Assembly: GCA_021730785.1 (NCBI GenBank) | Contig: JAKFWF010000022.1 | Location: 1 to 64,000, forward strand | Origin: Hyphomicrobiaceae bacterium | GTDB lineage: Bacteria > Pseudomonadota > Alphaproteobacteria > Rhizobiales > Hyphomicrobiaceae | Length of the DNA stretch: 64,000 nucleotides | Reading direction: 5' to 3' | Part shown: positions 1 through 64,000 of the stretch, piece after piece | Layout: every line of letters starts with the position of its first letter | How positions within the stretch are numbered: the stretch's first letter is position 1 | Made by a program: the position numbers and the translations under genes | The notes under the pieces: generated by a model | Databases searched by the model: none | Seen by the model: only the letters and a program-made list of their open reading frames with translations | Told to the model about the DNA's origin: nothing

Positions 1-174
1 CTAGGCTGTGGACGCTTGCGAAACTGTAAAGCGCGCGGCGCAAACAGAAGCATGCTGCTGAGTTGTCAAGTTCTGCCCCGGGCGCGCTTTGATACCCTTA
101 ACCATCAGAAAAATAGTAATATTTTCTCGATTTTTCCGACGATCGGCGTGCGCTTTCAACTGTCAACAAAAAAG

Positions 175-203
175 TTTACATTGCTTTCAGCATGAGCTAT
201 GAG
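175..203 (+). promoter_or_regulatory. Putative sigma-70 promoter for tRNA-Trp/secE/nusG
   Basis: A -35 TTTACA at 175-180 and a -10 TATGAG at 198-203 are separated by 17 bp, which predicts a start near 210, 40 bases before the tRNA. The sequence upstream (1-174) is AT-rich around 109-150 and shows no convincing coding frame. The assignment is inference from box match and position. Confidence 0.45.
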
Positions 204-249
204 CAGCCTCTGAACTGGTTGGAGTGCTTGAGCGCAAAAGCGCTCGATG

Positions 250-325
250 AGGGGTTTAGCTCAGCTGGTAGAGCGTCGGTCTCCAAAACCGAAGGTCGTG
301 GGTTCGATCCCCCCAGCCCCTGCCA
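250..325 (+). tRNA. trpT: tRNA-Trp (CCA anticodon), CCA end encoded
   Basis: The sequence folds as a standard cloverleaf. The acceptor AGGGGTT pairs with AGCCCCT, the D stem is GCTC/GAGC, and the anticodon stem TCGGT/ACCGA encloses the loop CTCCAAA with anticodon CCA. The T loop is TTCGATC and the 3' CCA is genomically encoded. One T-stem pair (T opposite C) is mismatched. tRNA-Trp directly before secE-nusG is the usual order in many proteobacteria and supports cotranscription. Confidence 0.96.
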
Positions 326-481
326 GATCCGCATAAGGCTGGATGCACGGTGAAGGCCGCGCGCCGGCCTATGAATGTGTCTTTCGTGATGTGTCGCCCT
401 GATGGCGGCGGCGCGGTGGTCGTGGCCACCTGAACAGAACGGGCGGCGCGCGCGTTCGTTGCGGCGAGGTTGAAGGGTTTG

Positions 482-679
482 ATGGCGAAATACAATCCGA
501 TCGAGTTCATACAGGAAGTGCGGGCCGAAGTCGCGAAAGTCACGTGGCCGACCACCAAGGAGGTCTGGATCACGACGGTGGCTGTCATCATCATGGTGAC
601 GCTGGCTTCGTTGTTCTTCACCGCCGCTGATCAAATTATCAGCTGGATCATCAAGCAGATCCTGGGGATTGGACTGTAA
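482..679 (+). CDS. secE: Preprotein translocase subunit SecE
   Basis: A 65-residue small subunit of the SecYEG channel of the inner membrane, where it clamps SecY. The protein begins MAKYNPIEFIQEVRAE and contains the conserved amphipathic segment VAKVTWPT before a single membrane helix in the C-terminal half, as in the short single-span SecE of alphaproteobacteria. The ATG at 482 is chosen over an in-frame TTG 12 bases upstream because an AAGGG precedes it and the N-terminus then matches the family. It lies between tRNA-Trp and nusG, the classical arrangement. Confidence 0.95.
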   Translation: MAKYNPIEFIQEVRAEVAKVTWPTTKEVWITTVAVIIMVTLASLFFTAADQIISWIIKQILGIGL

Positions 680-781
680 CCCCGCAGGTTCGTCCGGTTT
701 CTGCTCGCTTGGCATCAGAGGTCCCGGGTCGCCGCGCAAACGGTTCGCGCGAGCCTGGATATCGAGGAAACGAAGTTCGCA

Positions 782-1324
782 ATGTCGAAGCCCAAGCGCT
801 GGTACATCGTGCACGCATATACCAACTTCGAGCGTAAGGTGGCTGACGCCATCCGCGAACGCGCGAAGCAGGGTCACATCGAGCACCTGTTTGAAGATAT
901 CGTGGTGCCGACGGAAGACGTGGTGGAGGTCCGGCGCGGTCGCAAGGTGCAGACCGAGCGCAAGTTCCTGCCGGGCTACGTGCTGGTGAAGATGGAAATG
1001 ACCGACGCCGCGTTCCTGATGATCAAGAACACGCCGAAGGTCACCGGCTTTCTCGGCACCGACAACAAGGCGACGCCGATCCCCGATGACGAGGCGATGC
1101 GCATGATGCGCCACGTCGAGGAAGGGGTCGAGCGGCCTAAGCCGACCGTTACGTTCGAGATCGGCGAGCAGGTCAAGGTGGCGGAAGGGCCGTTCGCGAC
1201 GTTCCAAGGCCACGTGGAGGAAGTCGACGAGGAGCGCGCCCGTCTCAAGGTCGCGGTATCGATTTTTGGCCGGCCGACGCCGGTCGAACTGGAATTCAGC
1301 CAGGTCGAGAAATTGGCCGGTTGA
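782..1324 (+). CDS. nusG: Transcription termination/antitermination factor NusG
   Basis: NusG (180 residues, close to the 181 of E. coli) binds RNA polymerase, suppresses pausing, and links transcription to Rho and to the ribosome through S10. Residues 5-115 form the NGN domain (WYIVHAYTNFE, then KFLPGYVLVKM) and residues 127-160 form a KOW domain (GEQVKVAEGPFATFQG). It follows secE with a 102-bp gap. The next gene is rplK, beyond a repeat-rich spacer of about 250 bp. Nothing appears truncated. Confidence 0.98.
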   Translation: MSKPKRWYIVHAYTNFERKVADAIRERAKQGHIEHLFEDIVVPTEDVVEVRRGRKVQTERKFLPGYVLVKMEMTDAAFLMIKNTPKVTGFLGTDNKATPIPDDEAMRMMRHVEEGVERPKPTVTFEIGEQVKVAEGPFATFQGHVEEVDEERARLKVAVSIFGRPTPVELEFSQVEKLAG

Positions 1325-1329
1325 CTCAT

Positions 1330-1471
1330 GCCGCATCCGGCCGGCTCCGCGTCAGCGGAGTCGGATGCGGGATTTCTGAGTTGTCGCCGCCGACACGCGT
1401 TCCGCGCGCCGGCCGGCGGCGACGGCTACCGCCGCATCCGGCCGGCTCCGCGTCAGCGGAGTCGGATGCGG
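1330..1471 (+). repeat. Three-hairpin mosaic repeat between nusG and rplK
   Basis: Two exact 41-bp copies lie at 1330-1370 and 1431-1471. Each can fold on itself, with CCGCATCCG pairing with CGGATGCGG and CTCCGC pairing with GCGGAG around a GTCA loop. Between them is a third inverted repeat, GTCGCCGCCG (1383-1392) with CGGCGGCGAC (1414-1423). The A-B-A layout resembles bacterial interspersed mosaic elements. No T tract follows, so it is unlikely to be a simple terminator. Confidence 0.85.
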
Positions 1472-1571
1472 CAACTAAAAAGTGCGGGAGGGCATCGGAT
1501 GTTCCGCTGCCCGCTGACCGCTAACCCAGGAGGCGCCCGACGGGTGCCGCCGTTACTGCCAGGGGAGACCA

Positions 1572-2000
1572 ATGGCGAAGAAGATCGATGGCTACATCAA
1601 CCTGCAAGTGCCGGCCGGGAAGGCGAACCCTTCGCCGCCGATCGGACCCGCGCTTGGCCAGCGTGGCGTCAACATCATGGAATTCTGCAAGGCGTTCAAC
1701 GCCAAGACGAAGGACATGGAGCCGGAAACGCCGATCCCCGTGAAGATCACGGTGTTCTCGGACCGCTCGTTCACGTTCGAGATGCGCACGCCGCCGGCGA
1801 GCTTCTTCCTCAAGAAGGCTGCCAAGATCACCGCGGGCAGCAAGGCGCCGGGCGTCACCAGCGCCGGCACGGTCACTATGGCGCAGTGCCGGGAGATCGC
1901 CACGACCAAGCTCAAGGACCTCAATACCGACAACGTCGAGCAGGCAGCCAAGACGATCGCCGGCTCGGCCCGGTCGATGGGCATCCAGGTGGTGGAGTAA
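1572..2000 (+). CDS. rplK: 50S ribosomal protein L11
   Basis: A 142-residue protein of the GTPase-associated centre, binding 23S rRNA under the L10/L12 stalk and needed for RelA activation. The N-terminal domain shows the proline-rich [17 protein letters not shown] segment and the C-terminal RNA-binding domain contains [13 protein letters not shown]. The ATG is preceded by AGGGGAGA. rplA starts 4 bases downstream, so the two are co-translated. In other bacteria L1 represses this pair by binding the leader; the repeat-rich spacer upstream is where such a site would lie. Confidence 0.98.
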
Positions 2001-2004
2001 GCAC

Positions 2005-2718
2005 ATGAGCAAAGCTGGAAAGCGCATCCGCAGCGCCCGCGAGACCGTGAACCGTGACAAGGCCTATGGGCTGGACGAGGCCTTGAAGCTGATGAAGGCC
2101 GGTGCCAAGGCCAAGTTCGACGAATCGGTCGACATCGCCATGAACCTCGGCGTCGACCCCAAGCACGCCGACCAGATGGTGCGTGGCGTGTGCAACCTGC
2201 CGAACGGCTCGGGCCGTTCGCTCAAGGTCGCCGTGTTCGCGCGCGGTGCCAAGGCAGAAGAAGCCAGGAACGCAGGCGCCGATATCGTCGGTGCGGAGGA
2301 CCTGGTCGACATCGTTTCCAAGGGCACGATCGATTTCGATCGCTGCATCGCAACGCCGGACCTGATGGGTCTCGTTGGCCGCCTGGGCAAGGTTTTGGGT
2401 CCGCGCGGCCTGATGCCGAACCCGCGCGTCGGCACGGTGACGATGGATGTCGCCAACGCCGTCAAGGGCGCGAAGAGCGGTGCTGTCGTTGAATTCCGCG
2501 TCGAGAAAGCCGGCATCGTGCATGCGGGCGTTGGTAAGGCGAGCTTCAGTGAAGCGCATCTTGCCGAAAACATCCGCGCGTTCGTCGATGCCGTGAACCG
2601 GGCGAAACCGGCCGGTTCCAAGGGGACTTACGTCAAGAAGGTCGCGATCAAGTCGACCATGGGACCCGGCATCAAGGTCGAGCAGTCGACCGTGATGGCG
2701 GCCACCACGCAGAACTGA
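2005..2718 (+). CDS. rplA: 50S ribosomal protein L1
   Basis: A 237-residue L1-stalk protein that binds 23S rRNA and assists deacylated tRNA release. It is also the usual autogenous repressor of the rplK-rplA mRNA. The family signature is visible in [20 protein letters not shown] around residues 120-140. Length is close to that of E. coli (234). It begins 4 bases after rplK and is followed by a 368-bp spacer before rplJ, so a second transcription or regulatory unit may start there. Confidence 0.98.
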
Positions 2719-3086
2719 GCGACATGACAGGTCCGGCAACGGGCTCAAATGGAATGGGTGGATCGAAAGAACCACGCTAGGGGCGGTGGCCGGCTCGAAC
2801 GGCAACCACCTCGACCCTGTCCGAGATTGCAGGTGCAGCCCTTCCCCGTGGAGGGCAGCTTAATTCCCGGGATTTGCCGCCGGGGCCAGCATGAGACGGG
2901 AGGCAACCCGATAGCGCCGACGGCAAGTCTGCCGGCACTCACGGTTTGAAACTCTCCGGGCACGCGCCGTCGGGTCACGTTCGACCTGGCGCGCGGACAG
3001 GTTAAGCGGCCGGCATCCGCCGGCCATGTGCAACCGCCACGGGGCCGCAATCGGTCTCGGGGCACTCAAGCTAGGAGAGGCTTCAA
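2719..3086 (+). promoter_or_regulatory. rplJ leader region (putative L10-binding leader)
   Basis: This 368-bp spacer between rplA and rplJ has no convincing coding frame. It contains several GC-rich inverted segments, including the GGCAGC and GACGGGAGGCAAC stretches around 2850-2915. In most bacteria the mRNA leader here binds the L10(L12)4 complex and represses rplJL translation, and position and length fit. I cannot confirm the conserved L10-leader fold by eye; a covariance-model search would settle it. Confidence 0.45.
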
Positions 3087-3596
3087 GTGGACAGAGCTGC
3101 GAAAGCAGAGCTCGTGACCGCGCTCCACGACGTGTTCAAGGACACGGGCGTGGTTGTTGTTGCCCACTATGCCGGGATGACCGTCGCTCAGATGACCGAC
3201 TACCGCCGCAAAGTCAAAGCGGCCGGCGGTTCGGTCAAGGTGGCAAAAAACCGGCTGGCGAAGATCGCAGCAAAGGATACGGACAGCGCATCGATCGTCA
3301 ATCTCTTCAAGGGCCAGACCTGTCTGGCCTATTCGAAGGATCCGATCACTGCGGCAAAGGTCGCCGTCCAATACGCCAAGACGAATGACAAGCTCGTCAT
3401 TCTGGGTGGTGCCATGGGCTCGACCGTCCTCGATCCGGCGAATGTGAAAGCTCTCGCCGAACTGCCGTCACTGGATGAACTGCGGGCCAAGATCATCGGC
3501 CTCCTCAACGCACCGGCGACCAAGATCGCCCGTACCGTCAAGGAGCCGGGCGCCAAGCTCGCACGCGTCATTCAGGCGAAGGCAGCTCAAGGGTAA
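3087..3596 (+). CDS. rplJ: 50S ribosomal protein L10
   Basis: A 169-residue base of the L7/L12 stalk. It holds L12 dimers through its C-terminal helix and, in well-studied bacteria, binds its own mRNA leader. The N-terminal rRNA-binding domain includes [19 protein letters not shown] and [12 protein letters not shown]. It uses a GTG start at 3087 with a strong AGGAGAGG seven bases upstream. rplL follows after an 81-bp spacer. Confidence 0.97.
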
Positions 3597-3677
3597 CGAC
3601 AAAACCAGCGCAGGGCACACGATGCTCGGACAACACACCAACCATTCGAACATTCAAACCGTGAAGGAAAAGACACC

Positions 3678-4049
3678 ATGACCGATCTCACCAAGATCGT
3701 TGACGATCTCTCGAAGTTGACCGTTCTGCAGGCCGCTGAACTCGCCAAGATGCTGGAAGAGAAGTGGGGCGTCTCGGCCGCTGCTGCGGTCGCCGTTGCC
3801 GGCCCTGCCGCTGCGGCTGGTCCCGCCAAGGAAGAGCAGACCGAGTTCACCGTGATCCTGGTCGCCGGCGGCGACAAGAAGATCAACGTGATCAAGGAAG
3901 TGCGCGCCATCACCGGTCTTGGTTTGAAGGAAGCCAAGGATCTGGTCGAAGCCGGCGGCAAGGCCGTGAAGGAAGGCGTGTCGAAGGACGAGGCCGCCAA
4001 GCTGAAGAAGCAGCTGGAAGACCAGGGCGCCAAGGTCGAACTGAAGTAA
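3678..4049 (+). CDS. rplL: 50S ribosomal protein L7/L12
   Basis: A 123-residue stalk protein that recruits translational GTPases. The N-terminal dimerisation helix ([21 protein letters not shown]) leads into an Ala/Pro/Gly-rich hinge (residues 37-53), then the globular domain with EKTEF-like and [20 protein letters not shown] segments. The start ATG is preceded by GAAGGAAA. The 270-bp gap to rpoB holds a REP-doublet repeat and another hairpin. Confidence 0.98.
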
Positions 4050-4081
4050 TCGAGTGAGCGAATAGCGGATAGCCAATGGCT

Positions 4082-4191
4082 CGTAGGTTGGGTTAGACCG
4101 GCCCGTTTGCCGGTCGTAACCCAACGTTCCGCGAGTGGTGGTCGAAGTTGTTGGGTTACGGACGCGAAGTGGCGTCCTAGCCCAACCTACG
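4082..4191 (+). repeat. REP-doublet (REPIN-like) element, copy A
   Basis: A 110-bp unit with terminal inverted repeats CGTAGGTTGGGTTAG and CTAGCCCAACCTACG. Inside are two tandem hairpins, each capped by TTGGGTTA and TAACCCAA-type arms around variable GC clamps (GACCGG/CCGGTC, then GGACGC/GCGTCC). A second copy lies at 60460-60567. This layout is that of paired REP sequences mobilised by IS200-like REP-associated tyrosine transposases (family knowledge). No transposase is in the window. Confidence 0.85.
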
Positions 4192-4200
4192 GCCAAGTCC

Positions 4201-4238
4201 TTATTCGATGACCCGCGGCCCTGCGGTTCATCGAATAA
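4201..4238 (+). promoter_or_regulatory. Hairpin in the rplL-rpoB spacer
   Basis: Bases 4201-4216 pair with 4223-4238 over 15 of 16 positions (outer arms TTATTCGATGA and TCATCGAATAA, loop GGCCCT). There is no following T tract. In E. coli the rplL-rpoB spacer holds a partial terminator and an RNase III site. A similar role is possible here but not shown. The AATAG/TTATTCG flavour also links it to the GAATAG repeats elsewhere in the window. Confidence 0.5.
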
Positions 4239-4319
4239 CGATGTTGTGCAGCATCTGGCGGATCTGCTGCGGGGGCGCCCGCGCACCTCCAACCCAGACC
4301 ATATAGGAGCGGACAGAGC

Positions 4320-8492
<4,173 letters not shown>

Positions 8493-8638
8493 GTGCTGCC
8501 CCAGCGCGGGGAAACGCGCCGGCCGAGCTGGCCGAGCGCACTCGCCATTTGCTTCGCCCGCCCTGCAGGCGAAGCATCAATTTTTCAGACTTTGGCCCCT
8601 AGCGAAGCCGCCCCCTTCGCCGACGAGGAGATCAGCCG

Positions 8639-12856
<4,218 letters not shown>

Positions 12857-12887
12857 GTTGCGCGATCAAGGCACGGGAGTTGCTGCG

Positions 12888-12916
12888 GCGAAGGATCAAC
12901 GATCCTTCGCTGTTTT
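12888..12916 (+). terminator. Rho-independent terminator after rpoC
   Basis: A perfect 10-bp stem GCGAAGGATC/GATCCTTCGC (12888-12897 and 12901-12910) has a 3-base loop and is followed by TGTTTT. It points with rpoC and lies just before the 3' end of the convergent caspase gene. Confidence 0.9.
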
Positions 12917-12932
12917 CATGACGACGCGTCGA

Positions 12933-14294
12933 TCAGCGACAACCCAAGTCGCGCTCCCGGGCCGCGAGCGCGGCCACCCGCTCCTGATCGGCAGCCGACA
13001 TGGCGGCGCGGGCAGAGCCTTCGTCGCGAAAGCAGCCGGCGTTGCCGAATGCCTGTCGTCCCCGTGCGGTGGTGAAGCAATAGCCGTGGCGGTGCCAGAT
13101 CGAGTTGCGGCTGGTCCAAATGCTGTCGCACGTCTCAGCCGGGGGCTGAGCCGTGACCGGTGTCGGCGCTGGCGATATTGCCCGACGCGTCGACAGGAAG
13201 TTACGGCAGCAGGCGATCCAGTTGCCGTGCGCCCATCCAGACGTCCCGTCCAGCAGCACGACTCGCTTCCACACGCCTTGGCTCTCCACCACCTTGAGCA
13301 GGGTATCGGGTCCCATGGTCGCGATCCTGGCGCCGTCGCTGCCGGCGCCCGATCGCAGCGCGAGGAAGTTGTCGCCCTTCGGATCGAGGCCGCTCACATA
13401 GTGGTACGGTTCAGCAATCCGTTCAGGTGGCGGCAGCGCTGTTGGCGGCGGCGGCTGCTTTGCCGCCGGTGGCGATGCTGCTGCAACCACGGCTGGCTGC
13501 GTGCCGGCGAACGTGACTTCGTCAATCAGCGATGAGTTCTCCCAAGGTATCTGCCGCTCGTTCGTCGACCGCTGAACGTCCGAGCGAACGCGGCGCATGA
13601 CGGCGTGGACGTCGGCTCCGGATTGGTTGATGTGGCGCAGCAGTGACTCAGTAAATGGGCTATTGCGGCCGTCGCCATCGTCGGCGACGTTTCCTGGCTC
13701 GGTCGAGTAGGCAATGAACGTGCCGATCCCGGCGTAGACGCGCGCGAGCCCGCGCGAAGCTCCAGCCGAACGCGTGCTCTTCGTGCGTTCCAGTTCGTTG
13801 GCGAATGGATTGTTGCGGCAGGCATCAAGGATGATGATGCGACTGCGCGACACTCTCGAAACGTCGCTCAGCAGAGCATTGAGCGACACGAGGTTTGATC
13901 GTGCATCCTCTTCCTTTTCAACCCGGGCGTCGACCGGGAACAGGAAATTCTCGCCACTGATCTGCACCGCATGCCCGGCGTAGAAAATCAGCGCCAGATC
14001 CTCGCTGCGAAGCGATTGTGTGAATGACTGGAATTTGGTCAGGAACTCGGTGCGCTTGAGATCGAGGCCCAGGCTCACCTCATAGCCCAAAGCCTCCAGC
14101 CGGACTTTGAGATCCTTGGCATCATTGACTGGATTGCGCAATTGGGGTGTGTGCGCGTAATTCGAATTGCCAACGACAAATGCCTTTTGCGCCGCATGCG
14201 CCTTGGTGGCCATGGTCACTGCCACACAGGCGATGGCCAACAACAGCTGCATTCGTACGATCGCAGGAATTCTATGCAAAATTTGTTGGCGCAT
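12933..14294 (-). CDS. Secreted caspase-family protease with SH3 and YARHG domains
   Basis: A 453-residue protein with a hydrophobic export signal (about residues 14-35, ending AHA-A). The peptidase C14 domain (36-265) carries the catalytic His108 in FYAGHA and Cys159 in ILDACRNNPF. A Pro/Ala linker follows, then a bacterial SH3 domain (about 298-362, with ALRSGAG and GTSGWAHG) and a cysteine-containing YARHG domain (389-452). The set suggests a periplasmic or surface orthocaspase that binds the envelope; substrate is unknown. The ATG at 14294 is preferred over a TTG six bases upstream because GGAGG lies 6 bases before it. It runs opposite to rpoC and follows an MscS-type channel gene on the same strand after 238 bp. 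Confidence 0.88.
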   Translation of the reverse strand: MRQQILHRIPAIVRMQLLLAIACVAVTMATKAHAAQKAFVVGNSNYAHTPQLRNPVNDAKDLKVRLEALGYEVSLGLDLKRTEFLTKFQSFTQSLRSEDLALIFYAGHAVQISGENFLFPVDARVEKEEDARSNLVSLNALLSDVSRVSRSRIIILDACRNNPFANELERTKSTRSAGASRGLARVYAGIGTFIAYSTEPGNVADDGDGRNSPFTESLLRHINQSGADVHAVMRRVRSDVQRSTNERQIPWENSSLIDEVTFAGTQPAVVAAASPPAAKQPPPPTALPPPERIAEPYHYVSGLDPKGDNFLALRSGAGSDGARIATMGPDTLLKVVESQGVWKRVVLLDGTSGWAHGNWIACCRNFLSTRRAISPAPTPVTAQPPAETCDSIWTSRNSIWHRHGYCFTTARGRQAFGNAGCFRDEGSARAAMSAADQERVAALAARERDLGCR

Positions 14295-14532
14295 GGGCAA
14301 CCTCCAAACTTGGACTGTGGCTCACTGCAATAAATTCGTATCTCCAACCGATCGCAGCATAACAAAGAACTGAACTGCGTTTCAGCGCGATCGTGCCGAA
14401 TTTTGTTGATCAGGGGTCGTCGCTCATGGCGCCCCCCTGCCGCGCATGACCCACAGCACGGAAACGGTCAGAGGGACCAAGGGCCCTGGCCGTTTGCGGT
14501 TTGGCAGCCTGGGGTGCGGCCGCAGGGGTATT

Positions 14533-17043
14533 TCAGCTGCGACGCGCAGCGGTTGCCACGGCTGGCGTCTGCACGGTCGGCGGCGTCAATACGGCGGCTT
14601 GCGGGGGCTGCACTGCGCCCTCTGTCGACGATACGACGCTTGTGGTCGACTGCTGCATGGTCGCGTAAATGCCAGCCGCGCGGAAGGCCTTGAGGATGGC
14701 AACGTGCAGGTTCGATTTCACCCGCCCGGTGAAGTTCACATCCGAAATCGTGACACGTAGATTGAAGGTTATGTGATCGGGAGCAAATGCGAATAGCACC
14801 GCCATGGGTGCGGGCTCGTTGAGCACCAGCGGCTGTCCACGGGCTGCGGCCTCAAGCAGTGTGATCACCTTCTCCGGATCCGTCTTGATGTCGGTCATGA
14901 TCGTTAGAACGATGCGGCCAACCGTGTTGCGGTGCGTCCAGTTGAGCACGCGACCGGAGATCAGCTCTGAATTCGGCACGATCAGGCTGGCGCGGTCGAA
15001 GGTCTCGATTTCGGTCGATCGGACCGAGATGCTGCGCACGTTGCCCTGCTGGTCGCCGAGCACGATCCAGTCGCCGACCTTGATCGGCCGTTCGACCAGC
15101 AAGATCAGGCCGGACACGAAGTTATTGACGATCGATTGCAAGCCAAAGCCGATGCCGACCGACAGTGCGCCGGCGACAATGGCCAGATTGGTGATATCGA
15201 AGCCGGCGTATGATACGGACACCAGGGCAGCGAGGCCGACGCCGAGGTAGCCGACGGCCATGTCGACCGAGTTCGATACGCCAGCATCCATCCGCCCCTT
15301 ATCCATGACGCGTTCGCGCAGCCAGCGCTGGATCAGGCGCGTCAGGAACAGCAGACCGACGAACAGCATGACGCCGATCAGGATCCGCACCAGGGAGATG
15401 CGGAAGTGGCCGACCTCGAAGCCAAAGAACAGGGCCTTGGCCCAATCGCGGATATCGACGGCGGCAAAACCCCATTGCAGCAGCAGCATGGGCAGGGCGA
15501 CGAGCGCCAGGCTGAACGTCGCCACCACCTCGACGAGCTTCACGATCTGCTGCTGGCGGTTGCCGTCGATGCCCAACCGGCCTTCGAGGAAGGTGCCGAC
15601 ACGGCTGCGCTGCTCGGGGCGATCGCGGGTGGCGGCACGCATGCCGAGATAGAACAGGCCGGCGATCGCGAGCACCGTGCCGGTCAGTACGATCTGATGG
15701 GACACATAGCGGCCAAGCGCGATGTATCCAGTTGCCGAGCTGAGCAGTATGAGAAGCGTCAGGGCCCACATCGGCCCCTTGATCCACAGCGGCGCATGCC
15801 GGCGGACCGGATTGATGTTGAGCTTGTCGAGGCCATTGACCGCCCGCAATGGGCCGGTCTGGGGGACAAAGGGCGTGAGCAGCAGGGCCGCCAAGAGGAC
15901 GGCCGTGACCATGTTGGTGATGAATGTCTGCGCTACAGTAACAAACAGCGGCACGTAGATGGCCCGTCCGAACTCCACCAGCACGGTGTCGACGATGTAC
16001 ACGCCCAACATGGCTTTGGTGAACAGCAGCAGGTGCGATGCAGTGCGATCGTCGACCGGGATGAGACGCCATTGCGGCTGCCGCGGCGTCAGCGCCACGC
16101 GCGCCAGCGCGGCGCCGGCGATGTAGATCAGCGTGCCCTGGAGCAGAATTTCAGCCGTGCGCTCCCACGGCGAAAAGAACATCCCCATGTTGTCCAGTCC
16201 GGCATACAGCAGGCCGGCCGCGGCGGCGGGCGCAAGCATCCGCGCCGGGGCGACACCGGCTGCCGATATGATGCGGTCGAAGAACGTTGGAATGCCGGCG
16301 AAGCGCGCCTGTCGTGCCGCTATCACGCGCTCGACCAGCAGCCAGACGAAAATACCGACCGCCAGTGCGCCGAACAGGATTCCTATCAGCTCTAGCTTGT
16401 GGCTCTGGCTTTTCTCCACCCAGTCGCCGCCGTAATACTTGGCCCGGCTGATGATCGTCGGCATGCGGCCGCTGACGTCCTGCCAGACCGAAGGCAACAG
16501 CGGGCTCGTGCGCCGCTCGAACAGATTGCGCGAGAAAATCTGGTAGCGGATGACCGTGATGCGGTCGATCAGCTGCTTGGCGCGCACCCAGGCCAACTCG
16601 GTCGTTTTGATCGCGCCGTCGAGCGCGCCGGCCATGGCATTGAGGCGCGCCCGTTCGGCGGCGATCGTCGGCGTTTCCGGTTGATCCTTCGGCGGTGGTC
16701 CGAGCCTTTCGATCTGGCTCTTGACCTCGGCCAGCTGCGGACGGAGCCCTTCTGCGGTCGATGTCGACTCGTAGATGATCTGCTCCACGTTGGAGCGCAC
16801 GCGCTGTAGTTCGCCCTCAAGTTCCTTCAGTTGCTGGATCGACTTTTCTGCGGCCTCGATACTTTTGGCCAGCCGCTCCACGGGCGAGGTGATTTCCGGC
16901 GGCAGCGCCGGCGCTGCCGCCGACGGCGTGGCGGCAGCCGGTGGTGTGGCGGCCGGCGCAGCAGGCTGCTGGGCCATCGCCGCAAACGGCATCGCAGCCA
17001 TCATCAGGATTATCGCAAGAGTTGCACGCACGCGCCGTACCAT
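14533..17043 (-). CDS. MscS-family mechanosensitive channel with long N-terminal extension
   Basis: An 836-residue inner-membrane protein. A signal peptide (LAIILMMAAMPFAAMAQ) leads to a periplasmic segment with coiled-coil features (DUF3772-like, about residues 45-200). Multiple membrane helices follow, then the MscS pore and beta domain (GIGFGLQSIVNNFVSGLILL, then ERPIKVGDWIVLGDQQGNV). This is the MscK/DUF3772 class, predicted to release solutes on hypo-osmotic shock. The ATG at 17043 is chosen because it begins the signal peptide and has GGAG 11 bases upstream; an upstream in-frame start would add 32 unlikely residues. With the caspase gene it separates rpoC from rpsL. Confidence 0.9.
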   Translation of the reverse strand: MVRRVRATLAIILMMAAMPFAAMAQQPAAPAATPPAAATPSAAAPALPPEITSPVERLAKSIEAAEKSIQQLKELEGELQRVRSNVEQIIYESTSTAEGLRPQLAEVKSQIERLGPPPKDQPETPTIAAERARLNAMAGALDGAIKTTELAWVRAKQLIDRITVIRYQIFSRNLFERRTSPLLPSVWQDVSGRMPTIISRAKYYGGDWVEKSQSHKLELIGILFGALAVGIFVWLLVERVIAARQARFAGIPTFFDRIISAAGVAPARMLAPAAAAGLLYAGLDNMGMFFSPWERTAEILLQGTLIYIAGAALARVALTPRQPQWRLIPVDDRTASHLLLFTKAMLGVYIVDTVLVEFGRAIYVPLFVTVAQTFITNMVTAVLLAALLLTPFVPQTGPLRAVNGLDKLNINPVRRHAPLWIKGPMWALTLLILLSSATGYIALGRYVSHQIVLTGTVLAIAGLFYLGMRAATRDRPEQRSRVGTFLEGRLGIDGNRQQQIVKLVEVVATFSLALVALPMLLLQWGFAAVDIRDWAKALFFGFEVGHFRISLVRILIGVMLFVGLLFLTRLIQRWLRERVMDKGRMDAGVSNSVDMAVGYLGVGLAALVSVSYAGFDITNLAIVAGALSVGIGFGLQSIVNNFVSGLILLVERPIKVGDWIVLGDQQGNVRSISVRSTEIETFDRASLIVPNSELISGRVLNWTHRNTVGRIVLTIMTDIKTDPEKVITLLEAAARGQPLVLNEPAPMAVLFAFAPDHITFNLRVTISDVNFTGRVKSNLHVAILKAFRAAGIYATMQQSTTSVVSSTEGAVQPPQAAVLTPPTVQTPAVATAARRS

Positions 17044-17565
17044 GACCAGGTGATCTCCACCGCAGTTGAATGACGACAATGGGAAAATCGGGCCGACAAG
17101 GTGCGTCGCGACGCACGGGCGGTCCAGTGATTGCTGCATAACTGGTAGCCCAAGAAGTTCGAATGGACCAGCCCGCGATTTGCATTTTCCGGGAGAAGCC
17201 GGAACCGGGACCGATGGGCGGGGCGGCGGCGTACGGTGGCTCCAGCAACTCCTGTCGCGGGGGAGACTGTCGTTAAATTTGCAAGTTGATCAATGTCAGC
17301 AGTTGACCAACGGGAAAGGTGCGTATATGGACTGGCGAACTTCCGCGGTCAGGTGGTGAACCGTTTTTGCGCTGGCGCTCGCGCCATGCAGGTTCAAACA
17401 CTGCTGCACAAACGTCGAGACACAATTTCGGAACCATGACCCTGAGCTGCGCGAGCGGCGGGGTCCTCTGGAATTCGAGCTGGGAAATCGCTTCGAGCGG
17501 TTCCCGGCCGCTAGGCTTGGAGCTACGTGCATCGCACGCGGCACCGTACAACGGATAAGGGCATC
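17044..17565 (+). promoter_or_regulatory. Divergent spacer between the MscS gene and rpsL
   Basis: A 522-bp intergenic region that should hold promoters for the MscS gene (leftward) and the str operon (rightward). The best rightward match is TTGACC at 17303-17308 with TATATG at 17324-17329, but the 15-bp spacer is short. It would give a leader of about 230 bases before rpsL. I see no coding frame with convincing codon bias and no RNA gene. Confidence 0.35.
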
Positions 17566-17937
17566 ATGCCGACGATTCAACAGCTGATCCGCAAGCCGCG
17601 GGAGCCGAAGACCTACCGGGAGAAGTCTCGGCACATGGAAGCATGCCCGCAGAAAAGGGGCGTGTGCACCAGGGTCTATACCACGACGCCGAAGAAGCCG
17701 AACTCGGCACTCCGCAAGGTCGCCAAGATTCGCCTTACCAACGGCTTCGAGGTGATCGGCTACATCCCGGGCGAAGGCCATAACCTGCAGGAGCACTCGG
17801 TGGTGCTGATCCGCGGCGGCCGCGTCAAGGACTTGCCGGGCGTGCGCTACCACATCATCCGCGGCGTGCTCGACACCCAGGGCGTCGGCGACCGCAAGCA
17901 GCGCCGCTCGAAATACGGCGCCAAGCGTCCGAAGTAA
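17566..17937 (+). CDS. rpsL: 30S ribosomal protein S12
   Basis: A 123-residue decoding-centre protein. The [12 protein letters not shown]-terminus and the [29 protein letters not shown] core are present. The lysines altered in streptomycin resistance (TTPKKPNS and GRVKDLPG segments) are both wild type, so a streptomycin-sensitive target is predicted. The ATG at 17566 is chosen over an in-frame start 39 bases earlier because of family length and the GGATAAGGG just upstream. It opens the str operon. Confidence 0.98.
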
Positions 17938-17990
17938 ACAACGCTGGTTCGCACCAGTCGCCAATTCACTCGATCAGTTCCAAGGTTTGA

Positions 17991-18473
<483 letters not shown>

Positions 18474-18494
18474 TTCCTTTCGGAGGCTCGAGCC

Positions 18495-20573
<2,079 letters not shown>

Positions 20574-20712
20574 CCCCGCTGATCGTCGTTCCTCTGCCGG
20601 GCCACGGAAATGGCCCGCGTCGGGCGGGCGGGTGCAGCAAACTACCGATTACGACCCGGGCTCGCCCGGAAATGACAATTGAAGTCCAATATCGAACCGA
20701 CGGAGAGCCTCC

Positions 20713-21903
20713 ATGGGCAAAGCTAAATTCGAGCGGACCAAGCCGCACTGCAACATCGGCACCATTGGTCACGTGGATCACGGCAAGACGTCGCTGACGG
20801 CGGCCATCACCAAGGTCCTGGCCGAGAGCGGCGGCGCCACTTACACCGCCTACGACCAGATCGACAAGGCGCCGGAAGAGCGTGAGCGCGGCATCACGAT
20901 CTCGACCGCCCACGTCGAATACGAAACCAAGAACCGGCACTACGCGCACGTCGATTGCCCCGGCCACGCCGACTACGTGAAGAACATGATCACCGGTGCC
21001 GCCCAGATGGACGGCGCGATCCTGGTCGTGTCGGCATCCGATGGCCCGATGCCGCAGACCCGCGAGCACATCCTGCTTGCCCGTCAGGTCGGCGTGCCGG
21101 CGCTCGTCGTGTTCATGAACAAGGTCGACCTCGTCGACGATCCCGAGCTGATCGAGCTCGTCGAGATGGAAGTGCGCGAGCTTTTGTCCAACTATCAGTT
21201 CCCGGGCGATGACATCCCGATCGTCAAGGGTTCGGCCAAGGCGGCGCTTGACGGCGACAAGCCGGAGATCGGCCACGGCGCCATCCTGAAGCTGATGGAA
21301 GCGGTTGACAGCTATATTCCCCAGCCCGATCGTCCAATCGACAAGCCGTTTCTGATGCCGATCGAAGACGTGTTCTCGATCTCGGGTCGCGGCACCGTCG
21401 TAACGGGGCGCATCGAGCGCGGCATCGTCAAGGTCGGCGAGGAAGTCGAGATCGTCGGCATCCGCGACACCACCAAGTCGACCGTCACCGGTGTCGAGAT
21501 GTTCCGCAAATTGCTCGACGAAGGCCGGGCCGGCGACAACGTCGGCGCGCTGCTGCGCGGTATCGACCGCGAGGGCGTCGAGCGCGGGCAGATCCTGTGC
21601 AAGCCGGGCTCCGTCAAGCCGCACAAGAAGTTCATGGCCGAAGCCTACATCCTGACCAAGGAAGAGGGTGGCCGTCACACCCCGTTCTTCACCAACTACC
21701 GTCCGCAGTTCTACTTCCGCACGACCGACGTGACGGGCGTCGTCACGCTGCCGGAAGGCACGGAAATGGTGATGCCGGGCGACAACATCACGGTCGCCGT
21801 CGAACTGATCCAGCCGATCGCCATGGAGGAGAAGCTGCGCTTCGCCATCCGTGAAGGCGGCCGCACGGTCGGCGCCGGTGTCGTCGCGAAAATCGTAGAG
21901 TAA
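20713..21903 (+). CDS. tuf: Elongation factor Tu
   Basis: A 396-residue GTPase that delivers aminoacyl-tRNA. Motifs [33 protein letters not shown] and NKVD are intact, and the C-terminal barrel ([13 protein letters not shown]-like end) is complete. An ATCG-ACGGAGAG stretch precedes the ATG. Many alphaproteobacteria have a second tuf copy next to tRNA-Trp/secE; the base just before this window's tRNA-Trp is not coding, so any second copy lies elsewhere. Confidence 0.99.
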
Positions 21904-21918
21904 GAAAACAGGGTCGGA

Positions 21919-21940
21919 AACCGGACGAGGGCGTCCGGTT
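21919..21940 (+). promoter_or_regulatory. Hairpin between tuf and rpsJ
   Basis: AACCGGAC and GTCCGGTT pair perfectly over 8 bp around GAGGGC, 15 bases after the tuf stop. A C-rich stretch rather than a T tract follows, so it is more likely a processing or attenuation structure, or an mRNA 3' end stabiliser, than a full terminator. Confidence 0.5.
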
Positions 21941-21967
21941 CTCCCCCGCATCTGTGGGTTAGCGACG

Positions 21968-22276
21968 ATGAATGGCCAGAATATACGCATCCGGCTCAAA
22001 GCCTTCGACCATCGGATCCTCGATGCGTCGACGCGTGAGATCGTGAACACGGCGAAGCGCACGGGCGCGGAAGTTCGCGGGCCGATCCCGTTGCCGACCC
22101 GCAAGGAGATGTTCACCGTGAACCGCTCCCCCCATATCGACAAGACCAGTCGTGAGCAGTTCGAAATGCGCACGCACAAGCGCCTGCTCGATATCGTCGA
22201 TCCGACTCCGCAGACCGTGGACGCGCTGATGAAGCTCGACCTCGCGGCCGGCGTGGATGTCGAGATCAAGCTGTAA
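21968..22276 (+). CDS. rpsJ: 30S ribosomal protein S10
   Basis: A 102-residue head protein that also partners NusB in antitermination and contacts Nus[20 protein letters not shown] at the start and the [29 protein letters not shown] core are the family signature. It heads the S10 operon 64 bp after tuf. Unusually, the spacer to rplC (116 bp) carries a long inverted repeat. Confidence 0.98.
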
Positions 22277-22281
22277 GCTGG

Positions 22282-22375
22282 GGGAGTAGGGAATAGGGAG
22301 TAGCGAATAGGGCGCGTCATGACGGCGTCCCGCCACCCCACTTTCTACTCGCCATTCCCTACTCCCTATTCCCTC
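22282..22375 (+). repeat. GAATAG-type inverted repeat between rpsJ and rplC
   Basis: AGGGAATAGGGAGTAG at 22288-22303 is perfectly complementary to 22359-22374 (16 bp), and pairing continues imperfectly inward through CGAATAG and CCATTCG-like bases. It is built from reiterated GAATAG/GAGTAG words, and related repeats lie at 36399-36465 and near 4056. It would form a large hairpin in the S10-operon mRNA just before the rplC ribosome binding site. Confidence 0.8.
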
Positions 22376-22392
22376 ACCAGAGGTACGGACCC

Positions 22393-23097
22393 ATGAGGTC
22401 AGGATTAGTTGCTCAGAAAGTCGGGATGACCCGCATCTTCACGGATGGCGGCGAGCACATACCCGTCACCGTGCTGAAGGTGGACCATTGCCAGGTCATC
22501 GCCCAGCGGACGGCCGACTCGAACGGCTACACGGCGATCCAGGTCGGCGTCGGTTCGCGCAAGCCGACTAACGTCGCCAAGGCCGAGCGCCAGCACTTCG
22601 CCAAGGCCAGCGTCGAGCCGAAGCGCAAGGTTGTCGAGTTCCGGGTCAGCCCGGAGAACCTGATCGAGGTCGGCGCCGAGCTGACGGTCAATCACTTCGT
22701 CACCGGCCAGCTGGTCGACGTGACCGGCACCAACATGGGCAAGGGCATGGCCGGCCCCATGAAGCGCTGGAACTTCTCGGGTCTGCGCGCTACGCACGGC
22801 GTGTCGATCAGCCACCGCAGCCATGGCTCGACCGGCCAGCGCCAGGACCCCGGCAAGGTGTTCAAGGGCAAGAAGATGGCCGGCAACATGGGCAACATGC
22901 GCGTCACCACGCAGAACCTGCAGGTCGTGAAGACTGATCTCGAACGCGGGCTCGTGATGATCAAGGGCGCGGTGCCCGGCAACAAGGGCGGCTGGGTGCT
23001 GATCCGTGACGCCATCAAGAAGCCGCTGCACAAGGATGCGCCGAAGCCCGGCGCGTTCAAGCCGGCAACCGGCGCCGTAGCCGTGGCGAAGGAGTGA
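22393..23097 (+). CDS. rplC: 50S ribosomal protein L3
   Basis: A 234-residue early-assembly protein near the peptidyl transferase centre. It begins [20 protein letters not shown] and contains [20 protein letters not shown], including the glutamine that is methylated in the family. Residues after about 205 form a Lys/Pro/Ala-rich tail. The upstream CAGAGGTAC lies just after the GAATAG hairpin. It is followed by rplD with a 5-bp gap using the preferred rplD start. Confidence 0.97.
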
Positions 23098-23102
23098 TCG
23101 AC

Positions 23103-23723
23103 ATGCAAGCCAACGTGACCACAATCGAGAATGGATCGGCCGGCACGGTCGAGCTCTCGGATGCAATTTATGGCCTCGAGCCGCGGCAGGATCTGATCCA
23201 GCGCATGGTGCGCTGGCAGCTTCTGAAGCGCATGGCCGGCACACATCATACCCAGGATCGTTCCGAAGTGAACGTGACCGGCAAGAAGATGTACAAGCAG
23301 AAGGGCACCGGCAGCGCCCGTCACGGCGACAAGTCGGTGCCGCAATGGCGCGGTGGTGGCAAGGCGTTCGGTCCGAAGCCGCGCAGCCACGCGATCGGCC
23401 TGACCAAGAAGGTGCGTGCGCTGGCGCTGCGCCATGCGCTCTCCGCCAAGGCCAAGGCCGGCGAAATCGTGGTGCTGGACGCGGCTAAGTCGGTGACCGG
23501 CAAGACCAGCGACCTGCGCCAGCACTTCTCGAAGCTGCACTTCGACAACGCGCTGATCATCGATGGTGCCGAGCTCGACGTGCCGTTCGCCCGCGCTGCA
23601 CGCAATTTGCCCAACATCGACGTGCTTCCGGTCCAGGGCATCAACGTCTACGACATCCTGCGCCGCAAGAAGCTGGTGCTGACCAAGGCTGCGGTCCAGG
23701 CGCTGGAGGCGCGCTTCAAATGA
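23103..23723 (+). CDS. rplD: 50S ribosomal protein L4
   Basis: A 206-residue L4 with an extended loop reaching the exit tunnel. In E. coli it represses the S10 operon both transcriptionally and translationally. The [25 protein letters not shown] loop region is clear. An in-frame GTG at 23094 overlaps the rplC stop, but the ATG at 23103 is preferred because GAAGGAG sits 8 bases before it. The stop overlaps the rplW start (ATGA), so translation is coupled. Confidence 0.96.
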
Positions 23724-24013
23724 ACAAGCTCAAGTCCTACGACGTCATCGTGTCGCCGGTGATCACCGAGAAGGCGACGATGGCTTCCGAACACAACCAA
23801 GTGGTCTTCAAGGTGCGTCCCGACGCGTCCAAGACCGACATCAAGCGCGCCGTCGAGCAGCTCTTCAACGTCAAGGTGAAGGCTGTCAACACGCTAATCC
23901 GCAAGGGCAAGCTCAAGCAGTTCCGTGGCCTCCACGCGCTGCAGAGCGACACCAAGAAGGCCATCGTCACGCTCGAGGCGGGTCACGCCATCGATGTGAC
24001 GACGGGCCTGTAA
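23720..24013 (+). CDS. rplW: 50S ribosomal protein L23
   Basis: A 97-residue protein at the tunnel exit and a docking site for trigger factor and SRP. The SPVITEKAT signature near the N-terminus and [29 protein letters not shown] are typical. It overlaps rplD by 4 bases and is followed by rplB after 12 bp. Confidence 0.98.
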
Positions 24014-24025
24014 AGGACAAGTCCC

Positions 24026-24847
24026 ATGGCACTGAAGACATACCGTCCGATGACCCCGAGCCTGCGCCATCTGGTGCAGATCGATCGTAGCGGCCTGTGG
24101 AAGGGCGCACCGATCAAGATGCTGGTCGAGGGCAAGCCGAAGACCGGTGGCCGCAACACCGATGGCCGCATCACCATGCGCCACATCGGCGGCGGGCATA
24201 AGCAGTCGTACCGGATGGTCGATTTCCGCCGCCGCAAGCATGATCTGCCGGCCGTCGTCGAGCGCCTCGAGTACGACCCGAACCGCACCGCCTTCATCGC
24301 GCTGCTCAAGTATTCCGACGGCGAGCTGGCCTACATCCTTGCGCCGCAGCGCCTTGCCGTCGGTGACAGCGTCGTGTCCGGCATCAAGGTCGACGTGAAG
24401 CCCGGCAACGCCATGCCGCTGGCCTCGATGCCGATCGGCACCATCGTGCACAATGTCGAACTGAAGTCGGGCCGCGGCGGCCAGCTCGCTCGTTCCGCCG
24501 GCTCCTACGTGCAGCTCGTCGGCCGCGACAGCGGCTGGGCCGTGCTCAAGCTCAACTCGGGCGAAACCCGCAAGGTCCGCGCCGACTGCATGGCGACGGT
24601 CGGCGCCGTGTCGAACCCGGATCATTCCAACACTGTGACCGCCAAGGCCGGCCGCACGCGCTGGAAGGGCATTCGTTCAACCGTACGCTCGATCGCGATG
24701 AACCCGGTCGATCATCCGAACGGTGGCCGTACCAAGGGCGGCAAGCACTGGACGACGCCGTGGGGCAAGCCGACCAAGGGCTACAAGACGCGCAAGAACA
24801 AGAGCACGGACAAGTACATCATTCGCGGCCGTCAGGCCAAGAAGTAA
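24026..24847 (+). CDS. rplB: 50S ribosomal protein L2
   Basis: A 273-residue protein needed for subunit joining and peptidyl transfer. It starts [17 protein letters not shown], carries [22 protein letters not shown], and retains the conserved histidine-containing segment [20 protein letters not shown] near the C-terminus. An AAGGACAAG precedes the ATG. Confidence 0.98.
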
Positions 24848-24868
24848 TCGGGCGCGAGGAGTTTCGAC

Positions 24869-25147
24869 GTGACACGATCAGTTTGGAAGGGCCCGTTTCT
24901 GGACGGCTATCTGTTGAAGAAGGCAGACAGGGTCCGCAATTCGGGACGCAATGAGGTGATCAAGATCTGGAGCCGCCGCTCCACGATTCTGCCGCAGTTC
25001 GTCGGCCTGACCTTCGGCGTCTACAACGGCCACAAGCATATCCCGGTCAACATCTCGGAAGAGATGATCGGCATGAAGTTCGGCGAATTCTCTCCGACGC
25101 GCACCTTCACGGGGCACGGCGGGGACAAAAAAGCCGTCAAGAAGTGA
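24869..25147 (+). CDS. rpsS: 30S ribosomal protein S19
   Basis: A 92-residue head protein complexed with S13. It begins [20 protein letters not shown] and contains [22 protein letters not shown] and [13 protein letters not shown], all diagnostic. A GTG start at 24869 is preceded by GAGGAG. rplV starts 17 bp downstream. Confidence 0.98.
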
Positions 25148-25164
25148 GAGGCTAGAGAAATCCC

Positions 25165-25557
25165 ATGGGCAAGCCGAAACGCGAGCGCAGCTTGAAGGAC
25201 ACGGAAGCGCAAGCCGTGGCCAAGAATTTGCGCGTGTCGCCGCAGAAGCTCAATCTGGTCGCGGGCCTGATCCGCGGCAAGAAGGTGGCCCAGGCGATCG
25301 CCGACCTGGAATTTTCGCGCAAGCGCATCTCCGACGACGTCCGCAAGGTCGTGATGTCGGCGGTGGCGAACGCGGAGAACAACCACGGGCTCGATGTCGA
25401 CGACCTGATCGTCGCCGAAGCGCACGTGGGCAAGAACCTCGTCATGAAGCGCATGCATCCGCGCGGTCGTGGCCGCATGGGCGCGATCATGAAGCCGTTC
25501 TCGCAGATCACCGTCATCGTGCGCGAAGTGAAGCCCGCAGCCGAGCAGGAAGCTTAA
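25165..25557 (+). CDS. rplV: 50S ribosomal protein L22
   Basis: A 130-residue protein whose beta-hairpin lines the exit tunnel. The core [20 protein letters not shown] and the loop segment [14 protein letters not shown] are intact, so there is no visible macrolide-resistance deletion. rpsC starts 5 bp after the stop. Confidence 0.98.
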
Positions 25558-25562
25558 ATCCC

Positions 25563-26288
25563 ATGGGTCACAAAGTAAATCCGATCGGCCTTCGCGTCGG
25601 CATCAACCGCACCTGGGACAGCCGCTGGTTTGCTGGCCGCCAGGAGTACGGCCGTCTGCTGCACGAAGACATGGCGATTCGCACGCAGATCCTGAAGCAG
25701 CAGCGCACCGCCGGTATCTCGAAGGTCGTCATCGAGCGGCCGCACAAGAAGTGCCGCGTGACAGTCTATTCCGCCCGCCCGGGCGTGCTGATCGGCAAGA
25801 AGGGCGCCGACATCGAGAAGATGAAGGGCGAACTGACCGGCCTCACCACGTCGGAAGTACATCTCAACATCGTCGAGATCCGCAAGCCCGAGATCGACGC
25901 CACCCTGGTGGCCGAGGGCATCGCCCAGCAGCTTGAGCGCCGCGTCGCCTTCCGCCGCGCCATGAAGCGTTCGGTGCAGTCGGCACTCCGTCTCGGCGCG
26001 CTCGGCATCCGCATCAACGTCGCCGGCCGTCTCGGCGGTGCTGAAATCGCCCGCGTCGAATGGTACCGGGAAGGCCGTGTGCCGCTGCACACGCTGCGCG
26101 CCGACATCGACTTCGGCTACGGCAAGGCGACGACCGCCTACGGCATCATCGGCATCAAGGTCTGGATCTTCAAGGGCGAGATCATGGAGCACGATCCGAT
26201 GGCGTCCGAGAAGAAGATGACCGATATGCAGGAAGGTGGCGGCGGGGGTGGTCGCCGGCGCGACGACCGCGATCGCGAGCGCAACTGA
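25563..26288 (+). CDS. rpsC: 30S ribosomal protein S3
   Basis: A 241-residue mRNA-entry protein. It starts [20 protein letters not shown], has the KH-domain loop ([14 protein letters not shown]), and ends in a Gly/Arg/Asp-rich tail ([17 protein letters not shown]) common in alphaproteobacterial S3. A 29-bp spacer leads to rplP. Confidence 0.98.
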
Positions 26289-26317
26289 CGCTTTGAGCAC
26301 TTCAAGGATTTACGACC

Positions 26318-26728
26318 ATGATGCAACCCAAGCGCACGAAGTTCCGCAAGGCCCACAAGGGCCGGATCCATGGCAAGGCCAAGGGCGGAACACTGCTGAA
26401 CTTCGGCAGCCACGGCCTGAAGGCCGTGGAGCCGGATCGCCTGACCGCGCGCCAGATCGAAGCGGCGCGCCGCGCCATCACGCGTCACATGAAGCGTGCG
26501 GGCCGCGTGTGGATCCGCATCTTCCCGGACGTGCCGGTGTCGTCAAAGCCGGCCGAAGTGCGCATGGGCTCCGGCAAGGGTTCGCCAGAGTTCTGGGTCG
26601 CCCGCGTCAAGCCCGGCCGCATCATGTTCGAGCTCGACGGTGTGTCCGACCAGGTCGCCAAGGAAGCGCTGGAGCTGGGCGCCGCCAAACTGCCAATCAA
26701 GACCCGGGTCGTCACGCGCATCATGTGA
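26318..26728 (+). CDS. rplP: 50S ribosomal protein L16
   Basis: A 136-residue protein near the A site. [19 protein letters not shown] at the start and the [20 protein letters not shown] block are diagnostic. An AAGGAT motif lies upstream of the ATG. rpmC follows after a 73-bp spacer. Confidence 0.98.
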
Positions 26729-26801
26729 CGACCGATGTGATGGAGTTCGGCACCGGCCGGACCTGACCAGTGAAGTTTCGTTTTGCCTGAGGATGACCGC
26801 G

Positions 26802-27011
26802 ATGAAGGCCAAGGAAGTACGGGATTTGACGCTCGACCAGCTCGACGACCAGCTGCTCGCGCTCAAGAAGGAGCAGTTCAACCTGCGCTTCCAGCGGGCA
26901 TCCGGCCAGCTCGAGAACACGTCGCGGGTGCGCATGGTGCGCCGCGATATCGCACGCATCAAGACGATCGCTCGCCAGAAGGCGGCGGGCGCCCAGTCGA
27001 ACAAGGCTTGA
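26802..27011 (+). CDS. rpmC: 50S ribosomal protein L29
   Basis: A 69-residue exit-tunnel protein. [24 protein letters not shown] is followed by [18 protein letters not shown], the family core. The ATG at 26802 is preferred over 26793 because TGAGG lies about 9 bases upstream of the former and touches the latter. The tail ([11 protein letters not shown]) is a little longer than in E. coli. rpsQ begins 11 bp downstream. Confidence 0.95.
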
Positions 27012-27022
27012 GGAGATAAGCG

Positions 27023-27259
27023 ATGCCAAAGCGCATCCTGCAGGGCACCGTGGTGTCCGACAAGAACGCGAAGACGGTGGTGGTAGAGGTCGAACGCCGC
27101 TACACCCACCCGTTGCTGCGCAAGACCGTGCGCCGCTCCAAGAAGTACCATGCCCACGACGAGAACAATGTGTTCAAGGTCGGCGACATGGTGCGCATTG
27201 AGGAGAGCGCGCCGATATCTAAGAACAAGCGCTGGGTCGTGCTCGCCAAACCGGCGTGA
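27023..27259 (+). CDS. rpsQ: 30S ribosomal protein S17
   Basis: A 78-residue primary 16S-binding protein with the OB-fold sequence [21 protein letters not shown] and the [23 protein letters not shown] signature. GAGGAGATAAG precedes the ATG. An 87-bp spacer separates it from rplN. Confidence 0.98.
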
Positions 27260-27346
27260 GCGGGATCGCAGCTGCAAAGTGAACTGAACAAGGCGAGACG
27301 AGGGCATCACGTCCTACCGTGAGCCCAGCTTTAAGGGACTGGTCCA

Positions 27347-27715
27347 ATGATCCAGATGGAATCCAATCTCGACGTCGCCGATAACTCGGGCGCACGTCGC
27401 GTCCAGTGCATCAAGGTGCTCGGCGGGTCGAAGCGTAAGTATGCCACCATCGGCGACACCATCGTCGTCACGGTGAAGGAGGCGATCCCGCGCGGCCGTG
27501 TCAAGAAGGGCGCGGTGATGAAGGCCGTCATCGTGCGCACCGCCAAGGGCGTGCGTCGTCCCGACGGCTCGCTGATCCGCTTCGATCGGAACGCTGCCGT
27601 GCTGATCAACGCCCAAGGCGAGCCGGTCGGCACCCGTATCTTCGGGCCGGTCACCCGCGAACTGCGCGCCAAGAACCACATGAAGATCGTATCGCTCGCC
27701 CCGGAGGTGCTGTGA
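27347..27715 (+). CDS. rplN: 50S ribosomal protein L14
   Basis: A 122-residue protein at the intersubunit bridge. It begins [20 protein letters not shown] and contains the [20 protein letters not shown] stretch. It heads the spc group; in E. coli this is where that operon starts. rplX starts at its stop codon. Confidence 0.98.
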
Positions 27716-28044
27716 TGGCGTCTGCCAAAATTAAAAAAGGTGACACGGTGATCGTGCTCGCCGGCCGTGACAAGGGCAAGCATGGCGAGGTCATCGCCGT
27801 GATGCCGACGGAGGGGCGCGCGCTGGTGCGTGGCGTCAACATGGTGCGCCGCCATACCAAGCAGAGCGCCCAAAACCCCGAAGGCGGCATCCTGTCGAAG
27901 GAAGGTCCGATCAATCTGTCGAACCTTGCCGTCGAGGACCCGAAGGACGGCAAGCCGACCCGCGTGGGTTTCCGCATCCTCGAGGACAAGACCAAAGTTC
28001 GTTTCGCCAAGCGTTCGGGCGAACTCATTCCGGATAGGAAGTAA
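27715..28044 (+). CDS. rplX: 50S ribosomal protein L24
   Basis: A 109-residue assembly-initiator protein with the KOW motif ([21 protein letters not shown]) at the N-terminus. The ATG at 27715 overlaps the rplN stop (TGATG) and has GGAGG about 9 bases upstream. An in-frame GTG 3 bases earlier is less likely. rplE follows after 3 bp. Confidence 0.97.
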
Positions 28045-28047
28045 GTC

Positions 28048-28743
28048 ATGGCGGACAACGACAAGTCCAAGAAGGGCGGCAAACCACCTGCCGGCGGGGC
28101 AGCCGTCAAGGGCGGCGCCAAGATGGCCAAGGCTCCCAAAGGGGCCAAGGGGGCAGCGGCGCCAACCGGCGAGAAGCGCGACTTTACGCGGCCGAAGGAC
28201 TACAAGCCGCGCATGAAAGTGCTGTTCGAGGCCAAGGTCCGCGCGGCCATGACCGAGAAGTTCGGCTACACCAACGTGATGATGGTGCCCAAGCTCGAAA
28301 AGATCGTGCTCAACATGGGCATCGGCGAAGCCGTCAATGACCGCAAGAAGGTCGACAATGCGGCGTCCGACCTCGCCATGATCGCCGGCCAGAAGCCCGT
28401 GCAGACCCGCGCCCGCAAGGCGATCGCGGTCTACAAGGTGCGCGAAGGCATGCCGATCGGCGCCAAGGTCACGCTCCGCGGCGACCGTATGTATGAATTC
28501 CTCGACCGCCTGGTCACGATCGCGCTGCCGCGCGTGAAGGACTTCCGCGGCCTGAACCCGAAGAGCTTCGATGGCCGCGGCAACTACGCGCTCGGCCTCA
28601 AGGAGCACATCGTGTTCCCGGAAATCAACTATGACCAGGTCGATGAGATCTGGGGCATGGATGTGATCGTGTGCACCAGCGCCCGCACCGACGACGAAGC
28701 CCGCGAGCTACTCCGCAACTTCAATTTCCCCTTCCGCAGCTAA
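28048..28743 (+). CDS. rplE: 50S ribosomal protein L5 with N-terminal extension
   Basis: A 231-residue 5S rRNA-binding protein of the central protuberance. The standard L5 domain starts near residue 50 ([20 protein letters not shown]) and is complete to the end, with the core [19 protein letters not shown]. The first 48 residues are an added Lys/Gly/Ala/Pro-rich, low-complexity segment ([16 protein letters not shown]) absent from the 179-residue E. coli protein. No later start with a good ribosome site is visible, so the extension is probably real. Confidence 0.95.
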
Positions 28744-28794
28744 GGGACCTCGGACCGCAAATCGCGACCAACCGAAAGGCCTTTGGAGGACCAC

Positions 28795-29100
28795 ATGGCA
28801 AAGACCAGCTCTGTCGAAAAGAACAATCACCGCCGCAAGCTCGTCGCCGACAAGGCCGCGAAGCGCAAGCGGTTGAAAGATATCATCATGGATCGCGCGA
28901 AGCCGCGCGAGGAGCGGTTCGCGGCGCAGATGAAGCTTGCCGAGATGCCGCGCAATTCCTCAAAGGTGCGCATCCGTAATCGTTGTGAAATCACCGGCCG
29001 TCCGCGCGGCTTCTATCGCAAGCTGCGCGTTTGCCGCAACCAGCTGCGGGAGCTTGCCAGCCAGGGCATGATCCCCGGCATGGTCAAGTCGAGCTGGTAA
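28795..29100 (+). CDS. rpsN: 30S ribosomal protein S14
   Basis: A 101-residue S14 of the long, zinc-free type; no CXXC pairs are present. The [20 protein letters not shown] region is diagnostic. GGAGGA lies 5 bases before the ATG at 28795. rpsH follows after 14 bp. Confidence 0.97.
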
Positions 29101-29114
29101 GGGAGCTTAAGCCA

Positions 29115-29513
29115 ATGGCCATCAACGATCCAATCGGCGATATGCTGACCCGCATCCGCAACGCGCAGATGCGCAAGCGGCCGAAGGTTTCGACGCCGGC
29201 GTCCACCCTGCGCGCCCGTGTGCTGGACGTGCTGAAAGACGAAGGCTATATCCGCGATTACTCGCGCATCGAACTCAAGGGCGCCGTGCCCGAGTTCGAG
29301 ATCGAGCTAAAGTACAACAACGGCCAGCCGGCGATCCGCGAGATCGAGCGCATTTCCAAGCCCGGCCGTCGCGTATACGCGCCTGTGAAAGATCTGCCGA
29401 CAGTCGCCAACGGCCTCGGCGTCGCCATCGTCTCGACGCCGAAGGGCGTGATGCCGGACTGGAAAGCCCGGGAAGAGAACGTCGGCGGTGAAGTTCTCTG
29501 CAACATCTTCTAA
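29115..29513 (+). CDS. rpsH: 30S ribosomal protein S8
   Basis: A 132-residue protein central to 30S assembly; in E. coli it represses the spc operon through the L5 region. It begins [20 protein letters not shown] and contains [30 protein letters not shown] and a typical GGEVLCNIF end. The ATG follows GGGAGCTTAAGCCA. Confidence 0.98.
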
Positions 29514-29568
29514 AGGATCCCGGCGGCGCAAACCCGCAGGCGGTCGACAGATAAAGGCTTGAAACAGC

Positions 29569-30111
29569 ATGTCGCGCATCGGTAAGAAACCAGTTCCGGT
29601 CCCGTCCAAGGTGACGGCGACGGTGACTGGCCAGACGGTGAAGATGAAAGGTCCCAAGGGCGAGTTGTCCTTTACGGCGCCGGCCGATATCAAGGTCGAG
29701 ATGACGCCGGCTGGCATTTCCGTGCAGCCGCGCGACGAGACCAAGAAGGCGCGCGCCATGTGGGGCATGTCGCGCACCATGGTCGCCAACCTGGTCGCCG
29801 GCACGACCGAAGGCTACACCCGGACCCTCGAGATCCAGGGCGTTGGTTTCAGGGCCGCGATGAAGGGCAAGGACCAGCTGCAGCTGCAGATCGGTTTTTC
29901 CCACGACGTGGTGCATAAGATTCCGGCCGGCATCGAAGTGAAGGTCGCCGGCGCCAAGCAGGAAATCATCGAGATTTCCGGCACCAACAAGCAGCTTGTC
30001 GGGCAGGTGGCAGCCGACATCCGCGGCTATCGTCCGCCGGAGCCCTACCAGGGCAAGGGTATCCGTCACAAAGGCGAATTCATCTTCCGCAAGGAAGGCA
30101 AGAAGAAGTAA
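29569..30111 (+). CDS. rplF: 50S ribosomal protein L6
   Basis: A 180-residue protein near the factor-binding site. [19 protein letters not shown], the [16 protein letters not shown]-like block, and the C-terminal [17 protein letters not shown] signature are present. rplR starts 14 bp downstream. Confidence 0.98.
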
Positions 30112-30125
30112 GGACGCACAGTGTC

Positions 30126-30488
30126 ATGACCTCCCATCTCAGCCAGTCCGACCGGCGCAAGGCCAAGGTCCGGCGCAACCTCAAATCGGTTGCGAACGGG
30201 CGCCTGCGGCTGTCGGTGCATCGCTCATCGAAACACATCTACGCCCAGGTGATCGACGACGCGCACGGCCGCACCATCGCCGCCGCCTCGTCCATGGAAA
30301 AGGAGCTGCGCACGTCGCTCAAGACGGGTGCCGACAAGGCAGCCGCCGAAGCCGTCGGCAAGCTCGTCGCCGAGCGGGCAGCCAAAGCCGGCTGCAGCCA
30401 GGTCGTGTTCGATCGCGGCGGATACATCTATCATGGCCGCGTGAAAGCGCTGGCCGATGCCGCTCGTAAGGGCGGTCTCGACTTCTAG
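30126..30488 (+). CDS. rplR: 50S ribosomal protein L18
   Basis: A 120-residue 5S rRNA-binding protein with [20 protein letters not shown] and the C-terminal [22 protein letters not shown] signature. The N-terminus is basic ([12 protein letters not shown]). rpsE follows after 19 bp. Confidence 0.98.
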
Positions 30489-30507
30489 AACCTGAAAGGA
30501 CGAACCC

Positions 30508-31098
30508 GTGGCACGTTCCCCCGGCGGTGGTGGTGGCAGAGATCGTGGTCGCGACCGCGAGAAGGCCGACAGCGAGTTTTCGGACAAGCTGGTCGGCATC
30601 AATCGCGTCGCGAAAGTGGTCAAAGGCGGCAAGCGCTTCGGCTTTGCGGCGCTCGTGGTCGTTGGCGATCTGAAGGGCCGCGTCGGCTTCGGCCACGGCA
30701 AGGCACGCGAAGTGCCGGAGGCGATCCGCAAGGCGACCGAGGCCGCGCGCCGCGCCCTCGTGCGCATTCCCCTGCGCGAGGGCCGCACACTGCATCATGA
30801 TAGCGAAGGCCGTCATGGTGCCGGTAAGGTCATTCTGCGGTCAGCGCCTCCCGGCACTGGCATCATCGCCGGTGGTCCCATGCGCGCCGTGTTCGAGATG
30901 CTGGGCGTGCAGGACGTGGTCGCGAAGTCGCTCGGGTCGTCGAACCCCTACAACATGGTTCGCGCCACGTTCGACGGCCTGAAGCACCAGGAAAATCCGC
31001 GCGGCGTCGCCGCGCGTCGCGGCAAGAAGTACGGCGATATCGTCGCCCGCCGCCGCGATGGCTCGGGTGGCGAAGCGGAAGCCGCCAGCGAGGCGTGA
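30508..31098 (+). CDS. rpsE: 30S ribosomal protein S5
   Basis: A 196-residue accuracy protein. The double-stranded RNA-binding fold ([20 protein letters not shown]) and the [20 protein letters not shown] block are complete. A GTG start at 30508 follows GAAAGGACG. The first 20 residues are Gly/Arg/Asp-rich, longer than in E. coli, as is common in this group. Confidence 0.98.
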
Positions 31099-31159
31099 GT
31101 TCGATGGAACCCTGGCTTCGGCTGGGCTTCCACTTTCAATGCAACTAAGGTGAAGGTCG

Positions 31160-31363
31160 ATGTCCAAACCGCACACGGGCGCCATGATCACGATCGAGCA
31201 GATCGCGAGCCCAAATCGCCGCCCTGATCGCCAGCGCGGCACGCTGATCGGTCTCGGGTTGAACAAGATGCATCGGCGCAAGACCATCAAGGACACGCCG
31301 GAAGTTCGCGGCATGCTGAACAAGGTCGGGCATCTCGTTCGCATCGTTGACGAGAAGCCTTGA
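31160..31363 (+). CDS. rpmD: 50S ribosomal protein L30
   Basis: A 67-residue protein with the core [20 protein letters not shown] and [29 protein letters not shown] precedes the ATG. Its presence between rpsE and rplO matches the full spc order. Confidence 0.97.
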
Positions 31364-31420
31364 AACCAGTTTGACACGGGCGTTGCGATCAGGCGCGCCG
31401 GCTAGCAGGAGTTAGAGGAC

Positions 31421-31978
31421 ATGCGCCTCAACGAGATTAAGGACAACGAAGGCTCGAAGAAGACGCGCGTGCGCGTCGGGCGCGGCATCGGCTCTGGCGT
31501 CGGCAAGACCGGCGGTCGCGGCGGCAAGGGCCAGACGGCGCGTTCAGGCGTGCGCATCGGCGGCTTCGAAGGCGGCCAGATGCCGCTGCATCGCCGGTTG
31601 CCCAAGCGCGGCTTCAACAAGTGGCGTCCGAAAGACTATAACGAGGTCAACGTTGGTGCGCTGCAGAAGGCGATCGACGAAAAGCGCCTGGACGGCACCA
31701 AACCGATCACCGTGGCGTCGCTGGTGGAAGCCGGCGTGTTGCGCCGTGCCAAGGACGGCTTGCGGCTGTTGGGTGAGGGCGAACTGAAGGCCAAGCTCGA
31801 TCTCACCGTCGATCATGCGACGGCCAATGCGATCGCAGCCGTGGAAAAGGCTGGCGGCTCGATCAAGCTGATCGTCAAGAAGGTGCTCGCCGCCGACGAA
31901 ACCAAGCGCAAAAAGACCGCGGCCAAGAAGGCAGCCAAGGCCGGCGGGCCTAAGAAAAAGGCAGGCGGCGAGGAATAG
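31421..31978 (+). CDS. rplO: 50S ribosomal protein L15 with basic C-terminal tail
   Basis: A 185-residue late-assembly protein. The Gly/Arg-rich N-terminus ([20 protein letters not shown]) and the [19 protein letters not shown] signature are intact. After the standard end near residue 160 a Lys/Ala-rich tail ([19 protein letters not shown]) is added. The 221-bp spacer before secY shows no coding frame that I can support. Confidence 0.97.
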
Positions 31979-32199
31979 TCGACGGATTCGTGACAGGTCG
32001 GGCGCTTGTTTCGAACCGGGCGCAAGTGGTAGCTTTACCTGTTGCCGCAATGGCGCAAAAAACTGGCCGGCTTCGGGTGCTGCGGTCTTGTTGTCCGGTG
32101 CGGTGGCAACAAAGCACGCTCGATCAGCCAGACGTCGAGGGCGGACGCAGTGTGCTGAGGTGGCTGCCGCAGGTCGTTTGAGATTGGGAGACGAATTCC

Positions 32200-33561
32200 A
32201 TGGCGTCCGCCGCCGAGCAACTGGCAGCAAACATGAACTTCGGCGCCTTCTCCAAGGCGACCGATCTCAAGAACCGAATCTGGTTCACACTCATCGCTTT
32301 GCTGGTCTACCGTCTCGGCACCTTCATCCCGATGCCGGGAATTGATCCAGTCGCTTTCGCCGCGCAGTTCAAGAACAACGCCGGCGGCATTCTGGGCATG
32401 CTCAATTTGTTCTCGGGCGGCGCCGTCGAGCGCATGGCGATCTTCGCGCTGAACATCATGCCCTACATCTCGGCATCGATCATCATGCAGTTGATGTCGT
32501 CGGTATCGCCCAAGCTCGAGGCCCTCAAGAAAGAGGGTGAGCAGGGCCGCAAGCAGATCAACCAGTACACGCGCTATCTGACCGTGGTCCTGGCAGCCTT
32601 CCAGGCCTACGGCATCGCCATCGGCCTCGAGGGGTCGCCGGCGAGTGGCAGTGGCGGCGGCGTGGTGATCGATCCAGGCTGGTTCTTCCGCATCACCACC
32701 GTCATCACGCTGGTCGGTGGCACCATGTTCCTGATGTGGCTGGGCGAGCAGATTACCGCGCGCGGCGTCGGCAATGGCACCTCGCTGATCATTTTTGCCG
32801 GTATTGTCGCTGGCTTGCCCGGCGCCCTCGTCCAGCTGTTCGAGCTGGCCCGGACCGGCCAGCTGTCGACGATCCTGCTGATCGCGCTGCTGGCCCTCAT
32901 GCTGGCCGTGGTCGCGGCAATCGTCTTCATCGAGCGGGCGCAACGGCGACTGTTGATCCAGTATCCCAAGCGCCAGGTCGGCAATCGCATGTTCCAGGGC
33001 GACAGCTCGCACTTGCCGCTCAAGATGAACTCGGCCGGTGTCATTCCGCCGATCTTCGCCTCGTCCTTGCTGCTGCTGCCGGTCACGGCCGCCCAGATGA
33101 TGGCCGGTCCGGGCAGCTCGGGGCCCGAGTGGCTGACCTCGATAGTGGCGTCGCTCGGCCGCGGCCAGCCGATTTACCTCAGCCTGTTCGTCGGCCTCAT
33201 CATCTTCTTCTGCTTCTTCTACACCGCAGTCGTCTTCAATCCGGTCGAGACGGCTGACAACTTGCGCAAGTATGGTGGCTTTTTGCCCGGTCGGCGCCCC
33301 GGTGCGCAGACTGCGGAATACATCGACTATGTGCTGACGCGCATTACGGTGGTTGGCGCGATCTATCTGGCGGTCGTCTGCGTCATGCCGGAGATCCTTA
33401 CCTCCTATGCAGGCGTGCCGTTCTACCTCGGCGGCACATCGCTGCTGATCGCGGTCAGCGTGACGATGGATACGGTGGCGCAGATCCAGAGCCATCTGCT
33501 CGCGCACCAATATGAAGGACTGATCAAAAAGTCCAAATTGCGGGGAGGCAAGGGGCGCTGA
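32200..33561 (+). CDS. secY: Preprotein translocase subunit SecY
   Basis: The 453-residue channel of the general secretion pathway, with ten predicted membrane helices. Visible blocks are IWFTLIALLVYRLGTFIPMPG in helix 1, the plug region with NLFSGGAVERMAIFALNIMPY, and the RPGAQTAEYIDYVLTRIT C-terminal loop region. The stop codon overlaps the adk start by one base. It pairs with SecE at the start of the window. Confidence 0.98.
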   Translation: MASAAEQLAANMNFGAFSKATDLKNRIWFTLIALLVYRLGTFIPMPGIDPVAFAAQFKNNAGGILGMLNLFSGGAVERMAIFALNIMPYISASIIMQLMSSVSPKLEALKKEGEQGRKQINQYTRYLTVVLAAFQAYGIAIGLEGSPASGSGGGVVIDPGWFFRITTVITLVGGTMFLMWLGEQITARGVGNGTSLIIFAGIVAGLPGALVQLFELARTGQLSTILLIALLALMLAVVAAIVFIERAQRRLLIQYPKRQVGNRMFQGDSSHLPLKMNSAGVIPPIFASSLLLLPVTAAQMMAGPGSSGPEWLTSIVASLGRGQPIYLSLFVGLIIFFCFFYTAVVFNPVETADNLRKYGGFLPGRRPGAQTAEYIDYVLTRITVVGAIYLAVVCVMPEILTSYAGVPFYLGGTSLLIAVSVTMDTVAQIQSHLLAHQYEGLIKKSKLRGGKGR

Positions 33562-34139
33562 TGAGGTTGATTTTTCTGGGGCCCCCGGGGGCCGGCAAGG
33601 GTACCCAGGCGGCCGTGCTAGCGGCGAAGTTTGGCATCGTGCAGCTCTCAACCGGAGAGATGCTGCGGGCCGCTGTGAAGGCAGAGACCCCGATTGGCCG
33701 CAAGGCCAAGGCCGTGATGGACGGCGGCAAACTGGTGTCCGATGACATCGTGATCGGCATCATCAGGGAATGCATCAGCCAAGTGCACTGCAAGGCGGGC
33801 TTCATTCTCGATGGCTTTCCGCGCACCTTGCCGCAGGCGTCGGCTCTCGACCAACTCCTGGCGGAGCAGAAGATCAAGCTCGACCGCGTCATTGAGTTCA
33901 AGGTTGATGACGCGGCGTTGATGAGCCGGATCGAGAAGCGGGCTGCGGATGCGATCGCGAGCGGCCACAAGCCCCGGGAAGACGACCATCCCGAGAAGTT
34001 GAAGACCCGGCTGTGGGCCTACTACAAGGAAACCTCGCCGCTGATCGGATACTACTACAAGAGCGGCAATCTCATTTCCATCGACGGCCTCGCGCCCGTC
34101 GAAACCGTGACGCGGGAGATTGAAAAGGCATTGCTGTGA
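33561..34139 (+). CDS. adk: Adenylate kinase
   Basis: A 192-residue enzyme that interconverts ATP plus AMP with two ADP in the cytoplasm. The P-loop GPPGAGKGT is at residues 7-15, and ILDGFPRT lies in the core. The LID is short (KRAADAIASGHKPREDD), so this is the short-form enzyme common in alphaproteobacteria, without zinc-binding cysteines. Its start overlaps the secY stop (TGATG). A 229-bp spacer with a weak TTGACG/GTAAGA promoter match (34173-34201) precedes rpsM. Confidence 0.97.
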   Translation: MRLIFLGPPGAGKGTQAAVLAAKFGIVQLSTGEMLRAAVKAETPIGRKAKAVMDGGKLVSDDIVIGIIRECISQVHCKAGFILDGFPRTLPQASALDQLLAEQKIKLDRVIEFKVDDAALMSRIEKRAADAIASGHKPREDDHPEKLKTRLWAYYKETSPLIGYYYKSGNLISIDGLAPVETVTREIEKALL

Positions 34140-34368
34140 GGCGCGGGTCGACAATGACGCTGGTGCCGGGCGTTGACGAAAGGTGACGTTTGTGCGTAAG
34201 ACTGGCGCGATTTTCTGACGCACCGCAGATGTGTTCCTGATCCGGGCCGCAAGGTCGCTGGACAAGGGATTTGCTCGGCGTGGATACTTCAATACGTGCG
34301 GCTCAGGACGGCCGCACCTGGATTTGGCCCCGGCTCGGGGACCGACACACTAGCAGGAGACGACAAAA

Positions 34369-34740
34369 GTGGCCCGTATCGCCGGCGTTAACATCCCGAC
34401 TCAGAAGCGAGTCGTAATAGCATTGCAATATATTCACGGCATCGGCCCGATGTACGCCCATGCGATCTGCAAGCGCGTGAACATTCCCTCGGAGCGGCGC
34501 GTCAATCAGCTGACGGACGCCGAGATCCTGCAGATCCGCGAGACCATCGATCGCGAGTACACCGTTGAAGGCGACCTGCGTCGTGAGGTTGCCATGAACA
34601 TCAAGCGCCTGATGGACCTAGGCTGCTATCGCGGTCTGCGCCACCGTCGCGGCCTCCCCGTTCGCGGCCAGCGCACCCACACCAACGCGCGCACGCGCAA
34701 GGGTCCGGCCAAGGCGATCGCCGGCAAGAAGAAGGCGTGA
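34369..34740 (+). CDS. rpsM: 30S ribosomal protein S13
   Basis: A 123-residue head protein contacting the P-site tRNA and the 50S bridge. It begins [20 protein letters not shown], a GTG start with AGGAGACGAC upstream, and contains [20 protein letters not shown] and the basic C-terminus. It opens the alpha operon. Confidence 0.98.
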
Positions 34741-34838
34741 TCTGCGCACACTTCGCGCGATCGACGATGCAATCGGCATAGGAACTGCCCCGCAATGGGG
34801 TCAAACATCAGGCCCAGGCGGCCTTGGAGTAGTGACGT

Positions 34839-35240
34839 ATGGCTAAGGAAGCAGTGCAGGGCCGGGTGAAAATCCGCCGCAAGGAGCGCAAGAACATCAC
34901 GTCGGGCGTGGCCCACGTGAATGCGAGTTTCAACAATACGATGATCACCATCACCGATGCCCAGGGCAACACTATCGCCTGGTCGTCGTCGGGCACGTGC
35001 GGCTTCAAGGGCTCGCGCAAGTCGACGCCCTATGCGGCCCAGATGGCGGCGGAAGATGCCGGCAAGAAGGCGGCCGAGCACGGCGTCAAGATCCTCGAAG
35101 TGGAAGTGACCGGTCCCGGCTCGGGCCGTGAATCGGCGCTGCGCGCGCTGCAGTCGGTTGGCATGCAGATCACCTCGATCCGCGATGTGACGCCGATCCC
35201 ACATAACGGATGCCGCCCGCGCAAGCGCCGCCGCGTCTGA
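34839..35240 (+). CDS. rpsK: 30S ribosomal protein S11
   Basis: A 133-residue platform protein. The N-terminal [20 protein letters not shown], the [20 protein letters not shown] block and the [12 protein letters not shown] end are diagnostic. A 98-bp spacer separates it from rpsM. Just 3 bases after its stop begins an intrinsic-terminator-like hairpin. Confidence 0.98.
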
Positions 35241-35242
35241 GC

Positions 35243-35264
35243 AAACCGAATTGTTCGGTTTTTT
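35243..35264 (+). terminator. Intrinsic terminator-like hairpin between rpsK and rpoA
   Basis: AAACCGAA and TTCGGTTT (35243-35250, 35254-35261) pair perfectly around TTG and are followed by a run of six T. A second perfect stem, GGCGCCCT/AGGGCGCC (35266-35273, 35278-35285), follows at once. The first stem is short and AT-rich, so it may terminate partially and lower rpoA relative to rpsM-rpsK. Confidence 0.6.
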
Positions 35265-35362
35265 GGGCGCCCTGCCAAGGGCGCCTGCATGCGTTTCAAA
35301 CATTGTAGTCGGATCGGCCGCCCGCCCCAGGCGGTGATCCCCCAGCCAAGCGAGGCGCTTCC

Positions 35363-36394
35363 ATGGCGACAACGGCAGTACTGCAGAAGAACTGGCAAGA
35401 TCTGATCAAGCCGGCCAAGCTCGAAATCCAGGCCGGCCGCGACCGCGACCGAGTGGCGACCGTGATCGCCGAGCCGCTGGAGCGCGGGTTCGGCATGACG
35501 CTCGGCAACGCGCTGCGCCGTGTGCTGCTGTCTTCGCTACAGGGGGCGGCCATCAAGACGGTGCAGATCGACGGCGTGCTGCACGAGTTCTCGTCGATCC
35601 CCGGCGTGCGCGAGGACGTGACCAACATCGTTCTCAACATCAAGGAGATCGCGCTCCGCGTCCATTCGGACGGCGTCAAGCGCATGGTGTTGAAGAAGGA
35701 AGGCCGCGGCCCGGTCAAGGCTGGCGATATCGAGGCGGGCTCCGACGTCGATATCCTGAACCCCGAACACGTGATCTGCACCCTCGACCAGGGCACGGCG
35801 ATCCGCATGGAGTTCACCGCCGACATGGGCAAGGGCTACGTGCCCGCCGACCGCAACCGGCCCGACGATGCGCCGATCGGGTTGATCCCGGTCGACAGCC
35901 TCTATGGCCCGGTCAAGAAGGTGTCCTACAAGGTCGAGAATACGCGCGAAGGCCAGATCCTCGACTACGACAAGCTCACCATGCAGGTTGAGACCGACGG
36001 TTCGGTGCGCGCTGAAGACGCGATCGCGCTCGCCGCCCGGATCCTGCAGGACCAGCTGGCGGTGTTCATCAACTTCGAGGAGCCGAAGCGGCCGACCGAA
36101 GAGAAGGCGCATCCTGAACTGGCGTTCAATGCCGCACTTCTCAAGAAGGTCGACGAACTCGAGCTCTCCGTGCGTTCGGCCAACTGCCTGAAGAACGACA
36201 ATATCGTCTACATCGGCGACCTGATCCAGAAGACGGAATCGGAGATGCTGCGGACGCCGAACTTCGGCCGCAAGTCGCTCAACGAGATCAAGGAAGTGCT
36301 GGCCGCCATGGGCCTGCATCTGGGCATGGAAGTGCCGAACTGGCCGCCGGATAACATCGAGGAACTGGCCAAGCGGTTTGAGGATCAGTACTGA
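35363..36394 (+). CDS. rpoA: DNA-directed RNA polymerase subunit alpha
   Basis: The 343-residue subunit that nucleates RNA polymerase assembly. The N-terminal domain shows [26 protein letters not shown] linker follows, and the C-terminal DNA-binding domain contains [19 protein letters not shown] and the [22 protein letters not shown] helix-hairpin-helix. It lies 122 bp after rpsK. The spacer to rplQ carries a GAATAG hairpin. Confidence 0.99.
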
Positions 36395-36398
36395 AGAA

Positions 36399-36465
36399 GC
36401 GAATAGCGAATAGTTGGTAGCGAATAGAAGACAGTCGAGAATCTGTTGCGCTACTCACTATTCGC
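36399..36465 (+). repeat. GAATAG-type inverted repeat between rpoA and rplQ
   Basis: Bases 36406-36422 (GCGAATAGTTGGTAGCG) pair with 36449-36465 over 15 of 17 positions. GCGAATAG also occurs as a tandem word starting at 36399. It begins within a few bases of the rpoA stop and belongs with the larger repeat at 22282-22375. Confidence 0.75.
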
Positions 36466-36532
36466 TCACGACGAGGCGAGGCCGAAGAACCTCCCCGGTA
36501 AACAAACCAAACCCACATGAAGGACTGAAACC

Positions 36533-36955
36533 ATGCGTCACCGTAAACTAGGCCGGCGATTCAGCCGGGATGTCGGCCATCGCCAGGCGATGTTCCAGAA
36601 CTTGGCCGCGTCTTTGATCCGCCACGAGCAGATCGTCACCACCTTGCCGAAGGCGAAGGATCTGAAGCGCGTCGTCGAGAAGTTCATCACGCTCGCCAAG
36701 CGCGGCGACTTGAACTCGCGTCGTCTGGCGGCAGCCCGCCTGCGCGACGAGGATATGGTCAAGAAACTGTTCGATGTGATCGGCCCGCGCTATAAGGATC
36801 GCGCCGGTGGCTACACGCGCGTGCTGAAGGCCGGGTTCCGCTTCGGCGACAGCGCGCCGCGTGCCGTCATCGAACTCGTCGACCGCGACACGAGCGCCAA
36901 GGGCCGCGACGATCACGCGCGCACCGAGGCCGAGAAGGGCGTCGTCGCCGCCTGA
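36533..36955 (+). CDS. rplQ: 50S ribosomal protein L17
   Basis: A 140-residue exit-tunnel protein. It begins [20 protein letters not shown] and contains [20 protein letters not shown] and [20 protein letters not shown]. The tail after about residue 118 is acidic/Ala-rich. It closes the ribosomal cluster and overlaps a terminator-like hairpin. Confidence 0.98.
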
Positions 36956-36961
36956 TTTTTT
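36936..36961 (+). terminator. Putative terminator overlapping the rplQ stop codon
   Basis: AGGGCG and CGC..CCT pair imperfectly around TCGT in the last codons of rplQ, and six T follow the TGA (36956-36961). This would end the alpha operon just before the convergent extensin-like gene. The stem has a bulge, so efficiency is uncertain. Confidence 0.45.
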
Positions 36962-37031
36962 CAGCCCGCAGGGCAGTACGCAACCGTGGCTCGGGCACAG
37001 CGCGCGAGCCACGCAGTGGGCGTACGAACCA

Positions 37032-37706
37032 CTACTTGCAGATCCGCCCGAACCCGTCGCGACCGTGGCGGGCGAGATCGAGGTGGAAGTGGTCGTGGTG
37101 CAATGCGTCGTGCTCGGGGCCAAGCACGGTGGTGAATTCCTGGCATGCGCCATCGTGCACGGCCCGCAGGAAATTGCGTTCCCGGGCGTCGCCATGCCAG
37201 CCACCCTTGACGGTGACGACGCGGCCATCCAGCAGACGGAACTGTGAAATGTCGAGCGCGTTGGCGTGGCCGTGCTCCGACAGCCGGCCGCCCGACACGT
37301 GGTTGATGGGGCGGCAGGAATAGGAGCCGGCAACCGTCAGTTCGGCCAGCTCCGTGCCCAGGTAGCGGCGTGCTGCGGGTTCGACCACGGTCTGCACCCA
37401 TCGCTCGACGGCCGGTACCATCGGGCAGCGCAACAGGGCCGTGGGCTTCATGGAGACGCGGCCCTGGGCCGCAGCCGACATCTCGAAGGGGCGCGAGGCG
37501 CCGCAATATTCACTCGGGGCCCCAAGTGCGGAGCGCACCTGTACGAACGGCGTTTCGCGGATTGCGCCTGAGTTCAGGCAGGCCTTTTCTTCGTCCGCCC
37601 GCCACGGCTCCAGCCTGGCGACAAAGTTCTGCGAGGTGCCGCACCCCCACATCAGGAGTGCTGCGGCGCCCACGGCAATGCCAACTCTTACGCGACTGTA
37701 CACCAT
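37032..37706 (-). CDS. Extensin-like C-terminal domain lipoprotein
   Basis: A 224-residue envelope protein. The N-terminal hydrophobic segment ends LLMWGC, a lipobox-like site with Cys22, so membrane anchoring is likely. The rest is the extensin-like domain of proteobacteria, a fold related to M15 peptidases, with SYSCRPIN, SEHGHANALDIS and HHDHFHLDL motifs that carry the candidate metal ligands. A role in peptidoglycan trimming is inferred from the fold. A perfect CtrA-type box lies 26 bp upstream of the start. No good ribosome site is visible before the ATG at 37706. Confidence 0.85.
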   Translation of the reverse strand: MVYSRVRVGIAVGAAALLMWGCGTSQNFVARLEPWRADEEKACLNSGAIRETPFVQVRSALGAPSEYCGASRPFEMSAAAQGRVSMKPTALLRCPMVPAVERWVQTVVEPAARRYLGTELAELTVAGSYSCRPINHVSGGRLSEHGHANALDISQFRLLDGRVVTVKGGWHGDARERNFLRAVHDGACQEFTTVLGPEHDALHHDHFHLDLARHGRDGFGRICK

Positions 37707-37731
37707 GAGACAGGAAGATGGATCACGACGA

Positions 37732-37747
37732 TTAAAGGCGCGTTAAC
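37732..37747. promoter_or_regulatory. CtrA-type binding box
   Basis: TTAA at 37732-37735 and TTAAC at 37743-37747 are separated by exactly 7 bases, the full TTAA-N7-TTAAC consensus of the cell-cycle regulator CtrA in alphaproteobacteria. It sits between the extensin-like and DUF1194 genes, 26 bp upstream of the former. Binding is inferred from the consensus only. Confidence 0.5.
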
Positions 37748-37842
37748 CGTGACGCCCGGGTCGGGATGATCGCCTTGCTTTGCGGCGCTTCGCGGTGCCG
37801 GTTTGCGGCATTGTCCGGGCGAACTGGCGCTGGACGATATCC

Positions 37843-38676
37843 TCAGCGACTGATGCCGTCGAAGTACTGACGCGTGCGTTGTTCGCCGATCATGCAATCC
37901 ATCTTCGGCGGGGTGGCTGCGCGCATGACACGCGGCGGCGGTTCGAGGCCGGCGATCTCCAGCAGCAGTTTCTGCCGGGTCGCCGTTGCGAACTCGCTGC
38001 GTTCCTTGATCGGGATCATGAATGACCCTGGCCCGCCGATGACGCAGGCCGCGTAGTATTCGTCGAGATTGGCGATGTCGAATATGCCGTTGGGATCAAC
38101 TTTCAGCATGATCGGCAGGCCGTTGATGACGATGCCCTTGGCGACCAACTCGTCGCGGACAGGCGTGACCGGGGGGCCGGAATTGTTCGGCCCGTCGCCC
38201 GACACATCGATGACGCGCCGCTCGCCGACAAACCCGCCGGTGCCGAACTGCGCGTCTGAAAACGTCAGCGCGCCAGCGACTGACGTGCGTCTCTGGCGGG
38301 AAATGGCGGACTTGGCCAGCCGGTCAGCCAGTGCGTTGGCGGTGGCTGGTCCATCTATGACGGTCCAGGGTACGACGATTTCCTGCACGCCCCAGCCGGC
38401 CCACTCGATGTAGATGACGGCAATGCGGCCATGCTGGCCCGATTGGATCGCATTGATGATGGCCGGGTCTCGGAATGCTTCGACATAGCCATCGCGCTGC
38501 AGACGCTGTTCATCGAGGTCCATCGAGTAGGATACATCGACGGCGAGGACCAGTTCGAGGTCGACGCGCTGTTCGGCCACAGCGGGCGGCGCGCCGGCAA
38601 GCAGCACGACCGCCAGGATCAGAGCTGCAAGCAACTCGCGAACGCCGTATCGCCCAGAAGACAAAAGGTGTCCCAT
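37843..38676 (-). CDS. DUF1194 (von Willebrand A-like) exported protein
   Basis: A 277-residue protein with an export signal (ELLAALILAVVLLAGAPPAVAE). The VWA-like fold has the MIDAS-type start LVLAVDVSYSMD near residue 40 and VIDVSGDGPNNSG later. These are the landmarks of DUF1194, a family of periplasmic proteins of unknown role in Hyphomicrobiales. An in-frame start 45 bases upstream (38721) is possible; neither start has a clear ribosome site. It is followed downstream by the extensin-like gene on the same strand, 136 bp away. Confidence 0.85.
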   Translation of the reverse strand: MGHLLSSGRYGVRELLAALILAVVLLAGAPPAVAEQRVDLELVLAVDVSYSMDLDEQRLQRDGYVEAFRDPAIINAIQSGQHGRIAVIYIEWAGWGVQEIVVPWTVIDGPATANALADRLAKSAISRQRRTSVAGALTFSDAQFGTGGFVGERRVIDVSGDGPNNSGPPVTPVRDELVAKGIVINGLPIMLKVDPNGIFDIANLDEYYAACVIGGPGSFMIPIKERSEFATATRQKLLLEIAGLEPPPRVMRAATPPKMDCMIGEQRTRQYFDGISR

Positions 38677-38808
38677 GGCGAAATACTGGCACAGGAATTG
38701 AGCGATGCAAAGTGCCGGCAAGCGTCACGCCGGCCCTGGACGACGCGCGAGGCATCCACCCCGTTTCCTCGCTCCGGCCGGAGTGGGTGCCTCGATAATC
38801 CCGGCGCC

Positions 38809-39867
38809 TTACACCTTGAAGATCTGGGTGTACCGCGCCTTGATCGCCTCGGCTTGGGTCAGGACCATTTCCGGGTCCTCCTTCATCGTCTTGATCTCGG
38901 ACAGCGGTTTGCGTCCCGGCTTCGGCTTCACGCCGGCGTGCATCGAATACATGCCGGTGTAGTCGATGATCATTTGCTGGCCATCGCCAGAGAACATCCA
39001 GGCATGCAGCAGGCGGGCGGCATTCGGGTGGGGCGCTGCCTTGAACAGACCGGAAGGGTTCGACACGTAGGGCGAGCCCTCCGTCGCAAACACCACCTCG
39101 ACGGGCGCGCCTTTGTCCTTCTGTTGCAGCACGTTGTAGTGGTTGCCGTCGGCCATGATGGCGCGCTCGCCCAACGCGATCTTCTTGGGCGGGTCGGTCG
39201 ACGACTGCACCTGCATGATTTTCTGTTTGCTGAGCTTCTCGAAATAGTCCCAGCCGAGATCCCGCGCCATCTGGAATGTGGCGGTCAGAATGGTGCCGGA
39301 ATAGTTCGGGTTGGCTTTGACCATTTTGCCCGAATACTTCGGATCGAGCAGGTCGGCGAAGCTCTTGGGTACGTCCTCGGGTTTCACCAGCGTGGTGTTG
39401 TAGGCGATGACGCTCAGATGTACGCGGTGGGTGGCGTAGTACCCTTCCGGGTCGAATGTACCGGCAGTGAAACTACGAGCGACATCTTCCGGCAAAATAG
39501 GTTCAAGCCAGCCCTCGCGCTTCCAGGCAAGCAGGTGGGCTGCGTCCGCACTGCTGACCACATCGACCTGGGTGATGCGGCTGCCGTACTCCTGGGCGAT
39601 GCGCTGGAATACGCGCTCGCTGCCCGAGCGCTCGACCTTGACCGTGATGCCTGAGAACTTCGCCTCGAACGCCTTGGCCATGGCTTCGGCCGCGGGCAGA
39701 TCCATCGCCGTGTACCAGTTGACGGACCCTTCCTTGCGCGCAGCGTCCACCAGCGCCGGCGTGATCGCCAGTGCCGGCGGCGCAGCCGAGGCGACGCGGG
39801 TCGCGAGCGGGCTCAGGCCAAGGGCAGTGAGGCCGGTGAGGGTTGAACGTCGCGTCAGCTTCGACAT
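38809..39867 (-). CDS. Iron-type ABC transporter substrate-binding protein (paralogue 1)
   Basis: A 352-residue periplasmic binding protein of the iron(III)/AfuA-FbpA-like class. The N-terminus has a Tat-like signal (LTRRSTLTGLTALGLSPLA). The fold is shown by EGSVNWYTAMDLPAAEAMAKAF and SVIAYNTTLVKPEDVPKSFADLLDPKY. GGAG lies 6 bases before the ATG at 39867. It is a tandem paralogue of the next gene upstream; many blocks such as SKQKIMQVQSSTDPPKK are near-identical. Ligand is not certain; iron or another metal complex is inferred from the class. Confidence 0.88.
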   Translation of the reverse strand: MSKLTRRSTLTGLTALGLSPLATRVASAAPPALAITPALVDAARKEGSVNWYTAMDLPAAEAMAKAFEAKFSGITVKVERSGSERVFQRIAQEYGSRITQVDVVSSADAAHLLAWKREGWLEPILPEDVARSFTAGTFDPEGYYATHRVHLSVIAYNTTLVKPEDVPKSFADLLDPKYSGKMVKANPNYSGTILTATFQMARDLGWDYFEKLSKQKIMQVQSSTDPPKKIALGERAIMADGNHYNVLQQKDKGAPVEVVFATEGSPYVSNPSGLFKAAPHPNAARLLHAWMFSGDGQQMIIDYTGMYSMHAGVKPKPGRKPLSEIKTMKEDPEMVLTQAEAIKARYTQIFKV

Positions 39868-39945
39868 CTGGTGCTCCGCCATGAACGACCGGTGATTAGC
39901 CAACTGGGGCCGGCGCCCGCTTTGCGCCGTAACCCAGCATCCCGC

Positions 39946-41016
39946 TCAAACCTTGAACAGCTTGGCGTACTTTTCCTTGATCTCGTCTGCGAGCTTTTCC
40001 ACGGCGGCCGGATCGTCCTTGAAGGTCTTGATGTCCTTCAAGGCTTTGCGGCCCGGCCGATCCTTCGTCAGCGCATGCGCCGAATAGAGCCCGCCGATAT
40101 CGATATTGAGCTGCTGCGCTTCCGCCGTGAACGACCAGGCCTGGAACAACCGCGCGGCATTCGGGTTTGGCGCATTTTTGGCGACGCCCGAGGGGCCAAC
40201 GATGAGCGGCGTGCCCTCGGCGGCATACACGACCTCGACAGGAATGCCCTTGTCCTTCGCCAAATAGTGCAGATAGTCGACGCCGTCGACTTGGACGGCG
40301 CGCTCGCCGAGCGCCAGCTTCTTGGGTGGATCGGACGCCGACTGCACCTGCATGATCTTCTGTTTCGAGATCTTCTCGAGATACTCCCAGCCCAGTTCGC
40401 GCGTCAGCTGGTGGGTCGCGGTCATCGTTGAACCCGAATATCCGGGGTGCGATTTGACCATCTTGCCGATCCACTTGGGGTCGAGCAGGTCGGCATAGCT
40501 CTTGGGCGCATCTTCTGGCTTCACCAGTGTGGTGTTGTAGGCGATGACGCTCAGGAAAATGCGCCAGGACGCGAACATACCGTCCGCATCCTTGTGCTCG
40601 GCCGGGAAGTGCAGCGCCACGTCCTCCGGCAGATAGGGGGCGAGCAGGCCGTCGCGCTTCCAGACGATGAAGTGGGCGGCGTCCGAAGAATGCAGCACGT
40701 CGACCGCGTAGATCTTGGACGAGGTTTCCTGCCCAACGCGCTGGAAAATGCGCTCGCCGCCGGTGCGCTCGACCTTGACGATAACGCCCGGATACTTCGC
40801 TTCGAACCGCTTGGCGAGCGCCTCGGCGACGTTGATGTCGACCGCTGTGTACCAGACGATCTTGCCTTCCTTCCTCGCCGCCTCGATCAGCTCGGCCGTG
40901 ATCTTCGACGGCGCCAGAGCTTGCGCCCGTGCGGGCGCGAGCCGGCCGGTGCCAAGCATTGCCGCTGCAACCGCAGTCGAGCCCAGGATCACGTCCCGTC
41001 GCGTGGTGCACTTCAT
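39946..41016 (-). CDS. Iron-type ABC transporter substrate-binding protein (paralogue 2)
   Basis: A 356-residue paralogue of the neighbouring gene with the same domain plan. A Tat-like signal (TTRRDVILGSTAVAAAML) is followed by EGKIVWYTAVDINVAEALAKRF, SVIAYNTTLVKPEDAPKSYADLLDPKW and a C-terminal KEKYAKLFKV. GGAGGAG is 9 bases before the ATG. It lies between paralogue 1 and the ABC ATPase, all on the minus strand, so the three are probably one operon read ATPase first. Confidence 0.88.
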   Translation of the reverse strand: MKCTTRRDVILGSTAVAAAMLGTGRLAPARAQALAPSKITAELIEAARKEGKIVWYTAVDINVAEALAKRFEAKYPGVIVKVERTGGERIFQRVGQETSSKIYAVDVLHSSDAAHFIVWKRDGLLAPYLPEDVALHFPAEHKDADGMFASWRIFLSVIAYNTTLVKPEDAPKSYADLLDPKWIGKMVKSHPGYSGSTMTATHQLTRELGWEYLEKISKQKIMQVQSASDPPKKLALGERAVQVDGVDYLHYLAKDKGIPVEVVYAAEGTPLIVGPSGVAKNAPNPNAARLFQAWSFTAEAQQLNIDIGGLYSAHALTKDRPGRKALKDIKTFKDDPAAVEKLADEIKEKYAKLFKV

Positions 41017-41052
41017 GCTTGTCGCTCCTCCCCAAAGTTGGACTGTTTCATT

Positions 41053-42117
41053 TTAACCGGCAAGCGCCAGACAATGCTCTGGTGCGAGGTGCACGTGCAC
41101 GGTGGTGCCGGTGGCGATGTTCTGCGACGGTGGCGCCGTCACGCGCAGTTCCGTGCCGTCGGCAAGGCGGGCCACGTAGTCGCGCAGCGAGCCGAGGAAT
41201 ACGTGCCGGGTGATCGTCGCCGGCATGATGTTGCCATGTCCGGCCGGTGGCGCCTCCGTCAGCAGGATCACGTTGTGCGGACGGATCGAGATTGCCGCCT
41301 GCCGCGCGGTCGCCATCGCTTCGCCCACGCAGGTGATGGTTTGCCCGGCGATCTCCACATGCGTGGCGTCGCGCGGCTGGCCCTTGATCACGTTACTTGC
41401 GCCGATGAAACGGGCGACGAACTCGGAACGCGGCCGGTCGTAGATTTCCTCCGGCGTGCCGAGCTGCTCGATCCGGCCGGCATTCATGACGGCGATCAGG
41501 TCGGCCGTGGTCATGGCCTCGGCCTGGTCGTGGGTCACATATACGGTGGTATAGCGGAAGGCGTCGTGCAGGCGCCGGATCTCGAAGCGCATCTCCTCGC
41601 GCAGATTGGCGTCAAGGTTCGACAGCGGCTCGTCGAGCAACAGCGTTTCCGGCTCGATGACAAGCGCGCGCGCCAGCGAGACGCGCTGCTGCTGGCCCCC
41701 TGACAGTTCGCCCGGATAACGGCTGGCGAGCGCCTCGAGCCGGGTGCTGGCCAGGATCTTCGCGAGTTTGGCCGCTATCGTATCGCGGTCCATTTTCCGC
41801 AACCGCAGGCCATAGGCGATGTTTTCGGCGACCGTCATGTGCGGCCACAGCGCGTAGCTCTGGAAGATCATACTCATGTTGCGCGCCTCGGGCGGGAGGG
41901 TGCGCGCCGGCTGTGAGACGATCTTGTCGCCGACCCGGATCTCGCCTGCCGTCGGCTCCATGAAGCCTGCGATCAGGCGCAACGTTGTCGTTTTGCCGCA
42001 GCCCGAGGGTCCGAGCAGGCACACCAACAAGCCATGATCGATGCGCAGCGAGACGTTGTCGACAACGGTCAGATCGCCGTACTTCTTGGACAGTTTGCGC
42101 AACTCGACTGCAGCCAC
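41053..42117 (-). CDS. ABC transporter ATP-binding protein (iron/spermidine type)
   Basis: A 354-residue ATPase. Walker A GPSGCGKTT is at residues 36-44; the Q-loop (FQSYALWPHMTVAENI), signature LSGGQQQR, Walker B LLLDEPLSNLD and switch His in YVTHDQ follow, then a C-terminal TOBE domain (about 240-354). This is the FbpC/PotA-like class. The GTG at 42117 is chosen because it begins the MAAVELRKLSKKYG domain start and follows GGGGGA. No permease gene is nearby, so its membrane partner must be encoded elsewhere. Confidence 0.9.
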   Translation of the reverse strand: MAAVELRKLSKKYGDLTVVDNVSLRIDHGLLVCLLGPSGCGKTTTLRLIAGFMEPTAGEIRVGDKIVSQPARTLPPEARNMSMIFQSYALWPHMTVAENIAYGLRLRKMDRDTIAAKLAKILASTRLEALASRYPGELSGGQQQRVSLARALVIEPETLLLDEPLSNLDANLREEMRFEIRRLHDAFRYTTVYVTHDQAEAMTTADLIAVMNAGRIEQLGTPEEIYDRPRSEFVARFIGASNVIKGQPRDATHVEIAGQTITCVGEAMATARQAAISIRPHNVILLTEAPPAGHGNIMPATITRHVFLGSLRDYVARLADGTELRVTAPPSQNIATGTTVHVHLAPEHCLALAG

Positions 42118-42309
42118 CTTGAACCATCCCCCGTAGCAATCTGCGCCCTCTCTTGCCGTGGGGTGCTTCGTTGCTAATCTGCCGACATACCGCAAAGTAA
42201 TGGCCGCGCCAGTGCGTCTTGGAGCAGCGGCCAATGTGGTCACTATCGTGCAGATCGGGGGAACTGTCCATCGCGATACTGCTTGGCGCTCGGCCGAACT
42301 GTCGACCGG

Positions 42310-43809
42310 CTATTGCAGCCCGGTTTTGACCGCGCGGCTGCTGACGCCGCCAGCCTGCGGCCGATCGATGCCGTCGAACAGCTTGTCGAGGTCGGCCGGG
42401 CCGCCCTTGAACTGCTGGGCCCACAGCAGCCGCGCGACCTGCTGCGTCGGGCGCAGGCGCATGGGTGGCATCGAGCCTGCCGAATCGAGCAGGTCGAGGG
42501 TGCGCGCGACATCCGGATGCACCAGGTGCACGAGGGCTGGATCATCGAGCGAGGCGGTTGCTGTCAGGTAGGGAGTGAGGGGGAACGGGCTATACGACAG
42601 CTCGTCGGGATGCTCCTCGTCGAAGGCTGGAGCCTGTGCCCAAACGTTGCCCCAGCCGAAACGTCCGGCATCGGTCAGATTGATCGACGGTTCAGGCGTC
42701 AGCGCTGCAAGCTGTGGCGTGGGCGCCGGCGCCGCGGGGCGCGCGATTGCCTTGGGTGCCAAGCCCGTCAGGCTGGCCAACGCCGGTTCCGGCGCCTTCG
42801 CGCGCGTCACTGGCTTTGGCGAGGAAATGAGCTGGGGCTCGAAACTTGCCAGTGCCACCAGCTGGGCGAGTTTGTCGCGATCGTCCTTGGTTGGCTGCGC
42901 CAGACGCGAGGGGCGGTCGATCAGGCGTGGCTCGGCGGCGAGGCGGGGGGCAGGCAGGTGCGCGGCAGCGAGCGGGGCCGCAACCTGGCGCTCAGTTGCG
43001 AGCGCTGCGACCGTCGTCGCGACCGGAGCCGGTGCCTTGACGGCGACAGGCAGGGGCAGCGACGCCGGCGCCGGCGTCAGGGCCGCCACCTGGATGCTGC
43101 CTGGCCGAGTGCGGTTGTCGCGGAATTCGGCGATCTGCACTGCCACATCGGGATGCCTGGCGCGCGCAACCTGCACGTCCTCGCGGGTGATCGGTCCGCC
43201 GTCGGCCGGCTGATGCTGGGTCTGCCCGCTGGGGAACAGCAGGGCGAGTTCGTAGCGCGGCAGCCGCGGCCAGCTGCGGACGCGATCGGTATCGAGATGC
43301 ACGAAGGGCAGCGCCGAGGTCGGATAGTAGCCGACGCCGCCGCGCTCGCGCACCAGTGCCGAATAGCGCATGCGCTTCAAGGGCACGTCGGGGAAGTGCA
43401 CGTCGGCCGCCTTGCCGAGGATGTGCCGGCTTTCGCTCGCCTGCCCGCCAACCGTGCGACGCAGGAGTTCATTGGTGCTGCGCGAGCGGAAGCCCGAGAT
43501 AATGTGGATCGGTTCCTTGGAGCCCAGTTCGGTATGCACTTCCCACAGCAGGTCGATCAGGGCCGGGTCCATGGTAGTCGGCTCGTCCTTGCGCCAGTCA
43601 CGCAGGATCCAGTTGATCTTGGTCATCGCCTCGGGGATGTAGCGGCCGTCCTGCTTGTAGAGGACCGTGATCGTTTCCTTGTTGTGGATGTTGTGGAGGG
43701 AAATCGTGCGGGCGCGTTCGGTATTGGCGATCAGGACGTTGGCGAATAGGACCGCGAACAACGCCGCCATCGCGACGCCGGCTAGTGGCCGTCGGTTCAA
43801 CGTCAGCAC
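42310..43809 (-). CDS. DUF882 / MepK-like murein endopeptidase with long Pro/Ala tail
   Basis: A 499-residue envelope protein. An uncleaved or signal-anchor helix (GVAMAALFAVLFANVLIA) leads to the DUF882 (peptidase M15-like) domain at about residues 35-185. Candidate zinc ligands are H129 (SRHILGKAADVH), D136 and H171 (PFVHLD). The remaining ~300 residues are Ala/Pro-rich low complexity with no recognised domain. Family members such as E. coli MepK cut 3,3 (L,D) crosslinks. GTG start at 43809 with GGAAGGGG 8 bases upstream. Confidence 0.88.
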   Translation of the reverse strand: MLTLNRRPLAGVAMAALFAVLFANVLIANTERARTISLHNIHNKETITVLYKQDGRYIPEAMTKINWILRDWRKDEPTTMDPALIDLLWEVHTELGSKEPIHIISGFRSRSTNELLRRTVGGQASESRHILGKAADVHFPDVPLKRMRYSALVRERGGVGYYPTSALPFVHLDTDRVRSWPRLPRYELALLFPSGQTQHQPADGGPITREDVQVARARHPDVAVQIAEFRDNRTRPGSIQVAALTPAPASLPLPVAVKAPAPVATTVAALATERQVAAPLAAAHLPAPRLAAEPRLIDRPSRLAQPTKDDRDKLAQLVALASFEPQLISSPKPVTRAKAPEPALASLTGLAPKAIARPAAPAPTPQLAALTPEPSINLTDAGRFGWGNVWAQAPAFDEEHPDELSYSPFPLTPYLTATASLDDPALVHLVHPDVARTLDLLDSAGSMPPMRLRPTQQVARLLWAQQFKGGPADLDKLFDGIDRPQAGGVSSRAVKTGLQ

Positions 43810-44148
43810 TGGCTAAACCCCTTCCCATCACGCGAGCCGCCGCGAAACCCCACACGATCGGCGCCGCGCCGTCCCCGAAGAAGGCGCAGCCTGCCGAAGC
43901 GGCCCAACTCAACGCACATTAATCATGTTCGATTAAGGTTTGGTAAGCCAACAAATGGGGCATTCCAGGGCCAACCCCAGGCGAAAACAGGGCAATCCTG
44001 GCTTCATCGCGCGACTGGTAAACAGGTGTCTTGCGCCCCTGAGCCGCTGCCCGACAACCCGGCAATGTGGCACTGCGCTGCCCCCACTTCGCCATTGACG
44101 CGGGCCCCCGTTGCAATAGTCTCAAGTTGGTCAGGACACTTGCATTCG
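43810..44148. promoter_or_regulatory. Divergent spacer between the DUF882 gene and the sensor kinase
   Basis: A 339-bp non-coding region that should contain outward promoters for both genes. TTAATC at 43919-43924 and GATTAA at 43931-43936 form a perfect inverted repeat with a 6-base centre, a candidate operator. I find no strong -35/-10 pair and no RNA gene. Confidence 0.4.
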
Positions 44149-46113
44149 ATGAAACAGATTGCCGCATGGCCTGCACTGGATGTGCTCGACCGGACGTCCG
44201 CCGGGCAGGTGAAGCGTGCGGCAAAGGCGGTGTTCTGGGCCGTGCTGGTGGGCGTGCTGTATTTTGTCGGCGCACGCGTTGGATTGGCGTTCCTCGCCAA
44301 GCCCGAAGGCGTCGCGGTATTCTGGCCAGCTTCGGGCATTGCCGCCGGCATGCTCGTCCGGCTCGGCCGGCAGGCCACACTGCCAGTTTTCAGCGGGGTC
44401 TTCGTCGCAACGATCGCTGCCAATCTGCTGGGCGACCGCAATCTGTCCCTGGCAGTGGTATTCGGATTTTGCAACGGCGGCGAGGCATTATTGTTCGGTT
44501 GGCTGTTGGCGCGCGACCGCGACGGCCACCAGTTCGACAATCTGAAGGGCGTGCTTCGGTTCTTTCTGGCCCTAGCGCTCAGCACCGCGATGATGGCGGT
44601 GGTCGCCGCACTGGCCATCAGACTGGCGGGCGCGTCCCACGCCGAATTCGTCACCATCTGGCAGATGTGGTGGGCATCTGACGCCATCGGCATCGTTGCC
44701 TTTGCGCCGATGTTCATTGCGCTTGCCGATCGCCCGGGCGAGCCGCTGCTGCGCGAGGAATTTCTGGAGGGCACGCTCGTCGTTGCCGCCCTGACGGTGG
44801 CGGCCTGCACCAATTGCTTCACGTCGTCGTTGGACGCGGCCTGGTGGCAGCCCGTGCCGTTCGCCACGATTTTTCCCCTGTTGCTGTGGGCCGCGGCGCG
44901 CTGTCGAACGATCTTTCTCGCCGTCGGACTGATGGTCGTCGCACTCGTCATCGTATTGGCTGTCACCGCCGGCCACGGCCAGTTCGGCAATCAATCGATC
45001 CCGATCGGCGAGCGCGTGTTCGCCGCCCGGGTGACCATTGCCTCGTTTGCCTTCTGCGGCCTCGTGCTGATCGCCGTGTTCAACGATCGCCGCACTACCC
45101 TCGACGCCATGCGCGTGAGCGAACAGCGGTTCAGCCGGCTGGCCGCCACCGCGCCCGGCATCATCTACACCTTCCGCCTCGACAAGGATGGCCGTCGCAC
45201 CATCCCTTATGCTTCGCCCACGCTCACCCCGATCATGGGCTTGACGCCGGCCGAGGTGCGCGACAGCGCCGATGCTGCGTTCGTGGCGATCCATCCGCAC
45301 GACGTCGGCAACGTCAACGCCCGGATCGTGCACTCCCTGCGCGACATGACGCCGTTCCATGCCCAGTTCCGCTATCGCCATCCGACGCGCGGCGAAATCT
45401 GGCTCGAAGGACATTCCAATCCAGTGCGCGAGGCGGATGGCGCCGTGATGTGGCACGGCTTCATGCAGGATATCACGGCGCGCAAGGTCGCCGACGCCCG
45501 GCTGGGGATGCTCATGGGCGAACTCGATCATCGCGCCAAGAACCTGCTGGCAGTGGTCCAGGCCGTCGCTTTTCACACCGCCGCCGAGGAAAATCCAAAC
45601 CAGTTTGCCGACACCTTCAACCTGCGCATCGCGAGCCTGGCTGCGAGCCACGACCTGCTGACGCGCAGCGCCTGGGAAGGGGTCGATCTGGCGACGCTGA
45701 TCCGCTCCCAGCTCGGGCATTTTGCCCACCTGCTGGGAACGCGGATCATCCTCGAGGGGCCGGCCGTGACGCTGAAGGCCTCCGCCGCGCAGGCCATCGG
45801 CATGGCGCTGCACGAGCTGGCGACCAACGCGAGCAAATACGGGGCGCTTGCCAGCGACGAGGGCGAGGTTCGCATCTCCTGGTCGCGCGGCGACAGGCTG
45901 GCGATCGGCTGGATCGAGCGTAAGGGCGGCGTCGTTGCCCCGCCCGCCAAATTCGGCTTCGGTCACAAGGTCATGGTGGAAATGCTCGAATATGAACTCG
46001 ATGCGTCGGTTGGACTCGACTATGCATCGACTGGCCTCGTCTGGCAGTTCAGTGCGCCGTGTCGTGCGATACTCGAAGCCAATTGTGCAATTGTCCTGCA
46101 GGGAGCGCCGTGA
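44149..46113 (+). CDS. MASE1-PAS-HWE sensor histidine kinase
   Basis: A 654-residue membrane sensor kinase. About eight membrane helices form a MASE1 sensor region (residues 25-310). A PAS domain follows (about 325-445, ending FMQDITARK). The kinase core is of the HWE class: H461 in ELDHRAKN is the likely phosphoacceptor, and ALHELATNASKYGAL and IGWIERKGG are the HWE hallmarks. Its stop overlaps the first response-regulator gene (GTGA), so they are co-translated. Signal unknown. Confidence 0.9.
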   Translation: MKQIAAWPALDVLDRTSAGQVKRAAKAVFWAVLVGVLYFVGARVGLAFLAKPEGVAVFWPASGIAAGMLVRLGRQATLPVFSGVFVATIAANLLGDRNLSLAVVFGFCNGGEALLFGWLLARDRDGHQFDNLKGVLRFFLALALSTAMMAVVAALAIRLAGASHAEFVTIWQMWWASDAIGIVAFAPMFIALADRPGEPLLREEFLEGTLVVAALTVAACTNCFTSSLDAAWWQPVPFATIFPLLLWAAARCRTIFLAVGLMVVALVIVLAVTAGHGQFGNQSIPIGERVFAARVTIASFAFCGLVLIAVFNDRRTTLDAMRVSEQRFSRLAATAPGIIYTFRLDKDGRRTIPYASPTLTPIMGLTPAEVRDSADAAFVAIHPHDVGNVNARIVHSLRDMTPFHAQFRYRHPTRGEIWLEGHSNPVREADGAVMWHGFMQDITARKVADARLGMLMGELDHRAKNLLAVVQAVAFHTAAEENPNQFADTFNLRIASLAASHDLLTRSAWEGVDLATLIRSQLGHFAHLLGTRIILEGPAVTLKASAAQAIGMALHELATNASKYGALASDEGEVRISWSRGDRLAIGWIERKGGVVAPPAKFGFGHKVMVEMLEYELDASVGLDYASTGLVWQFSAPCRAILEANCAIVLQGAP

Positions 46114-46469
46114 CCCCAGGTTCTGCCAAACGCATTCTCATCGTCGAGGATGAATGGCTGATCGCCATGGTCATCGAACGCACGCTGATCAATGCCGGAA
46201 TGGTCGTCGCCGGCAAAACCGGTACCGTGGAAAAGGCGCTGCAACTGATCGGCGGAACCCATTGCGATGCCGTCGTTCTCGACGCCAATCTGGGCGGCAG
46301 AAGCGCCGAGCCGGTTGCGGACTTTCTGATCACTCGCGGCACGCCGTTTGCCGTCGTTTCGGGCTACGCCAGTTCATATCGGTCCGGCGCGCTGGCCACT
46401 GCCCCTTATTTGGGCAAGCCCTTCGATGCCGCGCGCCTGGTCGAGGTGGTGGGCGGACTTGTGATTTGA
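46110..46469 (+). CDS. Single-domain response regulator 1
   Basis: A 119-residue receiver with no output domain. Acidic pocket E13/D14, phosphoacceptor D58 (VVLDAN), S84 and K103 (LGKPFD) are in place. GTG start at 46110 overlaps the kinase stop, with GGGAG upstream. HWE kinases commonly pair with such free receivers. It likely acts as phosphate sink or protein-protein output. Confidence 0.88.
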   Translation: MTPGSAKRILIVEDEWLIAMVIERTLINAGMVVAGKTGTVEKALQLIGGTHCDAVVLDANLGGRSAEPVADFLITRGTPFAVVSGYASSYRSGALATAPYLGKPFDAARLVEVVGGLVI

Positions 46470-46544
46470 CAACAACGTTCAATTGGCTCGTTACTTGCGT
46501 CGTGTTCACGGCACGGTGATGTGCGGACAGCGGGGGTGACGTCG

Positions 46545-46949
46545 ATGCTCAGGGCAAAGGCGCCAGCGCAGGGCAAATTGCGCGAACTGCGCGTGCTGCT
46601 CGTCGAGGATTCTTGGCTGCTCGCCGACCTGCTTGCCGTGCGGCTCGAAGAGGAAGGCGCCTTCGTGCAGGGGCCCTTCAGCAAGGCCTGCGATGCCATC
46701 GCGCACCTGCAGGATAACACGATCGACATCGCACTGGTGGACATGGTGCTGAAGGATTCTTGTGCCGACGGGCTGATCGACTGGCTGATCGAGCGCGGCG
46801 TGCCCTATGCGATTATGACCGGTTATCAAGCCCTGCCGACCAACGCCGGCTCGGCTGCAATTGCCGTGCTGCAAAAGCCACTCGATCTCAAGGTGCTGGT
46901 CACTCTGCTGAGCAGGTTTACCGGCAGCACCCGGACCGGCGCGGCATAG
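46545..46949 (+). CDS. Single-domain response regulator 2
   Basis: A 134-residue receiver with E21/D22, D66 (ALVDMV), T92 and K111 (LQKPLD). There is no DNA-binding domain. ATG at 46545 with GGGGG 8 bases upstream is preferred over a GTG at 46521. Two tandem free receivers after one kinase suggest a branched or buffered phosphorelay. Confidence 0.85.
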   Translation: MLRAKAPAQGKLRELRVLLVEDSWLLADLLAVRLEEEGAFVQGPFSKACDAIAHLQDNTIDIALVDMVLKDSCADGLIDWLIERGVPYAIMTGYQALPTNAGSAAIAVLQKPLDLKVLVTLLSRFTGSTRTGAA

Positions 46950-46975
46950 CGGATAACGGTTGGGACTGCGCTCGG

Positions 46976-47731
46976 ATGATCCAGCTGCCGTGGGTGCTTG
47001 TCGCCTTCTTTTGCCTGCTGGCCGATCCAGTCGCCGCGCAGACGGCCGGCGAACGTCTTCGAGCGGCGTATCCGGAGCAACTGCTGGCCGTGGACGGCAA
47101 CGACCTCGTCTGGAAGGATGGGACGCGTATGCGGATCGACGACGGCCGCGGCGCCAAGCCTTTCGAACAGTGGCTGGCCGACCCTGATCTGAAGGACATG
47201 CTGGCGATCCCCTATCCTCGCGGCGAGGCGGCGGCGGCGCCGACCGTCAACGAAGATCCTGGCCGGGCGCGCAATGCGGCGTTCTTCACCCGCATGTACG
47301 GCAACTGCGCAATGGGCGAGGTGGCGGCGAACCTCGTCGACGTGGTCTGGCTGCCGAAGAAGTCGGGACAGAAGCTGAAAGTGACGCGCATCAACGGGGT
47401 CGCCGACAAGGTGGCCGCAATCAGCCGCCTGCTCGATGAACTGCCTGCGTCATTCGACGAGTTTCTCAAGCCCTCCCAGGGCACCTATGTCTGCCGGCCC
47501 ATCGCCGGCACTTCGCAGGCCAGCGCGCACGGCTACGGCATTGCGATCGATCTGGCGACCCGGCGGGCCGACTACTGGCGGTGGACTGCCGGCGGAGCTG
47601 CCAAATACCGCAACCAGATGCCGATCGAGATCGTGCGGATCTTCGAGGCTCACGGCTTCATCTGGGGTGGCCGCTGGTGGCACTACGACACCATGCACTT
47701 CGAGTACCGTCCTGAACTGACCGGCCGCTGA
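46976..47731 (+). CDS. Exported M15-family D,D-carboxypeptidase-like protein
   Basis: A 251-residue protein with a signal peptide (WVLVAFFCLLADPVAAQ). The C-terminal half is a VanY/M15-type domain: H185 and D192 in SAHGYGIAIDL and H236/H241 in WWHYDTMHFEY are the expected zinc and catalytic residues. It would trim peptidoglycan stem peptides in the periplasm. The ATG follows the second receiver gene by 26 bp, so it may belong to the same transcript, giving the kinase a cell-wall output gene. Confidence 0.82.
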   Translation: MIQLPWVLVAFFCLLADPVAAQTAGERLRAAYPEQLLAVDGNDLVWKDGTRMRIDDGRGAKPFEQWLADPDLKDMLAIPYPRGEAAAAPTVNEDPGRARNAAFFTRMYGNCAMGEVAANLVDVVWLPKKSGQKLKVTRINGVADKVAAISRLLDELPASFDEFLKPSQGTYVCRPIAGTSQASAHGYGIAIDLATRRADYWRWTAGGAAKYRNQMPIEIVRIFEAHGFIWGGRWWHYDTMHFEYRPELTGR

Positions 47732-47800
47732 TGAGCGCCTCATCATGTCGGGGCGAGCCGAAAGATAAAATTCACCAGCGGCACAGCTTGTTCGCTTGAT

Positions 47801-47840
47801 TTTCAGTCTGAAATGACGGATATTTCTGTCATGACAGAAA
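47801..47840. promoter_or_regulatory. Palindrome cluster at the GbsR-family gene start (candidate operator)
   Basis: TTTCAGTCTGAAA (47801-47813) is an inverted repeat and TTTCTGTCATGACAGAAA (47823-47840) is a perfect 18-bp palindrome. They overlap the first codons of the regulator gene, including the alternative ATG at 47831. Autoregulation is inferred from location. Confidence 0.5.
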
Positions 47841-48400
47841 AAACAGACATTTCCGAACATCCGCAGCGTCTGCACCCCGCGGTCGAACGCTTCGTTCTGC
47901 AATGGGGCGAGATGGGCGGGTCGTGGGGGGTCAACCGCTCGGTCAGCCAGATTCATGCCCTGCTGTACGTCTCGGAGCGGCCGCTGACCGCCGAGGATAT
48001 CGCGGCGGTTCTGGGCATTGCGCGTTCAAACGTTTCCACTTCGCTCAAGGAACTGCTGGGGTGGGACTTGATCCGCCGCGTGCCCATTCGCGGCGACCGC
48101 CGAGAGCACTTCGAGGCCGAGACGGATGTCTGGGAGATGGTGCGGCGGATCGGTGCCGGCCGCAAGGCGCGCGAGATCGATCCGGCGCTTGCTGCCCTGC
48201 GCGGGTGCGTCGCCCTGGCGGATGCCGACAAAACCATTCACCCGGTCGCCGCACGCCGGCTCAACGACATGCTCGCGTTCACCGAAACCGTCGATGGCTG
48301 GTACGGGCAGATGTTGACCGTGCCGAAGGCCAAGCTCGCAATGATTCTCCGGCTTGGCGCCAAGATCATCAAGTTCATCCCGACCGGGAAGGCCGGTTAG
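47813..48400 (+). CDS. GbsR/MarR-family transcriptional regulator
   Basis: A 195-residue winged-helix regulator. The N-terminal half has the GbsR-type FVLQWGEMGGSWGVNRSVSQ and a helix-turn-helix in AEDIAAVLGIARSNVSTSLKELLGWDLI. The C-terminal helices are typical of the family. GbsR members act as repressors of uptake or envelope genes. The start at 47813 is uncertain; ATG 47831 would place the 18-bp palindrome over the start. DUF4166 follows 22 bp downstream. Confidence 0.87.
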   Translation: MTDISVMTEKTDISEHPQRLHPAVERFVLQWGEMGGSWGVNRSVSQIHALLYVSERPLTAEDIAAVLGIARSNVSTSLKELLGWDLIRRVPIRGDRREHFEAETDVWEMVRRIGAGRKAREIDPALAALRGCVALADADKTIHPVAARRLNDMLAFTETVDGWYGQMLTVPKAKLAMILRLGAKIIKFIPTGKAG

Positions 48401-48422
48401 GACGCCGGGAAGGAAGTGCGCC

Positions 48423-49091
48423 ATGACCAGCTTGAAACCTCGGTTCAACGCTGAAACACCAATGCTCCCGTCGCCTGTCGCGCTGGCCGATCTGCGCTTC
48501 CGAGCCTTGATGAGCGATGCAGCATGGAGCCAACTGCCGCTGGCCATCCGGCGGCGCTTCGCCAAGCGCCTGGCAAACGGTGACACGATCGTCTATGCCG
48601 GCCGTGTAACGGCAACGGCAATGAGCCGAGCCGGGATGATCTTGGCGCAACTGGGGCGCCTGATCGGCGGACCGCTGCCGACAACCTGTGACGCCGATGT
48701 ACCCAGCGTTGTCACTGTGACCGAGGATTTCAGTTCAGGTGGTCAGGTCTGGACGCGGCTCTATGCGCGCCGTCGCGGCTTTCCGCAAATCATCCATTCC
48801 GCAAAGCGGTTCGCAGGCCCGACTGGGCTCGAGGAGCATGTGGGGCGCGGCATCGGCATGACGTTGACGGTGTGTACCACGGAACGCGCCCTGATCTTCA
48901 AGAGCGCGGGGTTCTTCATCGAGCTCGGGCGCTGGCGTTTCTACCTGCCAACGTCGTTTTGCCCCGGCGCGCTGACGGTCACTCACGCCGAGATCGATCC
49001 CACGCGCTTCAGCTTCACGCTTGATCTGGTTCATCCGTGGCTGGGGCAACTGATCCATCAGCATGCCGTCTTCGAGGAGACCCGCACATGA
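48423..49091 (+). CDS. DUF4166 domain-containing protein
   Basis: A 222-residue protein with the DUF4166 landmarks SAKRFAGPTGLEEHVGRGIGM and HPWLGQLIHQ. Function is unknown; in several genomes the domain is fused or linked to short-chain dehydrogenase/saccharopine dehydrogenase-like proteins. It is the second gene after the GbsR regulator with AAGGAAG before the ATG. Its stop overlaps ATGA with a tiny frame that may be a gene relic. Confidence 0.8.
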   Translation: MTSLKPRFNAETPMLPSPVALADLRFRALMSDAAWSQLPLAIRRRFAKRLANGDTIVYAGRVTATAMSRAGMILAQLGRLIGGPLPTTCDADVPSVVTVTEDFSSGGQVWTRLYARRRGFPQIIHSAKRFAGPTGLEEHVGRGIGMTLTVCTTERALIFKSAGFFIELGRWRFYLPTSFCPGALTVTHAEIDPTRFSFTLDLVHPWLGQLIHQHAVFEETRT

Positions 49092-49271
49092 ATTCGGATC
49101 TGTTGTACGGCGTGTAATGGATGAACTGGATCGAGCGCGAACCCGGCGCTGGTGACCGGCTCGTGCGCCGTTGCGTTCGCGGCGCCGCTGGGCGTAGCGC
49201 TCGACACCATCCTTGGCAATCGCCGCGAGCGGCCGATTTCGCCGGCCATTCTCCAGCCGTTGTCGCCGTGA
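49088..49271 (+). pseudogene. Possible degraded small gene after DUF4166
   Basis: An ATG overlapping the DUF4166 stop begins MNSDLLYGV then stops at TAA (49115-49117). The same frame continues WMNWIER, and in the next frame a coding-like, GC3-rich stretch reads NPALVTGSCAVAFAAPLG to a TGA at 49269-49271. A stop plus a frameshift in an ancestral membrane-protein-like gene would explain both. No homologue recognised. The rest of this 303-bp spacer (to 49394) shows nothing I can support. Confidence 0.3.
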
Positions 49272-49394
49272 TACCCGGACGATCCTGCGCCAGCATCGAT
49301 CGCTGCGCAACGCGCTTGTTGCCCGCTTGGCGGACCTTGGGCGATCCGCTAGACGTGGCCGATCTGCCGATTCGGTTACTTCGAGGGCCCTGCC

Positions 49395-50894
49395 ATGTTC
49401 CCGACCCCGCGCGCCGACCTGAAGCCCAACACCGCCGATTTCGAGCGCCTGCCGCTGGTCAAGCCCACGGGCTTCCGCGAGTACGACGCGCGCTGGCTGT
49501 TCCCGCAGGAAATCAACCTCATGGGGTTGAACGCCATCGGGCTCGGCCTGGCCACGTTGTTTGCTGCACGCGGCGTGCCCAAGCGCTTCGTCGTCGGCCA
49601 CGATTTCCGCTGGTACTCGGGCTCGGTCAAGCAGGCGCTGATTAACGGTCTGCTGGCGGGGGGCGCCGAGGTCCACGACATCGGCCTTGCGCTGTCGCCG
49701 ATGGCCTATTACGCGCAGTTCGCGCTCGACGTGGAAGGCGTCGCCATGGTCACGGCAAGCCATAACGACAACGGCTGGACCGGCATCAAGATGGGCATGA
49801 ACCGGCCCATGACGTTCGGCCCCGACGAGATGACGGCGCTGAAGGACATCGTGCTCGGCGGCAAGTTCGAGCAGCGGGTCGGCGGGCGCTACATCTTCGT
49901 CGAGAACTTCGCGGCAAAGTACATCGCGTCCCTCACCGACCGCCCGAAACTGAAGCGCAAGTTGCGCGTGGTCGCGGCCTGCGGCAACGGCACGGCCGGT
50001 GCGTTCGCCCCGCAGGTGCTGGCGGCGATCGGCTGCGAAGTGATACCGCTCGACGTCGAACTCGACCACTCGTTCCCGCGCTACAACCCGAACCCCGAAG
50101 ACATGAAGATGCTGCACGCAATGGCGGATGCCGTCGTCAAGCACAAGGCAGATGTGGGCCTCGGCTTCGACGGCGACGGCGACCGCTGTGGCGTCGTGGA
50201 CAACGAGGGCCACGAGATCTTCGCCGACAAGGTTGGTGTGATGCTGGCCCGCGATTTGTCGGCGATCCACAAGGGCGCGAAGTTCGTCGCCGACGTGAAG
50301 TCGACCGGGCTGTTCGTTACCGACCCGGTCCTGCAGGCGAACGGGGCAACCACGACCTACTGGAAGACCGGCCACAGCTACATGAAGCGGCACACCCACG
50401 AGGTGAAGGCGCTCGTCGGCTTCGAGAAGTCCGGCCACTTCTTCTTCCAGCCGCCGCTCGGGCGCGGCTATGACGATGGTCTGATCGCCGGCATCGCGGT
50501 GTGCGACATGCTCGACCGCGCCGCGGGTAGAACCATGGCCGACCTGCACCGCGCGTTACCCAAGACCTGGTCTTCGCCCACCATGTCGCCGCATTGCGGC
50601 GACGAAGTAAAATATGGCGTGGTCGATCGCATGGTCGCGCACTACAAGGCGCTCGCCGAACAGGGCGCGACAGTCTGCGGGCAAAAAATCCGCGATCTCG
50701 TGACCGTCAATGGCGTGCGCGTGACCTTGGCCGATGGCACCTGGGGGCTCGTTCGCGCGTCGTCGAACAAGCCCGAGCTGGTGGTCGTGGTCGAGAGTCC
50801 GGTGTCGGAGGCCAACATGCGTGCGATCTTCGCCGATATCGACGGCCATCTCGCCAAGTTCCCGGAGGTTGGGGCTTACAATCAGAAGATCTGA
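49395..50894 (+). CDS. Phosphomannomutase/phosphoglucomutase
   Basis: A 499-residue alpha-D-phosphohexomutase (AlgC/ManB class) that interconverts hexose 6- and 1-phosphates for surface polysaccharide precursors. The phosphoserine loop is TASHNDNGWTG with S122. The metal loop is GFDGDGDRCG with D259, D261 and D263. The sugar-binding GFEKSGHFFF and C-terminal phosphate-binding RASSNKPELVV are present. A Rieske oxygenase gene begins 95 bp downstream. Confidence 0.93.
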   Translation: MFPTPRADLKPNTADFERLPLVKPTGFREYDARWLFPQEINLMGLNAIGLGLATLFAARGVPKRFVVGHDFRWYSGSVKQALINGLLAGGAEVHDIGLALSPMAYYAQFALDVEGVAMVTASHNDNGWTGIKMGMNRPMTFGPDEMTALKDIVLGGKFEQRVGGRYIFVENFAAKYIASLTDRPKLKRKLRVVAACGNGTAGAFAPQVLAAIGCEVIPLDVELDHSFPRYNPNPEDMKMLHAMADAVVKHKADVGLGFDGDGDRCGVVDNEGHEIFADKVGVMLARDLSAIHKGAKFVADVKSTGLFVTDPVLQANGATTTYWKTGHSYMKRHTHEVKALVGFEKSGHFFFQPPLGRGYDDGLIAGIAVCDMLDRAAGRTMADLHRALPKTWSSPTMSPHCGDEVKYGVVDRMVAHYKALAEQGATVCGQKIRDLVTVNGVRVTLADGTWGLVRASSNKPELVVVVESPVSEANMRAIFADIDGHLAKFPEVGAYNQKI

Positions 50895-50989
50895 AGACGG
50901 CAGCCACACTTGCCGGACCCCCTGGCCACAAGTCCGAGGCTGGGGCAGAGTTGTTCGCCCAGAGCAGCCCCATGCCCGAGGCCGGAATC

Positions 50990-52159
50990 ATGCCAAGTTC
51001 CCACACCGACGCTCTGCTGTCGTCACTACGCGAGACGGCGGGAAAACCGCTTGGCGAAGCGACTGCCATGCATCCGGGCCTCTATCGCAGCGAGGAGATC
51101 CTTGCTCTCGAACAGCGCGAGATCTTCGCCAAGGAGTGGCTGTGTCTTGGCCGCAGCGCCGACATCCCGGCCAGCGGCGACTACCTCACCTTCGCGATCG
51201 GCGACCAGCCCGTCGTCGCCATCCGCAACCGCGACGGCAGCATCAAGACGCACGCCAATGTCTGCCTGCACCGCATGATGCGGCTGCTCGACGGCTGCGG
51301 CAACGCCAAGCGCATCGTGTGCCCCTATCATGCGTGGACCTACGACCTCGACGGCCGTTTGATCGGTGCTGCGCAGATGGGGCGCGCGCACGACGATCCA
51401 ACGAGTTCGTTCAATCCGCGCGCGCATGTCCTGCCGTCGATTCGCACCGAGATCTGGCAGGGCTGGATCTACGTGACGCTGAATGCGGCAGCGCCGCCGG
51501 TCGCAACCATGCTGGCGCCGCTGACCGAGGTGGTCGATCGCTATGCCCAGGAGCACTACGTGCCGGTCGCGCGCGAGGACTTCGTGTGGCACACCAACTG
51601 GAAGCTGCTGACCGAGAACTTCATGGAGAGTTATCACCTCCCCGTCGCGCACCGGGCGACGGTCGGCGCGTGGTTCCCGGTGGAGACCAACGGCTTTCCA
51701 GCCGACGTGCACCCGCACTTCACCTATCAGACCTTCACCAAGAGCCACGATGCCGCCTATGGGCTGGCACATGCCACCAACACGCGTCTCACCGGCGTGT
51801 GGCGCCACACCTCGGTGATGCCGACCGTGTTCCCATCACACATGTACGTGCTGGCGCCCGATCACCTGTGGTATCTGTCATTGCGCCCGCGCGGTACGGG
51901 GCAAGTGGATGTCCGGTTCGGTGTGGCAGTGGCGCCCGAGCGGCTTGCTGCAGTCGCCGACAAGGCCAAGTTCGTCGCCGATACGATCGCCTTTTTCGAT
52001 CAAGTCAACGGCGAGGACAAGCTGGTGGTGCAAGGCATCTACGAGGGCGCGAAGGCGCCGCTGTCGGTGCCAGGCCGCCTGTCCTGGATGGAGCGCGAGA
52101 TCCACGATTTCATCGGCTATCTCGCGCGCAGGCTCAGCCCGGCTGCAGAACGTGGATGA
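50990..52159 (+). CDS. Rieske non-haem iron oxygenase, alpha-subunit type
   Basis: A 389-residue oxygenase. The Rieske [2Fe-2S] ligands are C92-x-H94 (CLHR) and C111-x2-H114 (CPYH). The mononuclear iron site has H216 and H221 in ESYHLPVAH. This places it among ring-hydroxylating or choline/carnitine-monooxygenase-like alpha subunits; substrate is not clear. No beta subunit or reductase is adjacent. ATG 50990 with GAGG 8 bases upstream is preferred over ATG 50972. Its 3' end overlaps the convergent ABM gene by 26 bp. Confidence 0.88.
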   Translation: MPSSHTDALLSSLRETAGKPLGEATAMHPGLYRSEEILALEQREIFAKEWLCLGRSADIPASGDYLTFAIGDQPVVAIRNRDGSIKTHANVCLHRMMRLLDGCGNAKRIVCPYHAWTYDLDGRLIGAAQMGRAHDDPTSSFNPRAHVLPSIRTEIWQGWIYVTLNAAAPPVATMLAPLTEVVDRYAQEHYVPVAREDFVWHTNWKLLTENFMESYHLPVAHRATVGAWFPVETNGFPADVHPHFTYQTFTKSHDAAYGLAHATNTRLTGVWRHTSVMPTVFPSHMYVLAPDHLWYLSLRPRGTGQVDVRFGVAVAPERLAAVADKAKFVADTIAFFDQVNGEDKLVVQGIYEGAKAPLSVPGRLSWMEREIHDFIGYLARRLSPAAERG

Positions 52160-52442
52160 CGCGGGCGGCAACCATGTCGCGCACCTTGGCGCCGTAGGCC
52201 ACCATGTGCGGCGCTGCCGCGTGCGCAGCGAGTGTGGCGGCGCTCTCCCATTTCTCGACGACGACGAAGGTATCGGGCCCGAGCTTGGTCTGGATCGGCC
52301 CGATGGCGTCGGCATCGATCGCGGGACCGTATTCGATGCAGCCCGCCTCGGCCAACACGGCTGGACAGTTGGCATGGAAGATCTTCAAGACGGCATCGCG
52401 CATGCCGGGCTTGGTGGTGATCATGGCAAGAACATGGATCAT
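52134..52442 (-). CDS. ABM-domain (antibiotic biosynthesis monooxygenase-like) protein
   Basis: A 102-residue dimeric ferredoxin-like fold of the ABM/YgiN class, with MIHVLAMITTKPGMRD, CIEYGP and VVVEKWESAATLAAH. Such proteins act as small cofactor-free monooxygenases or quinol-related enzymes; the exact role is unknown. The start at 52442 gives the standard ABM length; an upstream in-frame start would add 13 residues. It is convergent with the Rieske gene. Confidence 0.85.
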   Translation of the reverse strand: MIHVLAMITTKPGMRDAVLKIFHANCPAVLAEAGCIEYGPAIDADAIGPIQTKLGPDTFVVVEKWESAATLAAHAAAPHMVAYGAKVRDMVAARVIHVLQPG

Positions 52443-52494
52443 GGCGGCAACTCGCGAAGTGGGGTGAAGGCTGGATGGCACGGTATGGCGTCGC

Positions 52495-53307
52495 TCACTG
52501 GCCGTGGTAGGCCTGCTCGGTTTCCCAGGCGATGGTTTGCAGGAACTTGGCTGTCGCCTCGTCGAGACCGGCGGTGTATTTCAGCCCCTCGGGCGATTTC
52601 TTGAACAGCGCGGCATAGGTCGAAAGGGCCGCAAGATATGAACCGGCAAGGCTCGGATGCCGCTTGTCGGCCGCATGCAGCACAAGCTCCGGCCGCTTGG
52701 CGATTGCGCGGGCGAAGGCGAGCCCTACCGGGATCACCAGTGCGCGGTGCTCGTTACCGGCCTGCGTATAGGCCTCCGCCAGCTGCGCCGTCATCTCCGG
52801 CTTGTCGGCATAGGCCCACGACATGAAGAACACCGGCTCCGCGCCGTGGCGGCGCAGGCTGTCGCTTTGCTTCTTCGCAAACGTCTTGAAGGTGTCCTGC
52901 AGCTTCGGGTGGATCGGGCACAAGCTGCAGTCCATGACAACCGCCACGTCGAACAGCTTGTTCGGCCGATTGAACACGATCTCATTGCTGCGGGTGAACG
53001 AGTATCTGCCGATCGCATCGGGCCGGAAGTAGCTGTCGACGTCGTGCCAGTCGATGCCGGAACCACTGATCGTCACCATGGTCATGCGCAATTGTCCGCG
53101 GCCTTCGGCGGCGGCCACCAGTTCGCGCATGTGCGTCGTGATGCCGTTGTTGTAGTAGAAAAAGCTGTTGCCGATGAAGATCGCCGACGTGGGCGCGCCG
53201 GTTTCCAGCTTGCCGACGGTGGGCGCGGTCTCGGCGCCGGCGGTCGAGGCCAGGGCGCAGAGCGCGATGGCGCTGAACAGCTGGCGCAGGTGAGTTGCGA
53301 GTGACAT
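52495..53307 (-). CDS. Exported SGNH-like hydrolase family protein
   Basis: A 270-residue protein with a signal peptide (FSAIALCALASTAGAE). The GNSFFYYNNG motif near residue 45 resembles block I of SGNH hydrolases, and DKRHPSLAGSYLAAL near the end supplies the Asp-x-x-His pair. Together they suggest an esterase-like fold (DUF4886-like) acting outside the cytoplasm; substrate unknown. ATG 53307 has GGAA upstream; a longer in-frame start adds 56 residues that hide the signal peptide. Same strand as the ABM gene, 52 bp away. Confidence 0.75.
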   Translation of the reverse strand: MSLATHLRQLFSAIALCALASTAGAETAPTVGKLETGAPTSAIFIGNSFFYYNNGITTHMRELVAAAEGRGQLRMTMVTISGSGIDWHDVDSYFRPDAIGRYSFTRSNEIVFNRPNKLFDVAVVMDCSLCPIHPKLQDTFKTFAKKQSDSLRRHGAEPVFFMSWAYADKPEMTAQLAEAYTQAGNEHRALVIPVGLAFARAIAKRPELVLHAADKRHPSLAGSYLAALSTYAALFKKSPEGLKYTAGLDEATAKFLQTIAWETEQAYHGQ

Positions 53308-53492
53308 GGGCGGTTTCCTCTCGGTCCGATTGCGCGGTGTAGCCATTTGGGCATGGCCGGATGGTCGGGCGCAAGAGCCCGTTTGCGTGGTGCAGCGACT
53401 GTGCGCGTCGACCGCAGGTTTCGGGTCGCCGCCGTGTGCGCCGAGCGCTACAACTGATGCAGCCTCGCTAAGCAACCAGGCAGGATGACTCC

Positions 53493-54395
53493 ATGCTTCA
53501 GAACCTCGACACCGAAACGCAGCCCCTCCGCCCCCTCGATGGCGATGCCTCGCGCGACTATGCCCTCGTGCGCCGTGCCATCAAGTTCCTCTCCGAGCAT
53601 TGGACCGACCACCCCGACCTCGATGATCTCGCGCGCCACATTGGGCTGTCCACGGCGCACACCCAGAAGCTGTTCAAGCGCTGGTGCGGGTTGTCGCCGA
53701 AGGAGTTCGTCCAGGCGATCACCGTCGATCACGCCCGCTCGCTGCTGGGCGGGGCTGCGAGCATTCTGGATGCCGCGCACGAGGTTGGCTTGTCGGGCGG
53801 CAGCCGGTTGCACGATCTGTTCGTCGACCACGAGGCGATGACGCCCGGCGACTACAAGCGCCGTGGCGAGGGACTAGCCATAGTCTACGGCTTCCATCCT
53901 TCGCCGTTCGGCGAGGTGCTGGTGCTGGCGACGGCGCGGGGCGTCGCCGGGTTAGCCTTTGTTGACGAGGACAACAACCAGACAAGGGCCGAGGCACTCG
54001 CTGACATGACGAGCCGGTGGCCGGCTGCAACCTTTGTCGAGAATACGGCCGGCACCTCGGCGCATGTGACGCGCATCTTCGAGCCCGCCGCATGGCAGCC
54101 CGAGCAACCGGTGCGCCTCGTCTTGATCGGCACGGATTTCGAGGTGCGGGTGTGGGAGGCCCTGTTGAGAATTCCCATGGGCCGCGCGGTCAGCTACGCC
54201 GACATCGCCCGGCACCTGGGCAAGCCGAGCGCGTCGCGGGCGGTGGGCTCGGCGGTCGGGCGCAATCCGATCTCGTTCGTCGTCCCCTGCCACCGCGTGC
54301 TTCGCGGCGACGGCACCCTCGGCGGCTACCACTGGGAGTTGACCCGCAAGAAGGCGCTGATCGGCTGGGAGACCGGGCGGGTGGGGCGGTCGTGA
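53493..54395 (+). CDS. Ada-type AraC regulator / methylated-DNA-cysteine methyltransferase
   Basis: A 300-residue fusion. An AraC-type helix-turn-helix (about residues 25-125, LDDLARHIGLSTAHTQKLFKRW) is followed by the O6-alkylguanine methyltransferase domain with acceptor C266 in PCHRVLRG and the RAVGSAVGRNP helix. It lacks the N-terminal Cys-zinc domain of E. coli Ada, so it would sense base damage rather than phosphotriesters. It repairs O6-methylguanine by suicide transfer. Confidence 0.92.
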   Translation: MLQNLDTETQPLRPLDGDASRDYALVRRAIKFLSEHWTDHPDLDDLARHIGLSTAHTQKLFKRWCGLSPKEFVQAITVDHARSLLGGAASILDAAHEVGLSGGSRLHDLFVDHEAMTPGDYKRRGEGLAIVYGFHPSPFGEVLVLATARGVAGLAFVDEDNNQTRAEALADMTSRWPAATFVENTAGTSAHVTRIFEPAAWQPEQPVRLVLIGTDFEVRVWEALLRIPMGRAVSYADIARHLGKPSASRAVGSAVGRNPISFVVPCHRVLRGDGTLGGYHWELTRKKALIGWETGRVGRS

Positions 54396-54407
54396 CAGGT
54401 CTTCATA

Positions 54408-54713
54408 TCAGTCTTCAGGGGTAAATGACGTGCGATCCTGCGCGTGATGGAAAAGCGCCAAGACGCGGACAATTTGCGCTGCGGTTTCGATCCGATAAAT
54501 TACGACAAATGGAGTTTTTGGGATGTAACTCTCAATCAGTTGGTCGACCGCAAGCGGCCGGCCTAAACGCGGATGATCCGCCAGGACGATCGCCAAAAAA
54601 CGTTCGACGCGTGCGAATGTCTTGGGTGCGGTCGCCGGTCCATGGCGGCCGATGCCATATTCAAGCTGATGTTCGATCTACTCCTGTGCTGCCGGAGTGA
54701 TGACGACCTTCAT
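54408..54713 (-). pseudogene. ParE/RelE-family toxin with in-frame amber stop
   Basis: The minus strand from ATG 54713 reads MKVVITPAAQE, then TAG at 54680-54678, then continues in the same frame with IEHQLEYGIGRHGPAT and RLGRPLAVDQLIESYIPKTPF to a TGA, a full-length ParE/RelE-type toxin of about 100 codons. The stop is one substitution from CAG. The start overlaps the antitoxin stop (ATGA), as in intact modules. Only a late, incomplete frame could restart, so the toxin is probably inactive unless the stop is suppressed. Confidence 0.8.
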
Positions 54714-54952
54714 GGGCTGCGAGCGATGCCGAGTTTGTTTGCCAAGCGGTCGAATACGATGTCGACCGGATCACCCTCATCACGATCAGCCTCGGCAATC
54801 GATCGCTCGAGTTGGGCGCGCTGCTCGGCCGACATGGTGTCATAAAACGAGGTGCGGACGGCGCGCTCATATAGCTGCTCAGCCAGTTCCCGTCGCTCGC
54901 CCACTGGTAGGGTCTGAAACAATTCGATGATCTGCGCCTGTGTTCGGGTCAT
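54710..54952 (-). CDS. Antitoxin of a ParE/RelE-type module
   Basis: An 80-residue acidic, helical protein (MTRTQAQIIELFQTLPVGERRELAEQLYERA) of the addiction-module antitoxin type. It is encoded just upstream of, and overlapping, the toxin frame by 4 bases. With the toxin interrupted it may now be an orphan. The start at 54952 is chosen because the frame upstream lacks antitoxin-like sequence. Confidence 0.72.
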   Translation of the reverse strand: MTRTQAQIIELFQTLPVGERRELAEQLYERAVRTSFYDTMSAEQRAQLERSIAEADRDEGDPVDIVFDRLANKLGIARSP

Positions 54953-55022
54953 GGCAAATGGTACCCTAGAATTGCTCCCCGGGTCATCTGCCAGCAAGCA
55001 GGCCACCTGGTTTCATAAAAAT

Positions 55023-55053
55023 TGACACATCATGTTGTCAGGTCAGATTGACA
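55023..55053. promoter_or_regulatory. PpsR/CrtJ-type operator upstream of bchG
   Basis: TGTCAGGTCAGATTGACA (55036-55053) matches the TGT-N12-ACA consensus of PpsR/CrtJ, the redox-responsive repressor of photosynthesis genes, as a perfect TGTCA-N8-TGACA inverted repeat. A further TGACA at 55023-55027 gives three half-sites at 13-bp spacing. It overlaps the -35 box of the promoter below. Confidence 0.7.
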
Positions 55054-55075
55054 CTTATCGGATCATCGCCATAAT
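55048..55075 (+). promoter_or_regulatory. bchG promoter
   Basis: TTGACA (55048-55053), a 16-bp spacer and CATAAT (55070-55075) form a near-consensus sigma-70 promoter. The predicted start, about 55082, touches the bchG ATG at 55083, so the transcript may be leaderless. The -35 is buried in the PpsR-type palindrome. Confidence 0.65.
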
Positions 55076-55082
55076 TGGGCGC

Positions 55083-56018
55083 ATGACGAGGTCGGCCACA
55101 CCCTCTGTTCCCAACACTGCCACGGGCACCGCCACGCGCCCGCATCCAGCCGTCGTGCTCGAGCTGCTGAAGCCCGTCACCTGGTTCCCGCCCATGTGGG
55201 CGTTCGGTTGCGGCGTGGTGTCGTCGGGGCAGGCGTCGCTCGACAAATGGCACCTGATCGCTGCCGGCATCCTGCTCGCTGGACCCTTCGTGTGCGCCAT
55301 GAGCCAGGCCGTCAACGACTGGTATGACCGCCACGTCGACGCCATCAACGAGCCGAACCGGCCGATTCCGTCTGGCCGCATGCCCGGGCGCTGGGGGCTC
55401 TATGTGGCCTGCGTGTGGACCCTACTCTCGCTCGCGGTCGGTGCGATGCTCGGCACGTGGGTGTTCGGCGCAACCATCGTCGGCGTCGCACTCGCCTGGG
55501 CCTACAGCGCACCGCCATTGCGGCTGAAGGAGAACGGCTGGTGGGGCAACGCTGCCTGCGGCCTGTGCTACGAGGGGCTCGCCTGGGTGACAGGTGCAGC
55601 CGTCATGCTCGGCGGCGCGCTGCCCAACGGGCAGGTTCTGACGCTCGCTGGCCTCTATAGCCTCGGCGCCCACGGCATCATGACGCTCAACGATTTCAAG
55701 TCGATCGAGGGTGACCGGCGGATGGGCGTCAAATCCCTGCCCGTGATGCTCGGGCCGGAGCGGGCCGGTTGGGTCGCCTGCCTGTTCATGGTGGTGGCGC
55801 AGGTCGTCGTCGTTACCCTGCTGTTCGCCTGGGCACGCCCTTATCACGGTGCACTTGTTTGCGCGGCGTTGGTGGCACAAGTCTACTTCATGCGGCGCCT
55901 GCTCACTGACCCGGCCAAGCTCGCACCCTGGTACAACGCCACCGGTGTGATGATGTTCGTACTTGGCATGATGGTCAGCGCCCACGCCGTCAGCCCACTT
56001 CCCGGAGTTGCGCCATGA
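55083..56018 (+). CDS. bchG: Bacteriochlorophyll synthase (BchG/ChlG-type prenyltransferase)
   Basis: A 311-residue UbiA-superfamily membrane enzyme that attaches a C20 prenyl group to (bacterio)chlorophyllide. KPVTWFPPMWAFGCG is diagnostic of BchG/ChlG. The Asp-rich site is NDWYDRHVDAINEP, and a second motif NDFKSIEGDRRMG lies in the C-terminal half. About eight membrane helices. The ATG at 55083 gives the family's usual short N-terminus; a start at 55032 would lie inside the promoter. It overlaps the next gene by 4 bases. Confidence 0.93.
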   Translation: MTRSATPSVPNTATGTATRPHPAVVLELLKPVTWFPPMWAFGCGVVSSGQASLDKWHLIAAGILLAGPFVCAMSQAVNDWYDRHVDAINEPNRPIPSGRMPGRWGLYVACVWTLLSLAVGAMLGTWVFGATIVGVALAWAYSAPPLRLKENGWWGNAACGLCYEGLAWVTGAAVMLGGALPNGQVLTLAGLYSLGAHGIMTLNDFKSIEGDRRMGVKSLPVMLGPERAGWVACLFMVVAQVVVVTLLFAWARPYHGALVCAALVAQVYFMRRLLTDPAKLAPWYNATGVMMFVLGMMVSAHAVSPLPGVAP

Positions 56019-57409
56019 CTGAACAGGCAGCCCTGCGGCATCTCGGCTGGATCGGCATTATCCGCCTGGGGCTCGTGCAGACGTCGATCGGCGCCATCGT
56101 TGTAATGACCACTTCGACACTGAACCGCATCATGGTGGTCGAGCTGGCGTTGCCCGCCATGGTGCCGGGCGCGCTGGTGGCGCTGCACTACGCCATGCAG
56201 GCGCTACGCCCGCGCATGGGGCACGGCTCGGACCTGGGAGGGCGACGCACTCCTTGGATCATTGGCGGAGTGATCGTGCTGGCCCTCGGCGGCGTGATCG
56301 CATCTGCCGGTACCGCTTTGATGGCGGCCAGCTTCTACGCTGGTCTGCTCCTCGCGATCGTCGGGTTCATTGCCATCGGCGCCGGCGTCAGCGCGGCGGG
56401 CACCACACTACTGGTGCTGCTGACCAAGCGCACAACCGAGGCCCACCGTCCGGCCGCGGCAACGATCGTATGGCTGATGATGATCGCCGGCTTCGCGCTG
56501 ACCGGAAGCATGGCCGGGCGTATGCTCGATCCGTTCTCGCCGCTGCGGCTCGTCGGCGTGACCGCGCTGGTGTGTCTCATCGCCGTGGTCGTCACCGTTT
56601 TCGCCATCTGGGGCATCGAAGACAATACCGATGCGGTGGCCGCGACTGCGCCCGAGGGACCCAAGACGGCGTTCCGCGCCGCACTGGTCGAGACCTGGGC
56701 CGACCCCAAGGCTCGCCTGTTCACGATCTTCGTATTCGTATCGATGGTCGCCTTCAGTGCCCAGGACCTGATCCTCGAACCATTCGCCGCCATCCTGTAC
56801 AATCTAACTGTCGGGCAGACGACCGTCCTGTCGGGCCTGCAGAATCAGGGCGTGTTCGTGGGCATGACCATTGTTGCGGTAGCCGGTACCGCGATCGGCG
56901 GCCCGCGGCTCGGCTCGCTGCGGCTGTGGACCATCGCCGGATGCCTCGCCTCGGCGCTGGCGCTCGCGGGGCTCGTCGTCGCGGCATTTGCCGGCCGCAG
57001 CTGGCCGATCAACGCCAATGTCTTCCTGCTCGGCCTCGCCAATGGCGTGTATGCCAGCGCCGCCATCGCCTCGATGATGAGCCTCGCCGGCCAGGGGCGG
57101 CAATCGCGCGAGGGTGTTCGCATGGGGCTGTGGGGCGCCGCCCAAGGCATCGCCTTCGGTCTTGGAGGCTTCGCCGGGACCGCGGTCAGCGATCTCGTTC
57201 GCTACATCGTTGGTTCACAGACGCTGGCCTATGCGTCAGTGTTTGCGGCCGAAGTCACGCTGTTTGTTCTGGCAGCAGTTCTGGCAGCCCGCGTCGGCGA
57301 CGTGCGCCATGCTTCGGCGGTTCCATCGACCACTCGCGGCACGGCGATCAAGGACGGCTGGACGAGCCGGTGGACATCGACAGTTTCGGTTTCAAGAGGC
57401 AGGGCTTAG
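56015..57409 (+). CDS. PucC/Bch2-family transporter-like protein of the photosynthesis cluster
   Basis: A 464-residue major-facilitator-fold membrane protein of the BCD/PucC family, with about 12 helices. LGWIGIIRLGLVQTSIGAIVVMTTSTLNRIM and MSLAGQGRQSREGVRMGLWGAAQGIAFG are the family blocks. Members between bchG and bchP (ORF428/Bch2 type) are thought to assist pigment delivery or light-harvesting complex assembly. Start overlaps the bchG stop (ATGA). bchP follows 12 bp on. Confidence 0.9.
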   Translation: MTEQAALRHLGWIGIIRLGLVQTSIGAIVVMTTSTLNRIMVVELALPAMVPGALVALHYAMQALRPRMGHGSDLGGRRTPWIIGGVIVLALGGVIASAGTALMAASFYAGLLLAIVGFIAIGAGVSAAGTTLLVLLTKRTTEAHRPAAATIVWLMMIAGFALTGSMAGRMLDPFSPLRLVGVTALVCLIAVVVTVFAIWGIEDNTDAVAATAPEGPKTAFRAALVETWADPKARLFTIFVFVSMVAFSAQDLILEPFAAILYNLTVGQTTVLSGLQNQGVFVGMTIVAVAGTAIGGPRLGSLRLWTIAGCLASALALAGLVVAAFAGRSWPINANVFLLGLANGVYASAAIASMMSLAGQGRQSREGVRMGLWGAAQGIAFGLGGFAGTAVSDLVRYIVGSQTLAYASVFAAEVTLFVLAAVLAARVGDVRHASAVPSTTRGTAIKDGWTSRWTSTVSVSRGRA

Positions 57410-57421
57410 GGGAGCAAAGTC

Positions 57422-58642
57422 ATGAGCGCGAGCAGGCTTGAGACCTACGACGTAGTGGTGGTCGGCGGCGGCCCATCGGGTGCGACGGCAGCCGAGGATC
57501 TGGCGCGGGCCGGACGGCGCGTGCTGTTGCTTGATCGCGCCGGGCGCATCAAGCCCTGCGGCGGGGCGATCCCGCCGCGCCTGATCAAGGATTTCAAGAT
57601 CCCCGAACACCTGCTGGTCGCCAAGATCAATTCGGCGCGCATGGTGTCGCCGAGCGACCGCAAGGTCGACATCCCGATCGAGGGCGGATTCGTCGGTATG
57701 GTCGACCGCGAGGTGTTCGACGAGTTCCTGCGCGCCCGTGCGGCCGACGCTGGCGCGCACCGCCGAAGCGGCACTTTCACCCGCATCACACGCGATCACG
57801 ACGATGTGGCGATCGTGGAGTTCAAGGCCCAGATGGGCAGCGGCGACAGCGCCACCATGAGCGAGCGCCACCGCGTGCGCGCCCGCATCGTCATTGGTGC
57901 CGACGGGGCGAACTCGGCAGTTGCAAAGCAGGCGATCCCGGGCTCGGAGCTCAAGAAGCTGGTGTTTGCCTACCACGAGATCGTCAAGTCGCCGACCGAT
58001 GGCGCCAGCCGCGACTTCGACGCGAAACGCTGCGACGTGATCTACAACGGCCGGACCTCGCCGGACTTCTACGCCTGGGTGTTCCCGCACGGCGAGACGA
58101 CCAGCATCGGCACGGGCAGCGCCCACAAGGGCTTCTCGCTGCGCGATGCGGTGGGCGATTTGCGTGGGCAACTGGGCCTCAAGGATGCCGTGACCGTGCG
58201 GCGCGAGGGTGCGCCCATTCCGCTGAAGCCGCTGAAGCGCTGGGACAACGGCCGCGATGTGATCGTCGCCGGTGATGCGGCGGGCGTCGTCGCGCCATCT
58301 TCGGGTGAGGGCATCTACTATGCGATGGCAGCAGCCCGTTTCACGGCCGAAGCGGTGCACGAATGCCTCGATACCGGCAACGCGCACGCCCTCTCGCTCG
58401 CTCGCAAGCGCTTCATGAAGGCGCACGGCACCGTGTTCTGGGTGCTCGGCATGATGCAGTATTTCTGGTATGCGAACGACAAGCGCCGCGAGCGCTTCGT
58501 CTCCATGTGCGACGACAAGGACGTTCAAAAGCTGACGTTCGACGCGTACATGAACAAGGAACTGGTGCGCGCAAAGCCGATGGCCCACGTGCGCATCTTC
58601 TTCAAGGATTTGGGGCACCTGATGGGTCTCGTGAAAGCCTGA
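57422..58642 (+). CDS. bchP: Geranylgeranyl diphosphate/geranylgeranyl-bacteriochlorophyll reductase
   Basis: A 406-residue FAD-dependent reductase that saturates the geranylgeranyl tail to phytyl. The FAD site VVVGGGPSGATAAEDLARAG is at the N-terminus, and the CGGAIPPRLI and GDAAGVVAPSSGEGIYYAM blocks are the BchP/ChlP hallmark. GGGGAGC precedes the ATG. Its stop overlaps the tspO start. It works after BchG on the same pigment. Confidence 0.95.
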   Translation: MSASRLETYDVVVVGGGPSGATAAEDLARAGRRVLLLDRAGRIKPCGGAIPPRLIKDFKIPEHLLVAKINSARMVSPSDRKVDIPIEGGFVGMVDREVFDEFLRARAADAGAHRRSGTFTRITRDHDDVAIVEFKAQMGSGDSATMSERHRVRARIVIGADGANSAVAKQAIPGSELKKLVFAYHEIVKSPTDGASRDFDAKRCDVIYNGRTSPDFYAWVFPHGETTSIGTGSAHKGFSLRDAVGDLRGQLGLKDAVTVRREGAPIPLKPLKRWDNGRDVIVAGDAAGVVAPSSGEGIYYAMAAARFTAEAVHECLDTGNAHALSLARKRFMKAHGTVFWVLGMMQYFWYANDKRRERFVSMCDDKDVQKLTFDAYMNKELVRAKPMAHVRIFFKDLGHLMGLVKA

Positions 58643-59163
58643 TGGCGAACCGAACCATCCAGAATGCAGCCGGCGCCGGTGCTGCAAGCGCCACGTCGTG
58701 GGCGCCGATACTGGGCTTCATCGCCTGGGGCGTTGCGACGGGTGGCATCGGGGGTGCGCTGACCGAGATCGGTCCCTGGTACAGGGCGCTGAAAAAGCCA
58801 TCGTACCAGCCGCCGGATTGGCTGTTCGGCCCGGCCTGGACGACGATCTTCATCCTCACGGGATTGGCCGGGTTCTATGCGTGGCGGGTCGCACGCACAC
58901 CGGGCCTGCGGACCGCGATTGCCGCCGCCTTCATCGCCAACGGCGCCTTGAACATGTTCTGGAGCCTGCTGTTCTTCAAGTGGCGCCGGCCGGACTGGGC
59001 GTTGCTGGAAGTGGGCTTCCTGTGGCTGTCGATTCTCGTTTTGCTGATCGTCGTCGCCCGGCGTGTCAGGCTGTCCGGCTGGCTGGTCGCGCCTTATCTC
59101 GTCTGGGTCAGCTTTGCCAGCCTGCTGAACTGGGCAATCGTCCAGCTCAACGCGCCGTTCTGA
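58642..59163 (+). CDS. tspO: TspO/MBR-family tryptophan-rich sensory protein (CrtK-like)
   Basis: A 173-residue, five-helix membrane protein. KKPSYQPPDWLFGPAWTTIF and the NMFWSLLFFKWRRPDWALLE segment are TspO signatures. In Rhodobacter, TspO (CrtK) modulates photosynthesis-gene expression and tetrapyrrole export. Its start overlaps the bchP stop (TGATG), so it is co-translated with the pigment genes. The first 17 residues are an added Ala/Thr-rich stretch. Confidence 0.92.
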   Translation: MANRTIQNAAGAGAASATSWAPILGFIAWGVATGGIGGALTEIGPWYRALKKPSYQPPDWLFGPAWTTIFILTGLAGFYAWRVARTPGLRTAIAAAFIANGALNMFWSLLFFKWRRPDWALLEVGFLWLSILVLLIVVARRVRLSGWLVAPYLVWVSFASLLNWAIVQLNAPF

Positions 59164-59242
59164 GCTGCACGCCTGCGTGTGGACCGGCCTTACAAGGGGC
59201 GCTAAGGCTCGGCGCCGTTCCACGTGCGCATGAGATCACACC

Positions 59243-60433
59243 ATGACGTCTGCGATCACCCCGCCAGTGTCCCTGCCCCTCGACCCACAATGGGGCGAGA
59301 TCCGCGACGGGGTAAAGCGCGTGTGCGATGGCTTCCCCAACGCCTACTGGATGAAGTTGGACCATGACGACGCCTATCCGACCGCGTTCGTCACGGCGCT
59401 GACCGAGGCCGGCTATCTGGCGGCGCTGATCCCGGAGGAATTTGGCGGCGCCGGATTGCCGCTCGGTGCGGCGGTCGCGATTTTGGAGACGATCCACGCC
59501 GAGGGCTGCAACGCGGCCGCCTGCCACGCCCAGATGTACACAATGGGCACCGTCCTGAAACACGGCAATGCCGAGCAGAAGAGCCGCTACTTGCCGGGCA
59601 TCGCGTCGGGCAAGCTCCGGCTGCAGGCGTTCGGCGTGACCGAGCCGACCACCGGCAGCGATACGACGCAGCTGAAAACGCGGGCCGAAAAGAAGGGCAA
59701 CGACCGCTACATCGTCAATGGACAGAAGGTGTGGACCAGCCGGGCCATGCACTCGGATTTGATGCTGCTACTCGCCCGCACCACGCCGGCTGACAAGGTC
59801 AAGAAACGCTCCGAGGGGCTGTCGGTGTTCCTGGTCGATCTGCGCGAAGCGAAGGGCCGCGGCATCGAAATGAAGAAGATCGATGCGATGATCAACCACA
59901 ACACCTGCGAGGTGTTCATCGACAACCTCGAGGTGCCGGCCGAAAATCTGATCGGCGTCGAGGGCCAGGGCTTCAAGTACATCGTCGACAGCATGAACGC
60001 CGAGCGCATCCTGATCGCGGGCGAAAGCCTGGGGGACGCCCGCTTCTTCACACGGCGCGCCACCGACTATGCCAAGGAGCGCATGGTGTTCGGCCGCCCG
60101 ATCGGCCAGAACCAGGGCGTTCAGTTCCCGATTGCGCGCGCCCATGCCGAGTATGTGGCCGCCGACCTGCTGGTCGCGAAGGCCGCCGCCCTGTTCGAAG
60201 CGGGCCGCGACTGCGGCGCCGAAGCCAACATGGGCAAGATGCTGGCGGCGGACGCCGCCTGGAAGGCGGCAGAGGCCTGCATGCAGACCTTCGGCGGCTT
60301 CGCCTACGCCCGCGAATACGGCATCGAACGCAAGTGGCGGGAGACGCGCCTCTACCAGACCGCACCGATCTCGACGAATATGATTTTGGCCTACGTCGCC
60401 CAGCACGTTCTGGGGTTGCCGCGAAGTTATTGA
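59243..60433 (+). CDS. Acyl-CoA dehydrogenase family protein
   Basis: A 396-residue flavoenzyme. FGVTEPTTGSDTTQLKT is the FAD/substrate motif, FKYIVDSMNAERILIAGESLG the central block, and QTFGGFAYAREYGIERKWRETRLYQ the C-terminal block. The EGT motif that holds the usual catalytic glutamate is replaced by APISTNM, so the base must lie elsewhere or chemistry differs. Oxidises an acyl-CoA, substrate unknown. Its last 46 bases are part of a 47-bp repeat copied again at 61826. Confidence 0.9.
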   Translation: MTSAITPPVSLPLDPQWGEIRDGVKRVCDGFPNAYWMKLDHDDAYPTAFVTALTEAGYLAALIPEEFGGAGLPLGAAVAILETIHAEGCNAAACHAQMYTMGTVLKHGNAEQKSRYLPGIASGKLRLQAFGVTEPTTGSDTTQLKTRAEKKGNDRYIVNGQKVWTSRAMHSDLMLLLARTTPADKVKKRSEGLSVFLVDLREAKGRGIEMKKIDAMINHNTCEVFIDNLEVPAENLIGVEGQGFKYIVDSMNAERILIAGESLGDARFFTRRATDYAKERMVFGRPIGQNQGVQFPIARAHAEYVAADLLVAKAAALFEAGRDCGAEANMGKMLAADAAWKAAEACMQTFGGFAYAREYGIERKWRETRLYQTAPISTNMILAYVAQHVLGLPRSY

Positions 60434-60434
60434 G
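60388..60434. repeat. 47-bp direct repeat, left copy
   Basis: An exact 47-bp sequence spanning the last codons and stop of the acyl-CoA dehydrogenase gene. It is identical to 61826-61872. The two copies bracket the REP doublet and the TIR gene. Confidence 0.97.
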
Positions 60435-60459
60435 GGCGAAGTGTCGAAGGACGTCGGGT

Positions 60460-60567
60460 CGTAGGTTGGGTTAGGCGCCCACTTGCGCCGTAACCCAACA
60501 TTCTACGGGTGGCGATCGAAGTTGTTGGGTTACGACCGGCAAGGTGGCCGCTCTAACCCAACCTACG
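60460..60567 (+). repeat. REP-doublet (REPIN-like) element, copy B
   Basis: A 108-bp unit with perfect terminal arms CGTAGGTTGGGTTAG and CTAACCCAACCTACG and two internal hairpins (GGCGC/GCGCC and CGGC/GCCG clamps). It matches copy A at 4082-4191 in the conserved arms and the GTTGTTGGGTTACG junction. The clamps differ from copy A yet remain paired. Confidence 0.85.
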
Positions 60568-60585
60568 GTTTTCACAATCAATCAG

Positions 60586-61746
60586 TTAAAGACCGAACTG
60601 TTTTTTGAAGAATTCGAGCACAATTGGATATGTTTTCCAAGCTTGATATGTGAAGAAGCCCAACATAGCGATCCCGAGTATGGCTTCCTTATTCTGCTTT
60701 GCTTCTGCTTCGGTAGGAGCGGGCTTCCGTCGCAAGTCCTTCAGCCGCGCCTTGGCAGCGACGGCATGGATGCTGCGGGGATAGGTCCTTAGGAATGCTT
60801 CTGCCGCCGCCGCGTCACCAATACTCGCCATGGTCCACGCATCGGCTTCGGCGCGAGCAGCATCGGCAGCTTCTCTAGATTTGGCTGCCGCCTTTTCCAG
60901 CACGTCCAGCCACCGGCGCGCCGCTGCCGCGTTCGGACCCGATGGAAACTCTGTCAAAAACGCTTTGACACCCGAAAGCGAATTCGATTTGTCCAAACCA
61001 GCCCAAGTCACGACTTCCAGCTTCGCCCGCGCCGGTCGCTCCACAACGCCGCTGGGAAAGCGGGCCAGGTGATCTCGGAATTCCTGCGGGTCGGTCATGT
61101 CCTTGATGTAATCCCAGTTCGCCAACTCCTCGAGCTTGGCGATCTCGACTGATGACAAACCGGCGCCAGCACGTGCCATCGCCAGCCGTTCGGCCTCGGC
61201 CTTGCGGGCAGCTTCCGCCGTCTCGCGCTCCAGCGCGGCTGACCGTTCGGCTGCGGTCGCAGCGCGCGCCGTCTCGGTTTCGGCGAGTGCCGCCTTGATG
61301 GAAGAACTCAAGCCCTCGGCATCAGCGCGGAACCGCTCCTGCGTCAGGCGGACGGCGTTGCGACGACTGAGTGGCTTCAAGTCATCGGGCAGCGCCTCGG
61401 CGCGCGGCATCTCGGCCTTGTTGACCAGCACGGGGATGACGCGCTTACCCGTACGCAGGGCCGAGGCGATCTCGATCCGCACGAAATCATCGGGGTTGTC
61501 GAGGCGGCGGCGGCCTGCCTCGTCGCGCGCATCGATCCAGCCCGGTCCGATCAGTACCAGCAGCACATCGCAGCCGGCGACCTGGTCATTCAGCACTGCG
61601 ACGTAGTCGGCGCCGGCGGCGATACCGCCCTCGACGTCCATGAAAATCTGATGTCCTGGGAACGCCAGTTCTAGCCGTTGAAACAGCGCGAGCGCAAAGC
61701 CCGGGTCATCGGAGCGCCGATAATTGAGAAAAATCCCGCCTGCCAC
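60586..61746 (-). CDS. TIR-domain protein with coiled coil, helical repeats and C-terminal membrane segment
   Basis: A 386-residue protein. The TIR domain spans residues 3-125: IFLNYRRSDD, the FMDVE strand, CDVLLVLIGPGW and KRVIPVLV. E92 in FVRIEIASAL sits where TIR NADases have the catalytic Glu. An Ala/Glu/Arg-rich coiled coil follows (155-200), then three degenerate repeats of a Trp...FL..FP..A..L type (211-243, 248-283, 304-338), and a hydrophobic helix (355-370). Such plans occur in bacterial immune effectors, where TIR degrades NAD or makes a signal; that role is inferred. GTG start chosen with GGGG 7 bases upstream; TTG at 61749 is also possible. Confidence 0.82.
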   Translation of the reverse strand: MAGGIFLNYRRSDDPGFALALFQRLELAFPGHQIFMDVEGGIAAGADYVAVLNDQVAGCDVLLVLIGPGWIDARDEAGRRRLDNPDDFVRIEIASALRTGKRVIPVLVNKAEMPRAEALPDDLKPLSRRNAVRLTQERFRADAEGLSSSIKAALAETETARAATAAERSAALERETAEAARKAEAERLAMARAGAGLSSVEIAKLEELANWDYIKDMTDPQEFRDHLARFPSGVVERPARAKLEVVTWAGLDKSNSLSGVKAFLTEFPSGPNAAAARRWLDVLEKAAAKSREAADAARAEADAWTMASIGDAAAAEAFLRTYPRSIHAVAAKARLKDLRRKPAPTEAEAKQNKEAILGIAMLGFFTYQAWKTYPIVLEFFKKQFGL

Positions 61747-61825
61747 CAATTATCCCCGTCAAATGCGCTTAACAGCCGGGACGATAGCTGCTGTTTGCAG
61801 GCCGTGCGATGACAATTTGCGAGTG

Positions 61826-61872
61826 GGCCTACGTCGCCCAGCACGTTCTGGGGTTGCCGCGAAGTTATTGAG
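61826..61872. repeat. 47-bp direct repeat, right copy
   Basis: Identical to 60388-60434. Here it supplies the stop codon (TTA at 61865-61867, read on the minus strand) and last bases of the WD40 gene. Confidence 0.97.
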
Positions 61873-63034
61873 CCGTCTCCGCGGCCTTGGCTTTGGCCTC
61901 GTCGAACGCCTTCTTGGCGGCGATCGCCGGCTTGTCGTCGAGGGTGAAGGTGCGCACCACCTTGCCCGTCTTCACGTCGTAGGCGATGACAACGCCGTCG
62001 TTGCCGCCGGTGAACAGGAGTTTGCCGTCTGGCGAGGCGGCAAACTCGCGACCGGTCTGGCTCGGGCTGGTCCACTTCGCCAGCGTGCGCCCGTCCGCCG
62101 CCGATCTTATCGAGTAGCCGTTGGTCACGCCGTCGGCCGCGTGCGTGACAGTTGTGACCCATGTCGCATCCGGCGCCACCAGCGCCTCGTAGACGCCTTC
62201 GTCCTTGGCCAGCACGTGGGTGACGCTGCCGAGCAGCGCGCCGGTGTCGACGTTCCAGGTCTTGATCGCGTCATCGCCGACGCTGATCAGTCGCCGACCA
62301 TTGGCAGAGAAGGCCAGCGAAGTGGCGCCCTCCTTGTGGCCAACCATTTTGAGCAGTTCGCGCCCCGTGGCAGCGTCCCAGATCTTGAGGCTAGGATCGC
62401 GCCCGGTTTTTCGCGAGGTGCTGTCTGACGTCGCAAGCCGGCGGCCGTCGCGTGACATGGCGAGCGCGCTGACGCGGCTCTTGTGGGCCGGCCAGATGCG
62501 TACCGGGCGCATCGCCCCTTTGTCCCACAGCCGTATGCTGTCGTCCCAGCCACTGCCGATGGTCGCAACCACGTCGGCCTTGGGCGATCGTGCGAACACG
62601 TGTACCCAGTTCGGATCGGCGGTCGATTGGCCGGATTGGCTGCCGCTCTCCAGGTCGAAATGCACGATGGCCGCGCCCTTGCTGCCGCGACGGCGGGCGC
62701 CGTTGCCGACGAACACGGTGGTGGCGTCTTCGGAGACCATCACCGCGCCGGGGCCGTTCTGCGTCATCGGAAAGATCACCGATCGGACGAGCTTGCCGGT
62801 GGCGACCTCCCACACCGCGACCGCGTGGCTGGTGCTGGCCGCCGCCAGCAGTTTGCCATCCGCCGATACGCCAAGTGCGTTGATCCACTCGGTCGGCTTC
62901 TCGAAGGCTGGCGCTTCGGCGGGCTTGGCGTCCTGTGCCAGGAGCGCGTTCTGCATGGCCGCAGTTGCAACCACGAAACAGCCGAGCGCCACGACGAGGC
63001 GGCGGCGGAACAGGGAAAACGGGGTGGCGGTCAT
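61865..63034 (-). CDS. Exported WD40-repeat protein
   Basis: A 389-residue protein. A signal peptide (LVVALGCFVVATAAMQNALLAQ) leads to about seven beta-propeller blades with units such as AVAVWEVATGKLV, SIRLWDKG and SLKIWDAATGRELL. The C-terminus is Lys/Ala-rich. A periplasmic scaffold is likely; partners unknown. Its last bases overlap the right copy of the 47-bp repeat. Confidence 0.88.
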   Translation of the reverse strand: MTATPFSLFRRRLVVALGCFVVATAAMQNALLAQDAKPAEAPAFEKPTEWINALGVSADGKLLAAASTSHAVAVWEVATGKLVRSVIFPMTQNGPGAVMVSEDATTVFVGNGARRRGSKGAAIVHFDLESGSQSGQSTADPNWVHVFARSPKADVVATIGSGWDDSIRLWDKGAMRPVRIWPAHKSRVSALAMSRDGRRLATSDSTSRKTGRDPSLKIWDAATGRELLKMVGHKEGATSLAFSANGRRLISVGDDAIKTWNVDTGALLGSVTHVLAKDEGVYEALVAPDATWVTTVTHAADGVTNGYSIRSAADGRTLAKWTSPSQTGREFAASPDGKLLFTGGNDGVVIAYDVKTGKVVRTFTLDDKPAIAAKKAFDEAKAKAAETAQ

Positions 63035-63267
63035 AACGCGATCCTGGGCATCGGTGGGCCGGACAGTGCCTCAGACAGTGCCACAGGGCATCGGGAAAAT
63101 CCCGGCAAGCGCGGGCAACGATCGGCACCAGGGTTAAGCCACGGCACCAACGCGTCGGGGCTAACCTTTCGTCGCGCCCGTGCGTCTTGTCCCTTGACCG
63201 GCCGCACGCGCGTTTTAATGTCGTGCGTCACCTGATGTGACACGATTTCAGCGCCCGAGAGCCGTTC

Positions 63268-63660
63268 ATGTACGAAGCGATCACCCGCGGCATCCGCGTC
63301 CGCGTCAATCCCGAGTTCAAATCCGAGCAGTCGACGCCGGAGGAAAACTACTTTTTCTGGACCTATACCGTCGAGATCATCAACGAGGGGCCGGAGACGA
63401 TGCACTTGCGCAGCCGCAAGTGGGAGATCACCGACACCCGCGGCCACCGCGAGGAGGTGCGCGGACCGGGCGTCGTCGGCCAGACGCCGACCTTGGCGAC
63501 CGGCGAGCGGTTCCGCTACACCTCGGGCTGCCCGCTGCGCACGCCGTCCGGCATCATGATGGGCAGTTATCAGATGGCCGACGAGCATGGCCGCCTGCAC
63601 GACATCGCCATTCCAGCCTTCTCGCTCGACAGTCCCTACGTCCAGCGCCGCATGAACTGA
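63268..63660 (+). CDS. apaG: ApaG/DUF525 domain protein
   Basis: A 130-residue fibronectin-III-like single-domain protein. EENYFFWTYTVEIINEG, LRSRKWEITDTRGHREEVRGPGVVG and TSGCPLRTPSGIMMGSY are diagnostic of ApaG. The precise role is unsettled. A GTCAC-N5-GTGAC inverted repeat (63227-63241) lies 26 bp upstream. The argE-like gene follows 12 bp later. Confidence 0.95.
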   Translation: MYEAITRGIRVRVNPEFKSEQSTPEENYFFWTYTVEIINEGPETMHLRSRKWEITDTRGHREEVRGPGVVGQTPTLATGERFRYTSGCPLRTPSGIMMGSYQMADEHGRLHDIAIPAFSLDSPYVQRRMN

Positions 63661-63672
63661 AGGCTCGACCCG

Positions 63673-64000
63673 ATGACACCGCAAACACCTACGGCCAAGG
63701 ATTTGCTTGGCCGCCTTGTGGCGTTCGACACCACGAGCGCGAAAACGAATATTCCGATGGCCGAGTTCATCCGGGATTATCTGTCCAGCCACGGCGTCGA
63801 CAGCCATATGGTGCCGGCCGAGAACGGCATCCACACCAGCTTGTTTGCGACCATCGGCCCAGAAGACCTGCCCGGCATCGGGCTGTCCGGTCACATGGAC
63901 GTGGTGCCGGTCGCCGACCAGGCCTGGGACAGCGATCCCTTCACCATGGTCGAGCGCGATGGTCGCCTGTACGGCCGCGGCACCTGCGACATGAAGGGCT
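63673..64000 (+). CDS. argE: Acetylornithine deacetylase-like M20 peptidase (cut by window end)
   Basis: The first 109 residues of an M20 metallopeptidase-fold enzyme that would release ornithine from N-acetylornithine in arginine synthesis. [13 protein letters not shown] opens the fold; [10 protein letters not shown] holds the first metal His and Asp, and GRGTCDMKG the bridging Asp. The substrate assignment is from close similarity to ArgE blocks; other M20 deacylases are possible. The gene runs off the window. Confidence 0.85.

Follow-up and report, generated by a model that had tools for sequence, protein, structure and literature searches.

A probable PpsR/CrtJ-type operator at the -35 element of the bchG-pucC-bchP-tspO promoter and a predicted leaderless bchG start in a Hyphomicrobiaceae genome

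The window analysed here comprises 64,000 nucleotides (contig JAKFWF010000022.1 of assembly GCA_021730785.1, a Hyphomicrobiaceae bacterium) and includes a set of photosynthesis genes that family scans place in the tightly packed order bchG-pucC-bchP-tspO (Table 1). A first-pass annotation of this DNA had proposed a bchG-bchP operon, and the scans bear this out, with pucC located between the two genes and tspO at the end. For tspO, the family-scan query began three codons upstream of the start given in Table 1, which was chosen from the open reading frame (ORF) reading. The operon (55083-59163) is isolated: the nearest other photosynthesis genes are about 6 kb away, and ppsR is on another contig. 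At about 65-77 kb of the same contig, ORFs were read by eye as crtI/crtD, crtF, bchC, bchX, bchY, bchZ and puf, while contig C17 features ORFs read by eye as bchF, bchN/B, bchH, bchL, bchM, lhaA and puhA.

Upstream of bchG, positions 55022-55053 read TTGACA CATCATG TTGTCA GGTCAGA TTGACA, i.e. TTGACA-N7-TTGTCA-N7-TTGACA. The array is composed of three half-sites, TGACA (55023-55027), TGTCA (55036-55040) and TGACA (55049-55053), at a spacing of exactly 13 bp. Both features highlighted in the first-pass annotation, the perfect TGTCA-N8-TGACA palindrome at bchG and a third half-site continuing the 13-bp phase, are thus present, and the palindrome matches TGT-N12-ACA exactly. The left partner of the extra half-site is missing, as only one of five bases matches at 55010 (by eye). 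A second full palindrome at a distance of 8-9 bp, which is known in several targets and is not required, is absent, and the array includes one extra half-site only.

Scanning of positions 54900-55200 returned a single promoter, TTGACA-16-CATAAT at 55048-55075, with 11 of 12 matches and 0.1 expected in shuffles. The -35 hexamer of this only predicted bchG promoter is shared with the right arm of the palindrome, and the earlier statement that the operator lies over the bchG -35 therefore holds. The first TTGACA (55022) was considered as an alternative -35 and rejected, as no TATAAT-like hexamer was seen by eye 16-18 bp downstream and the promoter scan found the second TTGACA only. The bchG start at ATG 55032, as given in the ORF list, was also rejected, since it falls within the half-site array, before the promoter; the chosen ATG is at 55083, 29 bp after the operator.

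Table 1 Features of the bchG operon and its upstream region (positions in the window)
Feature	Position	Strand	Remarks
Extra half-site TTGACA	55022..55027	+	13 bp upstream of the left arm of the palindrome
PpsR/CrtJ-type operator TGTCA-N8-TGACA (TGT-N12-ACA)	55036..55053	+	Exact; positions -47 to -30, counting the A of the bchG ATG as +1
-35 hexamer TTGACA	55048..55053	+	Promoter scan; common to the right arm of the operator
-10 hexamer CATAAT	55070..55075	+	Promoter scan; spacer 16 bp
bchG, (bacterio)chlorophyll synthase	55083..56018	+	TIGR01476 356 bits, NF005742 422 bits
pucC-type MFS gene	56015..57409	+	PF03209 306 bits; start overlaps the bchG stop
bchP, geranylgeranyl reductase	57422..58642	+	TIGR02023 512.6 bits
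tspO, TspO/MBR family	58642..59163	+	PF03073 132 bits; first base shared with the end of the bchP stop

The loose form TGT-N12-ACA shows no significant excess in the window (10 against 6.8 expected, with 15 of 100 shuffles reaching 10) and, being at chance level there, was dropped as evidence on its own. The exact TGTCA-N8-TGACA has one occurrence in the window and four in the 4.34-Mb genome, compared to two for the backward pattern, which is a weak excess. When one or two mismatches were allowed, the two-arm pattern was not clearly more frequent genome-wide than its backward control (55+52 vs 47+41 rows; 18+24 vs 20+14), and single weak sites consequently prove nothing. The three-half-site pattern with at most three mismatches was found at four places in the genome, i.e. 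before bchG (no mismatch), upstream of phaZ and of dxs (one mismatch each) and at C2:196830 (three mismatches), with 0 and 1 rows in the backward control. Additionally, TGTMA-N7-TTGACA is exact at six places (bchG, bchC, crt, dxs, phaZ and contig C6), three of them pigment operons. The site on C6 (C6:34945) was set aside as a regulon member; it lies in the overlap of two ORFs, by eye an ABC-transporter ATPase and the next gene. For the one-mismatch places outside photosynthesis genes, no photosynthesis gene was recognised nearby by ORF inspection.

The first-pass annotation had remarked that no ppsR lies in the window and had suggested looking for a homologue elsewhere in the genome, the lack of which would have refuted its proposal. 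None was indeed seen among the window ORFs, and the search, which did not refute the proposal, identified, on another contig, one protein as the sole PpsR over the family cut-off (TIGR02040, 462.5 bits versus a cut-off of 275.4), with two further weak matches far below. This protein includes PAS domains (PF00989, PF08448) and a Fis-type helix-turn-helix (HTH; PF02954), and over its PAS portion it matches the PpsR structure of Rhodobacter sphaeroides (4hh2, E 7.6e-39). The HTH cysteine (Cys439 in this protein), described as the redox cysteine of the DNA-binding domain (PMC5362033), is kept in all 15 aligned PpsR sequences (this one and 14 from 13 genomes). The ppsR gene adjoins an aerR/ppaA-like gene, so classed from its two B12-binding domains and its location, and is divergent from a bchF-like ORF. 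Sites resembling the bchG operator are also present at other photosynthesis promoters of the genome, with genes named by ORF reading: TGTAAGTTTTAGTTGACA precedes bchC, TGTAAAGCAAGATTGACA is located between crt genes, bchF has two upstream sites with one mismatch each, and a further like site is present near the start of the aerR-like gene.

We compared this genome with 59 relatives, calling bchG at E below 1e-100; the other matches were distant prenyltransferases. The gene was present in 13 of the 59, and PpsR over the cut-off was found in all 13 of these; in 14 bchG-less relatives, chosen for comparison out of 46, no PpsR was found at E 1e-30. A site was counted when at most one of the ten arm bases was mismatched (TGTAA and TTACA taken as full), or when TGT/ACA was exact with at most two mismatches. 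Under this definition, a site is located upstream of bchG in each of the 13 bchG-bearing relatives, with eight featuring an exact TGT-N12-ACA and five one arm mismatch. In 11 of them, bchG is preceded on the same strand by ppsR, at a distance of 0.1-0.8 kb. Across a wider set of named genomes (the best 80 of at least 592, scanned for the operator alone and with some record names doubtful, such as MAG labels reading Klebsiella), 54 of 80 had a site within 200 bp of bchG. Sites were present in 67 of 93 bchG upstreams, compared to 27 of 1860 shuffled regions (1.5%) and 0 of 93 inside bchG. A total of 26 of the 94 bchG loci were without an operator within 200 bp, and these were examined by the geometry score only.

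Regulation of the bchG operon by PpsR is already known, and in this respect the operator is an ordinary addition to the regulon in one more genome. In R. sphaeroides, bchG-pucC-bchP showed 7.8-fold PpsR enrichment in ChIP-seq and an approximately 8-fold expression change upon ppsR deletion (PMC4344238). The operon order and the TGT-N12-ACA motif, TGTAAGGATAGATTGACACT in that species, are shared with the present locus (PMC4344238), whereas the perfect TGTCA/TGACA palindrome, the upstream in-phase half-site and the terminal tspO set our locus, known from its sequence, apart from the R. sphaeroides operon. In Rhodobacter capsulatus bchC, where the transcription start is mapped, CrtJ palindromes extend from -47 to -30 over the -35 and from -21 to -4 over the -10 (PMC5362033). 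Counted from the A of the ATG as +1, our operator occupies the same position as the upper palindrome, but bchC has a full second palindrome over the -10, in place of which the present locus has a single half-site on the upstream side (PMC5362033). Neighbouring TGT-N12-ACA sites are also known from Rubrivivax gelatinosus, where PpsR sites are separated by 8- and 9-bp gaps and binding is redox-dependent only at the 9-bp gap (PMC4452267). The 13-bp half-site phase corresponds to the known 8-bp gap between paired palindromes, as for CrtJ at R. capsulatus bchC (PMC5362033) and PpsR at R. gelatinosus crtI; in R. gelatinosus, however, the sites are palindrome pairs, and the crtI pair is degenerate (PMC4452267). 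Since redox dependence was limited to the 9-bp gap in that study, the 8-bp phase at bchG need not imply redox-sensitive binding.

The first-pass annotation described the operator accurately, and the distance between operator and start codon went beyond its remarks. With any operator of a locus allowed, an in-frame ATG follows 27-31 bp after the operator in 63 of 68 loci, compared to a mean of 0.21 per distance elsewhere; of the remaining loci, two have an ATG only at 1-5 bp and three have neither (L086, with GTG at 29, L139 and L150). When only the best operator of each locus was considered, 58 of the 68 loci, the window among them, had an in-frame ATG at 26-32 bp, and 31 had one at exactly 29 bp. 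When the 46 non-redundant loci among these 58 were aligned on the ATG, TTGACA emerged around -35 (22 to 38 of 46 per position), together with T at -12 (25/46), A at -11 (35/46), T at -7 (35/46) and C at -1 (36/46), and Shine-Dalgarno-like words were present in only two of the 46 (L109 and L125). Of 94 bchG genes, 42 show a strict leaderless geometry (at least five of six -35 bases and TAnnnT), against none of the 312 other genes predicted in these loci.

As a held-out set, we examined plasmid records in which the ATG start is annotated, namely the 10 of 18 matched records that covered at least 80% of the query. All ten loci fit one of two registers. Two had the operator 29-30 bp before the ATG, over the -35, while in the other eight, all from Rhodobacterales, it was located 1-3 bp before the ATG, over the -10 (-35 and -10 assigned by eye). 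The placement of the operator is thus not fixed to the -35. The two registers equal or nearly equal the positions of the two R. capsulatus bchC palindromes, if the A of the ATG is taken as +1. The Rhodobacterales plasmid loci are L261-L267 and L269, of which L261, L263 and L269 feature a second operator ending 36-37 bp before the ATG.

At the present locus, the spacing of the -35 and -10 hexamers puts the predicted start at the first base of ATG 55083, with an AUG start codon and no Shine-Dalgarno sequence. Together, the operator-ATG register and the promoter geometry make a leaderless bchG mRNA the simplest reading. We consider it likely that bchG is leaderless in phototrophic alpha-, beta- and gammaproteobacteria, with operator, promoter and start codon locked into one compact module and the palindrome located at -47/-30, or at about -20/-3 in Rhodobacterales. 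Leaderless transcripts are well documented in Sinorhizobium meliloti, for which 171 leaderless starts were mapped by RNA-seq (PMC3616915). As in those mRNAs, the bchG transcript would begin at the A of the AUG and have no room for a Shine-Dalgarno sequence; the difference is that the S. meliloti starts were mapped in one species, while here one gene is predicted to be leaderless across three classes, in connection with a repressor operator (PMC3616915). No report of leaderless bchG was found among the matches listed for the open-access PMC literature. What is new in this analysis is the fixed operator-ATG register and the leaderless start that it predicts. The fixed distance matters more than the operator itself, since a core pigment gene is thereby predicted to have a leaderless mRNA in all three classes. 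If true, this would link an unusual form of translation start to the redox and light control of transcription and offer a natural system for exploring why leaderless starts persist.

The operator, the promoter geometry and the PpsR of the genome are directly observed in the sequences, as is the recurrence of each of them in other genomes. Considering these, we find it very likely that a PpsR/CrtJ operator is built into the -35 of the bchG-pucC-bchP-tspO promoter and that bchG has a leaderless start upon derepression, and the palindrome is almost certainly a PpsR landing site. The earlier proposal of direct PpsR-type repression is supported by the PpsR of the genome, by the sites in all 13 relatives and by the ChIP-seq target in R. 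sphaeroides (PMC4344238). From this we infer how PpsR would bind and repress, where transcription would start, how the genes would be coupled and what the third half-site would do, as follows. Active PpsR, which by analogy with relatives would mean oxidising conditions or lack of the antirepressor, would bind the palindrome from -47 to -30, cover the -35 and thereby block RNA polymerase. The in-phase third half-site may allow a PpsR tetramer or octamer to hold additional upstream DNA. When PpsR is relieved, transcription would initiate at the A of the bchG ATG and the leaderless mRNA would be translated without a Shine-Dalgarno sequence, with pucC, bchP and tspO following, probably by translational coupling. 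If this is true, the final enzyme of bacteriochlorophyll synthesis and the genes coupled to it would be licensed for leaderless translation directly by release of the repressor.

Several other explanations were weighed against this reading. That the palindrome arose by coincidence around a strong -35 hexamer is hardly credible: TGACA is part of the -35 consensus and one arm therefore comes free, but the conservation described above contradicts coincidence, as sites are found before most bchG genes, rarely in shuffled upstreams and never inside the gene. It is quite possible, though not the reading that we prefer, that the extra half-site at 55022-55027 is a chance TTGACA without function. In the phase profile of 54 non-redundant bchG operators (window excluded), TGWCA is present at +26 in 20 and at -13 in three, with a mean of 0.2 and a maximum of three at other offsets. 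The upstream half-site of the window thus belongs to the minority side, whose count does not exceed the highest count at unrelated offsets, and the missing left partner of a second palindrome points in the same direction. Against chance, the same phase is strongly favoured on the downstream side, the upstream layout recurs in L097, L143 and L147, and the dxs and phaZ arrays have three or more phased half-sites. Further, PpsR assembles into tetramers and octamers (PMC3949515), so that additional half-sites are plausible contacts, and we regard the upstream in-phase half-site as a plausible PpsR contact. With regard to the start, the distance to the ATG could instead reflect a short 5' untranslated region, or transcription could begin farther upstream and meet PpsR as a roadblock. 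Read-through would be possible in the 11 of 13 relatives in which bchG follows ppsR in the same orientation after about 0.1-0.8 kb. We nevertheless find a non-leaderless bchG unlikely, because the -35, the -10 and the C(-1)A(+1) bases fit a start at the ATG, Shine-Dalgarno-like words are nearly absent from the aligned loci and the strict geometry was seen in none of the 312 other predicted genes. In addition, a start at the ATG puts the operator at the same -47/-30 position as in R. capsulatus bchC, where the start is mapped (PMC5362033).

The remaining alternative is that another regulator recognises 13-bp-phased TTGWCA repeats before bchG, dxs and phaZ, with PpsR merely being present in the genome. 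In this regard, the best 13-bp arrays are located before bchG, dxs and phaZ and not before bchC or bchF. Located about 50-100 bp upstream of the only dxs found in the genome, the dxs array (C39:24779-24822, L135) consists of four TGWCA half-sites that keep the 13-bp phase exactly, with a fifth half-site 2 bp out of phase. The phaZ array (C12:42565-42597, L136) has three half-sites in 13-bp phase approximately 70 bp upstream of this PHB depolymerase gene (TIGR01849, 611 bits). Among dxs loci (30 of 31 matches), a site was present in 4 of 17 phototrophs, two of the four being weak, and in 0 of 13 non-phototrophs, while the phaZ site was not conserved, being found in 1 of 15 phototrophs and 1 of 15 non-phototrophs (30 of 44 matches). 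As the arrays are not generally conserved, they leave room for another regulator. Against this stand the site before bchG in all 13 PpsR-bearing relatives, the resemblance of the core to the bchC and crt sites of the same genome, and the orthologous operon of R. sphaeroides, which is a proven PpsR target (PMC4344238). We therefore regard a different regulator at bchG as very improbable and retain PpsR as the repressor that would act there.

With PpsR as the predicted regulator of bchG, the arrays before dxs and phaZ may extend its regulon. Control of dxs by PpsR seems somewhat more probable than its absence, and the organism may in that case have put its isoprenoid supply under the photosynthesis repressor. 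Control of phaZ is doubtful, and phaZ as a conserved PpsR target is unsupported by the comparison of phaZ loci. The weaker array with three mismatches (C2:196830-196861, L012) is located between genes that by eye resemble exopolysaccharide glycosyltransferases.
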